Shown one piece after another: positions 1-64,000 of a stretch of 64,000 nt of DNA. The DNA comes from Zetaproteobacteria bacterium CG_4_9_14_3_um_filter_54_145 (GTDB taxonomy: Bacteria; Pseudomonadota; Zetaproteobacteria; Mariprofundales; Mariprofundaceae): positions 1 to 64,000 of the forward strand of contig PFXI01000073.1 of assembly GCA_002791575.1 (NCBI GenBank). The letters run 5' to 3'. Below the pieces are notes generated by a model, which was not told where the DNA came from, searched no databases, and was given only the letters and a program-made list of their open reading frames with translations. The first letter of the stretch is position 1. The number at the start of each line of letters is the position of its first letter. Position numbers and translations under genes: made by a program.

Positions 1-108
1 TTTACCCTACCAGACAGGGAGATTCCTTTCGCCTCTTATGCGAGGCTTAAATCAATTGGTTTGAATAGTTTTGCAAGAGGCTCTTATAGACCACGATTTC
101 GAATTTGA
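1..108 (+). CDS. Possible C-terminal end of a CDS truncated by the window start (…FASYARLKSIGLNSFARGSYRPRFRI*)
   Basis: Open frame 1 from base 1 to TGA at 106-108; no recognised family. Confidence 0.2.
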   Translation, partial: FTLPDREIPFASYARLKSIGLNSFARGSYRPRFRI

Positions 109-145
109 ATAGAAAAAAATATAGCGTTTTGGACTACTCTGGTAT

Positions 146-290
146 TACCCCTAAAACAGTAGACACAAATTTAGCTCCCAGGTGTAGTGAGATGAGTGGT
201 GTTTATGCGGCGGAGATTTACGAAAGCATTTAAGATCGAAGAGTAGCTGGGTCGAGTAACCGGATCAGGCTTGACTGTTTGACATAAAAA
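146..290 (+). mobile_element. IS3-family insertion sequence remnant (left end plus decayed orfA start)
   Basis: Frame from ATG at 205 reads MRRRFTKAFKIEE*LGRVTGSGLTV*, resembling the IS3 OrfA N-terminus (RRxFTxEFKxEAVxLVTxSGLTV) with stop codons; preceded by CCTAAAACAGTAGACACAAATTT, like IS3-family termini. Confidence 0.5.
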
Positions 291-412
291 CAGCGTCGAA
301 AGCAAAAAATGGCAAATGATAATATACACTCCCTGAGTCGCTATCACTCAAGAAGAAAAGACTGCTAGCACTTCCTTATAGCCTCGGTCGTGACTGCTGC
401 GGCGACAGGTGG

Positions 413-1474
413 CTATAGTCGGCTGGAGCGCTGCCGGAGCAGGTGATCGGCCAGTACCAGTGCCAGCTGCGCCTCGGCAATCGGCACCGCACGAATGCCG
501 ACACAGGGATCATGCCGCCCCTTGGTAACAATATCTGTTTCATTGCCGTGGATATCCACCGTCGGTCGCGACTTCAGAATCGATGAGGTGGGCTTGAGCG
601 CCATGCGTGCGCGCACGGTATCGCCATTGGAGATACCGCCCAGAATACCGCCGGCATGGTTGCTGGTGAATCCGCTGGCGCGCATGCTGTCGCCAAACTG
701 CGAGCCGCGGGCTTCGATACAGGCAAAACCGTCACCGATCTCGACAGCCTTGACGGCCGGAATATTCATCAGCGCCTTGGCGATATCGGCATCCAGTCGA
801 TCGAATACCGGCTCGCCGAGCCCGGGAATCATGCCGTGCGCTTCCACGGTCACAGCTGCACCGATCGAGTCGCCCTCTTTGCGCAGGCCGTCCATAAAGG
901 CAGCCATGGCTACAGCGGCTTCGGCATCGGGACAGAAAAACGGGTTGTTGGCAATCTCTGCGGCATCAAAGCGCGCAGGGTCAACCCTGACCGGGCCTAT
1001 CTGATCCACCCAACCGATCACCGAAATATCGCTTGCAGCCAGAAACTTTCTGGCAATGGCACCTGCGGCCACACGCATGGCTGTCTCACGGGCAGATGAG
1101 CGGCCACCGCCGCGATAATCGCGCCGGCCATACTTTTCAAAATAGGTAAAATCGGCATGACCCGGACGGAATTTATCCTTGATCTCGGAGTAGTCCTTGC
1201 TGCGCTGATCGGTGTTGCGGATCAGCAAACCGATCGGACAACCGGTGGTCACCCCTTCAAATACGCCGGAGAGAATTTCAACCTCATCCGATTCGCGTCG
1301 CTGGGTTGTATATTTCGACTGTCCCGGTTTGCGCCGGTCCAGGTCCGGCTGAATATCGGCCTCGCTTAAGGCAAGGCCTGCCGGGCAGCCGTCGACAATG
1401 GCCACCAGCGCCGCACCGTGCGACTCCCCTGCTGTTGAAACGCGGAATATCTGACCGCTGCTAGAGCCTGGCAC
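413..1474 (-). CDS. aroC: Chorismate synthase
   Basis: [35 protein letters not shown] and [14 protein letters not shown] motifs; full length. Confidence 0.97.
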
Positions 1475-1477
1475 CGC

Positions 1478-2263
1478 TTACTCCGGAATACCCGGATCAC
1501 CGGCACCGACATGAAAACCGGCATCGACATAGTGCAACTCGCCACTAACACCGGATGCCATATCCGAGAGCAGATAGACGCAGGTATTACCCACCTCATC
1601 CTGGGTGACATTGCGTCCCAGCATCGAGCCGCGGGCACTCTTCTCCATCAGCTTGCGGAAATCACCGACTGCAGAGGCCGCCAGCGTACGAATCGGACCG
1701 GCCGACACGGAGTTCACGCGTATACCGTCTTTACCCAGATCCTGAGCCAGATAGCGGGTCGATGCTTCCAGCGCAGCCTTGGCCACACCCATCACATTGT
1801 AACCCGGAATAGCGCGCTCGGCACCCAGATAGCTCATGGTGATCATGCTGCCACCCGGCTTCATCATCGGCGCGGCGCGCTTGGCACAGGCAATAAATGA
1901 GTAGGCGGAGATATCCAGAGCCAGATGGAAATCTTCACGGGTCGTGGTGACAAAGCGGTTCTGCAGCGCATCCTTGTTGGCATAGGCGATCGAATGCACG
2001 ATAAAATCGAGCTCGCCCCACTGCTCTTTGACCTGCGCAAAGAAGGCATCAATGCTGGCTTCATCGGATACGTTCATCGGCGCAATAATCTCGGCACCGA
2101 CACCTTCGGCCAGCGGCCGTACACGCTTCTCCATCTGCTCACCGAGGAAATTGAATCCCAGAATCGCGCCTTCGCGTTTTGCTGCCTGCGCAACACCCCA
2201 GGCAATCGATTTATTATTGGCCACACCAAGGATCAGGCCTTTTTTTCCTTCGAGAATTCCCAC
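1478..2263 (-). CDS. fabI: Enoyl-[acyl-carrier-protein] reductase (NADH)
   Basis: MGILEGKKGLILGVANNKSIAWGVAQ; SYLGAERAIPGYNVMGVAKAALE; RVNSVSAGPIRTLAASAV. Confidence 0.97.
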   Translation of the reverse strand: MGILEGKKGLILGVANNKSIAWGVAQAAKREGAILGFNFLGEQMEKRVRPLAEGVGAEIIAPMNVSDEASIDAFFAQVKEQWGELDFIVHSIAYANKDALQNRFVTTTREDFHLALDISAYSFIACAKRAAPMMKPGGSMITMSYLGAERAIPGYNVMGVAKAALEASTRYLAQDLGKDGIRVNSVSAGPIRTLAASAVGDFRKLMEKSARGSMLGRNVTQDEVGNTCVYLLSDMASGVSGELHYVDAGFHVGAGDPGIPE

Positions 2264-2302
2264 CGCGTACTCCCAGTATTGTTTCTATAGCGGCAAAGAA
2301 TA

Positions 2303-4198
2303 TCAGCCGCGCCGCAAAAGCGCACCTAAATGCCGTTTCAGCTCCCGCCTGTGCCAGGGAGATGCTGTACCAAAGGCCTGCATCTCCCACTGGCGCACAA
2401 ACTGCGTCCAGCGCTCCGGTTTTATGCCATCCGGCACGGGCAGTGTCCTGAGCGGCTGATGCGGCAGGCGGTATACGCCGCGCTGCTTCAGCCAGCGATC
2501 AAGCAGCGGCCAGAGCCGGCCATGCTGTCGCAGGAGATTCTGAAATCTTTTCAGGCCGCTACGATAGCAGATCCATATCAGCGGTACAGCAAGCGCGCCA
2601 CCCAGCAGCCAGAGCGCCGCCCCCTTGAGCCACTGCCACAATTGATCGACCAGCCCCGCTCTGTCGACATCACTGAACGCCAGCACATAACGATACCATG
2701 TCAGTTTCGCCGTCTCCCATAGCTGGTCCAGCGTAGGGAAACGCATGTATGACAGCTGCCAGCGTGCTGATGGCGTGGCATCCATACGTTGCCATTGCCC
2801 CTCCAGCCAGACCTCTGTCCAGCTGTGTGCATGCAGTTGCCGCAGCAGCAGAAAACCACCGGCCTGATTCCATTCACCCCGGTAGTAGCCGTTCACCACC
2901 CGCGACGGCAGCCCCAGCTCACGTGCCGCCAGCGCCAGCGTGGTTGCATACAACTCGCAGTGGCCACGCCTGTTCTGCAGAAACGACAGTAGCGGATGCG
3001 CTGCATCAACAGCCACATTCAGATCATATTGCCACCCCTTCAACTCCGTAGCGATGCGGGCCAGCCGCACTGACGCCACACCCGTTCCGCCCACGCGCTG
3101 CACCCACGCTTTTAACGGCACAGGGGTACGGGATCTGTCGCTCTCCAGTCGCCGCGGCGCTCGCATCGGCAGGCTATGAGCGTGGTGCGGCGCTATATCC
3201 ATCAACAGCCGCAGCCTGCGCTGCGGCGCCCTGACAAAGGTCATGGCGCCGGTATCATCGATGCGCACACTTTGCGGCAGATCGTCCAGATACAGCAAAC
3301 CATCCGGCCAGAGGATGTAGCCATGATCACTGGCCTCCCGATATACCGCGACATGCATACCGTCGCCGGCGGCGAACCGGATATCCCCCGCCTGCTGGCG
3401 AAAGCGTCCGCTACCCCCTTTTTGCCAGCCTTTACCGGTAAATTGCGACAGCGTTGCCCCCCGCCAGTAACGCCCCGCAACCAGACGGCGGAACTGAGCC
3501 GGCTCATACGTTGACCCGGCCAATTCAATGCGCATCACCACACTTGTATCCAGCTCGCGGGCAAAATCACCCAGCCGCACCGAATCGGAAAAACCGCTGG
3601 TCTCCATACGCGGCTGCATGGCTGACAACAGGGTGTGAAACTCAAAACGCGGCATAGCCACAAACAGTGTGACAGCCAGTGCGATCACCAGCAGCACGGC
3701 AGGCAGATCCTGCCTGATCTCTGCCGCAGGCAGGTCACCACCCGGCCAGCCCAGTCCGTAGAGGCAGGCGGCAGCCCGCCAGAGAAACCACGCCATCGCC
3801 AACAGCGGCAGCGCATAAAACATCGTATCGGTCAGTACCGCTGCCGCCAGCAGCAGGAAGAGCCCCACCAGCATGCGGTGCAGATGATTACGTGCGGTAG
3901 CCGCCTCCACCACAACAGCAAAGGCCAGAATCAGCAGGAAGTCGGTAAAGGCAATGACCAGCGCCCGACCAAGCAGCACCTCCGCAACCACCCAGATAAA
4001 TCCGAGCCAGCCGACCAGACTGGCCTGCATCTCGCTAAGCGCGAATGACGGGCCGCGCCATAATCTGAGCAGTGCCGCACAGACAGGCAGGCTCCAGTAG
4101 AGCGGGCTGACAAAATCGGAGAGGGCCAGTGAGGCGATGCCGCACAGCAGCACGGCCAGCGTCAACCGCTCTGCACGCAGTCCCGTGACACCGGCCAC
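2303..4198 (-). CDS. TgpA-like membrane transglutaminase (DUF3488 + transglutaminase core)
   Basis: N-terminal TM segments; RRGHCELYATTLALAARELGLPSRVVNGY…HAHSWTEVWLEGQWQRMDATP catalytic Cys/His/Asp core. Confidence 0.9.
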   Translation of the reverse strand: MAGVTGLRAERLTLAVLLCGIASLALSDFVSPLYWSLPVCAALLRLWRGPSFALSEMQASLVGWLGFIWVVAEVLLGRALVIAFTDFLLILAFAVVVEAATARNHLHRMLVGLFLLLAAAVLTDTMFYALPLLAMAWFLWRAAACLYGLGWPGGDLPAAEIRQDLPAVLLVIALAVTLFVAMPRFEFHTLLSAMQPRMETSGFSDSVRLGDFARELDTSVVMRIELAGSTYEPAQFRRLVAGRYWRGATLSQFTGKGWQKGGSGRFRQQAGDIRFAAGDGMHVAVYREASDHGYILWPDGLLYLDDLPQSVRIDDTGAMTFVRAPQRRLRLLMDIAPHHAHSLPMRAPRRLESDRSRTPVPLKAWVQRVGGTGVASVRLARIATELKGWQYDLNVAVDAAHPLLSFLQNRRGHCELYATTLALAARELGLPSRVVNGYYRGEWNQAGGFLLLRQLHAHSWTEVWLEGQWQRMDATPSARWQLSYMRFPTLDQLWETAKLTWYRYVLAFSDVDRAGLVDQLWQWLKGAALWLLGGALAVPLIWICYRSGLKRFQNLLRQHGRLWPLLDRWLKQRGVYRLPHQPLRTLPVPDGIKPERWTQFVRQWEMQAFGTASPWHRRELKRHLGALLRRG

Positions 4199-4199
4199 C

Positions 4200-5231
4200 T
4201 CAATCAGCCCCGATCAGACTCAACAGCAGGCCGTCACGACCGGCCGGCGGCTGTAGCGCCGGTTCTGCACCGGCGATCGCTCTTAATGCCGACTGATACT
4301 CTACAGCATCAGCCAGATCAAAATGCCGAGCACCAAGGATCAGTTCAGCAGGCTGCCTTATGGCCCCGGCATCTTCGTGCTCACCATGCTGTTTCACCCA
4401 GTACCACGCCTGCCCGATCAGCTGCTCAAAAGCACTGTAAGGCAGACCGGACGGCCTGCGCAGGTCCACGCGCAGGCACGCTTTCGCCTGCAAGTCACCT
4501 GCCGCACCGAAGCGTTTTACCGCCCATGTATGCGTCGTCTCACCCTGCGCCTTGCGCCAGTGAATACGGCTGGGGCTATCGCCCGCCACGTAGGCGCGCA
4601 AATCGTGCCACTCGTCACCGCTGAAGCTGCCCGCCTCATTACCACTGCTATCCATGCGCAGGAAGAGCACCGGAACCGGCAGCACTACGACCTCCATGGC
4701 GACCGATCGCGTGCAACAGAGCAGAAACAGACCCAACGGTGCAGTAGTGCTCAGCAGCAGCTCGCGCGCGCTAAACAGACCGCGCTGCTCCACTCTCAGT
4801 CGGCCATCCCAGCGCAGTTCACGACCGTGGCAGCGCGCACTCAGCTGCAGCGACGCATCACCGACAGCACAAGCCACCGCCACCACACCGGAACAGACTG
4901 CAGGCAGCGGCATGGTTTGATACAGCACCCTTGTTTCACCTGCCTGCAGCATGGGCAGCACGGGCATGGGCAGCCGGCGCAACAGATAGCTCCCCTGCAG
5001 CAGCGCCGCCAGCATCAACGACAACAGCATGGCGCCACAGAGATAGAGCAGATTATTTCCCGAATAGAGTGCCGCAGCCCATACGCCGGACAAGCCGGCA
5101 ACAAAGATGATGCCCGGACGCGTGAAGCCGAGCCGCCAGCCCGGTGCAAGCGGCAGACGCAGGCGCACCACGCGATCGAGCAGGCTGAGCAACCATGCCG
5201 GCAGTTTCAGATCGGCCGGATCATACGCCAT
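4200..5231 (-). CDS. DUF58 domain protein
   Basis: LRAYVAGDSPSRIHWRKAQGE motif; N-terminal TM helices; sits between MoxR and TgpA genes. Confidence 0.85.
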   Translation of the reverse strand: MAYDPADLKLPAWLLSLLDRVVRLRLPLAPGWRLGFTRPGIIFVAGLSGVWAAALYSGNNLLYLCGAMLLSLMLAALLQGSYLLRRLPMPVLPMLQAGETRVLYQTMPLPAVCSGVVAVACAVGDASLQLSARCHGRELRWDGRLRVEQRGLFSARELLLSTTAPLGLFLLCCTRSVAMEVVVLPVPVLFLRMDSSGNEAGSFSGDEWHDLRAYVAGDSPSRIHWRKAQGETTHTWAVKRFGAAGDLQAKACLRVDLRRPSGLPYSAFEQLIGQAWYWVKQHGEHEDAGAIRQPAELILGARHFDLADAVEYQSALRAIAGAEPALQPPAGRDGLLLSLIGAD

Positions 5232-5276
5232 TTAATGCACCCGCTTGCCGGAAACCTGTCTGCAGGCACTCAGCCA

Positions 5277-6191
5277 TCAGGCCGGCACAGGCACATGCTC
5301 CAGCAGTGCCTGCAGCGCTTGCTCCGCATCACCGGCAGCCCGCACGCGGTGGGCCAGACACGGTAACCAGACTGCCTGCACATCGGCCGCTGTGACATAA
5401 TCCGCACCATCCAGCCATGCATGGGCTCGTGCAGCCTGCAGCAGGTCACGCCCGGCGCGCGGTGAGATACCATGCTGCAACCACTCCCCATTGCGGCTGA
5501 TCGCCAGCAACGCCAGCACATAATCGAGCAGCAGATCGCTCACCGTCATCAAAGCCAGCTGCGCCCGCACAGCCTGCACATCCGCCCATGTCGCCACCGG
5601 TTTCAAGCCCGGCAGCCTTGCCTGCCCTACTGCGCCCAACAGCACCTCGCGCTCGGCCAGCCGGTCCGGATAACCGATGGAGATACGCATGAAGAAACGA
5701 TCGAGTTGTGACTCCGGCAACGGGAAGGTGCCCCTGTGCTCGCTCGGGTTCTGCGTGGCAATGACAAAAAACGGGTCGGGCAACCGCCTTGTTTGCCGCT
5801 CAATGCTGACCTGCCCTTCCGCCATCGCCTCAAGCAACGCCGACTGCGCCCTGGGTGTGGCCCGATTAATCTCATCTGCCAGCACAACATGGTGAAAAAT
5901 CACCCCCGGATGAAAGACAAAGCGTCTGTCAGCCGGATCAAAAATCTCCACCCCGATAATATCGGCCGGCAACATATCGGCAGTGAACTGGATACGCCCG
6001 AAGGAGCTGTCCAGGCTGGCCGCCAGCGCATGCGCCAGCGTCGTTTTGCCTACGCCCGGCACATCCTCAATCAACAGGTGGCCACCGGAGAGCAGTGTTA
6101 CCATCAGCTGCCTGATGGCCGTCTCCTTGCCCGCCAGAATCCCGGCAAGCTGCTCTCTTAATTCATCCATCACCTGATATGCGTGATTCAT
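5277..6191 (-). CDS. MoxR-family AAA ATPase
   Basis: GHLLIEDVPGVGKTTLAHALA Walker A; VVLADEINRATPRAQSALLEAMAEGQVS. Confidence 0.95.
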   Translation of the reverse strand: MNHAYQVMDELREQLAGILAGKETAIRQLMVTLLSGGHLLIEDVPGVGKTTLAHALAASLDSSFGRIQFTADMLPADIIGVEIFDPADRRFVFHPGVIFHHVVLADEINRATPRAQSALLEAMAEGQVSIERQTRRLPDPFFVIATQNPSEHRGTFPLPESQLDRFFMRISIGYPDRLAEREVLLGAVGQARLPGLKPVATWADVQAVRAQLALMTVSDLLLDYVLALLAISRNGEWLQHGISPRAGRDLLQAARAHAWLDGADYVTAADVQAVWLPCLAHRVRAAGDAEQALQALLEHVPVPA

Positions 6192-6577
6192 TTTTCCGCC
6201 TCCGCACGAGCCGACTCGATCTCTTCCATTTCGGCATCGGAAAATCCAAAATAGTGGCCGACCTCATGGATCAGCACATCGGCAATACAGTCGCCGACCG
6301 GCTCGTCCGTTTGCCGAGACATGCATAAAATCGGTTCCCGGTAGAGGCGAATCATATCCGGCAGGCTGCCGCCACCGCCACCCTCCCGCACGGTCAGCGG
6401 GTGCCCCTCATAGAGCCCGAGCAGATCATAGGGAGAGTCCAGCTGCATACTGCGCATCACCTCGACATCGGCACGATCCTCGACAACGATCACCACATTT
6501 TCCATGGCCAGCCGGAAGCGCTCCGGCAGTGCGTTCAAGGCCTGCTCGGCCAGATTCTGGAACTGATCAGCATTCAT
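6188..6577 (-). CDS. Zincin-like metallopeptidase family protein
   Basis: VLIHEVGHYFGFSDAEME (HExxH-like); 4-nt overlap with MoxR gene. Confidence 0.8.
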   Translation of the reverse strand: MNADQFQNLAEQALNALPERFRLAMENVVIVVEDRADVEVMRSMQLDSPYDLLGLYEGHPLTVREGGGGGSLPDMIRLYREPILCMSRQTDEPVGDCIADVLIHEVGHYFGFSDAEMEEIESARAEAEK

Positions 6578-6707
6578 GCAGCCAGCCTAGCAGAAGATCG
6601 TCACCCATCGGTAGCGCAATTGCACCATCAGTTGTGAGCCGCATCACTTTTCCACCGCCGGCATGACAGCAGTATCGCTGCCATTCAATGTGCGCAAGGA
6701 GAACTGT

Positions 6708-6854
6708 ATGCCCGAGTTAAACAGCCAATACAAGATGGACCCGTTCGAAAAAACGGCCGCGCTCCCGTCGGCCACGCAAATGAAGTTCTGGTTGTTTTCA
6801 GGCATCGCCATGGCCCTGTTCGCCATGCTGGTCGGGCTGATATTTACAGGCTAA
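6708..6854 (+). CDS. Small single-TM protein (48 aa)
   Basis: MPELNSQYKMDPFEKTAALPSATQMKFWLFSGIAMALFAMLVGLIFTG; AAGGAGAA ribosome-binding site just upstream; one hydrophobic helix. Confidence 0.45.
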   Translation: MPELNSQYKMDPFEKTAALPSATQMKFWLFSGIAMALFAMLVGLIFTG

Positions 6855-7723
6855 AGCAGAGCCTGCATACCCGCTCTGAAATCAGGGTATTTCAGCTTAG
6901 CCAGCAACTCGCGATGCAGCAGCCGGTTTGAAATGCGTTTGTTATCGCGAAAGAAATCCAGCATGGCAGCCGAGAGCTGCAACTCGCCCTCTTCTTCACT
7001 CAATATCACCGGTGCCGGCGCCCCGATCATGCGCGCCAGCTGACTCGCATAATCGGCATGCGGCAGCGGCATATCATCAGCCAGATTGACAATACGCCCG
7101 CTACGGGGGCTGGCCATGGCAGCGATCACGGCCGCGACAATATCATCCACATGAATGCGGCTGGCGTAATGCTCGGGCTGCCACTGCACAGCCTTGTAAC
7201 CGCCTGCCCTCAATCGTTCCAGAATATTGCGCTTTGGTCCGTAAATACCGGCAATCCTGAATACCTCTGCCGGCAGCCCCGACCCCAGCCAGGCTGACTC
7301 GGCACGCAAACGCTCAATCCCCCGCGCACTGCCCGGCCGGCAGGCAAACGACTCATCCACCCATGCGCCACCTGCATCACCATACACCCCTGTCGTGGAG
7401 AGATAACCGGCCCAGCGCAGAGCGGGCAAACGCCCCGCCAGCACCGGTACCCAGTCAGGCTGCCCTGCCTGCATGCCCGACGCATCCCGCACCAGCGGTA
7501 TGGAATCCAGAAGCAAATCAACAGAGGACAGCAGCGCATTGGGCAGCGCCAGAGGCGACTCAGCCACCACGGCCTCCATACCCTGTGCGCCGAGCGCCTG
7601 CGCGCGCTGCTCATCGCGTGTTGTGCCGATCACCCGCATACCCTGACTCAGGCATGCCGCAGCCACCCGCTCCCCGACATAACCGCAACCGAGAATCAGT
7701 ATACTCTCTCTATCTCTGCTCAT
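6851..7723 (-). CDS. NAD(P)-dependent epimerase/dehydratase (SDR, YeeZ-like)
   Basis: ILILGCGYVGERVAAACLSQGMRVIGTTR Rossmann motif; YLSTTGVYGD. Confidence 0.85.
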   Translation of the reverse strand: MSRDRESILILGCGYVGERVAAACLSQGMRVIGTTRDEQRAQALGAQGMEAVVAESPLALPNALLSSVDLLLDSIPLVRDASGMQAGQPDWVPVLAGRLPALRWAGYLSTTGVYGDAGGAWVDESFACRPGSARGIERLRAESAWLGSGLPAEVFRIAGIYGPKRNILERLRAGGYKAVQWQPEHYASRIHVDDIVAAVIAAMASPRSGRIVNLADDMPLPHADYASQLARMIGAPAPVILSEEEGELQLSAAMLDFFRDNKRISNRLLHRELLAKLKYPDFRAGMQALL

Positions 7724-7853
7724 TGCCTGAGACTAGCCGGCATGGCAAAAACAGCAATCCGGACCGCCAGATTACGGGCCATGAATGGCATGACACAGAT
7801 AAACGACGGGTATAGAGTGTTCCCGGATTCACTTACATAGTGAGGAACAGACC

Positions 7854-8273
7854 ATGAAAATAACTTCTGGTATCAAAAGAACCGTTGCAACGATTGACGA
7901 GCATCACAGCGTACTGGATGCCGCCAAACTGATGACGGAGAACTATATCGGCTCAGTCGTCGTCACCAGCCATTCACAGATCGTAGGTATTTTCACCGAA
8001 CGCGAATTGATGATGCGGGTCGTCGGCAAGGATCGGGATCCCGATACGGTCAGGATCAGGGACGTGATGCATACCGATCAACTCAAAATAAGTCCGGACG
8101 CCACCTGCGAAGAGGCTCTGCAACTGATGGAAGAGAAGCGGTGTCGCCATCTGCTGGTCTTCGACGATGATGAGTTCATCGGGCTGATCTCACTGCGGGA
8201 CATCGTCGTGCTCAACCTGCAGGAGAAGGATGACCTGATCACCCAGCTCGAAGGCTATATCGCCGCCACCTAA
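7854..8273 (+). CDS. CBS-domain pair protein
   Basis: Two CBS repeats (VLDAAKLMTENYIGSVVV…GIFTERELM; CEEALQLMEEKRCRHLLVFDDDEFIGLISLRDIV). Confidence 0.9.
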   Translation: MKITSGIKRTVATIDEHHSVLDAAKLMTENYIGSVVVTSHSQIVGIFTERELMMRVVGKDRDPDTVRIRDVMHTDQLKISPDATCEEALQLMEEKRCRHLLVFDDDEFIGLISLRDIVVLNLQEKDDLITQLEGYIAAT

Positions 8274-8479
8274 GGCGCGTTTCATACCCGCACTTCATCT
8301 GTTTTTAACCGGCATGTGCAGAGTGTTTTCGGATTATCTATATCCATCTGCGTAAGATGGTTGAAACAAACCACATATGGCACAGGTATGCGCCTGTGCT
8401 GATCCATGTCGCGAAGGTCAATAAAACATGCAACACAAACATGACATAGCCATTTCCACTGACACCCCGGGGTATCGGC

Positions 8480-8821
8480 ATGCATGAAATGTCCCTGTGC
8501 GAAGGCGTGGTACAACTGATCGAAGAGCAGGCCACCGTGCAGCAATTCACCAGCGTGAAAACGGTACGGCTGGAAATCGGAGCACTGGCGGGTGTAGAAA
8601 CAGAGGCCATGCGCTTCAGCTTTGATGCTGTTGCCAGAGGCACGATTGCCGATGGTGCCCGACTGGAAATTATCGATATTGCCGGCCGGGCCACCTGCCC
8701 CGCCTGCACGCGCACGGTAGATATATGCGCCCGCTTTGATGGCTGCCCAGCATGCGGCCACTACCCGCTGGAGCTGATAGCCGGCGACGAAATGCGGATC
8801 AAGGAACTGGAGGTTCAATAA
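8480..8821 (+). CDS. hypA: Hydrogenase maturation nickel chaperone HypA
   Basis: [16 protein letters not shown]; Zn motif [21 protein letters not shown]. Confidence 0.95.
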
Positions 8822-9654
8822 TGTGCACAACATGCGGTTGCGCTGAGGGCGATACAAAAATCGAGGGGCATGGACACAGCCACGATCATGATCATCACCA
8901 CGACCATCATGACCACGCCGAACACGGGCAAAGCCATCACGCGTCACATGCGCCCGGCCTGAGCCAGTCACGCATTCTGCGTATCGAGCAGGATATTCTG
9001 AGCAAAAACAATGCCTATGCAGCAGAGAACAGGCGTCAGTTCAGCCGCCGCGGCATGCTGGTGCTGAACCTGGTATCCAGTCCCGGCTCCGGCAAAACCA
9101 CGCTGCTCACCCGCACGCTGACTGATCTTAAACATGAACTGCCCATGGCCGTGATCGAGGGGGACCAGCAGACCCTGCTCGATGCCGAGCGCATCCGCGC
9201 CACCGGTGCCCACGCCATCCAGATCAATACCGGCAAAGGCTGTCATCTGGATGCCCATATGGTCGGCCATGCACTGGAGAGCCTGCAAACCGAGGATAGG
9301 AGCGTGCTGTTTATCGAGAACGTCGGCAATCTGGTCTGCCCCGCCTCCTTCGATCTCGGTGAAGCGCACAAGGTCGTCATTCTGTCGGTCACCGAAGGCG
9401 AGGATAAGCCGCTTAAATATCCCGATATGTTCCATGCAGCAGACCTGATGCTGCTCAACAAAACAGACCTGCTGCCGCACCTGCAGTTTGATGTCGATCA
9501 GTGCATTGCGAACGCCCGGCGGGTAAACCCCGGCATCAAGGTGCTACAGCTCTCCGCCACAACAGGCGAAGGTATGGCGCAGTGGTACCAGTGGCTGCAG
9601 GCAACGCGCGCAGTCACGCTGATCGGACATGTTGCAACAGCTGCTGGAGAATAA
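8821..9654 (+). CDS. hypB: Hydrogenase nickel-incorporation GTPase HypB
   Basis: MCTTCGC N-terminus, His-rich stretch [36 protein letters not shown]-loop. Confidence 0.96.
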
Positions 9655-9659
9655 ATCGT

Positions 9660-9893
9660 ATGTGTCTTGCAGTTCCGGCCAGGGTCGAATCCCTGGATAC
9701 AGCCGCAGCAACGGCCATGATCGATCTCGACGGCATCCGCAAGGAGGTCTCCACCCAACTGCTCGATGAGGTCGCTGTAGGCGACTACGTTCTGGTGCAT
9801 GTGGGCTTCGCGCTCGAACGCATCGATGCCGTGGAAGCAGCAAAAACCCTGGCCCTGTTTGCCGAATTGCGCGCCCGGGATGCCGACAGATGA
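9660..9893 (+). CDS. hypC: Hydrogenase maturation factor HypC
   Basis: MCLAVPARVESLD N-terminus; ATG at 9660. Confidence 0.94.
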   Translation: MCLAVPARVESLDTAAATAMIDLDGIRKEVSTQLLDEVAVGDYVLVHVGFALERIDAVEAAKTLALFAELRARDADR

Positions 9894-11008
9894 AATATGT
9901 TGATGAGTTTCGTGATGGTGATACAGCCCGCGCACTGGCCGGGCTGATCCGGGCTGCGGTAAAGCCCGATGTGAACTACCGGCTGATGGAGTTCTGCGGC
10001 GGCCATACGCATGCGATTTTCCGCTTCGGCGTGAATGATCTGATGCCTGAAAATGTCAGCTTCATTCACGGTCCGGGCTGCCCTGTCTGCGTACTGCCTG
10101 CCGGCCGTATTGAGTCGGCAATCAGACTGGCCGAAGAGGAAGATGTTATTCTCTGCACCTATGCCGATCTGATGCGCGTGCCGGCAGGCAAGCACGACAG
10201 CCTGCACAAGGCAAAAGCACGGGGTGCCGATATCCGCATGATCTACTCGGCCACCGATGCGCTCGCTATCGCCCGGGCCAACCCTGAACGGCAGGTGGTC
10301 TTTTTTGCCATCGGTTTTGAAACAACAACGCCGCCGACTGCGGCTGTGCTGAAAATCGCCAAAGCGATGCAGCTGAGCAACTTCACCGTCTTCTGTAACC
10401 ATGTCGAAACACCGCCTGCGATGATGCATATCCTGAGTGCGGGCGAAGCCAGGATCGACGGCATTCTCGGCCCGTCACATGTCAGCGCCATCATCGGCAG
10501 CCATGCTTATGCGGCGTGCTGCGACACCTACCGGGTGCCGCTGGTGATTGCCGGTTTTGAACCGGTCGATGTGATCCAGTCGGTACTGATGCTGGTGCGC
10601 CAGATCAATGCCGGAGAGGCCAGGGTGGAGAATCAGTACACCCGCGCCGTCAGCGAGCACGGCAACCAAAAGGCACAGGCGCTGATGGCCGAAGTTTTCG
10701 AGCAGCGTCCGATATTCGAGTGGCGCGGACTGGGCTCACTGCCCGAGAGTGCCGTGCAGATCAACAGCGTATACGCAGCCTTTGATGCCGAAAAACGCTT
10801 TGCCATGCAGGAGATTTCCACCGCCGATATCAAAGGGTGCATCTGCCCGGCTGTACTGCGTGGCATGAACAATCCGGACGAGTGCAAACTCTTCGGCACC
10901 GCCTGCACGCCGGAAGATCCGAAGGGGGCATGCATGGTCTCTTCGGAAGGGGCGTGTGCCGCCTATTACAGCTATGGCAGATACCGCACTGCAGGGGCAG
11001 AACAGTGA
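9890..11008 (+). CDS. hypD: Hydrogenase maturation protein HypD
   Basis: EFCGGHTHAIFRFG; GPGCPVCVLP; FAIGFETTTP. Confidence 0.97.
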   Translation: MKYVDEFRDGDTARALAGLIRAAVKPDVNYRLMEFCGGHTHAIFRFGVNDLMPENVSFIHGPGCPVCVLPAGRIESAIRLAEEEDVILCTYADLMRVPAGKHDSLHKAKARGADIRMIYSATDALAIARANPERQVVFFAIGFETTTPPTAAVLKIAKAMQLSNFTVFCNHVETPPAMMHILSAGEARIDGILGPSHVSAIIGSHAYAACCDTYRVPLVIAGFEPVDVIQSVLMLVRQINAGEARVENQYTRAVSEHGNQKAQALMAEVFEQRPIFEWRGLGSLPESAVQINSVYAAFDAEKRFAMQEISTADIKGCICPAVLRGMNNPDECKLFGTACTPEDPKGACMVSSEGACAAYYSYGRYRTAGAEQ

Positions 11009-12030
11009 GCAGACTCGATATCAAACACGGCATCATTGAGATGGGCCACGGCAGCGGCGGCAGGGCTTCCGCCACGCTGATCGAGGAGCTGTTTGTCCGC
11101 CACTTCGATAACAGCCTGCTGAGTCAGGGCAACGATCAGGCGGCCTTTAACGTCCCTGCCGGCCGCATGGTGATCAGCACCGATGCCCATGTTATTACAC
11201 CGCTCTTCTTCCCCGGCGGCGATATCGGCTCACTTTCGGTTCACGGCACCATCAATGATGTCGCCATGAGCGGTGCGGCCCCCCTCTATCTCGCCGCCAG
11301 CTTTATCATCGAAGAGGGCTTTCCGCTTGCCGATCTCGAAGCCATCGTCATCAGTATGGCCGGCGCCAGCAAGGCTGCCGGTGTGCCTGTTGTTACGGGC
11401 GACACCAAGGTGGTTGAGCGGGGCAAGGGTGACGGCGTGTTTATTACCACTACCGGCATCGGCATTGTGCCTGCCGGTGTTGATATTTCAGGGGATAGAG
11501 CCAAAGCGGGCGATGCCATCATTGTCAGCGGCTCTATTGGTGATCACGGCATTGCCATCCTCTCCAGCCGCGAAGGACTGGAATTCGGTACCGCCATGGC
11601 ATCCGATTCCGCCGCCCTGCATACACTGGTGGCGGCGATGGTTGCAGACGTACCCGGCATACGCTGCCTGCGCGATCCCACCCGCGGCGGACTTGCTACC
11701 ACACTCAATGAGCTGGCGCGTCAGTCCGGCGTCGGTATGCGCATTGAAGAGGCTGCGATCCCGGTCAAGGCCGAGGTCAGAGGTGCGTGCGAGCTGCTCG
11801 GCCTTGATCCGCTCTATATCGCCAACGAGGGTAAGCTGGTCTGTATCGTGGCAGCCGAAGATGCAGCGCACCTGCTCGCCATCATGCACAAGCATCCGCT
11901 GGCGCAGAATGCCGCCATCATCGGCACAGTGTGTGCGGATGCACAACAGATGGTGGTGATGCAGACCGCCTTCGGCGGCAACCGCGTTGTCGACTGGCTG
12001 GCCGGCGAGCAGTTGCCGCGCATCTGTTGA
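11005..12030 (+). CDS. hypE: Hydrogenase maturation protein HypE
   Basis: IKHGIIEMGHGSGGRAS; C-terminal LPRIC; GTG start at 11005 overlapping hypD stop. Confidence 0.97.
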   Translation: MSRLDIKHGIIEMGHGSGGRASATLIEELFVRHFDNSLLSQGNDQAAFNVPAGRMVISTDAHVITPLFFPGGDIGSLSVHGTINDVAMSGAAPLYLAASFIIEEGFPLADLEAIVISMAGASKAAGVPVVTGDTKVVERGKGDGVFITTTGIGIVPAGVDISGDRAKAGDAIIVSGSIGDHGIAILSSREGLEFGTAMASDSAALHTLVAAMVADVPGIRCLRDPTRGGLATTLNELARQSGVGMRIEEAAIPVKAEVRGACELLGLDPLYIANEGKLVCIVAAEDAAHLLAIMHKHPLAQNAAIIGTVCADAQQMVVMQTAFGGNRVVDWLAGEQLPRIC

Positions 12031-12031
12031 G

Positions 12032-13210
12032 ATGTCCGCCTCACCATTAACGATCACTGTTGCGCTGCCTGCAGGTTTTGAGGCGGCAGCGGCCACGCTG
12101 GCACTGGGCGGTGAGCTGAAAAGCAGCATCTGCCTGATCAGTAATGGTAGTGCCCGGCTAAGCCGGGCGATCGGTGATCTGGAGCAGGAAGATATCTACC
12201 GCCACTTCCTCGCTTCGACTGAGCGTGTGCTGGGCGACTGCAAAGCAGAGCAGATTGTCATTGACCGCCATCCCGATTATCTGTCGACAAAATACGGGCA
12301 ACAACGGGCTGGCGAATTAAACCTGTCCGTGCAGCAGGTTCAACACCACTACGCCCATATCGCCGCAGTCATGGCCGACAACGGGCTGCCGCTGGATGCA
12401 AAACCGGTACTCGGCATCGCTCTGGATGGCCTGGGGTTTGGCGAGGATGGCACCATTTGGGGCGGCGAGTTCCTGCTGGCCGATTACAGTACCTACCAAC
12501 GCCTTGGCCGCTTCCAGCCTGTTGCCATGCCGGGGGGAGCCGCCGCCATCCATGAGCCGTGGCGCAATACGCTGGCGCACCTGTTACCGCTCTGGGAGAC
12601 GGTAAGCACTACCTATGCCGACACCGACATCATCCGCTTTTTGAACGACAAGCCGGTTGCCATCATGCGCTCCATGCTGGCATCGGGAGTGAACGCGCCG
12701 CTCGCCTCATCCTGCGGTCGCCTGTTCGATGCCGTGGCCGCAGCAGTCGGCCTCTGTCGCGACCGGGTCGACTGTGAGGCGCAGGCGGCGATTGCGCTGG
12801 AGCAGGCTGCAAGCGCCTGTTTTGATCTTGAGGCCACCCGCTATAACTATCAGATCAGCGAAGAGAGCAACTGCCTGCAGCTGAACTGGCAGCCGATGTG
12901 GCTGGAGCTGCTGCGTGATATACAGCTCGGCAGGGAGACAGGCACCATCGCGGCACGCTTCCACCGCACCATCATTAATGCCCTGCATGTCACGGCCGTG
13001 TCACTGTGCCGCAAACAGAAGGCAGATACCATTGCCCTCTCCGGCGGCGTGTTCCAGAACCGGTTGATCAGCACCCATCTGGTATCAGCACTGCAACAGG
13101 ATGGCTTTCGCGTGCTGCAACACCATCAGGTTCCCACCCACGACGGTGGCATCAGCCTCGGTCAGGCTGTTATTGCCGCAGCCATGCGCTTAAAGGAGAA
13201 GAACAGATGA
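12032..13210 (+). CDS. hypF: Short HypF: Kae1-like carbamoyltransferase domain only
   Basis: DRHPDYLSTKYGQ, QQVQHHYAHIAAVMADN, GIALDGLGFGEDGTIWGGEF, SGGVFQNRLI; no N-terminal acylphosphatase, zinc-finger or YrdC regions. Confidence 0.9.
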   Translation: MSASPLTITVALPAGFEAAAATLALGGELKSSICLISNGSARLSRAIGDLEQEDIYRHFLASTERVLGDCKAEQIVIDRHPDYLSTKYGQQRAGELNLSVQQVQHHYAHIAAVMADNGLPLDAKPVLGIALDGLGFGEDGTIWGGEFLLADYSTYQRLGRFQPVAMPGGAAAIHEPWRNTLAHLLPLWETVSTTYADTDIIRFLNDKPVAIMRSMLASGVNAPLASSCGRLFDAVAAAVGLCRDRVDCEAQAAIALEQAASACFDLEATRYNYQISEESNCLQLNWQPMWLELLRDIQLGRETGTIAARFHRTIINALHVTAVSLCRKQKADTIALSGGVFQNRLISTHLVSALQQDGFRVLQHHQVPTHDGGISLGQAVIAAAMRLKEKNR

Positions 13211-13917
13211 TCGAGATTTTACTGATGGGTTTTCTGCTCGGCATGCGCCATGCACTGGAGTCGGATCATGTGGCAGCCGTTGCCTCTCTGGTAACCAAAT
13301 CACCGTCGATGCGTGAGTCGATCCACATGGGCTCCATGTGGGGGCTGGGGCATACCGTCACCCTGTTTGTCTTTGGCAGTGCGGTCATGCTGCTGGATCA
13401 GATGATTCCCGAACGCATGGCCCTGATGCTGGAGTTTACCGTCGGCATCATGCTGGTCGCGCTCGGTATTGATGTGCTGCGCCGCTTTATGCGCGAGCGC
13501 GTGCACTTCCATGCCCACCACCATGCCGATGGCACACTGCATTTCCACGCCCATACCCATACAGAGCAGACCCATCACGCAAGCGATAGCCACCTGCACA
13601 CACACAGCGAACGGCTGCCGCTACGTGCCCTGCTGGTCGGCATCATGCATGGCATGGCCGGCTCCGCAGCACTGATCATCCTGACACTGCAAACCGTGCA
13701 ATCCTTCACCATGGGCATGATCTATATTGCCCTGTTCGGCCTGGGCTCGATTGGCGGCATGGCAGCACTTTCCGTGGTCATTATGTTACCGCTTCGCCAC
13801 TCGGCCAACCGTTATGCCAGGCTGCATCAATATCTGCAACTGGGCATTGGCGCCGCAACCATCACACTGGGTGTTACCATGATGGTAACCATTGCCGGGA
13901 GCAGCCAACTGCTGTGA
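13207..13917 (+). CDS. NicO/HoxN-like nickel/cobalt permease
   Basis: MGFLLGMRHALESDHVAAVASL; His-rich loop HFHAHHHADGTLHFHAHTHTEQTHH; start overlaps hypF stop. Confidence 0.85.
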   Translation: MIEILLMGFLLGMRHALESDHVAAVASLVTKSPSMRESIHMGSMWGLGHTVTLFVFGSAVMLLDQMIPERMALMLEFTVGIMLVALGIDVLRRFMRERVHFHAHHHADGTLHFHAHTHTEQTHHASDSHLHTHSERLPLRALLVGIMHGMAGSAALIILTLQTVQSFTMGMIYIALFGLGSIGGMAALSVVIMLPLRHSANRYARLHQYLQLGIGAATITLGVTMMVTIAGSSQLL

Positions 13918-13970
13918 CAGCAATTCTTGTCGATTGAAAAATAACAGTCTTTCCCCTCTTTCATTTAAGG

Positions 13971-13984
13971 GTACAGGCCTGTAC
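13971..13984. promoter_or_regulatory. Perfect 14-bp palindrome GTACAGGCCTGTAC upstream of hoxF (candidate operator)
   Basis: Exact inverted repeat read in sequence, 27 bp before the hoxF ATG. Confidence 0.45.
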
Positions 13985-14011
13985 AATGCCGCAGCATACA
14001 AGGAGTTCACC

Positions 14012-15778
14012 ATGGATTCGCACAACGGACCGGACAACACACCCGGCTCCCCTATCAGGCAGCAGGACCACCTGTTGCACCATTTGTACAATATTCAGCA
14101 GCAGTTCCAACATATTCCACAGCAGGCGATCAGCGATCTGGCAACCAGACTGGCCCTGCCAATCAGTCAGATCGAAGGTGTGGTCGATTTTTACTCATTC
14201 TTCCACCGCTCGCCACGCGGCCGCTACGATATCCTGTTCAGCACCTGCACCAGCTGCGGTGATCTGGCGATGATGCAGGAGCTGTGCACTCGCCTGGGTG
14301 TAAGCAAGGGCGAAACTGCTGCAGACGGATCGGTCAGTATTGCCACTGCCTCCTGCATCGGCATGTGTGATCAGGGGCCGGCACTGATGGTCAATGGCCG
14401 CACGATCACACAACTGAGCGCGCAGCGGCTGGAGATGATTGCCAAACAGGTCGAATCAGCCACCCCGCTTGATCAATGGCCGGCCGAATGGTTCCGCGTG
14501 CAGGACAATGTACGCAAGAACGGTCTGCTGCTGGGCACGGCTTTTGAAACAGGCAGCGCCCTGACTGCCGCCATCAGTCAGGGCCCGGAAGCCCTGCTGA
14601 ACGAGATCACCAAATCCGGCCTGCGCGGCCGTGGTGGTGCAGGCTTTGGCACAGGCATGAAATGGAAGTTCTGCCGCGAAGCCAAGGGTGACGCCCATTA
14701 TGTCATCTGTAATGCCGATGAAGGCGAGCCGGGCACATTCAAGGACCGTATCCTGCTGACCAGCCATGCCCATGAAGTATTCGAGGGCATGACCCTGTGC
14801 GGCTATGTGATCGGCGCACAAAAAGGTTATCTCTACCTGCGTGCCGAGTACCGTCATCTGTTGCCGGATTTGTACGCTGTACTGGCCAGACGCCAGCAGG
14901 CAGGCCTGCTGGGCCGCAACATCCTCGGGCAGGAGAGCTTCAGCTTCGACATCGAGATCATTGTCGGTGCCGGCGCCTACATCTGCGGTGAAGAGTCATC
15001 ACTGATCGAATCGATGGAGCAGAAACGCGGTATTCCGCGCGTGCGCCCGCCATTCCCGGTCACCAGCGGTTTCCTCGGCCAGCCTACGGTCGTCAACAAT
15101 GTTGAGACACTGGCTGCGGCTGCCCAGATCGCTGTGCATGGCAGCGCATGGTTCAACACACAGGGCTCGGACAAATCCGACGGCACCAAGATCCTCAGTA
15201 TCAGCGGTGACTGCACCACACCCGGTATTTATGAATATCCGTTTGGCGTCAGTATCCAGAAGATACTTGATGACTGCGGCGCCGAACATGTACAGGCCAT
15301 TCAGGTTGGCGGGCCATCCGGCACACTGATCGGCCCGGATGAGTTCGAGCGTAAACTGGGCTTCGAGGATCTGGCCACAGGTGGCTCCTTCATGATTTAT
15401 GGCGCAGAGCGTGACCTGCTGGCTGTGATCAGCAACTTCGCCCACTTCTTTGCCCACGAAAGCTGTGGCTTCTGCACCCCGTGCCGGGTGGGTACATCGC
15501 TGCTGAGAAATGGTCTGGACAAGATCGTCAGCGGCCACGGTACACAGTATGACATGGATGAGATGTACCGCATGGCGACACTGGTTAAACGCCGCTCTCA
15601 CTGCGGTTTGGGACAGACTGCACCCAATCCGATTCTGGATGCACTGCAGCGTTTTCCGAAACTGTTCGAAGAGCGACTACTGCATAGTGACTACACACCA
15701 CACTTTGATCTGGATACATCGCTTGCAGAGGCACGCCAGCTCACGCATCGGGATGACGCGGAGGCACATCTGTCATGA
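14012..15778 (+). CDS. hoxF: NAD-reducing hydrogenase diaphorase subunit HoxF (fused NuoE-like + NuoF-like)
   Basis: STCTSCGDLAMM…ASCIGMCDQGPALMVNG (2Fe-2S); SGLRGRGGAGFGTGMKWKFC; ESCGFCTPCRVGT. Confidence 0.94.
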   Translation: MDSHNGPDNTPGSPIRQQDHLLHHLYNIQQQFQHIPQQAISDLATRLALPISQIEGVVDFYSFFHRSPRGRYDILFSTCTSCGDLAMMQELCTRLGVSKGETAADGSVSIATASCIGMCDQGPALMVNGRTITQLSAQRLEMIAKQVESATPLDQWPAEWFRVQDNVRKNGLLLGTAFETGSALTAAISQGPEALLNEITKSGLRGRGGAGFGTGMKWKFCREAKGDAHYVICNADEGEPGTFKDRILLTSHAHEVFEGMTLCGYVIGAQKGYLYLRAEYRHLLPDLYAVLARRQQAGLLGRNILGQESFSFDIEIIVGAGAYICGEESSLIESMEQKRGIPRVRPPFPVTSGFLGQPTVVNNVETLAAAAQIAVHGSAWFNTQGSDKSDGTKILSISGDCTTPGIYEYPFGVSIQKILDDCGAEHVQAIQVGGPSGTLIGPDEFERKLGFEDLATGGSFMIYGAERDLLAVISNFAHFFAHESCGFCTPCRVGTSLLRNGLDKIVSGHGTQYDMDEMYRMATLVKRRSHCGLGQTAPNPILDALQRFPKLFEERLLHSDYTPHFDLDTSLAEARQLTHRDDAEAHLS

Positions 15779-16518
15779 GTAACTCAACAAACAACAGCAT
15801 CACCATTGACGGCCGCGAGATCCCGTTTGAGGAAGGTCAGACCATCATGGATGCGGCACGGGCTGCCGATATCTATATCCCGCATCTGTGTCATCGTCCC
15901 GGCCTGAAACCACATGGCAGCTGCAAATTGTGCACCGTTGACGTCAACGGCCGTGCCGCCTCCTCCTGCACGCTGCCTGCAGCCAACGGTCAGGAGATCG
16001 CCAACAACACACCTGAGCTGAAGGAAGTACGTAAAAACATCACCCAGATGCTGTTTGTCGAAGGCAACCATTTCTGCCCATCCTGCGAGAAGACCGGCGA
16101 CTGCACGTTACAGGCCGTGGCCTACCATCTGGACATGCTCGACGGCCATTTCCCGCAGTTCTATCCCAAGCGCAAGGTGGATGCCTCACATAAGTCCATC
16201 TTCCTGGATCGTGACAGATGTATTCTGTGTGAGCTGTGCGTGCGTGCCAGCCGTGAGGTGGATGGCAAGGATGTATTCGCCATCACCGGTCGCGGCATGG
16301 ATGCGCACCTGATCGTCAACTCCGAGTCCGGCAAGTTGGGCGATAGCGATATCAGCACAGACGATCTGGCAGCGCAGATCTGCCCTGTTGGTGCCATCAT
16401 GATCAAGGAACACGGATACGAAGTACCGATCGGACGCCGCACCTTCGATCTGCACTCCATTGCCGAACCCGGTCTGGAACCGGTAATCCTGCGTAAAGGA
16501 AAGCATGCCGATGAGTAA
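15775..16518 (+). CDS. hoxU: NAD-reducing hydrogenase subunit HoxU
   Basis: IPHLCHRPGLKPHGSCKLCTVDVNG; HFCPSCEKTGDCTLQ; DRCILCELCVRAS. Confidence 0.94.
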   Translation: MSNSTNNSITIDGREIPFEEGQTIMDAARAADIYIPHLCHRPGLKPHGSCKLCTVDVNGRAASSCTLPAANGQEIANNTPELKEVRKNITQMLFVEGNHFCPSCEKTGDCTLQAVAYHLDMLDGHFPQFYPKRKVDASHKSIFLDRDRCILCELCVRASREVDGKDVFAITGRGMDAHLIVNSESGKLGDSDISTDDLAAQICPVGAIMIKEHGYEVPIGRRTFDLHSIAEPGLEPVILRKGKHADE

Positions 16519-17050
16519 GAAAATTCGTGTAGCCACAACGTCACTGGCAGGCTGCTTCGGCTGTCATATGTCATTTCTCGATATCGACGAGCGCATTGTT
16601 GAACTGCTCGAACATGTCGAGTTCAACCGCTCCCCCATCACCGACATCAAGCAGTGTGGTCCGTGTGATATCGGCCTGATCGAGGGGGGCCTGTGCAATG
16701 CCGATAATGTGCATGTACTCAGGGAGTTCCGCGAGAACTGCAACATCATCATCGCCGTCGGGGCCTGCGCCATCAATGGCGGCGTACCCGCCATGCGCAA
16801 TAACTTCACCGTTAAAGAGTGCCTGGAAGAGGCCTATCTGAACGGTATCGGCGTTGAAAATCCGATGATCCCGAACGATGTCGAGTTGCCGCTGCTGCTC
16901 TCCAAGGTGCATCCCATCCATGAAGTGGTGCATGTGGACTATTACCTGCCGGGTTGCCCGCCGCCGGCCGATGCCTTCATGAAGGTATTGACCGACCTGC
17001 TCGAAGGCAAGGAGCCCAGCCTGCCCAAAGAGATTCTGCACTACGACTAA
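16511..17050 (+). CDS. hoxY: [NiFe] hydrogenase small subunit HoxY
   Basis: TTSLAGCFGCHMSFLDID; YYLPGCPPPADAF. Confidence 0.95.
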   Translation: MSKKIRVATTSLAGCFGCHMSFLDIDERIVELLEHVEFNRSPITDIKQCGPCDIGLIEGGLCNADNVHVLREFRENCNIIIAVGACAINGGVPAMRNNFTVKECLEEAYLNGIGVENPMIPNDVELPLLLSKVHPIHEVVHVDYYLPGCPPPADAFMKVLTDLLEGKEPSLPKEILHYD

Positions 17051-17061
17051 AACCATCTTTC

Positions 17062-17119
17062 ACCACGAAGAACACGAAGAAAGACATGTCGATATTTACA
17101 CCCGTTTGTCCTTCGTGGT
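17062..17119. repeat. Inverted repeat between hoxY and hoxH (ACCACGAAG … CTTCGTGGT)
   Basis: 9-bp exact arms at 17062-17070 and 17111-17119, with direct ACGAAGA-type repetition in the left arm (CACGAAGAACACGAAGAA). Confidence 0.5.
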
Positions 17120-17148
17120 AAACCGCTTTTGATTTCAAGGAGATACAT

Positions 17149-18609
17149 ATGAGTGAACAAATGCGCCGCATTGCCATCGACCCGGTTACACGCGTCGAAG
17201 GTCATGGCAAAATAACCCTGCTGATGGATGCCGAAAATCGTGTGCATGAGGCCCGCCTGCATATCGTCGAATTCCGCGGTTTTGAGAAATTTATTCAGGG
17301 CCGCCCCTTTGATGAGGTCCCCACCTTCGTACAGCGGTTGTGCGGCATCTGCCCGGTCAGCCACCACCTGGCTGCAGCCAAAGCCGTCGATCAACTGGTT
17401 GGCGTGGATGAGCTGACACCTACCAGCCTGAAACTGCGCCAGCTGCTGCACTTCGGCCAGACACTGCAATCACACGCGCTGCACTTTTTCCACCTCTCAT
17501 CGCCCGATCTGCTGTTCGGATTCGGCAGTGATGTGGCCATGCGCAATATTGTCGGCGTTATCGACAAACATCCGGAGATCGCCATCAAGGGCGTGAAGAT
17601 GCGCAAATACGGGCAGCAGGTGATCGCCGCCATTTCCGGTAAACGCGTACATGGCTCGGCCGCAGTACCGGGCGGCATGAACAAGTCACTGAGTGTGGAA
17701 GAGCGCAATGTACTGCTGGCCGATATCGCAGATATCAAGAGCTGGGCCCAGGACGCTGTAACGCTGAATGAGCAGATCCACATGACGCATGCGGAAAATC
17801 ACGGTTTTGCCACACTCAACACCCACTTCCTCAGCATGGTCGGCGGCGGCGGTGAACTGGAGCTCTATCACGGTGGTCTGCGTGCCAGAAAGCCGAATGG
17901 TGATACGATCTTTGACCATTTCGACTACCGTGGCTATCAGGATATTATCCGCGAAGAGGTACGTCCGTGGAGCTATATGAAGTTCCCTTACCTGACCTCA
18001 CTGGGCAAGGATGAGGGGTGGTACCGCGTAGGGCCTCTGGCGCGCGTGAACAACTGCGATTTCATCAGCACACCGATGGCGGAAGCTGCACGTCAGCGCT
18101 TTAGGGCATTTGCGGATGGCGGCTTTGTCCATGATACACTGGCCTATCACTGGGCGCGCATGATCGAGGCACTCCATTGTGCGGAATCCATTGAACTACT
18201 GCTCAATGATCAGGATATCTCCGGCGATGATCTGGTTGTAACCGGTGAGAAGCAGAGTGAAGGCATTGGTGTCATCGAAGCACCGCGCGGCACCCTCTTC
18301 CACCACTACAAAATCGATGAGGAGGGTCTGATCGAGAAGGCCAACCTGATTGTATCCACGACCAGCAATAATCAGGCGATGAACGAATCAGTACGCTCGG
18401 TAGCCAACGAGTACATCGATGGCAATGAAATCACCGAAGGGCTGCTGAATCACCTGGAAGTAGCTGTGCGCGCATACGACCCCTGCCTGTCGTGCGCCAC
18501 ACATGCCATGGGCAAGATGCCGCTGCAGGTGGAGCTGATTGATGCCAACGGTACGCTGGTCGATCGCGTCACCAAGGGTAGCAACGGCAGCATCGAACGC
18601 TCGCTTTGA
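17149..18609 (+). CDS. hoxH: [NiFe] hydrogenase large subunit HoxH
   Basis: RLCGICPVSHHLA (L1) and DPCLSCATH (L2) nickel ligands; C-terminal extension after the conserved His. Confidence 0.97.
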   Translation: MSEQMRRIAIDPVTRVEGHGKITLLMDAENRVHEARLHIVEFRGFEKFIQGRPFDEVPTFVQRLCGICPVSHHLAAAKAVDQLVGVDELTPTSLKLRQLLHFGQTLQSHALHFFHLSSPDLLFGFGSDVAMRNIVGVIDKHPEIAIKGVKMRKYGQQVIAAISGKRVHGSAAVPGGMNKSLSVEERNVLLADIADIKSWAQDAVTLNEQIHMTHAENHGFATLNTHFLSMVGGGGELELYHGGLRARKPNGDTIFDHFDYRGYQDIIREEVRPWSYMKFPYLTSLGKDEGWYRVGPLARVNNCDFISTPMAEAARQRFRAFADGGFVHDTLAYHWARMIEALHCAESIELLLNDQDISGDDLVVTGEKQSEGIGVIEAPRGTLFHHYKIDEEGLIEKANLIVSTTSNNQAMNESVRSVANEYIDGNEITEGLLNHLEVAVRAYDPCLSCATHAMGKMPLQVELIDANGTLVDRVTKGSNGSIERSL

Positions 18610-19088
18610 GCGCGGATCAACCCATACTGATATTCGGCTACGGTAATCCGGGCTGCGGCGATGATGCCGTGGGCCCGGACCTGATCGAGCGCATTGCAGC
18701 GATGCAGTTACAGGGTGTTGCCTGCATCACCGATATGCAGTTGCAGGTGGAGCACGTCATCGATATGGAGAATCGCGATCTGATTCTCTTCATCGATGCC
18801 GATGCCTCGTGCGCCGATCCGTTTCACTTCTCCGAAATCGGTGCGGAAAAAGATGGCAGCTATACCAGCCATGCCATGACTCCGCATGCGCTGCTGCAGG
18901 CCTATCAACAGGTCTACGGCTGCCATTCCCCGCCATGCTTTCTGCTGCGCATTCGCGGCTACCAGTTTGAGCTGGGCGATGCCTACAGCGCGCAGACAAC
19001 TGCCAACCTCAATGCCGCCACACACCTCACCCAACAGCTGTGCAGCAACCCCGATATCGGTCAATGGCGCGCATTGTTAACGGCGTAA
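18606..19088 (+). CDS. hoxW: Hydrogenase maturation endopeptidase (HoxW-like)
   Basis: ILIFGYGNPGCGDDAVGPDLIERIA; VIDMENRDLILFIDA; TTG start overlapping hoxH stop. Confidence 0.9.
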   Translation: MSADQPILIFGYGNPGCGDDAVGPDLIERIAAMQLQGVACITDMQLQVEHVIDMENRDLILFIDADASCADPFHFSEIGAEKDGSYTSHAMTPHALLQAYQQVYGCHSPPCFLLRIRGYQFELGDAYSAQTTANLNAATHLTQQLCSNPDIGQWRALLTA

Positions 19089-19098
19089 CAAGCTATCT

Positions 19099-19359
19099 CT
19101 ATGCGACGACGGCCCATTCCGCCAGTTTACCGGCACGATCCAGTGCATACAGCTCATCGCAGCCGCCGACATGGCGGTCATTGATAAATATTTGCGGTAT
19201 CGTTCTCGTCCCCGGTGCCCGGCGGCTCATCTCCTCGCGTTTGCAGGCGTTGGCCTGCACATCGTATTCGGTGAAGGTGTAACCGCGCTGCTTTAGCAGC
19301 GTCTTGGCTTTCAGGCAGTAAGGGCAATAGCCCCCGGAATAGATCTCTATATTCGGCAT
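19099..19359 (-). CDS. grxC: Glutaredoxin 3
   Basis: IEIYSGGYCPYCLKAKTLL; GTRTIPQIFINDRHVGGCDEL. Confidence 0.93.
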   Translation of the reverse strand: MPNIEIYSGGYCPYCLKAKTLLKQRGYTFTEYDVQANACKREEMSRRAPGTRTIPQIFINDRHVGGCDELYALDRAGKLAEWAVVA

Positions 19360-19442
19360 GTAATTCTCCTTTGCAGATATGCGTTAGTAGCTGGTGCGGG
19401 CTGTTTCTTACAAGCTTGCACCGCCCTTACCTCGGAAAGCAC

Positions 19443-20045
19443 TTATCCCGATACCGTTCGCTCAAGCAGCGCCTGATGTTTCCGGCTTAAGGCAAAGGCC
19501 TTGATCTGTGCAAACGGCAGGTGGTCACCTTCATCGCGAGCGTAGTGAGCGAACTGGATGATCCCCGACGCATCAACCAGAAAGTCGGCCGGCATCGTGG
19601 TCATGCTGCCCTGAATGGTGGTCGGCAGATAACCTTTGGCCATACCCCTGATCAGGGTCGGCATACGCATCAGCATCCCCTTGAACAGGCCTGCCACAGA
19701 GTGCTCAATGCCGTAAGCCCGATAATAGCGATTATCCGCATCGGCCAGGATCGGGAACGGCGCATGGTGGCCTTCGGCATGCTTTTGCAGGTTAGGCAAA
19801 GGCGAGTCAAAAATCGCCACGATACCGAGCCTTCCCTCCAGCTCATCAAAGCGCTTCACCAGCTCATGCAGGCGCAGATTGCAGAACGGACAGGCGGCAA
19901 AGCGAAAAAATGAAACCATATACGCCTTACCCTGCATGCACTGGCTATCAAACAGCGAGCCATCAATGGCCGGCAGCACAATCGGAATCACGCTCTGCTG
20001 ACTAGTGAGCCTGACCACTGGCGGCATGGCGTTTACTCCTGCCAT
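19443..20045 (-). CDS. AhpC/TSA-like peroxiredoxin (redoxin)
   Basis: YMVSFFRFAACPFCNLRLHELVKRF; thioredoxin fold. Confidence 0.8.
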   Translation of the reverse strand: MAGVNAMPPVVRLTSQQSVIPIVLPAIDGSLFDSQCMQGKAYMVSFFRFAACPFCNLRLHELVKRFDELEGRLGIVAIFDSPLPNLQKHAEGHHAPFPILADADNRYYRAYGIEHSVAGLFKGMLMRMPTLIRGMAKGYLPTTIQGSMTTMPADFLVDASGIIQFAHYARDEGDHLPFAQIKAFALSRKHQALLERTVSG

Positions 20046-20599
20046 TCGCGTGCCTTGAAGAGATCATCCACCGGTGTTGCAAACAGGTGATTGGCGTAGT
20101 TGCTGATGGTTTTAACGCTGATCGCCAGCAGCATATCGAGCAGATGCTGCTCGCTGAAACCGGCAGCGAAAAACTGTTGCAACTGCTCGCTATCCGGCCG
20201 GCCCTGTGTCTGTTGCAGATGCAGCGTAAAACTGCTTAGTGCACGCAGTTTATCATCGCCAATTTCGCTGCCGTCGCGAATGGCATCGGTAACCGCTGCA
20301 GGTACCTTCGAGACATGGTCGGCCAGAAAGCTGTGGGCGGCCACACAGTAGTGACAGCGGTTGGCCCGACTGATGGTGAGCAGCACCACCTCCTGCTGGG
20401 CCGGTGAAAATCCCGATTCAGTGCGGAATTTATCGTAACCGAACAGATAGGTCTCCAGCAGGTAGGGGGCATTAGCCATATTGGCGTACATATTGGGCAG
20501 AAAGCCGAGCTTTTTTTCGGCCTGCTGCAGCAAATTGCGGATCTTGCTATCCTCATCCCGAATCGTGCGGGATGGCAGATGGATCAGTGGTAATGACAT
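20033..20599 (-). CDS. Carboxymuconolactone decarboxylase / AhpD-like peroxidase-related protein
   Basis: SRANRCHYCVAAHS (CxxC + H) motif; overlaps peroxiredoxin gene. Confidence 0.88.
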   Translation of the reverse strand: MSLPLIHLPSRTIRDEDSKIRNLLQQAEKKLGFLPNMYANMANAPYLLETYLFGYDKFRTESGFSPAQQEVVLLTISRANRCHYCVAAHSFLADHVSKVPAAVTDAIRDGSEIGDDKLRALSSFTLHLQQTQGRPDSEQLQQFFAAGFSEQHLLDMLLAISVKTISNYANHLFATPVDDLFKAREWQE

Positions 20600-20719
20600 C
20601 GTAGACTCCTCGCCGGTATCTCTCCGGCACGCAAATGCTAACGCCTGCCGATATACGATGAATGTCTGTTATGCTATGTTTCATGTCCGTTCGTCCAGAA
20701 TCGTACAGCAGGAGTGGAT

Positions 20720-21640
20720 ATGGATGTATTAAGCGACCTGCTCGCTTCCATGCGGCTGAGCGGCGATGTCTTTTTTCGCTGCGCCTTTTCCGGCCCGTGG
20801 GGTATGCAGATTGATCAGACGCCGGTAGCGGAGTTTCACCTGATCGTAGAAGGCAGTTGCTGGGTGCGTGTCGCAGGCCGTCCCGATCTTGTCCGGTTCA
20901 GCGCCGGCGATATTGTGCTCTTTCCGCACGGCCATGCACATGTGCTGCTCGATGCGCCGGAGAGCCCGGCTGTTGCGGCCAGCGTGATTGTGCCGGAGAT
21001 ACCGGCCGACTACGGCACCATCACCTATGGCGGTGGAGGTGATCCGGTCGGCATGCTCTGCGGCTACTTCAAGTTCGACCGGCGCGGCCACACGGCCCTG
21101 CTGATGGCGCTGCCGCCGTTCATTCATATTCATGCAATGGACGTGGCCGATGATTTTCCCTGGCTGCAAACCACCATGCAGTTTATCGATTATGAGACCC
21201 GCCACGTACGGCCCGGCACCGATGCCGTGGTTGCCCGCCTTGTGGAAGTGCTGTTCATGCAGATCATGCGAGCGTATAGCGCCACCAGCCGCGACGCTGC
21301 GGGGCTGCTCGGGGCAATTACCGATGCACGCATAGGCAGGGCGCTGAGCTGCATGCACGCTGAGCCGGGTGCCAACTGGACACTGGCGCAGCTGGCCGGA
21401 CACGCCGGCATGTCCCGCTCGGCCTTTGCCGCCGGGTTTCAGCAGCAGGTCGGGCAAACGCCGATGCACTATTTAAGCGAGTGGCGCATGCTCAAGGCCC
21501 GCAGGCTTTTGGAGACATCGCGCCGGAGCATGGGCGATATCGCCGAAGCGTGCGGTTATCAGTCGGAGTCGTCGTTCAGTAAAGCGTTCAAAAAACAGTT
21601 CGGCAGCTCGCCCGGCATGTTGCGCAGAAGCAGTAAATAA
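20720..21640 (+). CDS. AraC-family transcriptional regulator with N-terminal cupin
   Basis: C-terminal HTH: WTLAQLAGHAGMSRSAFAAGFQQQVGQTPMHYLSEWRM…GYQSESSFSKAFKKQFGSSPG. Confidence 0.92.
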   Translation: MDVLSDLLASMRLSGDVFFRCAFSGPWGMQIDQTPVAEFHLIVEGSCWVRVAGRPDLVRFSAGDIVLFPHGHAHVLLDAPESPAVAASVIVPEIPADYGTITYGGGGDPVGMLCGYFKFDRRGHTALLMALPPFIHIHAMDVADDFPWLQTTMQFIDYETRHVRPGTDAVVARLVEVLFMQIMRAYSATSRDAAGLLGAITDARIGRALSCMHAEPGANWTLAQLAGHAGMSRSAFAAGFQQQVGQTPMHYLSEWRMLKARRLLETSRRSMGDIAEACGYQSESSFSKAFKKQFGSSPGMLRRSSK

Positions 21641-21643
21641 ACC

Positions 21644-22495
21644 TTAAGTCGCGTCTGTTTGCAGGTGATCGGCAGCCAGCAACACCAGTTCGTGAATCAG
21701 ATCGATATCGATCTCCGGCTTCAGCTGTGCAGCGCTACCCATGCGCCCTGTCGGGCGCAGATGATAGTTGCCGTCACCCTTGTCAAACAGCGACTCGCCG
21801 CCGCAGTTGCGGCAAAAGAGATGATCACCGCTCTGATGATGCCTGGAGACTACAATCGTCGGGCCGCAGACAGGGCAGGTGAGCACCGGAATCCCCGCCT
21901 CGCTGTGGCCGATGATATGATCCAGCCGGCCGCGCGCGCCCATATCGAGAAACAACCGCCCCAGCTTGTGGTCAAATTGACGTCCCAGATTCTCCTCAAC
22001 AATCGTTAGCACCCTGGCCTGCGGCATGCCCTGCCGGTAGGGGCGTGTACTGGTCATCGCATCAAAGGCATCACAAATGCCGACAATGCGTGCCTCAACG
22101 GGAATATTCTCTCCCTCCAGCCCGTGCGGGTAGCCGGTACCTGCCGGGGTTTCATGATGCGACAGCACGGCCGCCCGCATCAGCTCCGCCAGCGGATGCC
22201 CCGATAACAGCCGATCACCCACCTCCGGATGCGTTTTGATCACCGCATACTCCGCTTCGCTCAACGGCCCGGCCTTACCCAGGATGGCATCGGCAACAGC
22301 GATCTTACCCAGATCATGTAAAAAGCCGCCAACCGAAATACGCGCGATCTCTGCTGCAGGCAGGCCGGCCTCCCCGGCGAGCAACAGCGCATACTGTGAT
22401 ACCCGCCACAGGTGACCGCCCGTATACGGGTCACGCGCCTCAACCATGGAGGCCATAACAAACAGACTCTGCAACAGATCTTCAATGTGCTTCAT
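21644..22495 (-). CDS. HD-GYP domain protein with C-terminal zinc-ribbon-like segment
   Basis: DPYTGGHLWRVSQYALLLA; GGFLHDLGKIAV; C-terminal CPVCG…CRNCG. Confidence 0.88.
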   Translation of the reverse strand: MKHIEDLLQSLFVMASMVEARDPYTGGHLWRVSQYALLLAGEAGLPAAEIARISVGGFLHDLGKIAVADAILGKAGPLSEAEYAVIKTHPEVGDRLLSGHPLAELMRAAVLSHHETPAGTGYPHGLEGENIPVEARIVGICDAFDAMTSTRPYRQGMPQARVLTIVEENLGRQFDHKLGRLFLDMGARGRLDHIIGHSEAGIPVLTCPVCGPTIVVSRHHQSGDHLFCRNCGGESLFDKGDGNYHLRPTGRMGSAAQLKPEIDIDLIHELVLLAADHLQTDAT

Positions 22496-23696
22496 TGGCT
22501 TTTCGCTCCTCATCATACAGGTAGAGTTGATAATCATTGCGGTCGGCCTGTTGCAATGCCCGCTCAATCAGTTGTTTCGCATCGGATTGTTGTGAGTCAG
22601 CCAGTAACCCCTGATACACGCCCTTGTAGAAGTGATCCGGCACCACATCAACGGAGAAGCGCACACTTGCCGCTCGCTGCGGCAGATGCTCGAAGGTAAA
22701 TACCCTGCTCTCTCCCGGTAGCAGACGTGTATCACTGAGCTCCTGCCAGCCGTTACTATAGGCCACCCTGCGCTCAATACTCCACGCCTTCTGCTCAAGA
22801 ACCCCGCCCTGCCTGTCCAGCGCCAGCATAGAGACCGTCACTTTCGGCGTCACATAGGTGGGAAAGGCATGGCCTATCCACGTTGAGGTGATGGTCAGGC
22901 TGGCGGTATTGCCTTTAAGCACCGGTTTGAAGGTGAGCCCCTTGCGCACCATGCCGGCATCATGGATGCCTTTGAACGCATGTTTGCGGTCCGGCATATG
23001 ACAGGTCTGGCATTGAACCCCTTCAGCGGCAAAGCGGCTCTGTTGCCACTCCACCAGCGTATTTTCCATCGGTTTGCCATTGATGGCATAGGTCTGCGGA
23101 AACTGGTGACAGCTGGCACAGAATTGCGAGCTGCTGAATTTCTTGCTGCCGGTAAAACCGCCATGTGCGGCCCCCGCCACCGGGCCAGTTCTACCCGTAT
23201 CACGCTGGGGCGGGCCAAAGCGCTGCCAGCCGCGCACATGACAGGCAGCACAGGTCACGCCCGCATGGCGCAGTGGCAAACGCGGCGCATCCATATCGTA
23301 TTCCCTGTCAAAACCTAACGGCTGTTTCAGTTTGGCTGCCAGCGAGGCGTGCAGTTGCGGCATATCGGGCAGGCGTTGTTCAGCAAGAGGCGCATGGCAC
23401 TTCAGGCAACCATTACTCGCGCTCAATCCCAGATGCGGAAACTGGCCGATCAATCCAGGTGAATAGGCAAGCGAGTGCTGACTCTCTTGCCAGGCATTGA
23501 ATTGCGCGGCATGGCATTGGGCGCAGGCTTCCGGTGCCATATCCCGCTCAAGATCAGACCAGTCATGCGGCTCACTGCCGCCCGTGGCCACCGGCTTCGC
23601 CCAGTAGCTCTCAAGCCAGCCCTGATGCGGGGTCGCCGCGATCAGGAACAGCCCCATCAACAGCACAGCAAGTGGCGGCATCAGTCGTTTCAACAT
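22482..23696 (-). CDS. Five-heme c-type cytochrome, exported
   Basis: CAQCH, CLKCH, CAACH, CASCH, CQTCH; signal-like N-terminus MLKRLMPPLAVLLMGLFLIAATPHQ. Confidence 0.88.
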   Translation of the reverse strand: MLKRLMPPLAVLLMGLFLIAATPHQGWLESYWAKPVATGGSEPHDWSDLERDMAPEACAQCHAAQFNAWQESQHSLAYSPGLIGQFPHLGLSASNGCLKCHAPLAEQRLPDMPQLHASLAAKLKQPLGFDREYDMDAPRLPLRHAGVTCAACHVRGWQRFGPPQRDTGRTGPVAGAAHGGFTGSKKFSSSQFCASCHQFPQTYAINGKPMENTLVEWQQSRFAAEGVQCQTCHMPDRKHAFKGIHDAGMVRKGLTFKPVLKGNTASLTITSTWIGHAFPTYVTPKVTVSMLALDRQGGVLEQKAWSIERRVAYSNGWQELSDTRLLPGESRVFTFEHLPQRAASVRFSVDVVPDHFYKGVYQGLLADSQQSDAKQLIERALQQADRNDYQLYLYDEERKANEAH

Positions 23697-23778
23697 AGAG
23701 AACCTCTCCCGGCAATAGCTTTGGAGCAGCACAGGCGCATGATCATGAACGCTTCACACCCGTGCTGTCCATCTGCTT

Positions 23779-24378
23779 CTAACGCTGCTCGTGTATATAC
23801 TGCATGCGATAGGCACGGTAATAGGCCGCCATCGCTGTCAGCTCTTTTGAGTCTTTGGCAAAGGGCTTGCCCTTCATCGGATTGAGCATGCAGTAGTTGA
23901 TCATCTGATCCAGCGAAACCACATCACCCACCATCTTCACATAGTGCGGAAAGTTCTGATTGCGATCCAGATTGAGCAGGTCGTGATCCGAGTGGCAGGA
24001 GAGGCAGGCCATGCCGGATGTGCCGAGGTTTTCATCGTTCCACATCTGTTTGCCCAGCTCTGCTGCCTGCCGGAAGTTGTCAAAGGCATGCTCGCGAATC
24101 GGTGTGTTGCCCGGTGTGCCCCACTGCCCCTTCACCTGTTTCATACTGCACGGGTTACAGGGGTTGGCAGGTTTCTGCATCGAACACGGGTTTGCAGGTT
24201 TTGTCTTTATCGAACAGGGGTTGCACGGGTTCATCTGCTTCTTCATGGCGCAAGGATTGCATGGGTTCACCTGCTCTTGCATCGAACATGGGTTGCATGG
24301 ATTGCTGCCTGCCATGACCGGTGTGCTCATCATCAACAGCCCCAGCATGATGGCGGCAGTAGCCAGTATTCTTTTCAT
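23779..24378 (-). CDS. Exported monoheme cytochrome c-like protein with N-terminal NPC/CNPC repeats
   Basis: Signal peptide; nine NPC units (NPCNPCSMQ…NPCNPCAMKK…); single CLSCH heme motif. Confidence 0.85.
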   Translation of the reverse strand: MKRILATAAIMLGLLMMSTPVMAGSNPCNPCSMQEQVNPCNPCAMKKQMNPCNPCSIKTKPANPCSMQKPANPCNPCSMKQVKGQWGTPGNTPIREHAFDNFRQAAELGKQMWNDENLGTSGMACLSCHSDHDLLNLDRNQNFPHYVKMVGDVVSLDQMINYCMLNPMKGKPFAKDSKELTAMAAYYRAYRMQYIHEQR

Positions 24379-24464
24379 ATGATTCTCCTTAATGTCGCCA
24401 TCCCCTTGGGGAGGGCCTGGTTGTCAGTCGGCATCTGCTCAGAAACCTTACAACGAAAACAAAA

Positions 24465-24487
24465 GATCCCGCCGGCATGGCGGGGTC
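24465..24487 (-). terminator. Rho-independent terminator downstream of the small NPC-repeat gene
   Basis: GATCCCGCC-GGCAT-GGCGGGGTC stem-loop; on the minus strand followed by TTTTGTTTT. Confidence 0.75.
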
Positions 24488-24506
24488 TTTGTCGAAGGCT
24501 ACTGCT

Positions 24507-24749
24507 TCACTTTATGTTGCACGGATTACAAGGGTTCATTTTCTGCTGTTTCATCGCGCATGGGTTCTGTTTTTTCTCATGTTTCATTTTCATCGCACAC
24601 GGGTTCATCGCCTTCATCGCACATGGATTGCACGGGTTGGCAGCCTCGTGCATAGCGCACGGGTTGCATGGATTGTGACTGCCGGCATTGGCTGTCGCGG
24701 CAAAGCCGAAAATCATCAGTGGTAGCATGATGGATAATATTTTTTTCAT
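24507..24749 (-). CDS. Small exported NPC/CNPC cysteine-repeat protein (80 aa), no heme motif
   Basis: MKKILSIMLPLMIFGFAATANA signal peptide; eight NPC units (GSHNPCNPCAMHEAANPCNPCAMKAMNPCAMK…). Confidence 0.8.
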   Translation of the reverse strand: MKKILSIMLPLMIFGFAATANAGSHNPCNPCAMHEAANPCNPCAMKAMNPCAMKMKHEKKQNPCAMKQQKMNPCNPCNIK

Positions 24750-25066
24750 GGGGGTACCCTCTCTTTCTCTTTTTTGTAGCCTTTGTCTGGCAGAGATGCC
24801 GGTAAGTCGAAGGGATTTCGGATTTCTTACAAACAGATCTCACAGCTGTAATCGCAGGAGTGCGGGAGAAGGCAGTGCCGGTTCGTCATTCAATCATTTA
24901 TTCAGGAGTATCAGCAGGAGCTTACGGCAGGACAGGAGAATAGAACTCCTCAGCTCCAAACAACACGATAAATGCAATGCTCCAGATTTCAGCTATAGTC
25001 AAACATTCGGGGATGTATGGTTCGAAGAATCCGTAGGCCTCCGTGTTACTAAAACATGGAGGGCAT

Positions 25067-26820
25067 GTGCAGATAATTTCAAAGATTGAAATAAATTACT
25101 TTAGGTCAGTTTATAGCGTCACCCTTTCAAAAAATAATGATATCAATGTACTAATTGGAGGAAATGACGCTGGCAAATCAAATATTTTAAAGGCATTAAA
25201 TTTATTTTTTAATAATGATACAGAGTTAGCTTGTCCTTATCATTTCTACGATGATCTCTCTAGGCTGCGAGAAGAGGAGGCAAGGGCAGCTAAAGGGAGG
25301 GCTTTTTTATGGATTCGAATTACATTCAATAACTTTCTAGGATGGAAATCTCTACCTAAAACATTTGCGGTAAAGAAAACGTGGAACCGCTATTCTGATG
25401 AGCCTGATACTACATATTTCCCCAAACATTGCCTTTGTCTTCTGTTGGACGATTTCTGAACAAGCTATCTTTTCAATATATACCAGCAGTAAGGGGAAAG
25501 GATATTTTTCAACACTATTTAAATGAGCTACATGATGCGTTGATTGATGATGAAAAAGCTGGAGTTAGATCTGCTTCAGACCAACTGATCAGCGCAATCA
25601 ATACGAGTACGCTGGATATGTCCGAAAAAGTAATGACCGGAATAGGCGTTGATAGCAGCATTCAAGTTCCTAAAGACCTAAGGGACCTTTTCTCAGCGCT
25701 GGATTTTTCAACAAAATATTCAACCTATGATGTTCCATTACAAAAAAGAGGGGATGGAATCCAAGCTCGACATATTCCATTTATCCTTGATTTTATTGCT
25801 AGGCACTCAAAGAAACACCATATATGGGCATATGAAGAGCCTGAAAACTCCTTGGAAATGGGAAAGGCCTTTGATTTAGCGGCCCAATTCAAACAAGATT
25901 TCTCTCAAGATAATCAAATATATTTAACTACACATTCTCCAGCATTTTATGATTTAGCTGGTGAGCATGTAAATAAATGGATGATATTTCCACAGACAAA
26001 TGAAGATGGAATATTAATGACTGATGCACGTCCACTTAATGAACACCACCCTGTAGACGAGGCGATGGGAATTGCTAGCTTGATCTCTGACCGTGCTAAA
26101 GAACTTTACCATGAAATATCGGAGCTCTCACAGGCAAAAATAGATTTGGATTCGCAAGTCGCTGCAGCTACAAGGCCTCAGGTATTCGTAGAGGGGCCAA
26201 GCGACAAAATAATCTTAGATATGGCGTACAATAAACTTTTTAATGGTGAATGTTTTTGTGAGTTTCATCCTGCAGGTGGAGCGTCCAAGATTACGTCTTA
26301 TATGAAATCACTTAAAGATTTGATTTCCTATGATGGAGTGCCCGTCATTGGCTTGTACGATAATGATAGTGCTGGACGGGAAGGATTTAACCGTTTTGCA
26401 AACATGCACAATGTTTCGGGATCTGGGTTCAAAATCATAAAAAAAGACCGCGTTTATTGCGGCAAGTTGCCTATTCCCAGTGAATTACAGCAGATTTCTG
26501 AAGCAGCAGGAATTCAAGTACCTTTACCAATTGAATTTATGTTTCCAGCCAGTGTAATAAATGATGCTATTGCTGCAGGTGTGTTGGTTGTTGAGGATAG
26601 AATGACCTGCTTAAGAGATGATGAGTTTTCTATTCCAGCCAACTTATCAGATGTTCTTTCAGAAAGGCTACCAGAAACTCATAGTTATCTGGCGCGCAAG
26701 GTCAATGATGGTTCAAAAATGGCTTTTGCAGCGACAGTTGAAACATTAGATATTGAGCACTGGTCAGCATTCACTGAACTGTTTGAAACTCTACTGGGCA
26801 TTTGCGACCCACATGATTAA
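25067..26820 (+). pseudogene. OLD-family ATP-dependent nuclease (AAA ATPase + TOPRIM), split by a frameshift near 25410-25440
   Basis: IGGNDAGKSNILKALNLFF Walker A in the first frame; second frame carries FLNKLSFQYIPAVRGKDIF, IWAYEEPENSLEM…IYLTTHSPAFYDL and TOPRIM-like VFVEGPSDKIILD…VIGLYDNDSAGREGF; AT-rich compared with flanks. Confidence 0.8.
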
Positions 26821-26891
26821 GGGAAAAATCTCGATATATATTTTCTCGGTGATCAGTATCTCCTCCCTCCAAAAGTGTCCATATTTGACAC

Positions 26892-27686
26892 TCAGCGGTT
26901 CTTGGCATTCAGCCGCCAGTCGTACTCCTCATATTCGATATCGATACCACCGGCCAGCAGGCGTTTGGTATCAGTCGCCGACAGGCCGAGGGCTGCTGCA
27001 TGGCGGGCAAAAAAAGACGGCTGGGCATAGAGCCCCCGCCACCCCTTTTCGAAATCATCCCGATACCATTTGAAGATTGATGAAACCCTGAGCACGTTAC
27101 CCTGCAAGCGGTTGCGGCTGCGATCACTGAGGAACAGACGCGTCTGCTCCTCGAGCTGGGCATCGAGCCTGTCGCCGCTATAGGCCTCGGGACGCAGGGC
27201 CGGGCAACCAATGCTGGCGCAGTTGACGGCGAAATGGATACGCGGGTCATTATAGCGGCCCGATCCCCGGATCAGCTTGTGCTCGATATCATCAAGCGAA
27301 CGGGTTTTGCCCAGCAGCGGGATGAATACCTTGTGCCACGGGGAGGAGAACAGCGAGCCGGTATCCTTGATCGATGTGATGTCGGGGTAAGCCGTCAGCA
27401 CCAGACTCACCGTCCAGGCGTTGTATGCGTTGATCAGGAAGGCCAGCTGCTCCGTATCACCCCAATGGTCGAATTCATCCTCTTTAACGCCGGAGAGGCG
27501 ATCCTGATAGGCCTGAAGACATGTTTGTGCCGTGGCAAAGCCTGCATAATCGACAACCGTGGTGACGCCCTGCGGTTGCACATGTTGTTTCAGCAAAGCA
27601 TCCCACCCACTGTGATCAAATGGTTCGGCCAGTGCCGCCGGCACCAGCAACCAGCTGCATAACAGCAGCAGCGATGCACGTAACAT
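26892..27686 (-). CDS. Exported DUF547 domain protein
   Basis: FLINAYNAWTVSLVL; DPRIHFAVNCASIGCPALRPEAY; signal peptide. Confidence 0.9.
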   Translation of the reverse strand: MLRASLLLLCSWLLVPAALAEPFDHSGWDALLKQHVQPQGVTTVVDYAGFATAQTCLQAYQDRLSGVKEDEFDHWGDTEQLAFLINAYNAWTVSLVLTAYPDITSIKDTGSLFSSPWHKVFIPLLGKTRSLDDIEHKLIRGSGRYNDPRIHFAVNCASIGCPALRPEAYSGDRLDAQLEEQTRLFLSDRSRNRLQGNVLRVSSIFKWYRDDFEKGWRGLYAQPSFFARHAAALGLSATDTKRLLAGGIDIEYEEYDWRLNAKNR

Positions 27687-27691
27687 TGCCC

Positions 27692-29845
27692 CTACCCCCT
27701 GCGCCAGGTGTGATAGCGACGCAGCCAGCTTAAGATCCGCTTCGGCGCATGCGCCCGCTTCCACTCACCGGCGGCATACTTGTTGGCCTCGGCCCACGTG
27801 GGGTAGGAGTGAATAGTACCGAGAATCTTGTTCAGCCCCAGCCCGTGCTTCATGGCCAGCACAAACTCCGCCAGCAGATCGCCCGCATGTTCACCGACAA
27901 TGGTGACACCGAGGATGCGATCCTTACCCGGCAGCGTTAATACCTTCACAAAGCCGTGCGCCGCACCGTCGGCTATGGCGCGATCCAGATCATCCATGCC
28001 GTAGCGGGTCACTTCAAAAGCCACCCCCTGCTCTCTGGCCTCCTGCTCGTTGAGTCCCACCCTTGCCACTTCCGGATCGATAAACGTGGCCCACGGGATC
28101 ACCCGATAATCGACCTTGAAGCGTTTCAGGTTACCGAACAGCCCGTTCACCGCCGCATACCACGCCTGATGCGCGGCCACATGGGTAAACTGATAGGGCC
28201 CTGCCACATCACCGGCGGCATAGATATTCGGATAGATCGTTTCCAGATATTCATTGGTCACAATCGTGCGCGCGGTCTCGATACCCAGCTCTTCGAGCCC
28301 GTAACCGGTAAGGCGCGCCGAGCGGCCTACCGCACACAGCAGCTCATCAAATTCGATCCGCCGCTCCTCTCCGTCATGCTCGACAACAATGAATTTGCGC
28401 TCGCCATCGCGCTCGCAGCGCAGTGCCTTGTGAGCGGTCAGCAGCTCGATGCCATCGCGCCGCAGCGAGGCTGCCGCCAGTACGGAGACCTCCTCATCTT
28501 CACGGATCATGATGCGGGGCGCCATCTCCACCTGGGTTACGGCTGAGCCCAGCCGGGCCATGCTCTGCGCCAGCTCACAACCGATCGGGCCGCCACCCAG
28601 CACCAGCAGCCGCTTTGGCGGCGTATCCAGCCCGGCAAAACGCTCCCACAGCGTATCGCTGGTGACATAGCCGACCTCTTCAATACCGGGCAGCGGCGGC
28701 ACAAACGGGCGGGCACCGGTGGCAATGACAATAGCGCGTGTGGTCAGCCGCTGCACCTCGCCGTCGTTAGTGGTGATCTCCACGGTCCACGGATCTACAA
28801 TGCGGGCATAACCCTGCAACACCTCGACACCGAGGGCGGTGTAGCGCTCGCTGCTGTCGTGCGGTTCCACGGCGCGAATGACATCATGCACGCGCTGCAT
28901 CACCTGCTTGAATGAGAAGCCGGGCTCCGCACTGGTCAGGCCATAGTCGCCGGCATGGCGCATCTGATGGGCCAGTTTGGCGCTGCGGATCAGCGCCTTG
29001 CTGGGAATACAGCCGTAGTTGAGGCAGTCGCCACCCATCTTGTGTGTTTCGATCAGCGTCACCTTCGCATTAACCGCCGCCGCAATATAGGCCGACACCA
29101 GACCACCGGCACCGGCGCCGATCACCACCATATTGCGATCGAAGCGCGCAGGCTTCTTCCAGCGTGCATAGACACGACGCGCCCTGATCAGCGCCACGGC
29201 TTTTCTGGCCAGCAGCGGGAAGAGGCCGAGCAGGGCAAAGGAGAAGATAAGCGCCGGCGACAGGATACCGGACAATGAATCAAGCTGTGCAAGCTGGGTA
29301 CCGGCATTCACATAGACAATGGTGCCGGCCAGCATACCAAGCTGGCTGATCCAGTAGAATGTCACGCCCCGGATGGCGGTCAGCCCCATCAGCAGATTGA
29401 TCAGAAAGAACGGGAACAGCGGAATCAGCCGCAGGGTGAACAGGTAAAAGGCGCCGTCCCGTTTGATCCCCGCATTGATGGCGCGCAAACGCTCGCCATC
29501 AAATTTCGCATGCACCATATCGCGCAGCACATAGCGGGAGACCAGAAAGGCGAGCAGCGCGCCGGCGCTGGAGGCGAAGGAGACAATGATGGTACCGGCC
29601 ATCAGACCGAACAGCGCACCGCCGGCCAGCGTCATGATCGCCGCCCCCGGCAGCGAGAGTGCTGTCACCAGCACATAGATCAGAAAAAAGATGCCTGCCG
29701 CCAGAAAGGGTGAGGATGAGCGCCATGCTTCAAAGCTGGCCAGGCTCGCCTTCATGCCGGTAAGCGTAAGCAGTTCATTCAGGTCAAAGTAAAAGAACAG
29801 ACTTGTTGCCAGCACCATCAGCAGGACCAGGAACAGTTTTTTCAT
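27692..29845 (-). CDS. Fusion of TVP38/TMEM64 (SNARE-associated/DedA-like) membrane domain with a flavin-dependent disulfide oxidoreductase (mercuric reductase/LPD-like)
   Basis: N-terminal TM domain (SLPGAAIMTLAGGALFGLMAG); then VVIGAGAGGLVSAYIAA, GGDCLNYGCIPSKALIRSA, YAAGDVAGPYQFTHVAAHQA. Confidence 0.92.
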   Translation of the reverse strand: MKKLFLVLLMVLATSLFFYFDLNELLTLTGMKASLASFEAWRSSSPFLAAGIFFLIYVLVTALSLPGAAIMTLAGGALFGLMAGTIIVSFASSAGALLAFLVSRYVLRDMVHAKFDGERLRAINAGIKRDGAFYLFTLRLIPLFPFFLINLLMGLTAIRGVTFYWISQLGMLAGTIVYVNAGTQLAQLDSLSGILSPALIFSFALLGLFPLLARKAVALIRARRVYARWKKPARFDRNMVVIGAGAGGLVSAYIAAAVNAKVTLIETHKMGGDCLNYGCIPSKALIRSAKLAHQMRHAGDYGLTSAEPGFSFKQVMQRVHDVIRAVEPHDSSERYTALGVEVLQGYARIVDPWTVEITTNDGEVQRLTTRAIVIATGARPFVPPLPGIEEVGYVTSDTLWERFAGLDTPPKRLLVLGGGPIGCELAQSMARLGSAVTQVEMAPRIMIREDEEVSVLAAASLRRDGIELLTAHKALRCERDGERKFIVVEHDGEERRIEFDELLCAVGRSARLTGYGLEELGIETARTIVTNEYLETIYPNIYAAGDVAGPYQFTHVAAHQAWYAAVNGLFGNLKRFKVDYRVIPWATFIDPEVARVGLNEQEAREQGVAFEVTRYGMDDLDRAIADGAAHGFVKVLTLPGKDRILGVTIVGEHAGDLLAEFVLAMKHGLGLNKILGTIHSYPTWAEANKYAAGEWKRAHAPKRILSWLRRYHTWRRG

Positions 29846-29947
29846 CGATATTCTCCTCATGGTGCGCTGCTGCAATCTGACGGCTCAGCCCCGACAATCA
29901 GCACACAGCCCTTAGACGGCATCATGAGCAGATTCTTACAAAGAGAT

Positions 29948-30829
29948 TCAGCTGATACGGCGGACCTCTACTTCAACGGTCAGTTGCTGTTGCACATCGC
30001 CGCGAAAGAGCCCTTTTACCGGCGTCACATCGTAATAGTCGCGACCAACAGCCGTACGGATGTACGGCCAGCCGACCAGCTTGTTATTGGTCGGATCGAT
30101 GCCGCACCAGCCGGTTTCAGGGTGCCATGCCTGCACCCAGGCGTGGGTTGCTGCCGCCCCGCGCAGCTGCTCACCACCGCCCTTGCTCGTATCCGCATCA
30201 TAGATATAGCCGCTGACATAACGGGCCGGCACGCCGGCCAGGCGCAGCACGCCGATCATCGCATGCGCCATATCCTGACAAACGCCGCCGCCATGCTTAA
30301 ACAGCTCTTTCGGTGTGGAGTGAACATGCGTCACATCCGGATCGTAACGGAAGTTGCCGACAAAATAAGCGGCAAGATCAGAGAGGCTCTGTGCAAACGC
30401 ATCTTCAGGCATGGCCGGATTCACGCCATGCAAAACGGATGCATACTCATCCAGCATCGGCACCCCCTTCGACCAGTGCAGGAACTCGGCAAAGCGCTGC
30501 TCGGCCGGACGCGGGTCGGGTATGACAACACCTGCTGAGATGCGGTTTGCTGTGCGCACCACGGCCTCGGAGACAATCTCGACATGTTTGTGCGGCCCGA
30601 TAATATCGAAGTGGTGGACAATATTGCCGAAGTAATCGCGGTGCATACCCACTGCGCACGCCGGCGTAACGCGCATTTTGGATTCTACGATATCCTGCAT
30701 GGGCGTGGCTGCCGGCATCATATGCATTTCCGAGTAACCGAGCGTCACCGGCTCGGTATAATCAAAGCGCGTCACATGCCTGAGCGCCAGCGTGGCATAT
30801 ACATCCGCGTCGTAAAGTTTATCCGTCAT
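29948..30829 (-). CDS. Bacterial transglutaminase-like protein (Anbu cluster)
   Basis: HGGGVCQDMAHAMIGVLRLAGVPARYVSGY…THAWVQAWHPETGWCGIDPT. Confidence 0.9.
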   Translation of the reverse strand: MTDKLYDADVYATLALRHVTRFDYTEPVTLGYSEMHMMPAATPMQDIVESKMRVTPACAVGMHRDYFGNIVHHFDIIGPHKHVEIVSEAVVRTANRISAGVVIPDPRPAEQRFAEFLHWSKGVPMLDEYASVLHGVNPAMPEDAFAQSLSDLAAYFVGNFRYDPDVTHVHSTPKELFKHGGGVCQDMAHAMIGVLRLAGVPARYVSGYIYDADTSKGGGEQLRGAAATHAWVQAWHPETGWCGIDPTNNKLVGWPYIRTAVGRDYYDVTPVKGLFRGDVQQQLTVEVEVRRIS

Positions 30830-31844
30830 GACATACCGCCTGCTGTTGTTGCTGGGCCTGTACGCCCATCTGCACCTCGCGCCCGAAAGCATCGAGAATA
30901 ATCATCGGATCCAGATAGCTGGCGAGCAGCTGCTGATGTATCTGGGCGCAGCTCTGCTCGATATACTCCATATGATGCTTCAGCCCCTCCTGCAGCACAC
31001 TCTCACCACTGCCCTCCTGCAGCTCTTCGAGAAAGTTGGCTACCTGCGCGAGCAGCAGCCGCTGTGACTCGGTATGGGTGCGTATACCACGCAGCCCGTT
31101 TAGTACCTGCGTAATGCAGTAGCAGAGTGAGCGCGGGAAACGCGGATCATACAGCATCAGATTCACCACTTGCGGCGGAGAGATACGCGCCCGATAGAGG
31201 CGACGATAGGCTTCAAAACCGGAGACCGAACGCAGCAGGGCCTGCCATTGATGCAGATCCAGAGGCCGGCCCACCTCATCCACCTCGGGCAGCAGCAGGT
31301 GATATTTGATGCCGAGGATACGGCTGGTCATCGCCGCCCTCTCCAGATTGCGGCCCAGACGCAGAAACTGCCAGGCTTCGCCGTGCACCATGGTATTATC
31401 GGAGTAACCCTGAAAGGCATTACAGAAGGACTGGATGCGCTTGTTAAAGTGGTAGCTGCCTTTGCTCAGCACCTCATTGAGCTCCAGCCCCTCCATCTCC
31501 AGATGCATCTGGTTCAGATGTTCCCACATCTCCTCGCTGATGCGCTCACGCATGGTACGGGCATATTCACGGCCAAGCTTCAGGCTCACCATGACCGAGT
31601 GGGGATTATCCTCGCTGAGCAGCAGAAAATCGTAGACATTGGCCTCATTGACCTCTTCGTAGAGCGAGTCGAACAGCTCCCGTGAACCGGTAATGGCGAG
31701 CATCGGTGACCAGACATCCAGATCGGAGAAGTAGTCCAGCTCCAGACTCATGCGGTGATTCACATCCAGAATACGTGTCACATTCTCGGCACTCTCGATG
31801 CGCCGGCCAAGCTCGTACATACCGCGTGCGATTCGACTAAGCAT
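30819..31844 (-). CDS. Alpha-E domain protein
   Basis: MLSRIARGMYELGRRIESAENVTRILDVNHRM N-terminus. Confidence 0.9.
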   Translation of the reverse strand: MLSRIARGMYELGRRIESAENVTRILDVNHRMSLELDYFSDLDVWSPMLAITGSRELFDSLYEEVNEANVYDFLLLSEDNPHSVMVSLKLGREYARTMRERISEEMWEHLNQMHLEMEGLELNEVLSKGSYHFNKRIQSFCNAFQGYSDNTMVHGEAWQFLRLGRNLERAAMTSRILGIKYHLLLPEVDEVGRPLDLHQWQALLRSVSGFEAYRRLYRARISPPQVVNLMLYDPRFPRSLCYCITQVLNGLRGIRTHTESQRLLLAQVANFLEELQEGSGESVLQEGLKHHMEYIEQSCAQIHQQLLASYLDPMIILDAFGREVQMGVQAQQQQQAVCHDG

Positions 31845-33318
31845 CACCCTCTCCCTCACCGGGATACAACACCCAGGTATCCTTGCTGCCACCGCCCTGT
31901 GATGAGTTCACCACCAGCTTGCCTTCGGCCAGCGCCACCCGGGTCAAACCACCCGGCAGCACGGAAATCTGCTCATCCGCACCACAGACCGCATAGGGTC
32001 GGAAATCGACATGCCGCGGTTGCAGGATTTTCTGTCCCTGCTTCTCAACCAGTGTCGGATGCGTGGAGAGCTTCTGTACCGGCTGGGCAATGTAGTGCTC
32101 CGGATTCTCCGCGATCAACAGGCGGAACTCGGCAATTTTTTCAGGCGTGGACTGCGTACCGACCAGCATACCGTAGCCACCCGAGGCATCGGTAGGCTTG
32201 ACCACCAGCTCCTCCAGATGCGCCAGCACATAGGCCAGATCTTCCGGCCGGCGGCAGAGATAGGTTGGTACCAGATCAAGGATAGGCTCTTCATGCAGAT
32301 AATACCTGATCATCTCCAGTGTATAGGCATAGATGGCCTTGTCGTCGGCCACACCCGTACCCGGCGCATTGGCCAGCACCAGATTACCGGCCCGATAGGC
32401 ATGCATAATACCCGGAACACCCAGCATCGAATCCATCCTGAAGGTGAGCGGATCGAGAAAATCATCATCCACCCGGCGATAGAGCACATCCACACGCACC
32501 AGCCCTTCGGTGGTTTTCATATACAGCACATCGTTATCGACGATCAGATCCGAGCCTTCCACCAGCTCGGCACCCATCTGGTTGGCCAGAAAGGCATGCT
32601 CAAAATAGGCTGAATTGAATGAGCCGGGGGTAAGCACGGCGATATTCGGACTCTGTTGCGGCGACAATGAGGCCAGCGCATCAAACAGCATCTGTGGATA
32701 ATGATCGACAGCCCTGATGCGGTGCTGCCGCAACAGTTTGGAGAGCACCCTGCCCATCACCCATCTATTCTCCACCACATAGGAGACGCCCGACGGGGAG
32801 CGCAGATTATCCTCCAGCACCAGAAAGTCGCCGTCACCGTTACGAATCAGGTCGATGCCGCTGATATGCACATAGACGCCGCCCGGCACATCCAGATGCA
32901 TCATTTCACGGCAGAAATAGGGCGAGTTGACGACCAGATCGGTCGGGATAATCTGATCCTTGAGAATCTGCTGATCATGATAGATATCATGCAGAAACAT
33001 ATTCAGGGCTTTTAACCGCTGCTGGATACCGGCTTCCAGATGAGCCCATTCGCTCGCCTCCAGCATGCGCGGAATCAGATCAAACGGGAAAATCTTTTCG
33101 GTACCGCGGGCATCGGAGTAAACGGTGAATGTCACCCCCTGATTGAGCAGGGAGATATCCGCCTCATACTGGATAGCGGCCATATCCTGACTGTTGAGCT
33201 TGCGCAGGTAGGTATAGAGCTTGCGGTAGTGGGGACGGGGCTTTCCCGACGGATCAAACATTTCGTCATAGAATGAGCTGCTGTCATAATTCGGCCAAAG
33301 CGATCCATGTATACCCAT
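31837..33318 (-). CDS. Circularly permuted ATP-grasp protein (amidoligase-like)
   Basis: FPFDLIPRMLEASEWAHLEAGIQQRLKALNMFLHDIYH; LRSPSGVSYVVENRWVM; VVKPTDASGGYGMLVG. Confidence 0.92.
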   Translation of the reverse strand: MGIHGSLWPNYDSSSFYDEMFDPSGKPRPHYRKLYTYLRKLNSQDMAAIQYEADISLLNQGVTFTVYSDARGTEKIFPFDLIPRMLEASEWAHLEAGIQQRLKALNMFLHDIYHDQQILKDQIIPTDLVVNSPYFCREMMHLDVPGGVYVHISGIDLIRNGDGDFLVLEDNLRSPSGVSYVVENRWVMGRVLSKLLRQHRIRAVDHYPQMLFDALASLSPQQSPNIAVLTPGSFNSAYFEHAFLANQMGAELVEGSDLIVDNDVLYMKTTEGLVRVDVLYRRVDDDFLDPLTFRMDSMLGVPGIMHAYRAGNLVLANAPGTGVADDKAIYAYTLEMIRYYLHEEPILDLVPTYLCRRPEDLAYVLAHLEELVVKPTDASGGYGMLVGTQSTPEKIAEFRLLIAENPEHYIAQPVQKLSTHPTLVEKQGQKILQPRHVDFRPYAVCGADEQISVLPGGLTRVALAEGKLVVNSSQGGGSKDTWVLYPGEGEGDA

Positions 33319-33356
33319 ACTGTTCTTTCTCCCATGGTCCCTTTAAATTGTCAATG

Positions 33357-34148
33357 CTATTGCCTGTCGAGCAGCTCCACATTGACGCCCTGTTCTGTGG
33401 GGAATACGGCCGGGCCGAACTGGTTGTAGACCGCCACATCCGCAGCATCACGACCATAGCCGATGCTTACGTAGCCGCCCCGCAGTTCGTTCTGCGTCGC
33501 ATCAAAAGCGTACCAGCGTCCGCCCACATAGGCCTCGAACCATGCATGCATATCCATCGGCTCGAGTCCGTGCAGGTAACCCACCACCAGTCGCGCCGGA
33601 ATACTGAGGCTGCGGCACAGGGCAATGCCCAGATGCGACAGATCCCGGCACACGCCGGACTGTCTGAGATTGACCTCTACCGCTGACACCGGGATATCGC
33701 TGCTGCCGGGCTGATAACGGATGCTGTCGCGCAACCAGCTTTCGATGGCAGCCACCTGATTGTAGCCGGGCAACCGGTCCGCCGTGATCGCGCTGGCCAT
33801 CTGGCCGAAACGGTCCGACTCGCAATAGCGACTGGGCAGCAGGTAGCCGAGCACGGCATCGGGCAGATTGCGTATGTCGACGAAGGCCGCATCCGGTGCC
33901 CGGTCCTGCTGATCGGCAGTCATGACCTCGGCGCTGGTATCAATGGTAAACAGCCCCGGCGGCGCAGTCAGTCGCTGACAGAGATTACCGTAGATATCGG
34001 TAAATTCGGTGACCGCAACACTGGGCTGCAGCCTGTACTCCTCGCGCGCTATCCATTGCAGTGAGCCGCTGCGCGGGCGCAGCATGAGAATGAACGGGGT
34101 AGGTTCAGTAATATCGAAGCTTAAATGGCAGCTGGTGCGTAACCACAT
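33357..34148 (-). CDS. Transglutaminase-like protein (Anbu cluster)
   Basis: RQSGVCRDLSHLGIALCRSLSIPARLVVGYLHG…MHAWFEAYVGGRWYAFDATQ. Confidence 0.9.
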   Translation of the reverse strand: MWLRTSCHLSFDITEPTPFILMLRPRSGSLQWIAREEYRLQPSVAVTEFTDIYGNLCQRLTAPPGLFTIDTSAEVMTADQQDRAPDAAFVDIRNLPDAVLGYLLPSRYCESDRFGQMASAITADRLPGYNQVAAIESWLRDSIRYQPGSSDIPVSAVEVNLRQSGVCRDLSHLGIALCRSLSIPARLVVGYLHGLEPMDMHAWFEAYVGGRWYAFDATQNELRGGYVSIGYGRDAADVAVYNQFGPAVFPTEQGVNVELLDRQ

Positions 34149-34171
34149 GGTTCAGGCCCTGTAAGCCTGTT

Positions 34172-34954
34172 TCAGCTGCGCGACTGGTTGCTGTTCGTGA
34201 CCGGGATGGCATTGTTGTTGTCAACCGGCGTTTCCCAGTAAAACTTCGGTAGGCCCTGCAGCGCCTTGACCAGCCCCTCATTCCATGTCTCGGCAATCTC
34301 TTTGGCAAAGACATTATCCACGGAGAGATGCAGTTGATGGGTGAAATTCAGGCTGTCTTTTTCATAGACCAGCAGATCGATAGGCGGCCCCACGGTCAGG
34401 TTACTGCGCACGGTCGAATTCATCGATACAAGCGCGCAGCGGCCGGCACGCTCAAGTAACATATTGCGCTTGACCACCCGATCCAGAATTGGCTTGCCGT
34501 ACTTGGCTTCGCCAATCTGCAGGAAGGGATGCTCATCCGACTCATGGATATAATTACCCTGCGGATAGATCATCAGCGTTTCATGGTCGGCCGTGCCGAT
34601 CTGTCCGGCCAGGATAAAGGAGGCTTCAAAACTGGTATTGCCGGTGTCCCGCACCACATGCAGGTTTTGCACGCTCATATTCACCGAAGCGATATAATCG
34701 GCCGCCTCCTGCATATTGTTCAGGGAGAGCAGATTGGGCATCGCCCTGTTTTCCAGATCGGCATTGATACGTTTGATGACCAGTTGCGTTGTCGCCAGAT
34801 TACCGGCCGAGAGCAGGGCAAACACCCGGTTATTCGGCCAGACAAAGGTGTGCATCTTCTGATAGGTCGACACATTATCGAAGCCCGCATTGGTACGGGA
34901 GTCAGAACAGACAACAAAGCCGGAGTTAATATTGATAGCAACACAATAGGTCAT
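34172..34954 (-). CDS. Anbu: proteasome-like Ntn-hydrolase
   Basis: MTYCVAININSGFVVCSDSRTNAGFDNVSTYQKMHTF; embedded in alpha-E/ATP-grasp/transglutaminase operon. Confidence 0.9.
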   Translation of the reverse strand: MTYCVAININSGFVVCSDSRTNAGFDNVSTYQKMHTFVWPNNRVFALLSAGNLATTQLVIKRINADLENRAMPNLLSLNNMQEAADYIASVNMSVQNLHVVRDTGNTSFEASFILAGQIGTADHETLMIYPQGNYIHESDEHPFLQIGEAKYGKPILDRVVKRNMLLERAGRCALVSMNSTVRSNLTVGPPIDLLVYEKDSLNFTHQLHLSVDNVFAKEIAETWNEGLVKALQGLPKFYWETPVDNNNAIPVTNSNQSRS

Positions 34955-35063
34955 TTATTTCTCCGGGTACATGATACCACGTTACAACTGCAACTCTTGC
35001 ACTTTCTTATCAGCAGGCACACTCTGCCAGCCCCCCGAAAAACTCAAGTAAAAAATATGTGTC

Positions 35064-38000
35064 TCAGCCCGGATAACTGCGCTCCCCCTCCATCATCGGC
35101 TCCGGCGCACGGCGCAAATCCAGCGTCAACGGGTAGTCGGGATTGCGCCCCTCACGCCGCACATGCATCTGACCTGAGGTATGGCCGTGATTCCAGAAGC
35201 GTGCTGCGCGTCTGGCCTCAGCCTCATTGGCATTGACCGGGAAGGTATCGTAATTGCGACCGCCAGGATGGTTCACATGGTAGGTGCAACCGCCTATAGA
35301 GCGCCCGCTCCAGCTATCTACCAGATCAAATATAAGCGGTGCCTGCACATCGATGGTCGGATGCAAACCGGACGGAGGGCACCAGGCACGATAGCGGATG
35401 CCGGCAACAAATTCGCCGCGTGTGCCGGTGGCAGTCAGCGGTACAGGCCGGCCATTGCAGGTGAGTATATGCCGGTTATCGCTCATATGATTCACCTTGA
35501 CCTGCATGCGCTCAACCGATGAGTCGACATAGCGCGCCGTGCCACCGGCCGCAACCTCTTCACCCAGCACATGCCACGGCTCAATGGCCTGCCGTAACTC
35601 AATCTCGATCCCCTGATAGGCCACCGTACCGAAACGCGGAAAGCGGAACTCCATAAAGGGGGCGAACCACTCGAACTCGAAGGCGTAACCGGCCTGCTGC
35701 AGATCGAGCACGACATCGCGCATATCCTGCGCCACAAAATGCGGCAGCATGTAACGATCATGCAGCTCGGTGCCCCAGCGCGTCAGATTGCCGCGATATG
35801 GCTCCCGCCAGAAGCGCGCAATCAGTGCGCGGATCAGCAGCATTTGCAGCAGTGACATCTGTGCGTGCGGCGGCATTTCGAAACCGCGAAACTCGACCAG
35901 TCCCAGACGTCCTGTGGCGCTATCCGGTGAGTAGAGTTTGTCGATACAGAATTCGGCCCGATGCGTGTTGCCGGAGAGATCGATCAACAGGTTGCGCAAC
36001 AGGCGATCAACCAGCCATGGCTTGTTGCTCTCCTCGCCCGGCTTCAGATGCTCGGCCATTTGCTGAAAGGCGATCTCCAGCTCATACAGACTTTCATGGC
36101 GTGCCTCATCCACACGCGGGGCCTGACTGGTCGGGCCGATAAAGGTACCGGAGAAGAGATAGGAGAGCGCCGGATGATGTTGCCAGTAGGTAATCAGACT
36201 CATCAGCAGATCGGGACGTCGCAGGCAGGGTGAGTCAGCAGCGGTTGCCGCCCCCAGCGTGATATGATTGCCCCCGCCGGTACCGGTATGACGCCCATCA
36301 AGCATGAATTTTTCGGTACCCAGTCGCGTCAGGCGTGCCTCTTCGTAAAGCGTCTGCGTATGCTCAACCAGCTCGGGCCAGCTGCCGACCGGGTGGATAT
36401 TCACTTCGATCACGCCGGGATCAGGAGTGATGGCAAATTTCTGCAGCCGCGCGTCCGCCGGCGGCGTATAACCCTCCAGTCGCAGCGGTATCTGCAGCGC
36501 GGCAGCACTGGCTTCGATCGCCGCAATCAGTACGACAAAATCTTCCAGCAGCGGAACCGGCGGCAGGAAGACGCAGAGCACTCCGGCACGCACCTCGACA
36601 CAGAGGGCCGTATGGATCACTTCGCGCACAGCGCAATCCGCATCTTCCGATGTTGCCGTTGATTCGGCTTTATGCGTGGCATGCGCTGCATCGGGAGCCT
36701 CTTTTGTTGCATCAAACGGATCGCGGCCGTACTCCTCCTCCTGATCCTCGGGGGCAAGCCAGGGCAGTGAGTCGAGCGGCAAACGCAGTCCGAGCGGTGA
36801 ATCACCACCGATCAGGTAGAGGTGTTCGCGGCGCAGCGGCCATGGGCTGGAGCGGAAAGTGGTCGAAACCACGGCCTTTGCTCCCTTGCCTGCAGCTTTG
36901 GAGATCGCCTTCAACGGCAGCACGTAACCTGCCGGCTCACCGAGACCACGCTCGATCAGCATGGCAATACGACGCCGTTCATCACTCTGTTCCAGATCAG
37001 CCTCAAGCGGATCGAAATTATCCGGCCAGCGCTGCTCCTGATCAATAATCCGGGTCACATCTTCATAGGCGGTCATGACAAAGCGGTTATCGACACCCAG
37101 CTCGCCGGCAAGCTGGTGGATAAAATGCAAGGCATCCGCCGTTGTATGTGTGCCGCCGCCATCGCGGGTCTCCAGCAGCTGACGATCATGCCAGAGCGGC
37201 TGACCATCTGTACGCCAGTAACAGCCCAGCGCCCAGCGCGGCAGCGGCTCGCCCGGATACCACTTGCCCTGACCGAAATGCAGCATCGCCCCCGGTGCGA
37301 AATGGCCTTGCAAACGGGTCAGCAGATCCCCTGACAACTGACGTTTCTTATCCGAGAGTGCGGTGTAATTCCACTCGTCGCCATCCATATCGTCGATAGA
37401 GACAAAGGTCGGCTCCCCCCCCATGGTGAGGCGGACATCATGCTGCTCCAGCTCGTCATCCACCTGATGGCCAAGATTGAGTACCGCCTGCCACTGCGCC
37501 TCGCTATAGGGACGGGTAACACGCGGGTCTTCATGGATGCGGGTGACCTGCATGGAAAAATCAAAATGGGTTTCGCACCGCTCCACACCGCCGATCACCG
37601 GAGCCGCCGATGAGGGCATGGCCGTACAGGCCAGCGGGATATGACCTTCTCCGGCCAGCAGTCCCGAGGTCGGATCCAGACCGATCCAGCCGGCACCTGG
37701 AATGAATACTTCTGTCCAGGCATGCAGGTCGGTAAAATCATGCTCGGTTCCGGAAGGACCATCGAGTGCCTTCACATCCGCCTTCAACTGGATTAGGTAG
37801 CCCGAAGCAAAGCGTGCCGCCAGCCCCAGGTGACGCAGCACCTGCACCAGCAGCCAGGCCGAGTCGCGGCAGGAGCCACGCTGAAGTTCCAGCGTCTCTT
37901 CAGGCGTCTGTACGCCCGCTTCCAGGCGTACGACGTAGCCGACATCGTCCTTCACCCGCTGGTTGATACCTACCAGCATATCGATCATACGCAGTTGTCC

Positions 38001-38420
38001 GGAGAGCAGCGTGGCTTTCGCACGCGCAAGCCAGTCGGCCAGCAACGGTGTTGCCGCCTCCGTCTCCAGATAGGGCCCCAGTTCGCGCTTCAACTCATCC
38101 GGATAGGCGAAAGGAAACTGTTCAGCGAACTCTTCCATGAAAAAGTCGAACGGATTGATCACCGTCATCTCTGCCACCAGATCAACGGTAATCTTCAGTG
38201 ATGTGGCTTTTTCCGGAAAAACCAGACGCGCGACCCAGTTGCCGAAAGGATCCTGTTGCCAGTTGAGAAAGTGACCGGCGGGCTCGATCGACAGCGAGTA
38301 GCTGAGCACAGGCGTGCGGCTGTGTGCGGCCGGACGCAAACGAATCTCGTGTGGCCACAGTTTAACCGGCTTATCAAAGGTGTAACTGGTCTGGTGATTC
38401 AGTGCGACACGAATAGTCAT
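35064..38420 (-). CDS. Giant transglutaminase-like protein with DUF2126 (1118 aa)
   Basis: MTIRVALNHQTSYTFDKPVKLWPHEIRLRPAAHSRTP; LQRGSCRDSAWLLVQVLRHLGLAARFASGYLIQL; VRLTMGGEPTFVSIDDMDGDEWN. Confidence 0.93.
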   Translation of the reverse strand: MTIRVALNHQTSYTFDKPVKLWPHEIRLRPAAHSRTPVLSYSLSIEPAGHFLNWQQDPFGNWVARLVFPEKATSLKITVDLVAEMTVINPFDFFMEEFAEQFPFAYPDELKRELGPYLETEAATPLLADWLARAKATLLSGQLRMIDMLVGINQRVKDDVGYVVRLEAGVQTPEETLELQRGSCRDSAWLLVQVLRHLGLAARFASGYLIQLKADVKALDGPSGTEHDFTDLHAWTEVFIPGAGWIGLDPTSGLLAGEGHIPLACTAMPSSAAPVIGGVERCETHFDFSMQVTRIHEDPRVTRPYSEAQWQAVLNLGHQVDDELEQHDVRLTMGGEPTFVSIDDMDGDEWNYTALSDKKRQLSGDLLTRLQGHFAPGAMLHFGQGKWYPGEPLPRWALGCYWRTDGQPLWHDRQLLETRDGGGTHTTADALHFIHQLAGELGVDNRFVMTAYEDVTRIIDQEQRWPDNFDPLEADLEQSDERRRIAMLIERGLGEPAGYVLPLKAISKAAGKGAKAVVSTTFRSSPWPLRREHLYLIGGDSPLGLRLPLDSLPWLAPEDQEEEYGRDPFDATKEAPDAAHATHKAESTATSEDADCAVREVIHTALCVEVRAGVLCVFLPPVPLLEDFVVLIAAIEASAAALQIPLRLEGYTPPADARLQKFAITPDPGVIEVNIHPVGSWPELVEHTQTLYEEARLTRLGTEKFMLDGRHTGTGGGNHITLGAATAADSPCLRRPDLLMSLITYWQHHPALSYLFSGTFIGPTSQAPRVDEARHESLYELEIAFQQMAEHLKPGEESNKPWLVDRLLRNLLIDLSGNTHRAEFCIDKLYSPDSATGRLGLVEFRGFEMPPHAQMSLLQMLLIRALIARFWREPYRGNLTRWGTELHDRYMLPHFVAQDMRDVVLDLQQAGYAFEFEWFAPFMEFRFPRFGTVAYQGIEIELRQAIEPWHVLGEEVAAGGTARYVDSSVERMQVKVNHMSDNRHILTCNGRPVPLTATGTRGEFVAGIRYRAWCPPSGLHPTIDVQAPLIFDLVDSWSGRSIGGCTYHVNHPGGRNYDTFPVNANEAEARRAARFWNHGHTSGQMHVRREGRNPDYPLTLDLRRAPEPMMEGERSYPG

Positions 38421-38738
38421 GCGGAGTTCCTTGGTGGGCATCATTCTTGGTCAGAGCAGGGGTGATATCTGCTCTGGCGCCAAACTATTCCTTTCAACAA
38501 TCAATATGAAGGAGCTCTTAACTGTGGCGACTCTACAGGCGTGCTTCCTCTGCTCCGCACCTATAGCCGCAACAGGGCAGTTGAAAACGCCTGCCTGTAC
38601 CATCCTGCGCCATTCCTGTTTAACATTGCGCCTGTATTCCGTTGGATATGGGCAGCCCTGCCCGCTGAAGATAAGAGCTGGATCCATCGATAGCCGTCAG
38701 CCACGCGAATAACGAAGATCAAAATGAGAGTGATTGAT

Positions 38739-39461
38739 ATGGGAAGAGCATACCAGAACCGCAAGGCCGATATGGCCAAGACCGCCGGCGCCAAGACCAA
38801 GGTCTATTCCAGATATGGCCGTGAAATCTATGTCTGTGCCAAAAATGGCGGCATCGACCCCAACGGCAACCTGACACTGCGCGGCCTGATTGAGCGGGCA
38901 AAGAAAGATCAGGTTCCCACCCATGTGATTGAGCGCGCCATTGAAAAGGCCAAAGGTGGCGGCGGTGAAGATTACGTTGGTGCGCGTTATGAGGGTTTCG
39001 GCCCCGGCGGCTGCATGGTCATCGTCGACTGCCTGACCGACAACAATAACCGCACCTACAACGATGTGCGCCAGTGCTTCACCAAAAATGACGGCAAACT
39101 GGGCGGGCCGGGTGCTGTTGCCCATATGTTCGATCACCAGGCTGTGTTTGTTTTCAAGGGTGATGATGAAGATGCGATACTCGAAACACTGATGATGGCC
39201 GACGTTGATGTCACCGACATCGAAAATGAGGACGGTATCATCACCGTACTTGCTCCCAATACCGAGTTTTTCAAGGTTAAAACCGCGCTGAACGAAGCCA
39301 TACCGGGCATCGATTTTGAGGTCGAAGAGGTCTCATATGAACCGCAAACCCTGACCCATATCAGCGGTGATGATGCGGTAGTGTTTGAGCAGTTTCTCGA
39401 TGCACTGAACGACTGCGACGATGTACAGAAGGTCTATCACAATGCGGAACTGGATGGCTGA
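38739..39461 (+). CDS. yebC: YebC/PmpR family regulatory protein
   Basis: [57 protein letters not shown]. Confidence 0.93.
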
Positions 39462-39510
39462 AACCCGCTATCCTTCCGGGGGCTAGCGCAGCAGCTTATC
39501 ACTGGAAGAT

Positions 39511-39545
39511 GCAGCCTATATGGAGAATCCAGCCATATAGGCTGC
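39511..39545. repeat. Perfect 13-bp stem hairpin between convergent genes
   Basis: GCAGCCTATATGG-AGAATCCAG-CCATATAGGCTGC; no U-tract on either side. Confidence 0.7.
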
Positions 39546-39640
39546 ACTGCTGTCTCGGTATGAGTGATAGTGAATTCACGCCGCCATACGGATTGTGTGG
39601 TCGGACATTATAACGGCTTGGCGCCCATGCTCCGTTGCTA

Positions 39641-40198
39641 TCAGCTGCTGGAAGCGCCCGGATACAACCACTGCTTAGCATCATCCATGCTTTTAAATAC
39701 GGCCAGATCCTTGTTTGCATTCGGCACCAGGGTGCGATAGGCAATATACATTCTGGAGAGCCCGAATATAAGGGGAGAGGCAACAACCAGAGCAAGCCTT
39801 GTCCGCACATTACTCAAATCCGACAGTTGCGCCATCCGGCTCAGCGTCAACATCTCTCTGGCACTCAAATCAACCTTGGTAATCAAGCGGAAGTCCAACA
39901 GCTCATGATAGGATTGAACACTGACATCGGCCTTGATCTTATCCTGATAGTCACGCAGCGCATGCATCAATGACTGCCCGGAAGCAGGACCGTTCCAGAC
40001 CGTCACAATCAGGCGGGCATCATGATTGATACTGTGTTCAACACTCATACGTTTACCATCAGATGCATCGGGATCTACTCCATTCACACTGCTCTGATTA
40101 TAGACCGGCGCTTCAAATAGACCAAGCTGAAACATAACACTATTCAACATTGTTACCGCAGTGGATGAAGTATCATAACGACAAACAGCTGCTGCCAT
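39641..40198 (-). CDS. STAS/SEC14-like (SpoIIAA-like) hypothetical protein; start uncertain (40048 also possible)
   Basis: Pattern RLIVTVWNGPASGQSLMHALRDY…LLDFRLITKVDLSAREMLTLSRMA…LALVVASPLIFGLSRMYIA…VFKSMDDAKQWL. Confidence 0.5.
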   Translation of the reverse strand: MAAAVCRYDTSSTAVTMLNSVMFQLGLFEAPVYNQSSVNGVDPDASDGKRMSVEHSINHDARLIVTVWNGPASGQSLMHALRDYQDKIKADVSVQSYHELLDFRLITKVDLSAREMLTLSRMAQLSDLSNVRTRLALVVASPLIFGLSRMYIAYRTLVPNANKDLAVFKSMDDAKQWLYPGASSS

Positions 40199-40221
40199 TA
40201 TTGGCGCGTGTCACGCCTGCG

Positions 40222-42078
40222 TTACAAATGAATATGACAGCCTTTGAACAGCGCCACCAGTTGCGGATCAAACTGGCTGCCGGCAGCCTCTTCCAGGCGC
40301 ATGATTGCCTGCTCTGCAGGCAATCCCTTGCGATAGGGACGATCCGCGGTCATCGCATCAAAGGCATCAGCAACAGCCATAACACGTGCCCCGATCGGAA
40401 TCTCATCCCCCCGCAGCCCTGCCGGATATCCGTTGCCATTGAACCATTCGTGATGATAACGGATGATCGGCACATGCGGATGCAGCATCTTTATTTTGGA
40501 CAGGATCTGCGCCCCGTCCTCGGGATGGCGCTGGATGATGGCGTACTCCTCTTCGCTGAGTCGGCCCTGTTTATTGAGAATCGAGCCGGGCACGCCGATT
40601 TTACCCAGATCGTGCAGCAGACCGGCAATACGCAGCTGTTCCAGCTGCTCACCACGCCAGCCCAGCGCTTCGCCCAGCACCACCGCATAGTCGGTCACCC
40701 GCCGTGAGTGACCGGCTGTCCACGGTGACTTCTTTTCCACCGACTCGGCCATGGCCAGCACGGTCTCCATCAACTGCTCAACCAGCCGCTCGTAGAGCTT
40801 GGCCATCTCGATCGCCACACCCATCTGATTAACCATGGCTCTGCACAGCTGGATTTTTCGTACATCGATCGGTTCGCGATCCAGCGAGCGGAACTCGCTG
40901 AGCACAACCACGCCGAAGACCCTGCCCTTGTTGGCTACAGGCACAACCAGGGCCGCCTCGGCCTGATCCAGGCGCAGCAATGCACGCTCGATATCACTGA
41001 TCGGGTCATCGTGATTGATCTGGACGTAATCATTCAGCTCGATCACATTCCAGATGTGCCTGCAGCTTTCCCTGTTGCCGGTAACCTGCGACTGTTCCGC
41101 AACCGGCCGGATCGGGTACTCAATGCTCATATTCAGCCGCTCATGCTCATCCAGCATCAATATGCGGCATGTCGTCACCCTCAACACATCAACCAGTGTT
41201 CTGGAGAGCTGGTTGAGCACCTCGGGCAGAGGCGCCTCCGAACCGATATGCTGACTGGTCTCCATCAGGTGCGTCAGTTCTATGGTCTGTTCCTGAATCA
41301 CCTTGTCCTGATCGCCCAGCAGTGAACGGATTTTGCCCGCCATATGATTGAACGCTTGCACCACGACGCCCAGCTCCGTGTGAGCCTCACCCTCGATATT
41401 CTGGCTCAGGTCCCCCTGCGACATCCTGTTGGCCCCTTTACCGAGCTTCCCCAAAGGCTTGAATATCAGGCGATTGAGCGCCCATAACAGCAGCACCAGC
41501 AGTAGCAGCATCTCGGCAAGGCTGATCAACAGCAGCTCTGTTCTCTCCGCATCAATCTTTGCATGGATACCGCTGCTATCCAGCCGCAGCGACAGCACGC
41601 CCAGCGACTCTCCGATTTTGGCCTGATGGCAGGAGAGACATATCTGCTCGGCAAACAGCGGATAGACAAATGCGGTCTCCTGCCTGTCACCATCACTATT
41701 CTGCTCAATCAGAGCTTCCCTGCTCTCAAGCCCCCGCCGTTCCAGATCAGTTTCGGCCAGTTCATCCTTGTGCACACCGAACTGGCGGTTCAGTGCATGA
41801 CCATGCAGCACCCGCAGAGCCCGCACCTCCGGCTGTTTCTCCACGATACGCGCATAGACCAGATCCAGCGCATCGCTGTCTGTTCCGGACTTCATGATTT
41901 CAACGATGGTGGTTTTCAGGCTCTCGCCCAGCACACTGAGTTGCTGGTAGGAGAGCTCCTGCATTTCGACCTTCATAAAATAACGGGTCATAACAAAACC
42001 GCTGGTGATGATGACTGCGACCGACAGCGCGACGATCAGCATCACGCGCAGGCGAATGGAAAAGGGGTAGTCAGCCAT
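40222..42078 (-). CDS. Membrane HD-GYP protein with periplasmic heme-like CLSCH segment, HAMP and GAF-like domain
   Basis: QICLSCHQAKIGESLGVLSLRLD; HAMP region; WTAGHSRRVTDYAVVLGEALG…LLHDLGKIGVPGSILNK…RYHHEWFNGNGYP. Confidence 0.88.
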   Translation of the reverse strand: MADYPFSIRLRVMLIVALSVAVIITSGFVMTRYFMKVEMQELSYQQLSVLGESLKTTIVEIMKSGTDSDALDLVYARIVEKQPEVRALRVLHGHALNRQFGVHKDELAETDLERRGLESREALIEQNSDGDRQETAFVYPLFAEQICLSCHQAKIGESLGVLSLRLDSSGIHAKIDAERTELLLISLAEMLLLLVLLLWALNRLIFKPLGKLGKGANRMSQGDLSQNIEGEAHTELGVVVQAFNHMAGKIRSLLGDQDKVIQEQTIELTHLMETSQHIGSEAPLPEVLNQLSRTLVDVLRVTTCRILMLDEHERLNMSIEYPIRPVAEQSQVTGNRESCRHIWNVIELNDYVQINHDDPISDIERALLRLDQAEAALVVPVANKGRVFGVVVLSEFRSLDREPIDVRKIQLCRAMVNQMGVAIEMAKLYERLVEQLMETVLAMAESVEKKSPWTAGHSRRVTDYAVVLGEALGWRGEQLEQLRIAGLLHDLGKIGVPGSILNKQGRLSEEEYAIIQRHPEDGAQILSKIKMLHPHVPIIRYHHEWFNGNGYPAGLRGDEIPIGARVMAVADAFDAMTADRPYRKGLPAEQAIMRLEEAAGSQFDPQLVALFKGCHIHL

Positions 42079-42240
42079 GCCGGCTCGGCTCCTGACAGCG
42101 GTCATACGGGATATATCGTTTGCGGAGAAATGTACTCATGAGCACGCAAAGCAAATCAGGTGCCATTTGACGTAAAAACCAGAGAAGCCGGCAGACCTCT
42201 TGTATATTCAACAGGTTGAACGTTTATCCGCGGAAACAAA

Positions 42241-42264
42241 ACAGGCCGGCAATAGCCGGCCTGT
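42241..42264 (-). terminator. Rho-independent terminator downstream of lpxC
   Basis: ACAGGCCGGC-AATA-GCCGGCCTGT perfect 10-bp stem; minus strand continues TTTTGTTTC. Confidence 0.85.
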
Positions 42265-42293
42265 AGATAGAGGAGATCAGAAACGGTTGTGCT

Positions 42294-43193
42294 TTACGCC
42301 GGTTGCGTGCGGGCAGCGATCACGGCTGAGGACTCTTTTTCGGCCTGCAGCTCTTCAATGCGGTAGCTCGACGGATCGGCCAGCAGCGCCATGACCAGCT
42401 TGTGATTCATATCGTGACCGGTCAACTCACCTTCAAAGGCACCGACAATCGGGAACCCCGACAGCGACAGATCGCCCAGCGTATCGAGTATTTTATGGCG
42501 TACGCACTCGTCATCATAACGCAGGCCGCCTTCATTCACGACCCGGTGCGTGTCCAGCACAATAGCATTCTCCAGTGAACCACCGAGAGCCAGACCGGCC
42601 TTCTGCAAAGCTTCCACTTCGTGCAGGAAGCCGAAGGTACGGGCACGGGAAATTTCGCGCGTATAGGCCTGACGCGAAAAATCAATTTTCACCTTGCGCT
42701 GTCTGAGCAACGGATGATCATAATCGAGCAGATAGGAGACACTGAAGCCGGCGGCCGGGTAGAGAGAGCAGCGCTTGTTGCCATCTTCCACTTCAACACG
42801 CTTGAGGATACGCATCACTTTCTTGGCCTGTGACTGCTCGCGTATACCTGCACACTGAATCAGGAATACAAACGGGGCAGATGAGCCATCCATAATCGGC
42901 ACTTCAGGCCCGCTGACTTCAATACGCGCATTATCCACACCAAGCCCTGCCAGAGCCGAGAGCAAATGCTCAACGGTGGAGATATTCGCGCCGTCATGAC
43001 CAATCGTCGTACACAAACGCGTATCTGTAACAGACTCGGCTTTGGCCGGAATCTCTATGCCCAGATCGGAACGGATAAAGGTAATGCCACTGTTCTCTGC
43101 AGCAGGATGTAACACCAGCTGAATCTTGCGACCGGAGTGCAGACCGATACCGCTGCAGCGAATCGAATGATCCAAAGTTCTCTGTGCTATCAT
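42294..43193 (-). CDS. lpxC: UDP-3-O-acyl-N-acetylglucosamine deacetylase
   Basis: MIAQRTLDHSIRCSGIGLHSGRKIQLVLHPA; VEHLLSALAGLGVDNARIE. Confidence 0.96.
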   Translation of the reverse strand: MIAQRTLDHSIRCSGIGLHSGRKIQLVLHPAAENSGITFIRSDLGIEIPAKAESVTDTRLCTTIGHDGANISTVEHLLSALAGLGVDNARIEVSGPEVPIMDGSSAPFVFLIQCAGIREQSQAKKVMRILKRVEVEDGNKRCSLYPAAGFSVSYLLDYDHPLLRQRKVKIDFSRQAYTREISRARTFGFLHEVEALQKAGLALGGSLENAIVLDTHRVVNEGGLRYDDECVRHKILDTLGDLSLSGFPIVGAFEGELTGHDMNHKLVMALLADPSSYRIEELQAEKESSAVIAARTQPA

Positions 43194-43417
43194 GTATATC
43201 TCCTTACACGATGGGTCATACAACATCGTGACTGCCAATACTTGCGGATACAACAATTAGAACCATGATCCGCATCACTGATATCAATCCACAGGTCATA
43301 CAGAGCCAAATGCTGCCATAAAATGAACTTATGACAAACTATTAAGCCCGCAACACCCCGCCGCCACCGGCAGAACAGGCGCTCCTTCGCCCGTACCCGG
43401 CGTAACGGCGGGCAGAA

Positions 43418-44596
43418 TTAATCTGCCTGCCGGCGCAGAAAAGTCGGTACTGCAAACTCATCATCATTAAAGCCGGGCTGATCAAACGGCATAGGCTGAG
43501 CATGCTGCTGCGGAGGCTGCTGGTTGGCTGTTTTCTGCAGCGGAATAGTGCCTACCTGTACATTGGGCATGCGTGCTGCTGCCTTCGCCGGCTCTATTTC
43601 ACGGGCAGTAGCTGCCAGACGCAGCGTGGATTCACCGGAAAGACCGGTTGCAACCACAGTTACACGGATCTCTTCTCCGGCATCCTGGTCATAGACCATG
43701 CCGCAGATGATGTTGGCATCCTCATCCGCCATATTGTGGATAATGGATACTGCCTCATCATATTCGGCCAGCGTCATCTCCTCATTACCGGTGACATTGA
43801 CCAGAATACCCTGAGCACCGTGAATATCGATATCTTCCAGCAATGGCGATGAAATCGCCCGCTCTGCCGCCTCAATGGCACGGCTCTCACCCGATGCCGA
43901 ACCGGAACCCATCATGGCCACGCCGCGGGTTTCACTCATCACCGCTTTCACATCGGCAAAGTCGACGTTCATGTAACCGGTATGGGTAATCAGCTCGGCA
44001 ATACCACGCACAGCCTGCAACAGGACATCATCGGCCTTGCGAAACGCTTCCAGCATGCTGGTATTTTTTCCGACAGCGCCAATCAGTTTCTGATTGGGAA
44101 TGGTAATCAGCGTATCCACAAACTTGCGCAGCTCGGCAATGCCGGCCTCGGCCTGACGCATACGACGCTTGCCTTCGAAGGCAAACGGCTTGGTCACCAC
44201 GGCGACCGTCAGCACGCCCATATCCTTGGCAGCTTCGGCAATCACGGGTGCAGCACCGGTTCCTGTACCGCCGCCCATGCCTGCGGTGATGAACACCATA
44301 TCGGTATCCTGCATGAACTCACGAATACGCTCGCGCTCGGCCTCTGCCGCATCGCGACCGATACCCGGATTCGCGCCCGCGCCCAGGCCGCGGGTAATAT
44401 CCGCACCCAGTTGCAGCTTGGTTTCCGCATGATTGCGTTCAATCGCCTGCGCGTCGGTATTGGCAACAATAAACTCCACCCCGCGCAGCTTCTGTGTAAT
44501 CATATTGTTCAGCGCGTTACCGCCACCGCCACCAACACCGATCACCTTGATGCGTGCCGACAAACCTGCTGTATCCTCAAACGTAAATAATGCCAT
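43418..44596 (-). CDS. ftsZ: Cell division protein FtsZ
   Basis: KVIGVGGGGGNALNNMI; GGGTGTGAAPVIAEAA; C-terminal peptide DDEFAVPTFLRRQAD; strong RBS before MALFTF. Confidence 0.97.
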   Translation of the reverse strand: MALFTFEDTAGLSARIKVIGVGGGGGNALNNMITQKLRGVEFIVANTDAQAIERNHAETKLQLGADITRGLGAGANPGIGRDAAEAERERIREFMQDTDMVFITAGMGGGTGTGAAPVIAEAAKDMGVLTVAVVTKPFAFEGKRRMRQAEAGIAELRKFVDTLITIPNQKLIGAVGKNTSMLEAFRKADDVLLQAVRGIAELITHTGYMNVDFADVKAVMSETRGVAMMGSGSASGESRAIEAAERAISSPLLEDIDIHGAQGILVNVTGNEEMTLAEYDEAVSIIHNMADEDANIICGMVYDQDAGEEIRVTVVATGLSGESTLRLAATAREIEPAKAAARMPNVQVGTIPLQKTANQQPPQQHAQPMPFDQPGFNDDEFAVPTFLRRQAD

Positions 44597-44665
44597 GGTG
44601 CCCTCCTCCTGCTCTCTATTTTGTTGTATTTCAGTTTCGTTGTTTACAATCATGTTCTGATTCAT

Positions 44666-45898
44666 CTACGTGGTATCTCCAAACCAGCCCCGCATGCGCG
44701 TCCATACGCGTGCAAACAAGTTATGATCGGTTGATTTCAACTTTGTCGGGCTCTGCCTGTAGCGCTGACCGTACAGAATCAGCCCTACTCCGGTGGCATA
44801 CATGGGGCTGGAAACAACATCCACCAGCCCGCCCACGCCCTGCGGTCGCCCAAGCCGCACAGGCATATCAAATATCTCTTCTGCCAGATCCACCATACCA
44901 TCCAGCAGCGATGAGCCGCCTGTCAGCACCATGCCGGCAGCGACCAGTTCCTGATAACCGGAGCGCTGCAATTCATCGCGAATCATCTCAAACAGCTCTT
45001 CCACCCGTGGCTCCAGAATCTGGGCCATCACCTGACGTGGCATCGGGCGCGGTGCACGTCCGCCCACGCTCGGTATCTCGATCTGATCTTCCGGCGGCAC
45101 CATCGAGGTCAGGCAGGCGCCGTATTTTCGTTTCAGCTGATCGGCTTCACGGGCAGAGGTACGCAGACCGATCACCAGATCATTGGTCAGGTGATCGCCA
45201 CCGATCGGGATCACATGCGTGTGACGGATCGAACCGTTGAGGAATACCGCGATATCCGTCGTGCCGCCGCCGATATCCACCAGCACAACACCAATCTCAC
45301 GCTCATCCTGCATCAGTACCGCTTCGCTGGATGCCACCTGCTCCAGCACCATATCGGAGACATCCAGATCACAGCGGTTGCAGCATTTGACGATATTCTG
45401 TGCCGATGAAACGGCGCCGGTGATCACATGCACCTTGGCTTCCAGACGCACGCCGGACATGCCGATCGGCTCACGGATGCCATCCTGATTATCGATGATG
45501 TATTCCTGCGGCAGAATATGCAGCACTTTCTGGTCAGCCGGGATATTCATCGCCCGCGCGGCATCAATCACGCGATCAACATCCTCCTGCATAACCTCAT
45601 TGTTCTTTGTCGCAACCACGCCATGGCTGTTGTAGCCGCGGATATGGGAACCGGCGATGCCGGTAAAGACAGACTGGATATCCACGCCAGCCATAAGCTC
45701 CGCTTCTTCTACAGCCAGCCGGATCGACTCGACAGTCGACTCAATATTCACCACCACACCCTTGCGCAGTCCTCGCGACGGGTGCGTGCCAATGCCGATG
45801 ATATCAACCTTTCCGTCCGGTCCGACCTCGGCCACGATACAGGCAATCTTGCTTGTACCTATATCCAGTCCGACCAGCACCTGGTCATGTTTCGCCAT
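44666..45898 (-). CDS. ftsA: Cell division protein FtsA
   Basis: VLVGLDIGTSKIACIVAEV; VVLVDIGGGTTDIAVFLNG. Confidence 0.96.
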   Translation of the reverse strand: MAKHDQVLVGLDIGTSKIACIVAEVGPDGKVDIIGIGTHPSRGLRKGVVVNIESTVESIRLAVEEAELMAGVDIQSVFTGIAGSHIRGYNSHGVVATKNNEVMQEDVDRVIDAARAMNIPADQKVLHILPQEYIIDNQDGIREPIGMSGVRLEAKVHVITGAVSSAQNIVKCCNRCDLDVSDMVLEQVASSEAVLMQDEREIGVVLVDIGGGTTDIAVFLNGSIRHTHVIPIGGDHLTNDLVIGLRTSAREADQLKRKYGACLTSMVPPEDQIEIPSVGGRAPRPMPRQVMAQILEPRVEELFEMIRDELQRSGYQELVAAGMVLTGGSSLLDGMVDLAEEIFDMPVRLGRPQGVGGLVDVVSSPMYATGVGLILYGQRYRQSPTKLKSTDHNLFARVWTRMRGWFGDTT

Positions 45899-46656
45899 CA
45901 GATTATGCCTCCGTGTCCCGCTGGCCGGATAAACCAGCGCGACTCTATTCGTGTATCCACAGACCATTGCCCCTGACGCCAGCGCGGCTGGCTCAGCAGC
46001 GATACCATGGCATCAATTGTGATTTTCTCATCGGCGTGCTGCGGCAGCAACCATGCAGCGCCCCTGGAGAAATAGAGCTTCCAGTCATTGCTGCCCGCAT
46101 GAATTTCGCTCAGCTCACTAAGCGTGTGCACCTGCTGGGCAAGCAGTGCCTGCAGCAAACGGTGCATCGCCGGCAACTGCTCTTCACGCACACGCAACAG
46201 CGGCAGATCCGGCGACTCATCCTTAGCCAGCATACGGTAAACATGGCCGTTACTGTCAAACAGATGCAGCCGGTTCTGCTCATCCTGCCAGAGTGCGGCA
46301 GGTGTGCGCGCAACCGCCGTAATCCGCATCGCATGCGGCAGCTGACGGACAATCTGCACATCGTCCATATCCGGAATCTCACCCAGCCACTGCTCACGCA
46401 ATGCGCCCGGTCGGGTATGCAGGAAATCACGCACCTGCATGGCCTGCAAACGGCTCTCTATCGCCTGCTTGATCGGCTCCGGTGCTGTCACGGTCCACTC
46501 ACTTACAACCAGTGTCCGGTTCAGCCACCATGCACCGCCGGAGAAACCGGCCAGCAGCAGCACCGCCATCACAATACGACCGATGCGCGCCAGCAACATG
46601 CTCTGCTCGGCCTGTTTCTTGGCAGGGTCAATACGGTGCTGATTGCCGCGGGTCAC
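45898..46656 (-). CDS. ftsQ: Cell division protein FtsQ
   Basis: Position between ddl and ftsA; N-terminal TM then POTRA-like region (WTVTAPEPIKQAIESRL…VQIVRQLPHAMRITAVARTPAALW). Confidence 0.88.
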   Translation of the reverse strand: MTRGNQHRIDPAKKQAEQSMLLARIGRIVMAVLLLAGFSGGAWWLNRTLVVSEWTVTAPEPIKQAIESRLQAMQVRDFLHTRPGALREQWLGEIPDMDDVQIVRQLPHAMRITAVARTPAALWQDEQNRLHLFDSNGHVYRMLAKDESPDLPLLRVREEQLPAMHRLLQALLAQQVHTLSELSEIHAGSNDWKLYFSRGAAWLLPQHADEKITIDAMVSLLSQPRWRQGQWSVDTRIESRWFIRPAGHGGII

Positions 46657-47558
46657 TTTTCCACCCCCAGCGAAGCAGTCGCCAGAATACGCAGGCAGAG
46701 TGCCTGAAAATCGATACCGGCGGCCGCAGCAGCCTTGGGTAGCAGACTGGTCTCAGTCATGCCCGGCAGGGTGTTGATTTCCAGAATCGTCGCTTCTCCG
46801 CCACTGCCGACAATGATATCCACACGCGGTGCACCCGAGCAGCCACATGCCCTGACCGCTTTCTCGGCGCAATCCATGCAGTAGCGCAGCGTTTCCGGCG
46901 GCAGTCTGGGCGGGCAGTAATAGGCTGTTGCGCCGGTGGTATATTTGGAGGCGTAGTCATACACGCCGGATTTCGGTGCGACCTCAACCGGCATCAGCGC
47001 TTCACCTGCCAGCACGGAGACGGCAACTTCCACGCCGTTCACCGGCATTTCAGCCATCCACTGATCGGATGATTCAATTTGCAGTGCCTGCCACTGCTGC
47101 TGCGTGCTGACCTGATGCAGGCCGATGCTGGAGCCTTCGGCCACAGGCTTGATGAAGACCGGATAGCGCTCCGGTCCATCGGCTTGAATACAAATCTCCG
47201 CCGGCGTCGTTAAACCGGCCTGATCCAGCACCTGTTTGCACAAACGTTTATTCATACACAGGGCCGAGGCCATGACATGTGAACCGGTGTAGGGGATGCC
47301 CATAATCTCCAGCAGGCCCTGCACACAGCCATCTTCGCCAAGCGTGCCGTGCAGTGCGACAAAGGCGGTGTCGATAGCGGCATCTCGTATCTGCGCTGCC
47401 CAGTCCTGTTGCAGGTCAATGCCTACAGCATCAATACCGGCAGCTTGCAGTGCTTCGAGTACCGCCGCACCGGAGCGCAGCGAAACCGCACGCTCGCCGG
47501 ATCTGCCGCCCATCAGCACGCCTGTACGACCGAATCGCTGCATATCGACACCACTCAT
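46653..47558 (-). CDS. ddl: D-alanine--D-alanine ligase
   Basis: GVLMGGRSGERAVSLRSGAAVLEAL; VALHGTLGEDGCVQGLLEIMGIPYTGS; LEINTLPGMTETSLLPKAA. Confidence 0.96.
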   Translation of the reverse strand: MSGVDMQRFGRTGVLMGGRSGERAVSLRSGAAVLEALQAAGIDAVGIDLQQDWAAQIRDAAIDTAFVALHGTLGEDGCVQGLLEIMGIPYTGSHVMASALCMNKRLCKQVLDQAGLTTPAEICIQADGPERYPVFIKPVAEGSSIGLHQVSTQQQWQALQIESSDQWMAEMPVNGVEVAVSVLAGEALMPVEVAPKSGVYDYASKYTTGATAYYCPPRLPPETLRYCMDCAEKAVRACGCSGAPRVDIIVGSGGEATILEINTLPGMTETSLLPKAAAAAGIDFQALCLRILATASLGVEK

Positions 47559-48466
47559 AACTGCTCTCCGATCATGCGCACTTCAGGTTCCAGGTCGATA
47601 TCGAAGCGCTCTTTCACCTCGCGTTGTGCCCGTTTGATCAGTGCCACAATATCGGCACTGCTGGCCTCACCCGCATTGACAATGAAATTGGCATGTTGCT
47701 CTGAGATACGTGCGCCACCAATGGCAAAACCTTTGAGCCCGGCCGCTTCAACCAGACGGGCTGCATGATCTCCCTGCGGATTTTTGAATACCGAGCCGCA
47801 ATTGGGCAGTGCCAACGGTTGCGTGGCTGAACGACGCCTGCGCATGGTACGCATACGCTCACGTACCTCATCGGGATGGCCCGGATGCAGCTTGAACTCT
47901 GCGGCCAGCACCAGACTCTGTGCGGGCAGCACGCTATGACGATAGGTCATGGCCAGTGCAGCAGCATCCAGTTCTATAACTTCACCGCTACGCATCAGCA
48001 CGTCGGCCTTGACCAGCGTATCGGAGATCTGTTGTGCAAAAGCACCGGCATTCATCGCCACACCGCCACCGATATCACCGGGTACCGTCGCCAGAAATTC
48101 ACAGCCGGTAAGTCCATGTTCGGCACAGAGACGGGCAAAGCGACTCATGCGCACGCCGGCCCCGGCGCGCACGACACATCCGTCAAACACCAGCGTATCA
48201 AGATCGCTTAAATCGATCACCATGGCATCGAGACCACCGTCCGGCACCAGCATATTGCTGCCGCGTCCCAATGGCACAATCGGAATATCCGACGGGCAGA
48301 GACTGATGCCAGCCACCAGCGATTCACGATCAGCCGGCCGGAAAAACCAGCGTGCAGGTCCGCCCACAGCGAGCGTCGTATGACGTGCCATCGACTCCTG
48401 CTCACGCATCACGCCTAAAGCAGCCAGCTGCGTTTGCCAGTCCGTTGCATGCATCAGCGCGCTCAT
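47555..48466 (-). CDS. murB: UDP-N-acetylenolpyruvoylglucosamine reductase
   Basis: HTTLAVGGPARWFFRP; PLGRGSNMLVPDGGLD; NCGSVFKNPQGDHAARLVEAAGLKG. Confidence 0.96.
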   Translation of the reverse strand: MSALMHATDWQTQLAALGVMREQESMARHTTLAVGGPARWFFRPADRESLVAGISLCPSDIPIVPLGRGSNMLVPDGGLDAMVIDLSDLDTLVFDGCVVRAGAGVRMSRFARLCAEHGLTGCEFLATVPGDIGGGVAMNAGAFAQQISDTLVKADVLMRSGEVIELDAAALAMTYRHSVLPAQSLVLAAEFKLHPGHPDEVRERMRTMRRRRSATQPLALPNCGSVFKNPQGDHAARLVEAAGLKGFAIGGARISEQHANFIVNAGEASSADIVALIKRAQREVKERFDIDLEPEVRMIGEQL

Positions 48467-49833
48467 GCCAGCTCCTCACGCAGCGTTGCCGCCAGAGCAC
48501 CGATGGAGCCGGCCCCCAACAGCATGACAATATTGCCTGCCGCCAGTTGCGCACGTACCGCTGTACGGGCTGCATCCAGATCATCGAGCAGCGATACCTG
48601 CCGATGTCCGCGCGCCAGCATCCCCTGACAGAGCACCTGACTGTTAACACCTTCAATGGCCGCTTCGCTGGCCGCATAGATCGGCAGCAGCGACACCTCA
48701 TTGGCCGTATCAAATGCACCCATGAAATCATCCATCAGATCGCGCGTGCGGGTAAAGCGGTGTGGCTGGAAAATCACGCTGATATGGCGATCGGGCCAGC
48801 AATCGCGGGCTGCCTGCAATGTTGCCAGAACCTCGCGCGGATGGTGGGCATAATCGTCGACCATCACACCCTCACCACTGCTGGTGCGCTGAAAGCGCCG
48901 CTGGATACCTTCAAAAGAGGCGATTGCGCTGCGGATAATTTCAATATCAATGCCCAGATCCATCAGCACGGCCATGGCGGCCAGTGCATTTTCGGCATTG
49001 TGCCTGCCCGGCATGGCCAGATGAAATTTGCCCAGATCGCCAGCCAGACGGCTGGCGGCGTGAAAACACTGGCCACTTGCATCCGCTTCCGAGTTAAGCA
49101 GGTGCAGATCCGCCTGCAGCGAGCTGCCATAGGTTGTCACCGGCTTATGCAGGTCGGCACGCAGGGCGGCAACATTCGGATGTTCGTGATGCAACACCAC
49201 CCGGCCATAGAACGGCACCAGATTAACGAAGCTTCTGAATGCCTCCTGCAACGTTTCAAAATCACCATAATGATCCAGATGCTCCGGATCGATATTGCTG
49301 ACCACGGCAATGGTTGGCGACAGCCGCAGGAAGGAGCCGTCGCTCTCATCCGCCTCGGCCACCAGCCACGGGCTGGCGCCAAGCCGGGCATTGCTGCCGG
49401 TAGCGGTCAGACGACCACCGATAATATAGGTCGGATCCATGCCGGCGGCTTCCATGCCGTGGGCAATCAGTGAGGTCATGGTCGTTTTACCATGGGAGCC
49501 GGCCACCGCCACCCCCTGTTTCATGCGCATCAGCTCGGACAGCATCTCGGCCCGCGGGATCACCGGAATACCCAACTGCTGTGCTGCGGAAATTTCCGGG
49601 TTACCTGCATCGATCGCCGAGGAGAGCACAACCACCTGTGCATTCCTGATATTTTCAGCCGCATGTCCAATAGTGACGGTAATACCGAGAGAGCGCAGAC
49701 GCACCACATTCGGCCCCTCGGCAGCATCGCTACCGGCCACGACAAAGCCCTGGTTATGCAACAGCTCGGCAATACCGCTCATGCCGATGCCGCCGATGCC
49801 AACCAGATGAATATGATCCACCCGTGCCTTCAT
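48463..49833 (-). CDS. murC: UDP-N-acetylmuramate--L-alanine ligase
   Basis: HLVGIGGIGMSGIAELL; VAGSHGKTTMTSLIAH; VDDYAHHPREVLATL. Confidence 0.97.
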   Translation of the reverse strand: MKARVDHIHLVGIGGIGMSGIAELLHNQGFVVAGSDAAEGPNVVRLRSLGITVTIGHAAENIRNAQVVVLSSAIDAGNPEISAAQQLGIPVIPRAEMLSELMRMKQGVAVAGSHGKTTMTSLIAHGMEAAGMDPTYIIGGRLTATGSNARLGASPWLVAEADESDGSFLRLSPTIAVVSNIDPEHLDHYGDFETLQEAFRSFVNLVPFYGRVVLHHEHPNVAALRADLHKPVTTYGSSLQADLHLLNSEADASGQCFHAASRLAGDLGKFHLAMPGRHNAENALAAMAVLMDLGIDIEIIRSAIASFEGIQRRFQRTSSGEGVMVDDYAHHPREVLATLQAARDCWPDRHISVIFQPHRFTRTRDLMDDFMGAFDTANEVSLLPIYAASEAAIEGVNSQVLCQGMLARGHRQVSLLDDLDAARTAVRAQLAAGNIVMLLGAGSIGALAATLREELA

Positions 49834-50972
49834 AAGCGTGCCTCCTGCATATTACTGTGCTGTTGCCCGCTGCTGTCTGCTGCCGGCAGAAATGCCGCCA
49901 GCACATCCAGCTGCCGCTGGCGCGCGTCCATCGGTGCAACCGCTGCCGTGGCACTGCTCATGGTGCTCAGCCTGCCCTGATCGAACAGACAGGTTTCAAT
50001 CTGTGCAGCCAGTGATTCCGCTGTCAGCTGCTGCTGATCGATCAGCAGTGCCCCGCCGCAATCGGCAAGTGCTCGGCCATTATGGCGTTGATGATCATCC
50101 GCTGCATGCGGCAGCGGCACAAACAGCGACGGCATGGCGCATACGGCCGCTTCGCTGACGGTCATGGCACCTGAGCGGGCAATCATCAGATCGCCTGCCG
50201 CATAGAATGCGGGCATATCATCACAAAACGATGCCACTTCAGCTGCGATTCCGGCCTCAGCATAAGTCTCGGCAGCAGCCTTACGCGCGGCATCATCGTG
50301 ACCTGCAATATGGTGCACGGTGAATACCCGCCCCTCTCTTGCCAGCATGGCACAGGCTGCCGGCACACACTGATTCAGGATGCGCGCACCCTGCGAGCCA
50401 CCCAGCACCAGTAAACGTGGCGGCAGATGGGCCTGCCAGGTTATTTGCATGATCGATGCACGCACGATGTTACCGGTAACGACACTTCGCACTTGCCGGC
50501 TGAGGTGACCGGATGCTGCGGCAAAGCCCAGCATCATACGTTTGCAGAAACGGCCCAGCGTCCGGTTCACCAGACCCGGCATGGCATTCTGTTCGTAGAG
50601 TATCACCGGCACGCGCGTCAGCAGTGCCGCCAGCACAGCCGAGACACTGGCATAGCCACCGACACCGACCAGCAGATCCGGCCGGTTCTCACGCCAGTTG
50701 CGCAGTATCGTTACGACCGACTTCGGCAACTCCCACAGCAATACGCGCAGCTTCTGCCACAGGCCCGCACCCTTGATGCCGTGCATACTCAGCAGTAACA
50801 CCGACTCACCGCGCTCCGGCAACAGCTTCGCCTCCAGTCCGCGTTCCGCGCCGATAAAGCGTACGTCGAGAGCAGGCCAGCGCTCGCGCGCAGCATCGGC
50901 CAGCGCCAGTGCAGGCATGACATGGCCGCCGGTACCACCGCCGGCAATACAGAGAACAGGTACGCGGCTCAA
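49830..50972 (-). CDS. murG: Undecaprenyldiphospho-muramoylpentapeptide beta-N-acetylglucosaminyltransferase
   Basis: IAGGGTGGHVMPALALADA; VLGGSQGARILN; RSGAMTVSEAAV. Confidence 0.97.
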   Translation of the reverse strand: MSRVPVLCIAGGGTGGHVMPALALADAARERWPALDVRFIGAERGLEAKLLPERGESVLLLSMHGIKGAGLWQKLRVLLWELPKSVVTILRNWRENRPDLLVGVGGYASVSAVLAALLTRVPVILYEQNAMPGLVNRTLGRFCKRMMLGFAAASGHLSRQVRSVVTGNIVRASIMQITWQAHLPPRLLVLGGSQGARILNQCVPAACAMLAREGRVFTVHHIAGHDDAARKAAAETYAEAGIAAEVASFCDDMPAFYAAGDLMIARSGAMTVSEAAVCAMPSLFVPLPHAADDHQRHNGRALADCGGALLIDQQQLTAESLAAQIETCLFDQGRLSTMSSATAAVAPMDARQRQLDVLAAFLPAADSSGQQHSNMQEARL

Positions 50973-52210
50973 AACAGATGCTCCAGTCCGTCATGCTCAG
51001 GCTGTTGCGCGGGCGTAGCAGTGCGCGCCCGGTCTTTGCCACCGGCAAGCGGTTTCTCGCGGGGGGCTGCCCTCTTTTGCAGACGGACATTGCCTGAGCC
51101 ATGTCGCTGCACCGACAGCACGAGTCCGATCAGCATGCATTCACCAATCAGTGCGCTGCCGCCATAGGAAACAAACGGCAGCGGCATGCCCTTGGTCGGC
51201 AACATGCCCATTGCGGCACCGAGGTTGATCAACAACGCCACGCCTATACTCATCATGCAGCCAAGCACAATCAGACGGGCGAACATATCTTCCTGTATAA
51301 TCGCCATCCAGATGCCACGGGAGAGCAATACGGCAAATACGGTAAGCATCAGCAGCATGCCCACCATACCCAGCTCCTCACCGATACTGGCGGAGATAAA
51401 GTCGGTAAATACCTCAGGCAGGTAAAACAGCTTCTGCACGCCCTGGCCGATGCCGGCACCGAACAGGCCGCCACTACCGAAGGCGATCTCCGACTGGATC
51501 AGCTGATAGCCACTGCCATACTGGTCCTGCCACGGATCCAGAAAAGTGACCATACGCTGCATACGATACGGCTCAAAGATCACCGCCATCGCGCCCAATG
51601 GTATAAATGTTGCAATCATCAGCGCCAGATGCCTGATCGGTACGCCGCCGACAAACCACATGCAGAAGCATGCTGCGGACAACAGCACGGCACTGCCGAA
51701 GTCCGGCTGCAGCAGAAGCAAGCCCAGCGAGATGGCCAGCACCACCAGCATGGGGGCAAGGCCAGATGAAAACTGTTGCAAGCGCTCGGGAAAAGAGCCC
51801 ATATAGTAGGCCATATAGACAATCACTGCCGGCTTGAGCAACTCAACAGGCTGCAGTGTCAGGCCGAACATGGAGAACCAGCGCTGCGCGCCATTGATCT
51901 CGCGCCCCAGCCCCGGAATCAGCACCGCTACCATCAGGGCCAGCCCCAGACCGAGAACGGGCAGGGAGACCGCGCGCCACCAGTTGACATCAATGCGTGA
52001 GAGCCCCCACATAATGCACAGCCCCACAGGTATATAGAACAGCCAGTGACTGATGATGCGTAGCGGATCATGGTACCGTACTTCAGCCACACTGACGCTG
52101 GTGCTGTAGACCATCAGCACACTGAATGACAACAACGCCAATACGCAGCCCAGCAGCACACCATCCGGCGGCAGCAAGCGATCACCTGTCTTTTTCATGG
52201 CCCGACTCAT
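50969..52210 (-). CDS. ftsW: Cell division protein FtsW (SEDS glycosyltransferase)
   Basis: QPVELLKPAVIVYMAYY; LLQPDFGSAVLL; PFVSYGGSALIGECMLIGLVLSV. Confidence 0.95.
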   Translation of the reverse strand: MSRAMKKTGDRLLPPDGVLLGCVLALLSFSVLMVYSTSVSVAEVRYHDPLRIISHWLFYIPVGLCIMWGLSRIDVNWWRAVSLPVLGLGLALMVAVLIPGLGREINGAQRWFSMFGLTLQPVELLKPAVIVYMAYYMGSFPERLQQFSSGLAPMLVVLAISLGLLLLQPDFGSAVLLSAACFCMWFVGGVPIRHLALMIATFIPLGAMAVIFEPYRMQRMVTFLDPWQDQYGSGYQLIQSEIAFGSGGLFGAGIGQGVQKLFYLPEVFTDFISASIGEELGMVGMLLMLTVFAVLLSRGIWMAIIQEDMFARLIVLGCMMSIGVALLINLGAAMGMLPTKGMPLPFVSYGGSALIGECMLIGLVLSVQRHGSGNVRLQKRAAPREKPLAGGKDRARTATPAQQPEHDGLEHLF

Positions 52211-53565
52211 GCGCCCGGCTCCAGTGCGGCAACAGCATCTGCAAAACAGCGGCCACGCTCGGCATAGTCGCTAAACTGATCCTGACTCGCGGCCGCAGGC
52301 GATAACAGTACGGGCAACCCGGCTGTTGCAGTAGTCGCTGCAGCAACCGCCTTCTGCATCGTGCCAACTGCATCAACCCTGACACCCGCAAGCTTGGCCA
52401 GCGCAATAAATGCGGCCATATCGCTGCCGATCACCAGCATCAGCGCCACATGCTCGGCAACCACATCTTTCAATGCACTGATATCCAGTCCCTTGCGCAA
52501 GCCGCCGCATATCCAGATTACCTGCTCAAAAGAGTGCAATGCAGCACTGGCTGCATCCGGATTGGTTGCCTTCGAATCGTTAAACCACTGGCGTCCCTGC
52601 ACTTCGCCCAGCGACTGCAAACGGTGCGACAGGCCGCGAAACGAGGTCAGTGACTGCCGTATAACAGCCGGTGATATACCGAAATCAGCCGCTGCCTGAC
52701 CGGCAACAGCCAGATTCAGATGCTGGTGACGTCCTCTGGCCTGCAACTCGCTTGCCTCAATCGTGTAGGGTTGATCATAATGGTGCCAGAACAGCTGCCA
52801 GCTACCATCCTTACTCATCTGCACACCGCAATCGAGACCGTCGGACGACCCCACGCCGAAGCGGCGCACATAGACACCACGGCTTTTCAGCTCGCCGGCC
52901 AGCGCATCCCACTCCGCATCTACTGGCAGCATCGCCTTGTCGCCTGCGCCCTGACGGGCAAACAAACGCAATTTCGCTTCCCGATAGGCCTGCATATCAA
53001 CATGCATATCGGCGTGATCCGGCTGCACATTCAACAACGCCGCCCAGCACGGGTGAATCGGCTCGGCACGTTCGAGCTGAAAACTCGACAGCTCCAGCAC
53101 TACCCGCGGGGGCTGGTCGCCCGTATCAATCAATTCCAGCATCGGCTTGCCGATGTTTCCGGCAGCTTCAATACCTCCCGGCAACACATCCAGCATGGTG
53201 TTGATCAGGGTGACCGTTGTGGTTTTGCCGTTGGTACCGGTGACGGCAATCATATCACCATGAAAGTGTTCACCAAACAGTTGCAGATCGCCATAAACAG
53301 GTATGCCCGCCGCACGCGCGCTGACCAGTGCCGGGTGGTGCCAGTTGATGCCGGGGCTGACAATGATACGCCCGAATGAGAGCAGACGGACGCCATCCAG
53401 CGCGCCGATATGCAGCGGAAGATCAATACCTGCAGGCAGGCTCAGCTTCGACTCATCAAACGCCTCACACGTCATGCCGTTGGCCAGCAGAAAGCGCACC
53501 ACGGAGATGCCCGTTCGCCCCATACCGACCACGGCCGTGTGCATCGCACCTTTGTTGGCAGCCAT
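52207..53565 (-). CDS. murD: UDP-N-acetylmuramoylalanine--D-glutamate ligase
   Basis: VVGMGRTGISVVRFL; VTGTNGKTTTVTLINTML; FNDSKATNPDAASAAL. Confidence 0.96.
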   Translation of the reverse strand: MAANKGAMHTAVVGMGRTGISVVRFLLANGMTCEAFDESKLSLPAGIDLPLHIGALDGVRLLSFGRIIVSPGINWHHPALVSARAAGIPVYGDLQLFGEHFHGDMIAVTGTNGKTTTVTLINTMLDVLPGGIEAAGNIGKPMLELIDTGDQPPRVVLELSSFQLERAEPIHPCWAALLNVQPDHADMHVDMQAYREAKLRLFARQGAGDKAMLPVDAEWDALAGELKSRGVYVRRFGVGSSDGLDCGVQMSKDGSWQLFWHHYDQPYTIEASELQARGRHQHLNLAVAGQAAADFGISPAVIRQSLTSFRGLSHRLQSLGEVQGRQWFNDSKATNPDAASAALHSFEQVIWICGGLRKGLDISALKDVVAEHVALMLVIGSDMAAFIALAKLAGVRVDAVGTMQKAVAAATTATAGLPVLLSPAAASQDQFSDYAERGRCFADAVAALEPGA

Positions 53566-53570
53566 GTTTT

Positions 53571-54641
53571 TCACCGGAGTTTCAGGGTGGATAGCGCCAC
53601 CAGCGCAAGCAGGATAGAGATAATCCAGAAGCGGACGATCACCTTCGGCTCCGGCCACCCCTTGAGTTCATAATGGTGATGGATAGGCGCCATGCGGAAA
53701 ACACGTTTACCGGTCAGCTTGAAGCTGGCCACCTGCACCATCACCGATACAGCCTCCAGCACGAACAGACCGCCGGCAATGGCCAGCAGAAACTGCTGAT
53801 GCACGGCGCAGGCGACAAAACCGAGTGCGCCACCCAGTGCCAGTGCACCGACGTCACCCATAAACACCTGCGCTGGATAGGTATTGAACCAGAGAAAGCC
53901 GAGACAGCCGCCAACGAGTGCGCCGCAGAAAATGGCCAGCTCACCCGCTCCCGGTACAAACGGAATCATCAGATAGGCCGAGAATTTGGCATGGCCTGCC
54001 AGGTAAACGACAACAGCCAGTGCCGATGCCACCATAAAAGTCGGCGCCACTGCCAGTCCATCGAGGCCGTCTGTCAGATTCACTGCATTCGATGTACCCA
54101 CCAGCACAAACAACACGAAGAGCACGTAAAACCAGCCCATATCCCACTGCATATTGAAAAACGGAATATCAACCACCGGCTCGGTCATCATCATCAAACC
54201 AACCGCGGCAATACCGCCGAACAGGGTCTGCAGCAGCAGCTTCCAGCGCCCGGCAAGTCCTTTCGGGTTGCGACGCATGATTTTCAGATAATCATCCAGC
54301 CAGCCCACCAGTCCGTAACCCAGCGTCACCAGCATGGCCAGCCAGATAAAGCCATTGGTCAGATCAGCCCACAACAGCGTCGCTACCGTCAGCGCAAACA
54401 GAATCAGCAGGCCGCCCATCGTCGGCGTACCCTGTTTGATCAGATGGGTCTGCGGTCCGTCATTGCGGATAGGCTGCCCCTTGCCCTGGTTGATTTTCAG
54501 CCAGCGGATAAACCATGGCCCCATCAGCCAGCAGATCACCAGCGAGGTAATCAGCGCATATACCGTACGGAATGTAATATACTGAAACAGGTTGAATATC
54601 GAATACTGGTCGGCCAGCGGGTAGAGCAGGTTATACAGCAT
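53571..54641 (-). CDS. mraY: Phospho-N-acetylmuramoyl-pentapeptide-transferase
   Basis: [60 protein letters not shown]. Confidence 0.97.
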
Positions 54642-55989
54642 GCTGTACCTCCGCGTTCTGGCTGGCACACAGCACATTGACCACGGCTTCCAGCGCCATA
54701 CTGCGCGAAGCCTTAACCAGGACGGTTGCCTCCGGGCCGAATGACTCGCGGCTCAGCGATGCGGCCGCAGCGCGATGATCCGGATACCAGCGGGCACTGG
54801 ATGATCCGATGGCCAGATCATGCATCTTAGAGCCCACCAGATAGAGCCTGTCGATACCGCTGACATCCAGGCCTGTATGCGCCGCCTTGCTCTCCTGCCC
54901 GAGCTCGGCCATATCGCCGAGCACCGCCACGCGGCAACCGGGCATGGCTTTAAGCGTATCAAGAGCAGCCTGCATCGAAATCGGATTGGCGTTGTAACTG
55001 TCATCAAGCACCGTGCAGCCATCGCTACCGGTAAGCACCTGCATGCGGCCGGCCGGCGGCTGCCATGATGCGAGTGCTGCAACCACATCATGCAGGCGCA
55101 CATCCGCCATCAGGCGCATGATGATGCAGGCAGCCAGATGCATATTGGCCGCCCAGTGTCGTGCCGGCAGTGCCAGCTTGATCTCTGCCTGTTCATCACC
55201 GCGCTTAAAATGCAGGCATTGTCCTTCCAGCCGCCAGCGCAGCTCCGCTTGTTCAACATCGAGCAAATCCGATGGCGGTGTAACCTGATACCTGCTCAAC
55301 TGCCCTGCCACGCCTGCTCCCAGCGCGCACCATGCGCCCGGGTTCAGATGCGTGAACAACTTGGCTTTTTCCGCAACCACGCCCGCCAGGCCACCGAGCC
55401 CTTCGCTATGGGCGCTGGTGATACCGGTCAGCACGGCGATATCAGGCTGCACTATGGCGGAGAGACGCTGCATCTCACCGATCTCGGAGATACCGCATTC
55501 AATCAGTGCCACATCAGCATCTGCAGGCACTGCCAGCAGGGTCTTCGGCACACCCACCAGATTATTCAGGTTGGCCGTTGTCGCAGCCACACGCACGCCC
55601 AGCATGGAGAGACCATGCTGCAGCAGTGAGCGCACACTTGTTTTGCCAAATGAGCCGGAGATCGCCACAACCTGAGTCCGCTCCAGCTGCATGCGCCACG
55701 CATGGGCAATATCGCCGAGCGCCTGCAGCGTATCTGTCACCAGTAGTTGTGGCACGGCCAGTTCAGACCAGTGGCGTGCACCTCTGGCATCGCCAATCAG
55801 GGCGCAGGCCCTGTCCGCTACAGGCACGGCAAAATGGTGGCCGTCAAAATTCGGCCCGCGCAGCGCCAGAAAGCACTGGCCGGCGTGAAAATCACGCGTG
55901 TCGGTTGTGATCTCACTCACCCGCGCAGGCGTGCCATGCAGCCATTCGCCGCCTGTCGCTCGCTGGATATCCGCTCCGCTCAGGCGCAT
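54631..55989 (-). CDS. murF: UDP-N-acetylmuramoyl-tripeptide--D-alanyl-D-alanine ligase
   Basis: [36 protein letters not shown]. Confidence 0.96.
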
Positions 55990-57500
55990 CGATCCAACCC
56001 GGGGATGCCATGTTTCAGATGCAGCGAGGTATTGGCTATCGCCTCATCGCTCCACGGCAAACGCTGCCCGCAGACTTCCATATAGGCCTCATGTCCCTTG
56101 CCAGCGATGATCAACAGATCACCATCCTCCAGCGCAGCAATGGCTTCATCGATCGCCTTGCCGCGATCCAGCTGCAACTTGACCTCGGCCGTATAGGGGC
56201 GGGACATCCCCTGCTCTATCTCGGATGCGATCACTGCCGGCATTTCGCCGCGCGGATTGTCCGAGGTAATCCAGACCAGATCAGCCAGCTCGGCCGCAAT
56301 AGCACCCATCTGGGGACGCTTTTCACGATCGCGTTCACCACCACAGCCGAACACCACACTCAAACGGCCGCGGGTCAGCTTACGCGCGGCCAGCAGGCAG
56401 CGCTCCAGCGCTTCCGGCGTATGAGCATAGTCGATATAGACCTGGCCGTAACCGGCGGTCACCTCCTGCATACGTCCGGGAGGTGCGCTGATACGGCCGA
56501 GCAGTTGCGGCAGATCCGTCAGCGGAACGGCCATCGATACCATCAGTGTCAGCGCTACACATGCCACATTCTCGGCATGGAAATCACCCAGCGGGATATC
56601 TTCAATAACCACTTCATCATCGCCGCTTTTCAGGCGCAACAGTCCCGGCAACTCCTGCTCCCAGGCAAGATCGACATCATCCCGGTAGAGGCCGTGGCCG
56701 TACCAGCAGCTCTGCTCCGGCGCATGTTCACGGATGTCGGCATGATCGGCATTGGCCACCACATTGCCGCCGTGCGCCGCAGTTGCCTGTACAAAACCGG
56801 CCTTGGTCTTCAGATAAGCGCTATAACCGCCGTGATCCTGCAGATGATCGTGGCCCATATTGGTCCAGACAGCGGTATGGAAATCGATACCTGCAATGCG
56901 CTCCTGTGCAATACCGTGCGAAGAGATTTCGCAGGCAACACCGAAGACGCCCTCCAGATTGGCCGATGAGAGCATGGCATGCATGGTCAGCATCGATGGC
57001 GTGGTATTGCCGATATCGAGGATATCATCCGGAGAGCGTAACCAGCCCAGTGTACCGCAGCTCCACACCGGTTGGGACTGAAAACGGGTCAGTGCCTCGC
57101 GCAGCATCCAGGCAACACTGGTTTTGCCATCGGTACCGGTAATGCCGTAGAAATGGGTGCGCGCATGCTCCGTGCGGAACAGGCGCCGCAACAACAGCCC
57201 TGCCTGCTGCATCGATGCCAGCTGCAGTACCGGCAAATCAGACTCCACCGCAACACCGACAGCAATAATCGCAGTCGCTCCCTGCCGGCTGGCCACCTCG
57301 GCATACTCTGCCGCACGCGCCCTGCTGCGCGGCAAACACATCATCGCATAGCCCGGCTTCACATAACGGGAGTCATCACAGATGCCCATGATCTGGACAT
57401 CATCATCACTATCGGCTTTCAGCTCTCCAAGCCCGTCGGCCAGTGCCCGCAGTGAGAATCCGGATTCCAGCTCAGCCGAGCGTGTTTGCGCGTTAGTCAT
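55980..57500 (-). CDS. murE: UDP-N-acetylmuramoyl-L-alanyl-D-glutamate--2,6-diaminopimelate ligase
   Basis: GITGTDGKTSVAWMLREAL; YIDYAHTPEALERCLL; TSDNPRGEMPAVI (DNPR motif typical of the DAP-adding enzyme). Confidence 0.96.
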   Translation of the reverse strand: MTNAQTRSAELESGFSLRALADGLGELKADSDDDVQIMGICDDSRYVKPGYAMMCLPRSRARAAEYAEVASRQGATAIIAVGVAVESDLPVLQLASMQQAGLLLRRLFRTEHARTHFYGITGTDGKTSVAWMLREALTRFQSQPVWSCGTLGWLRSPDDILDIGNTTPSMLTMHAMLSSANLEGVFGVACEISSHGIAQERIAGIDFHTAVWTNMGHDHLQDHGGYSAYLKTKAGFVQATAAHGGNVVANADHADIREHAPEQSCWYGHGLYRDDVDLAWEQELPGLLRLKSGDDEVVIEDIPLGDFHAENVACVALTLMVSMAVPLTDLPQLLGRISAPPGRMQEVTAGYGQVYIDYAHTPEALERCLLAARKLTRGRLSVVFGCGGERDREKRPQMGAIAAELADLVWITSDNPRGEMPAVIASEIEQGMSRPYTAEVKLQLDRGKAIDEAIAALEDGDLLIIAGKGHEAYMEVCGQRLPWSDEAIANTSLHLKHGIPGLDRCA

Positions 57501-59361
57501 TGAGCCATACCTCCAGAGCATCACCCTGCTGCAGACTTAATGCCGCAGCAGGCTTGTAACGCTGTACCCAACCGGAGCCATGCACATGCAGCCTTAAGCC
57601 ACGCTCTGCCGCATAGCGCCGCACTTCGCGCATGGACATGCCTGCGAGCGATGTGCCATCAAGAACCGGTACTTCAGTGGCGATGGTCATGTTCCGCCAG
57701 GCCGTCTGATCTTCGATACGTGCCGACACACCCAGATAGGGCAGCACGCTTTCTGCAATATGGCGGAATACCGGGGCTGCAACCTGGCCGCCATAGATAC
57801 TCTTCTGCGGCTCATCGACAACGACCACGATCACCAGCTGCGGGTCATTCACCGGTGCTACACCGGCAAATACAGCCATATATTTGCTCTTGCTGTAGCT
57901 GCCATGCACACCCGGCTTCTGGGCCGTGCCGGTTTTACCGGCAATCCGATAACCTTCAGGCACGGCATATTTACCTGTGCCATCTTCACTGGTAGCAAAC
58001 TCCAGCATCGTCAGCACCTGATTCGCAATCGCCGCAGTCATGACACGTTTATGCTTTCCGGCCTGATCGGCAAACAGGCGCGGCGTTGTGTATATGCCCT
58101 TGTTGGCAAAAACAGAAAAGGCCGCTGCAAGTTGCAACGGCGTAACAGCGATCCCCTGTCCAAATGCGATATTGGCTGTCTCAACAGGGCCCCAGCGTTC
58201 GGGGCTGAGTACAATGCCGGGTGATTCCCCGCTCAAACCTGAACCACTTCGACTGCCAAAGCCGACCCGCTCCAGCATGTCATACATATCATTGGAGCCG
58301 ACATCCATCGCCAGTTTGGCCGCACCGATATTACTCGAATGCACCAGAATGCCGGTCAGATCCAGCCAGCCGGCCTCATGATCATCATGAATGGTGTAAT
58401 CCGCCACACGCATGGCGCCATTTTCGCAGAACACACGCGAGTCCGGCTGCCAGCGACCGGACTGCAACGCTGCGGCAATGGTGAACGGCTTCATGGTTGA
58501 GCCCGGCTCAAACACATCGGTGATGGCACGATTGCGCCATTCACCCGGGTGAAAGTCGCCGAAATTGTTGGGGTTGTATCCCGGCCAGTTGGCCATAGCC
58601 AGCACCGCACCGTCCGACGGACGCATCACGACAACTGAACCGCCCTTGGCCTGCTGCTCCCGCACACCATCGGCGAGTGCTGCATAGGCGATACTCTGGA
58701 TGGAGGCATCCAGCGTCAGTTTGAAACCCTTGCCCGGCGTTGGTTCACGCAACCATACACCATCGGGCAGGGAGTGACCGCGCGCATCACGGCGTACCTG
58801 ACGAATGCCCGGCTCTCCGCTCAACTGTGCGTTCCAGCGGCGCTCAATACCCTCAAGCCCCTTGCCATCGATACCGACAAAACCGAGCAGATGACCAGTC
58901 ACAGGACCCAGTGGCTGGTAACGACGCCACTCGCTCTCCATACGCACACCGGGGATCGCCAGCGCCATCACTTTTTCCGCCTTGGCCGGTGATATCTGCC
59001 GGGCCAGCCAGACAAAGCCCTTACGGTTGTGTAGTTTCTTATGCAGCTTACGTGATGAGATACCCAGCTCATGCGCCAGACTGGCAATGCTCGCTGTCGG
59101 CACCTCGTCGGCGATTGCCGCGATCGAAGGAATCTCGACACTCTCTGCCAGCACACGCCCCTTATGGTCCAGAATCGGTCCGCGCGGCGCCTGCGTGGTA
59201 AACTCCCGATAACGCTGTTTCTCCGCCATATCGCTCAGACGATCCGATTGCAGCCACTGCAGATCGACGACGCGCACAGCCAGCAGCAGCACGCCGAGCG
59301 CCAGCAAGCCGGCGACAAACTCGATGCGGCGGCGAATGAACACCTGCTCCTTGCCACTCAT
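57493..59361 (-). CDS. ftsI: Peptidoglycan D,D-transpeptidase FtsI (PBP3) with C-terminal PASTA-like segment
   Basis: FEPGSTMKPFTIAAAL (SxxK), SSN, KTGTAQK motifs; C-terminal VPVLDGTSLAGMSMREVRRYAAERGL. Confidence 0.95.
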   Translation of the reverse strand: MSGKEQVFIRRRIEFVAGLLALGVLLLAVRVVDLQWLQSDRLSDMAEKQRYREFTTQAPRGPILDHKGRVLAESVEIPSIAAIADEVPTASIASLAHELGISSRKLHKKLHNRKGFVWLARQISPAKAEKVMALAIPGVRMESEWRRYQPLGPVTGHLLGFVGIDGKGLEGIERRWNAQLSGEPGIRQVRRDARGHSLPDGVWLREPTPGKGFKLTLDASIQSIAYAALADGVREQQAKGGSVVVMRPSDGAVLAMANWPGYNPNNFGDFHPGEWRNRAITDVFEPGSTMKPFTIAAALQSGRWQPDSRVFCENGAMRVADYTIHDDHEAGWLDLTGILVHSSNIGAAKLAMDVGSNDMYDMLERVGFGSRSGSGLSGESPGIVLSPERWGPVETANIAFGQGIAVTPLQLAAAFSVFANKGIYTTPRLFADQAGKHKRVMTAAIANQVLTMLEFATSEDGTGKYAVPEGYRIAGKTGTAQKPGVHGSYSKSKYMAVFAGVAPVNDPQLVIVVVVDEPQKSIYGGQVAAPVFRHIAESVLPYLGVSARIEDQTAWRNMTIATEVPVLDGTSLAGMSMREVRRYAAERGLRLHVHGSGWVQRYKPAAALSLQQGDALEVWLND

Positions 59362-59618
59362 GGATGCAGTACCTGCATGGGCCGTGGCGGCGCCATGCCC
59401 AGTGTGCTGCGGGCATATTCACGCAAACGATCCGGACGCGTCAGACTGGCGATCTCCAGACGCAAGGTGCTGGTCTCCAGCTTGATTGCTTCCTGTTCGG
59501 CAGCCAGCTTCTGCGAGCCGAGCGACAACTCATAGCGCAGGTGTGACAGCCACACCTGATTACCGGCCAGTATGGCAACGGCCAGGAGCAGGAACATCCA
59601 TGCACGCGGGGCGATCAA
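59358..59618 (-). CDS. ftsL: Cell division protein FtsL
   Basis: Small single-TM coiled-coil protein at the conserved position between rsmH and ftsI. Confidence 0.82.
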   Translation of the reverse strand: MIAPRAWMFLLLAVAILAGNQVWLSHLRYELSLGSQKLAAEQEAIKLETSTLRLEIASLTRPDRLREYARSTLGMAPPRPMQVLHP

Positions 59619-60610
59619 TGCACACCTCCGGCATAGCCGGCCAGTTTCAATGCCTCTGCATCCGTCAGGCGCTGGGCCACACGCAACATCGAAGAGCGAC
59701 TGCGCGGATTACCCGCCAGCTCCTGCTCCCCCGCCCTTACAGGCTTCTTCTGTAACCAGCGCATGGTCGGTTTTCTGCCACAGACACAGACAGGCATCTG
59801 CGGCGGGCAGGTACAGGCATGCACCTCCGCTTCAACCAGATCACGAATACGCCTGTCTTCACCGGAGTGAAAAGAGATGACAGCGAGATGGCCGCCGGGC
59901 TGCAGATGGTCAATGGCAGCAGTGATGCCGCAATCTATCTGGCCCATCTCATCATTGACCCAGATACGCAGCGCCTGAAACGTGCGTGTAGCCGGGTGCG
60001 TCGAGCCATAGCGGGCCGGCTTGGGCACGGCATGAAAACAGCAGTTTTCCAGGTCGGCCGTGGTGTTCAGCGTGCCATCATGTTTGGCTTTCAGTATGGA
60101 GCGGGCAATACGCTGGGCATAACGCTCATCGCCAAAGCTGCGCAGCACATCAATCAGCTCTCGTTCGGAGACATGCTCCAGCATGCGTGATAGCGGCTGG
60201 CCGCTGCTGGTATCCATTCGCATATCCAGCGGCCCGTCTTGCCTGAACGAGAAACCGCGTTGCGCCTGGTCCACCTGAGGTGAAGAGACACCCAGATCGA
60301 ACCCGATGCCGGTCACCTGCAGCCAGTCCCTTGAGTCGAGCGTTTCGCCGAGTTTGGCAAAGTCTGTATGGACGATAGTGAAACGGGAGTCCTGCTGCGC
60401 CAGTATTTCCCCTGCCGCAATGGCTTCAGGGTCACGATCGAGTGCAAGCAAGCGCCCGTTTTCCGATAGTCTGGAGAGCAGTTCACGGCTGTGACCGCCG
60501 CGACCGAAGGTGCAGTCGACATAACGGCCGTCCGGATCGGAGAATATTGCCTCAACAAATTCATCTCTGAGCACCGGGACATGCTCGGCGTAAGCATTAT
60601 GCTCATCCAC
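59615..60610 (-). CDS. rsmH: 16S rRNA (cytosine1402-N4)-methyltransferase
   Basis: HVPVLRDEFVEAI; YVDCTFGRGGHSRELL; GIGFDLGVSSPQVDQAQRGFSF; GTG start at 60610 inferred. Confidence 0.95.
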   Translation of the reverse strand: MDEHNAYAEHVPVLRDEFVEAIFSDPDGRYVDCTFGRGGHSRELLSRLSENGRLLALDRDPEAIAAGEILAQQDSRFTIVHTDFAKLGETLDSRDWLQVTGIGFDLGVSSPQVDQAQRGFSFRQDGPLDMRMDTSSGQPLSRMLEHVSERELIDVLRSFGDERYAQRIARSILKAKHDGTLNTTADLENCCFHAVPKPARYGSTHPATRTFQALRIWVNDEMGQIDCGITAAIDHLQPGGHLAVISFHSGEDRRIRDLVEAEVHACTCPPQMPVCVCGRKPTMRWLQKKPVRAGEQELAGNPRSRSSMLRVAQRLTDAEALKLAGYAGGVH

Positions 60611-60611
60611 A

Positions 60612-61040
60612 CTACATATCCAGCTCGAAATCCTGCAAGGCGAGCAGATCGGCTTCCAGCTGCTTGTCCCAGCTGGCCTTGTCCCAGATTTCGAACGTTT
60701 CACCGGTACCGGCAAAGTGCACGATCCGCGATAGTGCGGCATGTTCCCTGAGTACTCCGGCCAGCAGCACCCTGCCCTGTTTATCCGGCGAAAAGCTCTG
60801 CGAGGGTGTGATCACCGCGCGGATAAAGTTACGCTTGATATTGGCCGGCATATCCTTGATCGCAGCCTGCAAACGATTCCACTCCCTGGTCGGGTAGGCA
60901 ATCAGGCATGGCGTATTATGGGAGCGGGTAATGATAATTTTACCGTCGGCATGACAGCTGTTCAATACATCACGGAACGAAGCGGGGATGCTGACGCGTC
61001 CCTTGTCATCCATGTTATTGCTGAATTCGCCTTGAAACAT
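60612..61040 (-). CDS. mraZ: Transcriptional regulator MraZ
   Basis: MFQGEFSNNMDDKGRVSIPASFRDVL; SPDKQGRVLLAGVLREHAALS. Confidence 0.95.
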   Translation of the reverse strand: MFQGEFSNNMDDKGRVSIPASFRDVLNSCHADGKIIITRSHNTPCLIAYPTREWNRLQAAIKDMPANIKRNFIRAVITPSQSFSPDKQGRVLLAGVLREHAALSRIVHFAGTGETFEIWDKASWDKQLEADLLALQDFELDM

Positions 61041-61080
61041 ACGTTCCCGACCCTCGCCCGCTTCCGTGGCAGGACTTGTT

Positions 61081-61133
61081 ACCCACAAATCCCCACTTAA
61101 CCCCAATAGTGTCCACCGATCCACATCTGTCAA
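61081..61133 (-). promoter_or_regulatory. mra promoter with three MraZ boxes
   Basis: Minus strand: TTGACA (61133-61128), then TGGGGTTAAG TGGGGATTTG TGGGT at exact 10-bp period (61105, 61095, 61085), just upstream of mraZ. Confidence 0.75.
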
Positions 61134-61287
61134 CCCCTGTAAATACAATATAATTAAAGGATGAGGCGTTTCAGCACGCATGTGCCACTTCCACAACCGT
61201 GGCTAACTCGGCACCAATAAATCACAATTTCATGCGGCCTTGTCCGAAAAAAATGAGTGCATACGTTGACGTTGAGCCTCGCAGAGA

Positions 61288-61342
61288 TTGACCAATCCGC
61301 CGCAACCGTTGTAAAACTGGTTCGCCGTGGGGGAATGTGGGT
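61288..61342 (+). promoter_or_regulatory. Second MraZ-like operator/promoter upstream of the WYL regulator
   Basis: Plus strand: TTGACC (61288), TGTAAA (61310), then TGGTTCGCCG TGGGGGAATG TGGGT with 10-bp period (61318, 61328, 61338). Confidence 0.45.
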
Positions 61343-61464
61343 AAGATCTCCGCCAGATCCCGGCCTGAACAGACGTCAGCACCTTCACCGTCGAACTATT
61401 CATTCATGCCCTGATACGACACAATAAGTCGCATGGACGAATACCACTCAATGAGGAGATCCGC

Positions 61465-62463
61465 ATGAGCGAAACCCTGATGCGCCAATGGCAGATGCTA
61501 AAAATGATTCCGCGCCACCCATCCAAGGTTTCACCCGATGAGTTGGTACATCGACTCGCAGAGTCGGGATTCAACGTTTATGCGCGCAAGATTCAACGCG
61601 ATCTGGTTTTTCTCTCGGAGTTATTTCCCATTGACTGCGATAAGCGCAACAAGCCCTATGGCTGGTACTGGTCAACCGATGTCCACGCCATGGATGTGCC
61701 CGGCATGGGCTCGCACACAGCTCTGGCATTTTTCCTGGCCGAGCAACATTTGGCACCCCTGCTCCCGAACAGTACCTCGCGGCAACTACAGCCTCATTTT
61801 AAAACAGCAGCAAAGGTTCAGGATAGCACCCATTCCGGGAAAGCAGGCTGGCGGGACAAGGTGCGGGTCCTGCATTCCGGGCCTGATCTGCAAACACCTG
61901 CTATCGACCCTGATGTGCAATATCAGGTTTATGACGCCCTGCTGCACAACCGAAAATTACAGGTTCAATACGTCCCAAAACAGGAACAGGATCCCAAACA
62001 ATATGAGATCAATCCGCTGGGACTGGTATTCAAGGATAGCATGTCTTATCTCGTCTGTTCGATGTGGGATTATGCCGATATTCGTCTGCTAACACTGCAC
62101 CGCATGGTAGAAGCCAAGGCGCTGGGTATTCCGGCCCGCTCGCCGGAGGGCTTTGATCTGGACAGCTACATTGCCTCAGGCGAACTCCGTTTTGCCGTGG
62201 GCGGAGACATCAAGCTTAAGGCGCTGATCTCAAGCAACCTTGCATTTCATCTGGGTGAACGGCCGCTATCCGATGACCAAACCATTGAGGGGCAGGAGGA
62301 TGATCTCATGCTGCTTCATGCCACAGTTCAGGACACCAATGAATTGCGCTGGTGGCTGCTGGCCTTCGGTGATCAGGTAGAAATTCTTAAGCCGGTTGAA
62401 CTAAGAGAGCAATTCGCTGAAATAGCATCAAACATGAACGACAGGTATAACTCGCCAGAATAA
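61465..62463 (+). CDS. WYL-domain transcriptional regulator
   Basis: N-terminal HTH-like region (VSPDELVHRLAESGFNVYARKIQRDLVFLSELFPI); INPLGLVFKDSMSYLVCSMWDYADIRLLTLHRMVEAKAL WYL-type core. Confidence 0.85.
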   Translation: MSETLMRQWQMLKMIPRHPSKVSPDELVHRLAESGFNVYARKIQRDLVFLSELFPIDCDKRNKPYGWYWSTDVHAMDVPGMGSHTALAFFLAEQHLAPLLPNSTSRQLQPHFKTAAKVQDSTHSGKAGWRDKVRVLHSGPDLQTPAIDPDVQYQVYDALLHNRKLQVQYVPKQEQDPKQYEINPLGLVFKDSMSYLVCSMWDYADIRLLTLHRMVEAKALGIPARSPEGFDLDSYIASGELRFAVGGDIKLKALISSNLAFHLGERPLSDDQTIEGQEDDLMLLHATVQDTNELRWWLLAFGDQVEILKPVELREQFAEIASNMNDRYNSPE

Positions 62464-62486
62464 TTATTTTAGCTGCTCCCGCCCCA

Positions 62487-62658
62487 TTAGCCATCCCGCC
62501 TGCGCAGAAAGGCTGGCACGACAAACGTTTCATCATTGCAGTCGATATTGCTGCATGGCTTTGACTCAGCGGTCGCCCTCATCGCTACCACCGTCACGCT
62601 GATCTCATCCCCCGCCTCCTGATCGTAAAGCATACCGCAGATAATATTGGCCCCCTCA
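62487..62658 (-). pseudogene. C-terminal fragment of a second ftsZ
   Basis: EGANIICGMLYDQEAGDEISVTVVA…NDETFVVPAFLRRRDG* matches the C-terminal part of the window's own FtsZ (DANIICGMVYDQDAGEEIRVTVVA…NDDEFAVPTFLRRQAD) with a shortened linker; homology stops abruptly near 62658. Confidence 0.8.
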
Positions 62659-63507
62659 CAGGGCAATCGCATTAAAATCATCGGCGGCCGCACAGGCATG
62701 GGAAAAAGTACCTTGGCCATCAATCTCGCCACCAATGCCGCTACCAGTACAGACAAATACTCAGTTGCGCTGATTTCAGCTGGTTTGACCGCTCGACAAA
62801 TCAGCATGCGCATGATGGCGGCAGCCGCCCGCGTGGAGCTCAATTCACTGCGCAAAGGCACGCTCAAAGGGGAGGACTGGCATAAGCTGGCTGAATTCAG
62901 CGGACAACTGACTGAAGCAAATATGATCATCGCAGACACTCCTGATTCACTGGCCACCATTCAGCTCATGTGCCGTCATCTTAAGCACGAGACGCAAGGG
63001 CTGGATTTGGTCTTCATTGATGATTTACAGTCGCTGGCTGAACGCATCGGGATCAAACAGACTGTTCATGAAACATCTGCAATGACTCAGGCGTTAAAAT
63101 CCATGGCCGTAGAGCTGGATGTTCCGGTTGTTGTCACATCACAGCTCAAACCCACATTGGAGGCCCGTACAGACAAACGCCCCTGCATAAACGACCTCTG
63201 CTGTGTCTCAGCGATTGAACAAACTGCCGATGTCATTTTCCTGCTGTATCGTGAAGAGGTTTATCATCAGCAAGCGGATCATGAAGGTGACGCTGAAATC
63301 ATTATTGCCAAGCAATGCTATGGCGAACTGACGCGGGCAAGGCTTTTATTCAATGGAAAGTTCAGCCGATTCGATGAACTCGATACTGTTGATCCCGTGA
63401 AACAGGCTCTGGATGATGCGTACCGCAAACGTGATGAGTCCATCTTCGCGGCAATGGCGAATGATCAGAATGGTGACATCGACATCAGCCCTCACGCCGA
63501 GGATTAA
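62647..63507 (+). CDS. Truncated DnaB-like RecA-fold protein (C-terminal domain only; possible pseudogene)
   Basis: IKIIGGRTGMGKSTLAINLATNAA, VALISAGLTARQISMRM, LDLVFIDDLQSLAE, SAIEQTADVIFLLYREEVYH, FNGKFSRFDELD align with the DnaB C-terminal domain; N-terminal domain absent; TTG start lies inside the ftsZ fragment. Confidence 0.8.
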   Translation: MAPSQGNRIKIIGGRTGMGKSTLAINLATNAATSTDKYSVALISAGLTARQISMRMMAAAARVELNSLRKGTLKGEDWHKLAEFSGQLTEANMIIADTPDSLATIQLMCRHLKHETQGLDLVFIDDLQSLAERIGIKQTVHETSAMTQALKSMAVELDVPVVVTSQLKPTLEARTDKRPCINDLCCVSAIEQTADVIFLLYREEVYHQQADHEGDAEIIIAKQCYGELTRARLLFNGKFSRFDELDTVDPVKQALDDAYRKRDESIFAAMANDQNGDIDISPHAED

Positions 63508-63704
63508 ACCGAACCCGCACACAAACTAAACTCAATATTCACTACCAACTTTTGTATCAGCTATCCCCTGCACAGCACTTTGAGTAACCTGAAAAACTTG
63601 CTGTCATTCGAAAGCTCAAGCCGCCTTAACATCATAATGTGGTTTTTATCCTTCTCATGCGTACGCTTTGGCGGATAATTTCAAGGTTTACCGGGTGGCA
63701 ACGT

Positions 63705-64000
63705 ATGTTCTGGAAAGAGAAAGCAATGAGCGAAATGAGTGATGATGAGTGGGAGTCGCTGTGCGACGGCTGCGGTCGCTGCTGCGTATGGAAGTTCGAG
63801 GATGAAGATACCGCCGAGATCCTCTACACCGACATCCGCTGTCAGCAATTCAATGAATCAACCTGCCGCTGCACCGATTATCCGCAACGCACGACCATTG
63901 AACCGGAATGCATGGACATCCGTGCTCTGGAGGAGAAGCAGTTCGCCTGGCTACCCGAGAGTTGCGCCTACCGTCTGTTGCATGAAGGCAAGCCACTGTT
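63705..64000 (+). CDS. ycgN: YcgN/UPF0260 family cysteine-cluster protein (truncated by window end)
   Basis: MFWKEKAMSEMSDDEWESLCDGCGRCCVWKFEDEDTAEI…TCRCTDYPQRTTIEPECMDI…FAWLPESCAYRLLHEGKPL. Confidence 0.88.
   Translation, partial: MFWKEKAMSEMSDDEWESLCDGCGRCCVWKFEDEDTAEILYTDIRCQQFNESTCRCTDYPQRTTIEPECMDIRALEEKQFAWLPESCAYRLLHEGKPL

Follow-up and report, generated by a model that had tools for sequence, protein, structure and literature searches.

The mraZ upstream region of Zetaproteobacteria probably contains, in addition to the operator at the mra promoter, an auxiliary MraZ operator that faces away from mraZ, and on sequence comparison this second site would both support mra autorepression and repress the gene lying outward of it. 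We examined a stretch of 64,000 nucleotides (hereafter the window) together with mraZ loci of related genomes; the outward site is more widely conserved than the sequence of one window could reveal, and the inverted pair of MraZ-type operators is the notable point of the analysis. The features around the two arrays are as follows.

60612-61040, minus strand: mraZ, 142 aa, matching PF02381 and the NCBIfam MraZ models.
61082-61115, minus strand: primary mra operator, with TGG boxes at 61113, 61103, 61093 and 61083.
61105-61133, minus strand: mra promoter as read from the sequence, TTGACA (61128-61133), N17, ACTATT (61105-61110).
61288-61317, plus strand: TTGACC-N18-TAAAAC, containing the -35-like hexamer of the original prediction; not conserved, chance level.
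61318-61341, plus strand: putative outward MraZ-type operator, with TGG boxes at 61318, 61328 and 61338 and a 10-bp period.
61342-61347, plus strand: TAAGAT, likely -10 element of an outward promoter, abutting the last box; TAnnnT in those genomes of the same genus that have the CxxCxxCC gene adjacent.

The outward array reads TGGTTCGCCG TGGGGGAATG TGGGTAA on the plus strand and faces away from the mra operator (61082-61115, minus strand), about 200 bp from the mra boxes, with the start of a WYL gene at 61465 lying beyond TAAGAT. The original prediction of a second MraZ-like site on the plus strand, built of TGG boxes at 10-bp intervals, is thus borne out; its count of three boxes per array holds for the outward site, whereas at mra four boxes are in register. 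With its TGG boxes the outward array shows the make-up of an MraZ operator, namely at least two direct repeats with a GTG or TGGG core and a 10-bp period, and the outward sites of relatives comprise two boxes. The three-box pattern TGGN7TGGGGN5TGGG had three exact matches in the 64-kb window compared to 0.03 expected from shuffled sequence, two of them overlapping at mra and one at the outward site, and no further exact match was present anywhere in the 2.85-Mb genome. In 92-94% of genomes, a sigma-70 -10 element precedes the penultimate primary box by 15-16 bp, so that the primary array closely follows the -10 of its own promoter, a position that the outward array does not share; the primary layout is that of known MraZ operators (compared with PMC7761207 and PMC5282649).

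To assess conservation, we collected the DNA upstream of mraZ from 68 relatives as well as from the window itself, 68 of these regions being long enough for use, and defined an outward pair as TGG-N7-TGGG or TGGG-N6-TGG located 105-345 bp from mraZ. Such a pair was present in 48 of the 68 Zetaproteobacterial regions, compared to 1 of 68 on the other strand over the same interval and 4.2 in dinucleotide shuffles, and the strict form TGGG-N6-TGGG was found in 37 of 68, compared to 1 on the control strand and 0.7 in shuffles. The outward array therefore lies beside mraZ and is conserved with it (48/68 vs 1/68). The site was missing throughout one genus (g6; 15 genomes, G021-G036), without obvious compensation, and in four scattered genomes outside it; in g6 a gene starts close to the mra promoter, and its product reads like a response regulator. 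In one genome (G066, contig C46, locus L081) the outward site was found 783 bp out, with about 600 bp of extra DNA between the two operators that apparently represents an insertion; at this locus the last primary box is TTGG and not TGGG. A further genome with fragmentary mraZ matches, G043, which is not among the 68, carries the inverted operator pair on contigs C189 (379-394, minus strand; 535-550, plus strand) and C312.

Outside Zetaproteobacteria, the outward pair occurred at background frequency, both in 20 other Pseudomonadota (2/20) and at mraZ loci of other groups (9/68 vs 8/68 on the control strand), and the primary array was often present in both sets. At three Lachnospiraceae-type Firmicute mraZ loci (L181, L223 and L225), the opposite strand carries TGGGGGATTGTGG at a distance of 137-148 bp from mraZ, which may be an inverted arrangement of independent origin. 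Away from mraZ loci, the strict motif TGGGN2AN2GTGGGTA was not in excess across 78 genomes (13 off-locus matches vs 46 for the reversed control, both counted by hand from the match table). We thus rejected a wider MraZ regulon for want of any off-locus excess of the strict motif, and judged by that motif the MraZ regulon is the mra locus itself.

Comparison with the nearest relative (G049) showed 95% identity (54/57) over the primary array and its promoter and 94% identity (29/31) over the outward array and its -10 element, compared to 70% (135/193) for the DNA between the two operators. A search for a further shared motif between the operators returned enrichment of some 6-mers (TGGTTT, TATTTA and GGCACA). 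The original prediction had placed the outward boxes, like those at mra, relative to a -35-like hexamer, and TTGACC at 61288 with TAAAAC at 61312 does resemble the mra promoter in geometry, but the likeness is not kept among relatives: a survey of 48 genomes for promoters at this offset gave 3 scoring 7 bits or more vs 2.6 expected, and 3 scoring 8.5 bits or more vs 1.0 expected, which is close to chance. The nearest relative has TTGATA at the TTGACC site and no -10 element there. A conserved outward sigma-70 promoter of mra-like geometry was therefore rejected, since none was found across genomes.

A different -10 element fared better. In the genus of the window, all 14 genomes with an adjacent gene for a CxxCxxCC protein have a TAnnnT hexamer directly next to the last box, compared to 0 of 6 genomes without that neighbour (P = 2.6e-5, a value to be read as a guide only, the genomes being related); over all genera the corresponding counts were 14 of 16 and 1 of 32. 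An outward promoter with a TAnnnT -10 element thus looks real in this genus. Absence of the CxxCxxCC gene from this place is accompanied by absence of the hexamer, but the boxes stay. The persistence of the boxes after loss of the hexamer is our main argument that they serve something besides the outward promoter, for which the mra promoter is the obvious candidate.

This bears on the strongest alternative, in which the outward site acts as an operator only for the divergent gene (normally the CxxCxxCC gene, here the WYL gene) and plays no role for mraZ itself. In 14 same-genus relatives, a CxxCxxCC gene (PF03692) lies behind the outward site, usually with its start 28-29 nt after the last box, and both this short distance (about 28 nt to the start codon) and the abutting -10 element in all 14 agree with a dedicated operator. 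Set against this, the site persists with unrelated neighbours or with no evident divergent gene, while the -10 element decays, and CxxCxxCC genes located elsewhere are without the site. The other neighbours behind it are yceD, obgE, nhaA and a pfkB-type gene, and several further genomes have an upstream gene, kdsB-like or otherwise, that points at mraZ, and no evident divergent gene; we take matches to PF02348, PF01018 and PF06965 to denote kdsB, obgE and nhaA, respectively. Among CxxCxxCC genes away from mraZ, none of 20 had TGGG-N6-TGGG within 260 bp, and the eight from the same genus lacked any TGG-N7-TGG; a weaker TGGG-N6-TGG was seen at three relocated copies (G076, G070 and G022), all from other genera. 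An operator moving with the CxxCxxCC gene was rejected on the absence of TGGG-N6-TGGG from the relocated copies, and on these counts the outward site is one that goes with mraZ, the neighbour being incidental. We accordingly regard a role confined to the divergent gene as unlikely.

Binding of the outward boxes by another protein, or their retention for another reason with an incidental likeness to an MraZ array, appears improbable. TGGG words are short, and mycoplasma MraZ overlaps in vitro with another factor on GTG-repeat motifs (PMC5282649), both of which speak for this explanation; the box and the 10-bp period are nevertheless the same as in the primary array, the enrichment is strand-specific at 48 to 1, and the motif shows no excess away from mraZ loci.

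The original prediction went further and proposed that MraZ may also control the WYL gene, linking cell division control to a WYL regulator. The DNA beyond the outward -10 element contains the following features.

61348-63704, no strand assigned: segment at a position where the nearest relative has 23 bp (blastn blocks 61043-61347 and 63705 onward).
61465-62463, plus strand: WYL-domain protein, 332 aa, in the inserted segment (PF13280 and PF25583).
62647-63507, plus strand: DnaB C-terminal-domain protein, 286 aa, in the inserted segment (PF03796).
63705-64000, plus strand: first part of the gene that normally follows the operator in this genus, encoding the CxxCxxCC protein (PF03692); it continues beyond the window (match 63705-64142).

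Compared with the nearest relative, the segment carrying the WYL and DnaB-like genes (2.36 kb) is bounded precisely by TAAGAT, the -10 element at the operator, on one side and by the CxxCxxCC start codon on the other. The simplest reading of the 2.36-kb difference is an insertion in the window genome, which would make the operator older than the WYL gene at the mra locus; no direct repeats of at least 6 bases were found at the ends of the insertion in the 50 bases searched at each. Because the segment sits just after the -10 element, the WYL gene would now be the outward gene, and since TAAGAT is retained, it may be transcribed from this inherited promoter. The WYL protein has both a WYL and a WCX domain (PF13280 and PF25583, above cut-off), and its residues 1-150 gave no Pfam match. 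The DnaB-like protein consists of little beyond the DnaB C-terminal helicase domain, lacks the DnaB N-terminal domain and weakly matches the defence model mad8.

WYL relatives were found in 22 of 78 genomes, none of them elsewhere directly behind the operator. At other positions, 23 WYL copies have an intact 5' end; TGGG-N6-TGGG was absent within 250 bp of all of them, and one (L022) was preceded by the weaker TGGG-N6-TGG. The TGGG periodicity, which the prediction would have retained ahead of the WYL gene in relatives, is thus lost at WYL copies and kept in relatives without WYL at the mra locus. The genes upstream of WYL orthologues in relatives are varied (L013, L032, L020, L021, L023 and others), and several of these loci share a short conserved stretch whose end lies immediately ahead of the WYL start codon; some of the upstream proteins look like nucleases, which suggests mobile or defence-type cargo. 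A dedicated link from division control to WYL is very improbable: the operator lies directly before WYL in the window genome and the inherited TAAGAT is kept, but this is one genome, WYL copies elsewhere are without the site, and WYL sits within inserted DNA next to an operator that is older than the insertion. We therefore rejected WYL-MraZ as a conserved circuit. What stands of the proposal is an operator of MraZ form, conserved with mraZ and placed directly before WYL in this one genome, and MraZ control of WYL would at best be a by-product of one insertion.

Under the auxiliary-operator reading, MraZ, as an oligomeric ring that recognizes GTGG/TGGG repeats spaced every 10 bp, would occupy both arrays, the primary one immediately after the mra -10 element and the inverted one further upstream, the spacing between the two ranging from 85 to 275 bp across genomes. 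The second array would most likely strengthen or sharpen mra autorepression, perhaps through higher local MraZ occupancy or through bridging of the two arrays. In the genus of the window, MraZ would also occlude the overlapping outward promoter and so repress the gene behind it, normally the CxxCxxCC gene and in the window genome the WYL gene. That MraZ in Zetaproteobacteria bridges the two inverted arrays and loops the mra promoter region, the outward arm being able to capture genes arriving next to it, is a tentative possibility that we think somewhat doubtful. Helical phasing, which bridging predicts, is weak. The fit of the spacing to a 10.5-bp helical repeat gave P = 0.045 with the period fixed and P = 0.11 when it was scanned over 10-11 bp, and spacing contrasts between nearest relatives gave P = 0.08 for all and P = 0.02 within the same genus, with a further peak near 11.5 bp. 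Phasing as proof of looping was rejected; R was about 0.5 near 10.2-10.5 bp for distinct, unclustered spacings, and the signal weakened after related genomes were collapsed. A literature search on MraZ looping or MraZ-DNA structures returned nothing usable, and PDB entries titled MraZ include 9qlr, 9sx6, 9sz7, 9qlg and 9r4j.

MraZ is widespread, and the purpose of its autorepression is unsettled. Conservation of an additional array in inverted orientation across a bacterial class suggests that the autoregulatory switch is more elaborate, and the Zetaproteobacteria offer a natural series in which evolution has varied both spacing and neighbour. If looping is true, a cell-division regulator of wide distribution, for which a single array has been described to date, would have a two-operator switch. 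The WYL case also urges caution, in that an operator before a newly inserted gene does not put that gene in a conserved regulon.

Auxiliary operators are familiar from the looping repressors of lac and gal and from lambda CI, and the mra region resembles these systems in that one oligomeric DNA-binding protein would have a pair of operators around a promoter, at distances compatible with loop formation. It differs from them in that the mra arrays are direct repeats in opposite orientation, and in that the helical phasing that looping would predict is weak here. The likeness to MraZ autoregulatory operators of E. coli, Burkholderia cenocepacia and Mollicutes is closer, these being likewise direct repeats with a GTG/TGGG core and a 10-bp period. 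MraZ sites are described as GTG-core repeats, and that of B. cenocepacia consists of four repeats of 7 nt, separated by spacers of 3 nt and located downstream of the -10 element, as in E. coli (PMC7761207); the Mollicutes core site is (AAAGTGKN3)3, with binding described for an octamer (PMC5282649). In B. cenocepacia and E. coli the mra -10 element is immediately followed by the array (PMC7761207), as is the case for the primary array here. Whereas the described MraZ operators form a single array at mraZ (PMC7761207, PMC5282649), the Zetaproteobacteria have a second, inverted array 85-275 bp upstream, class-wide.
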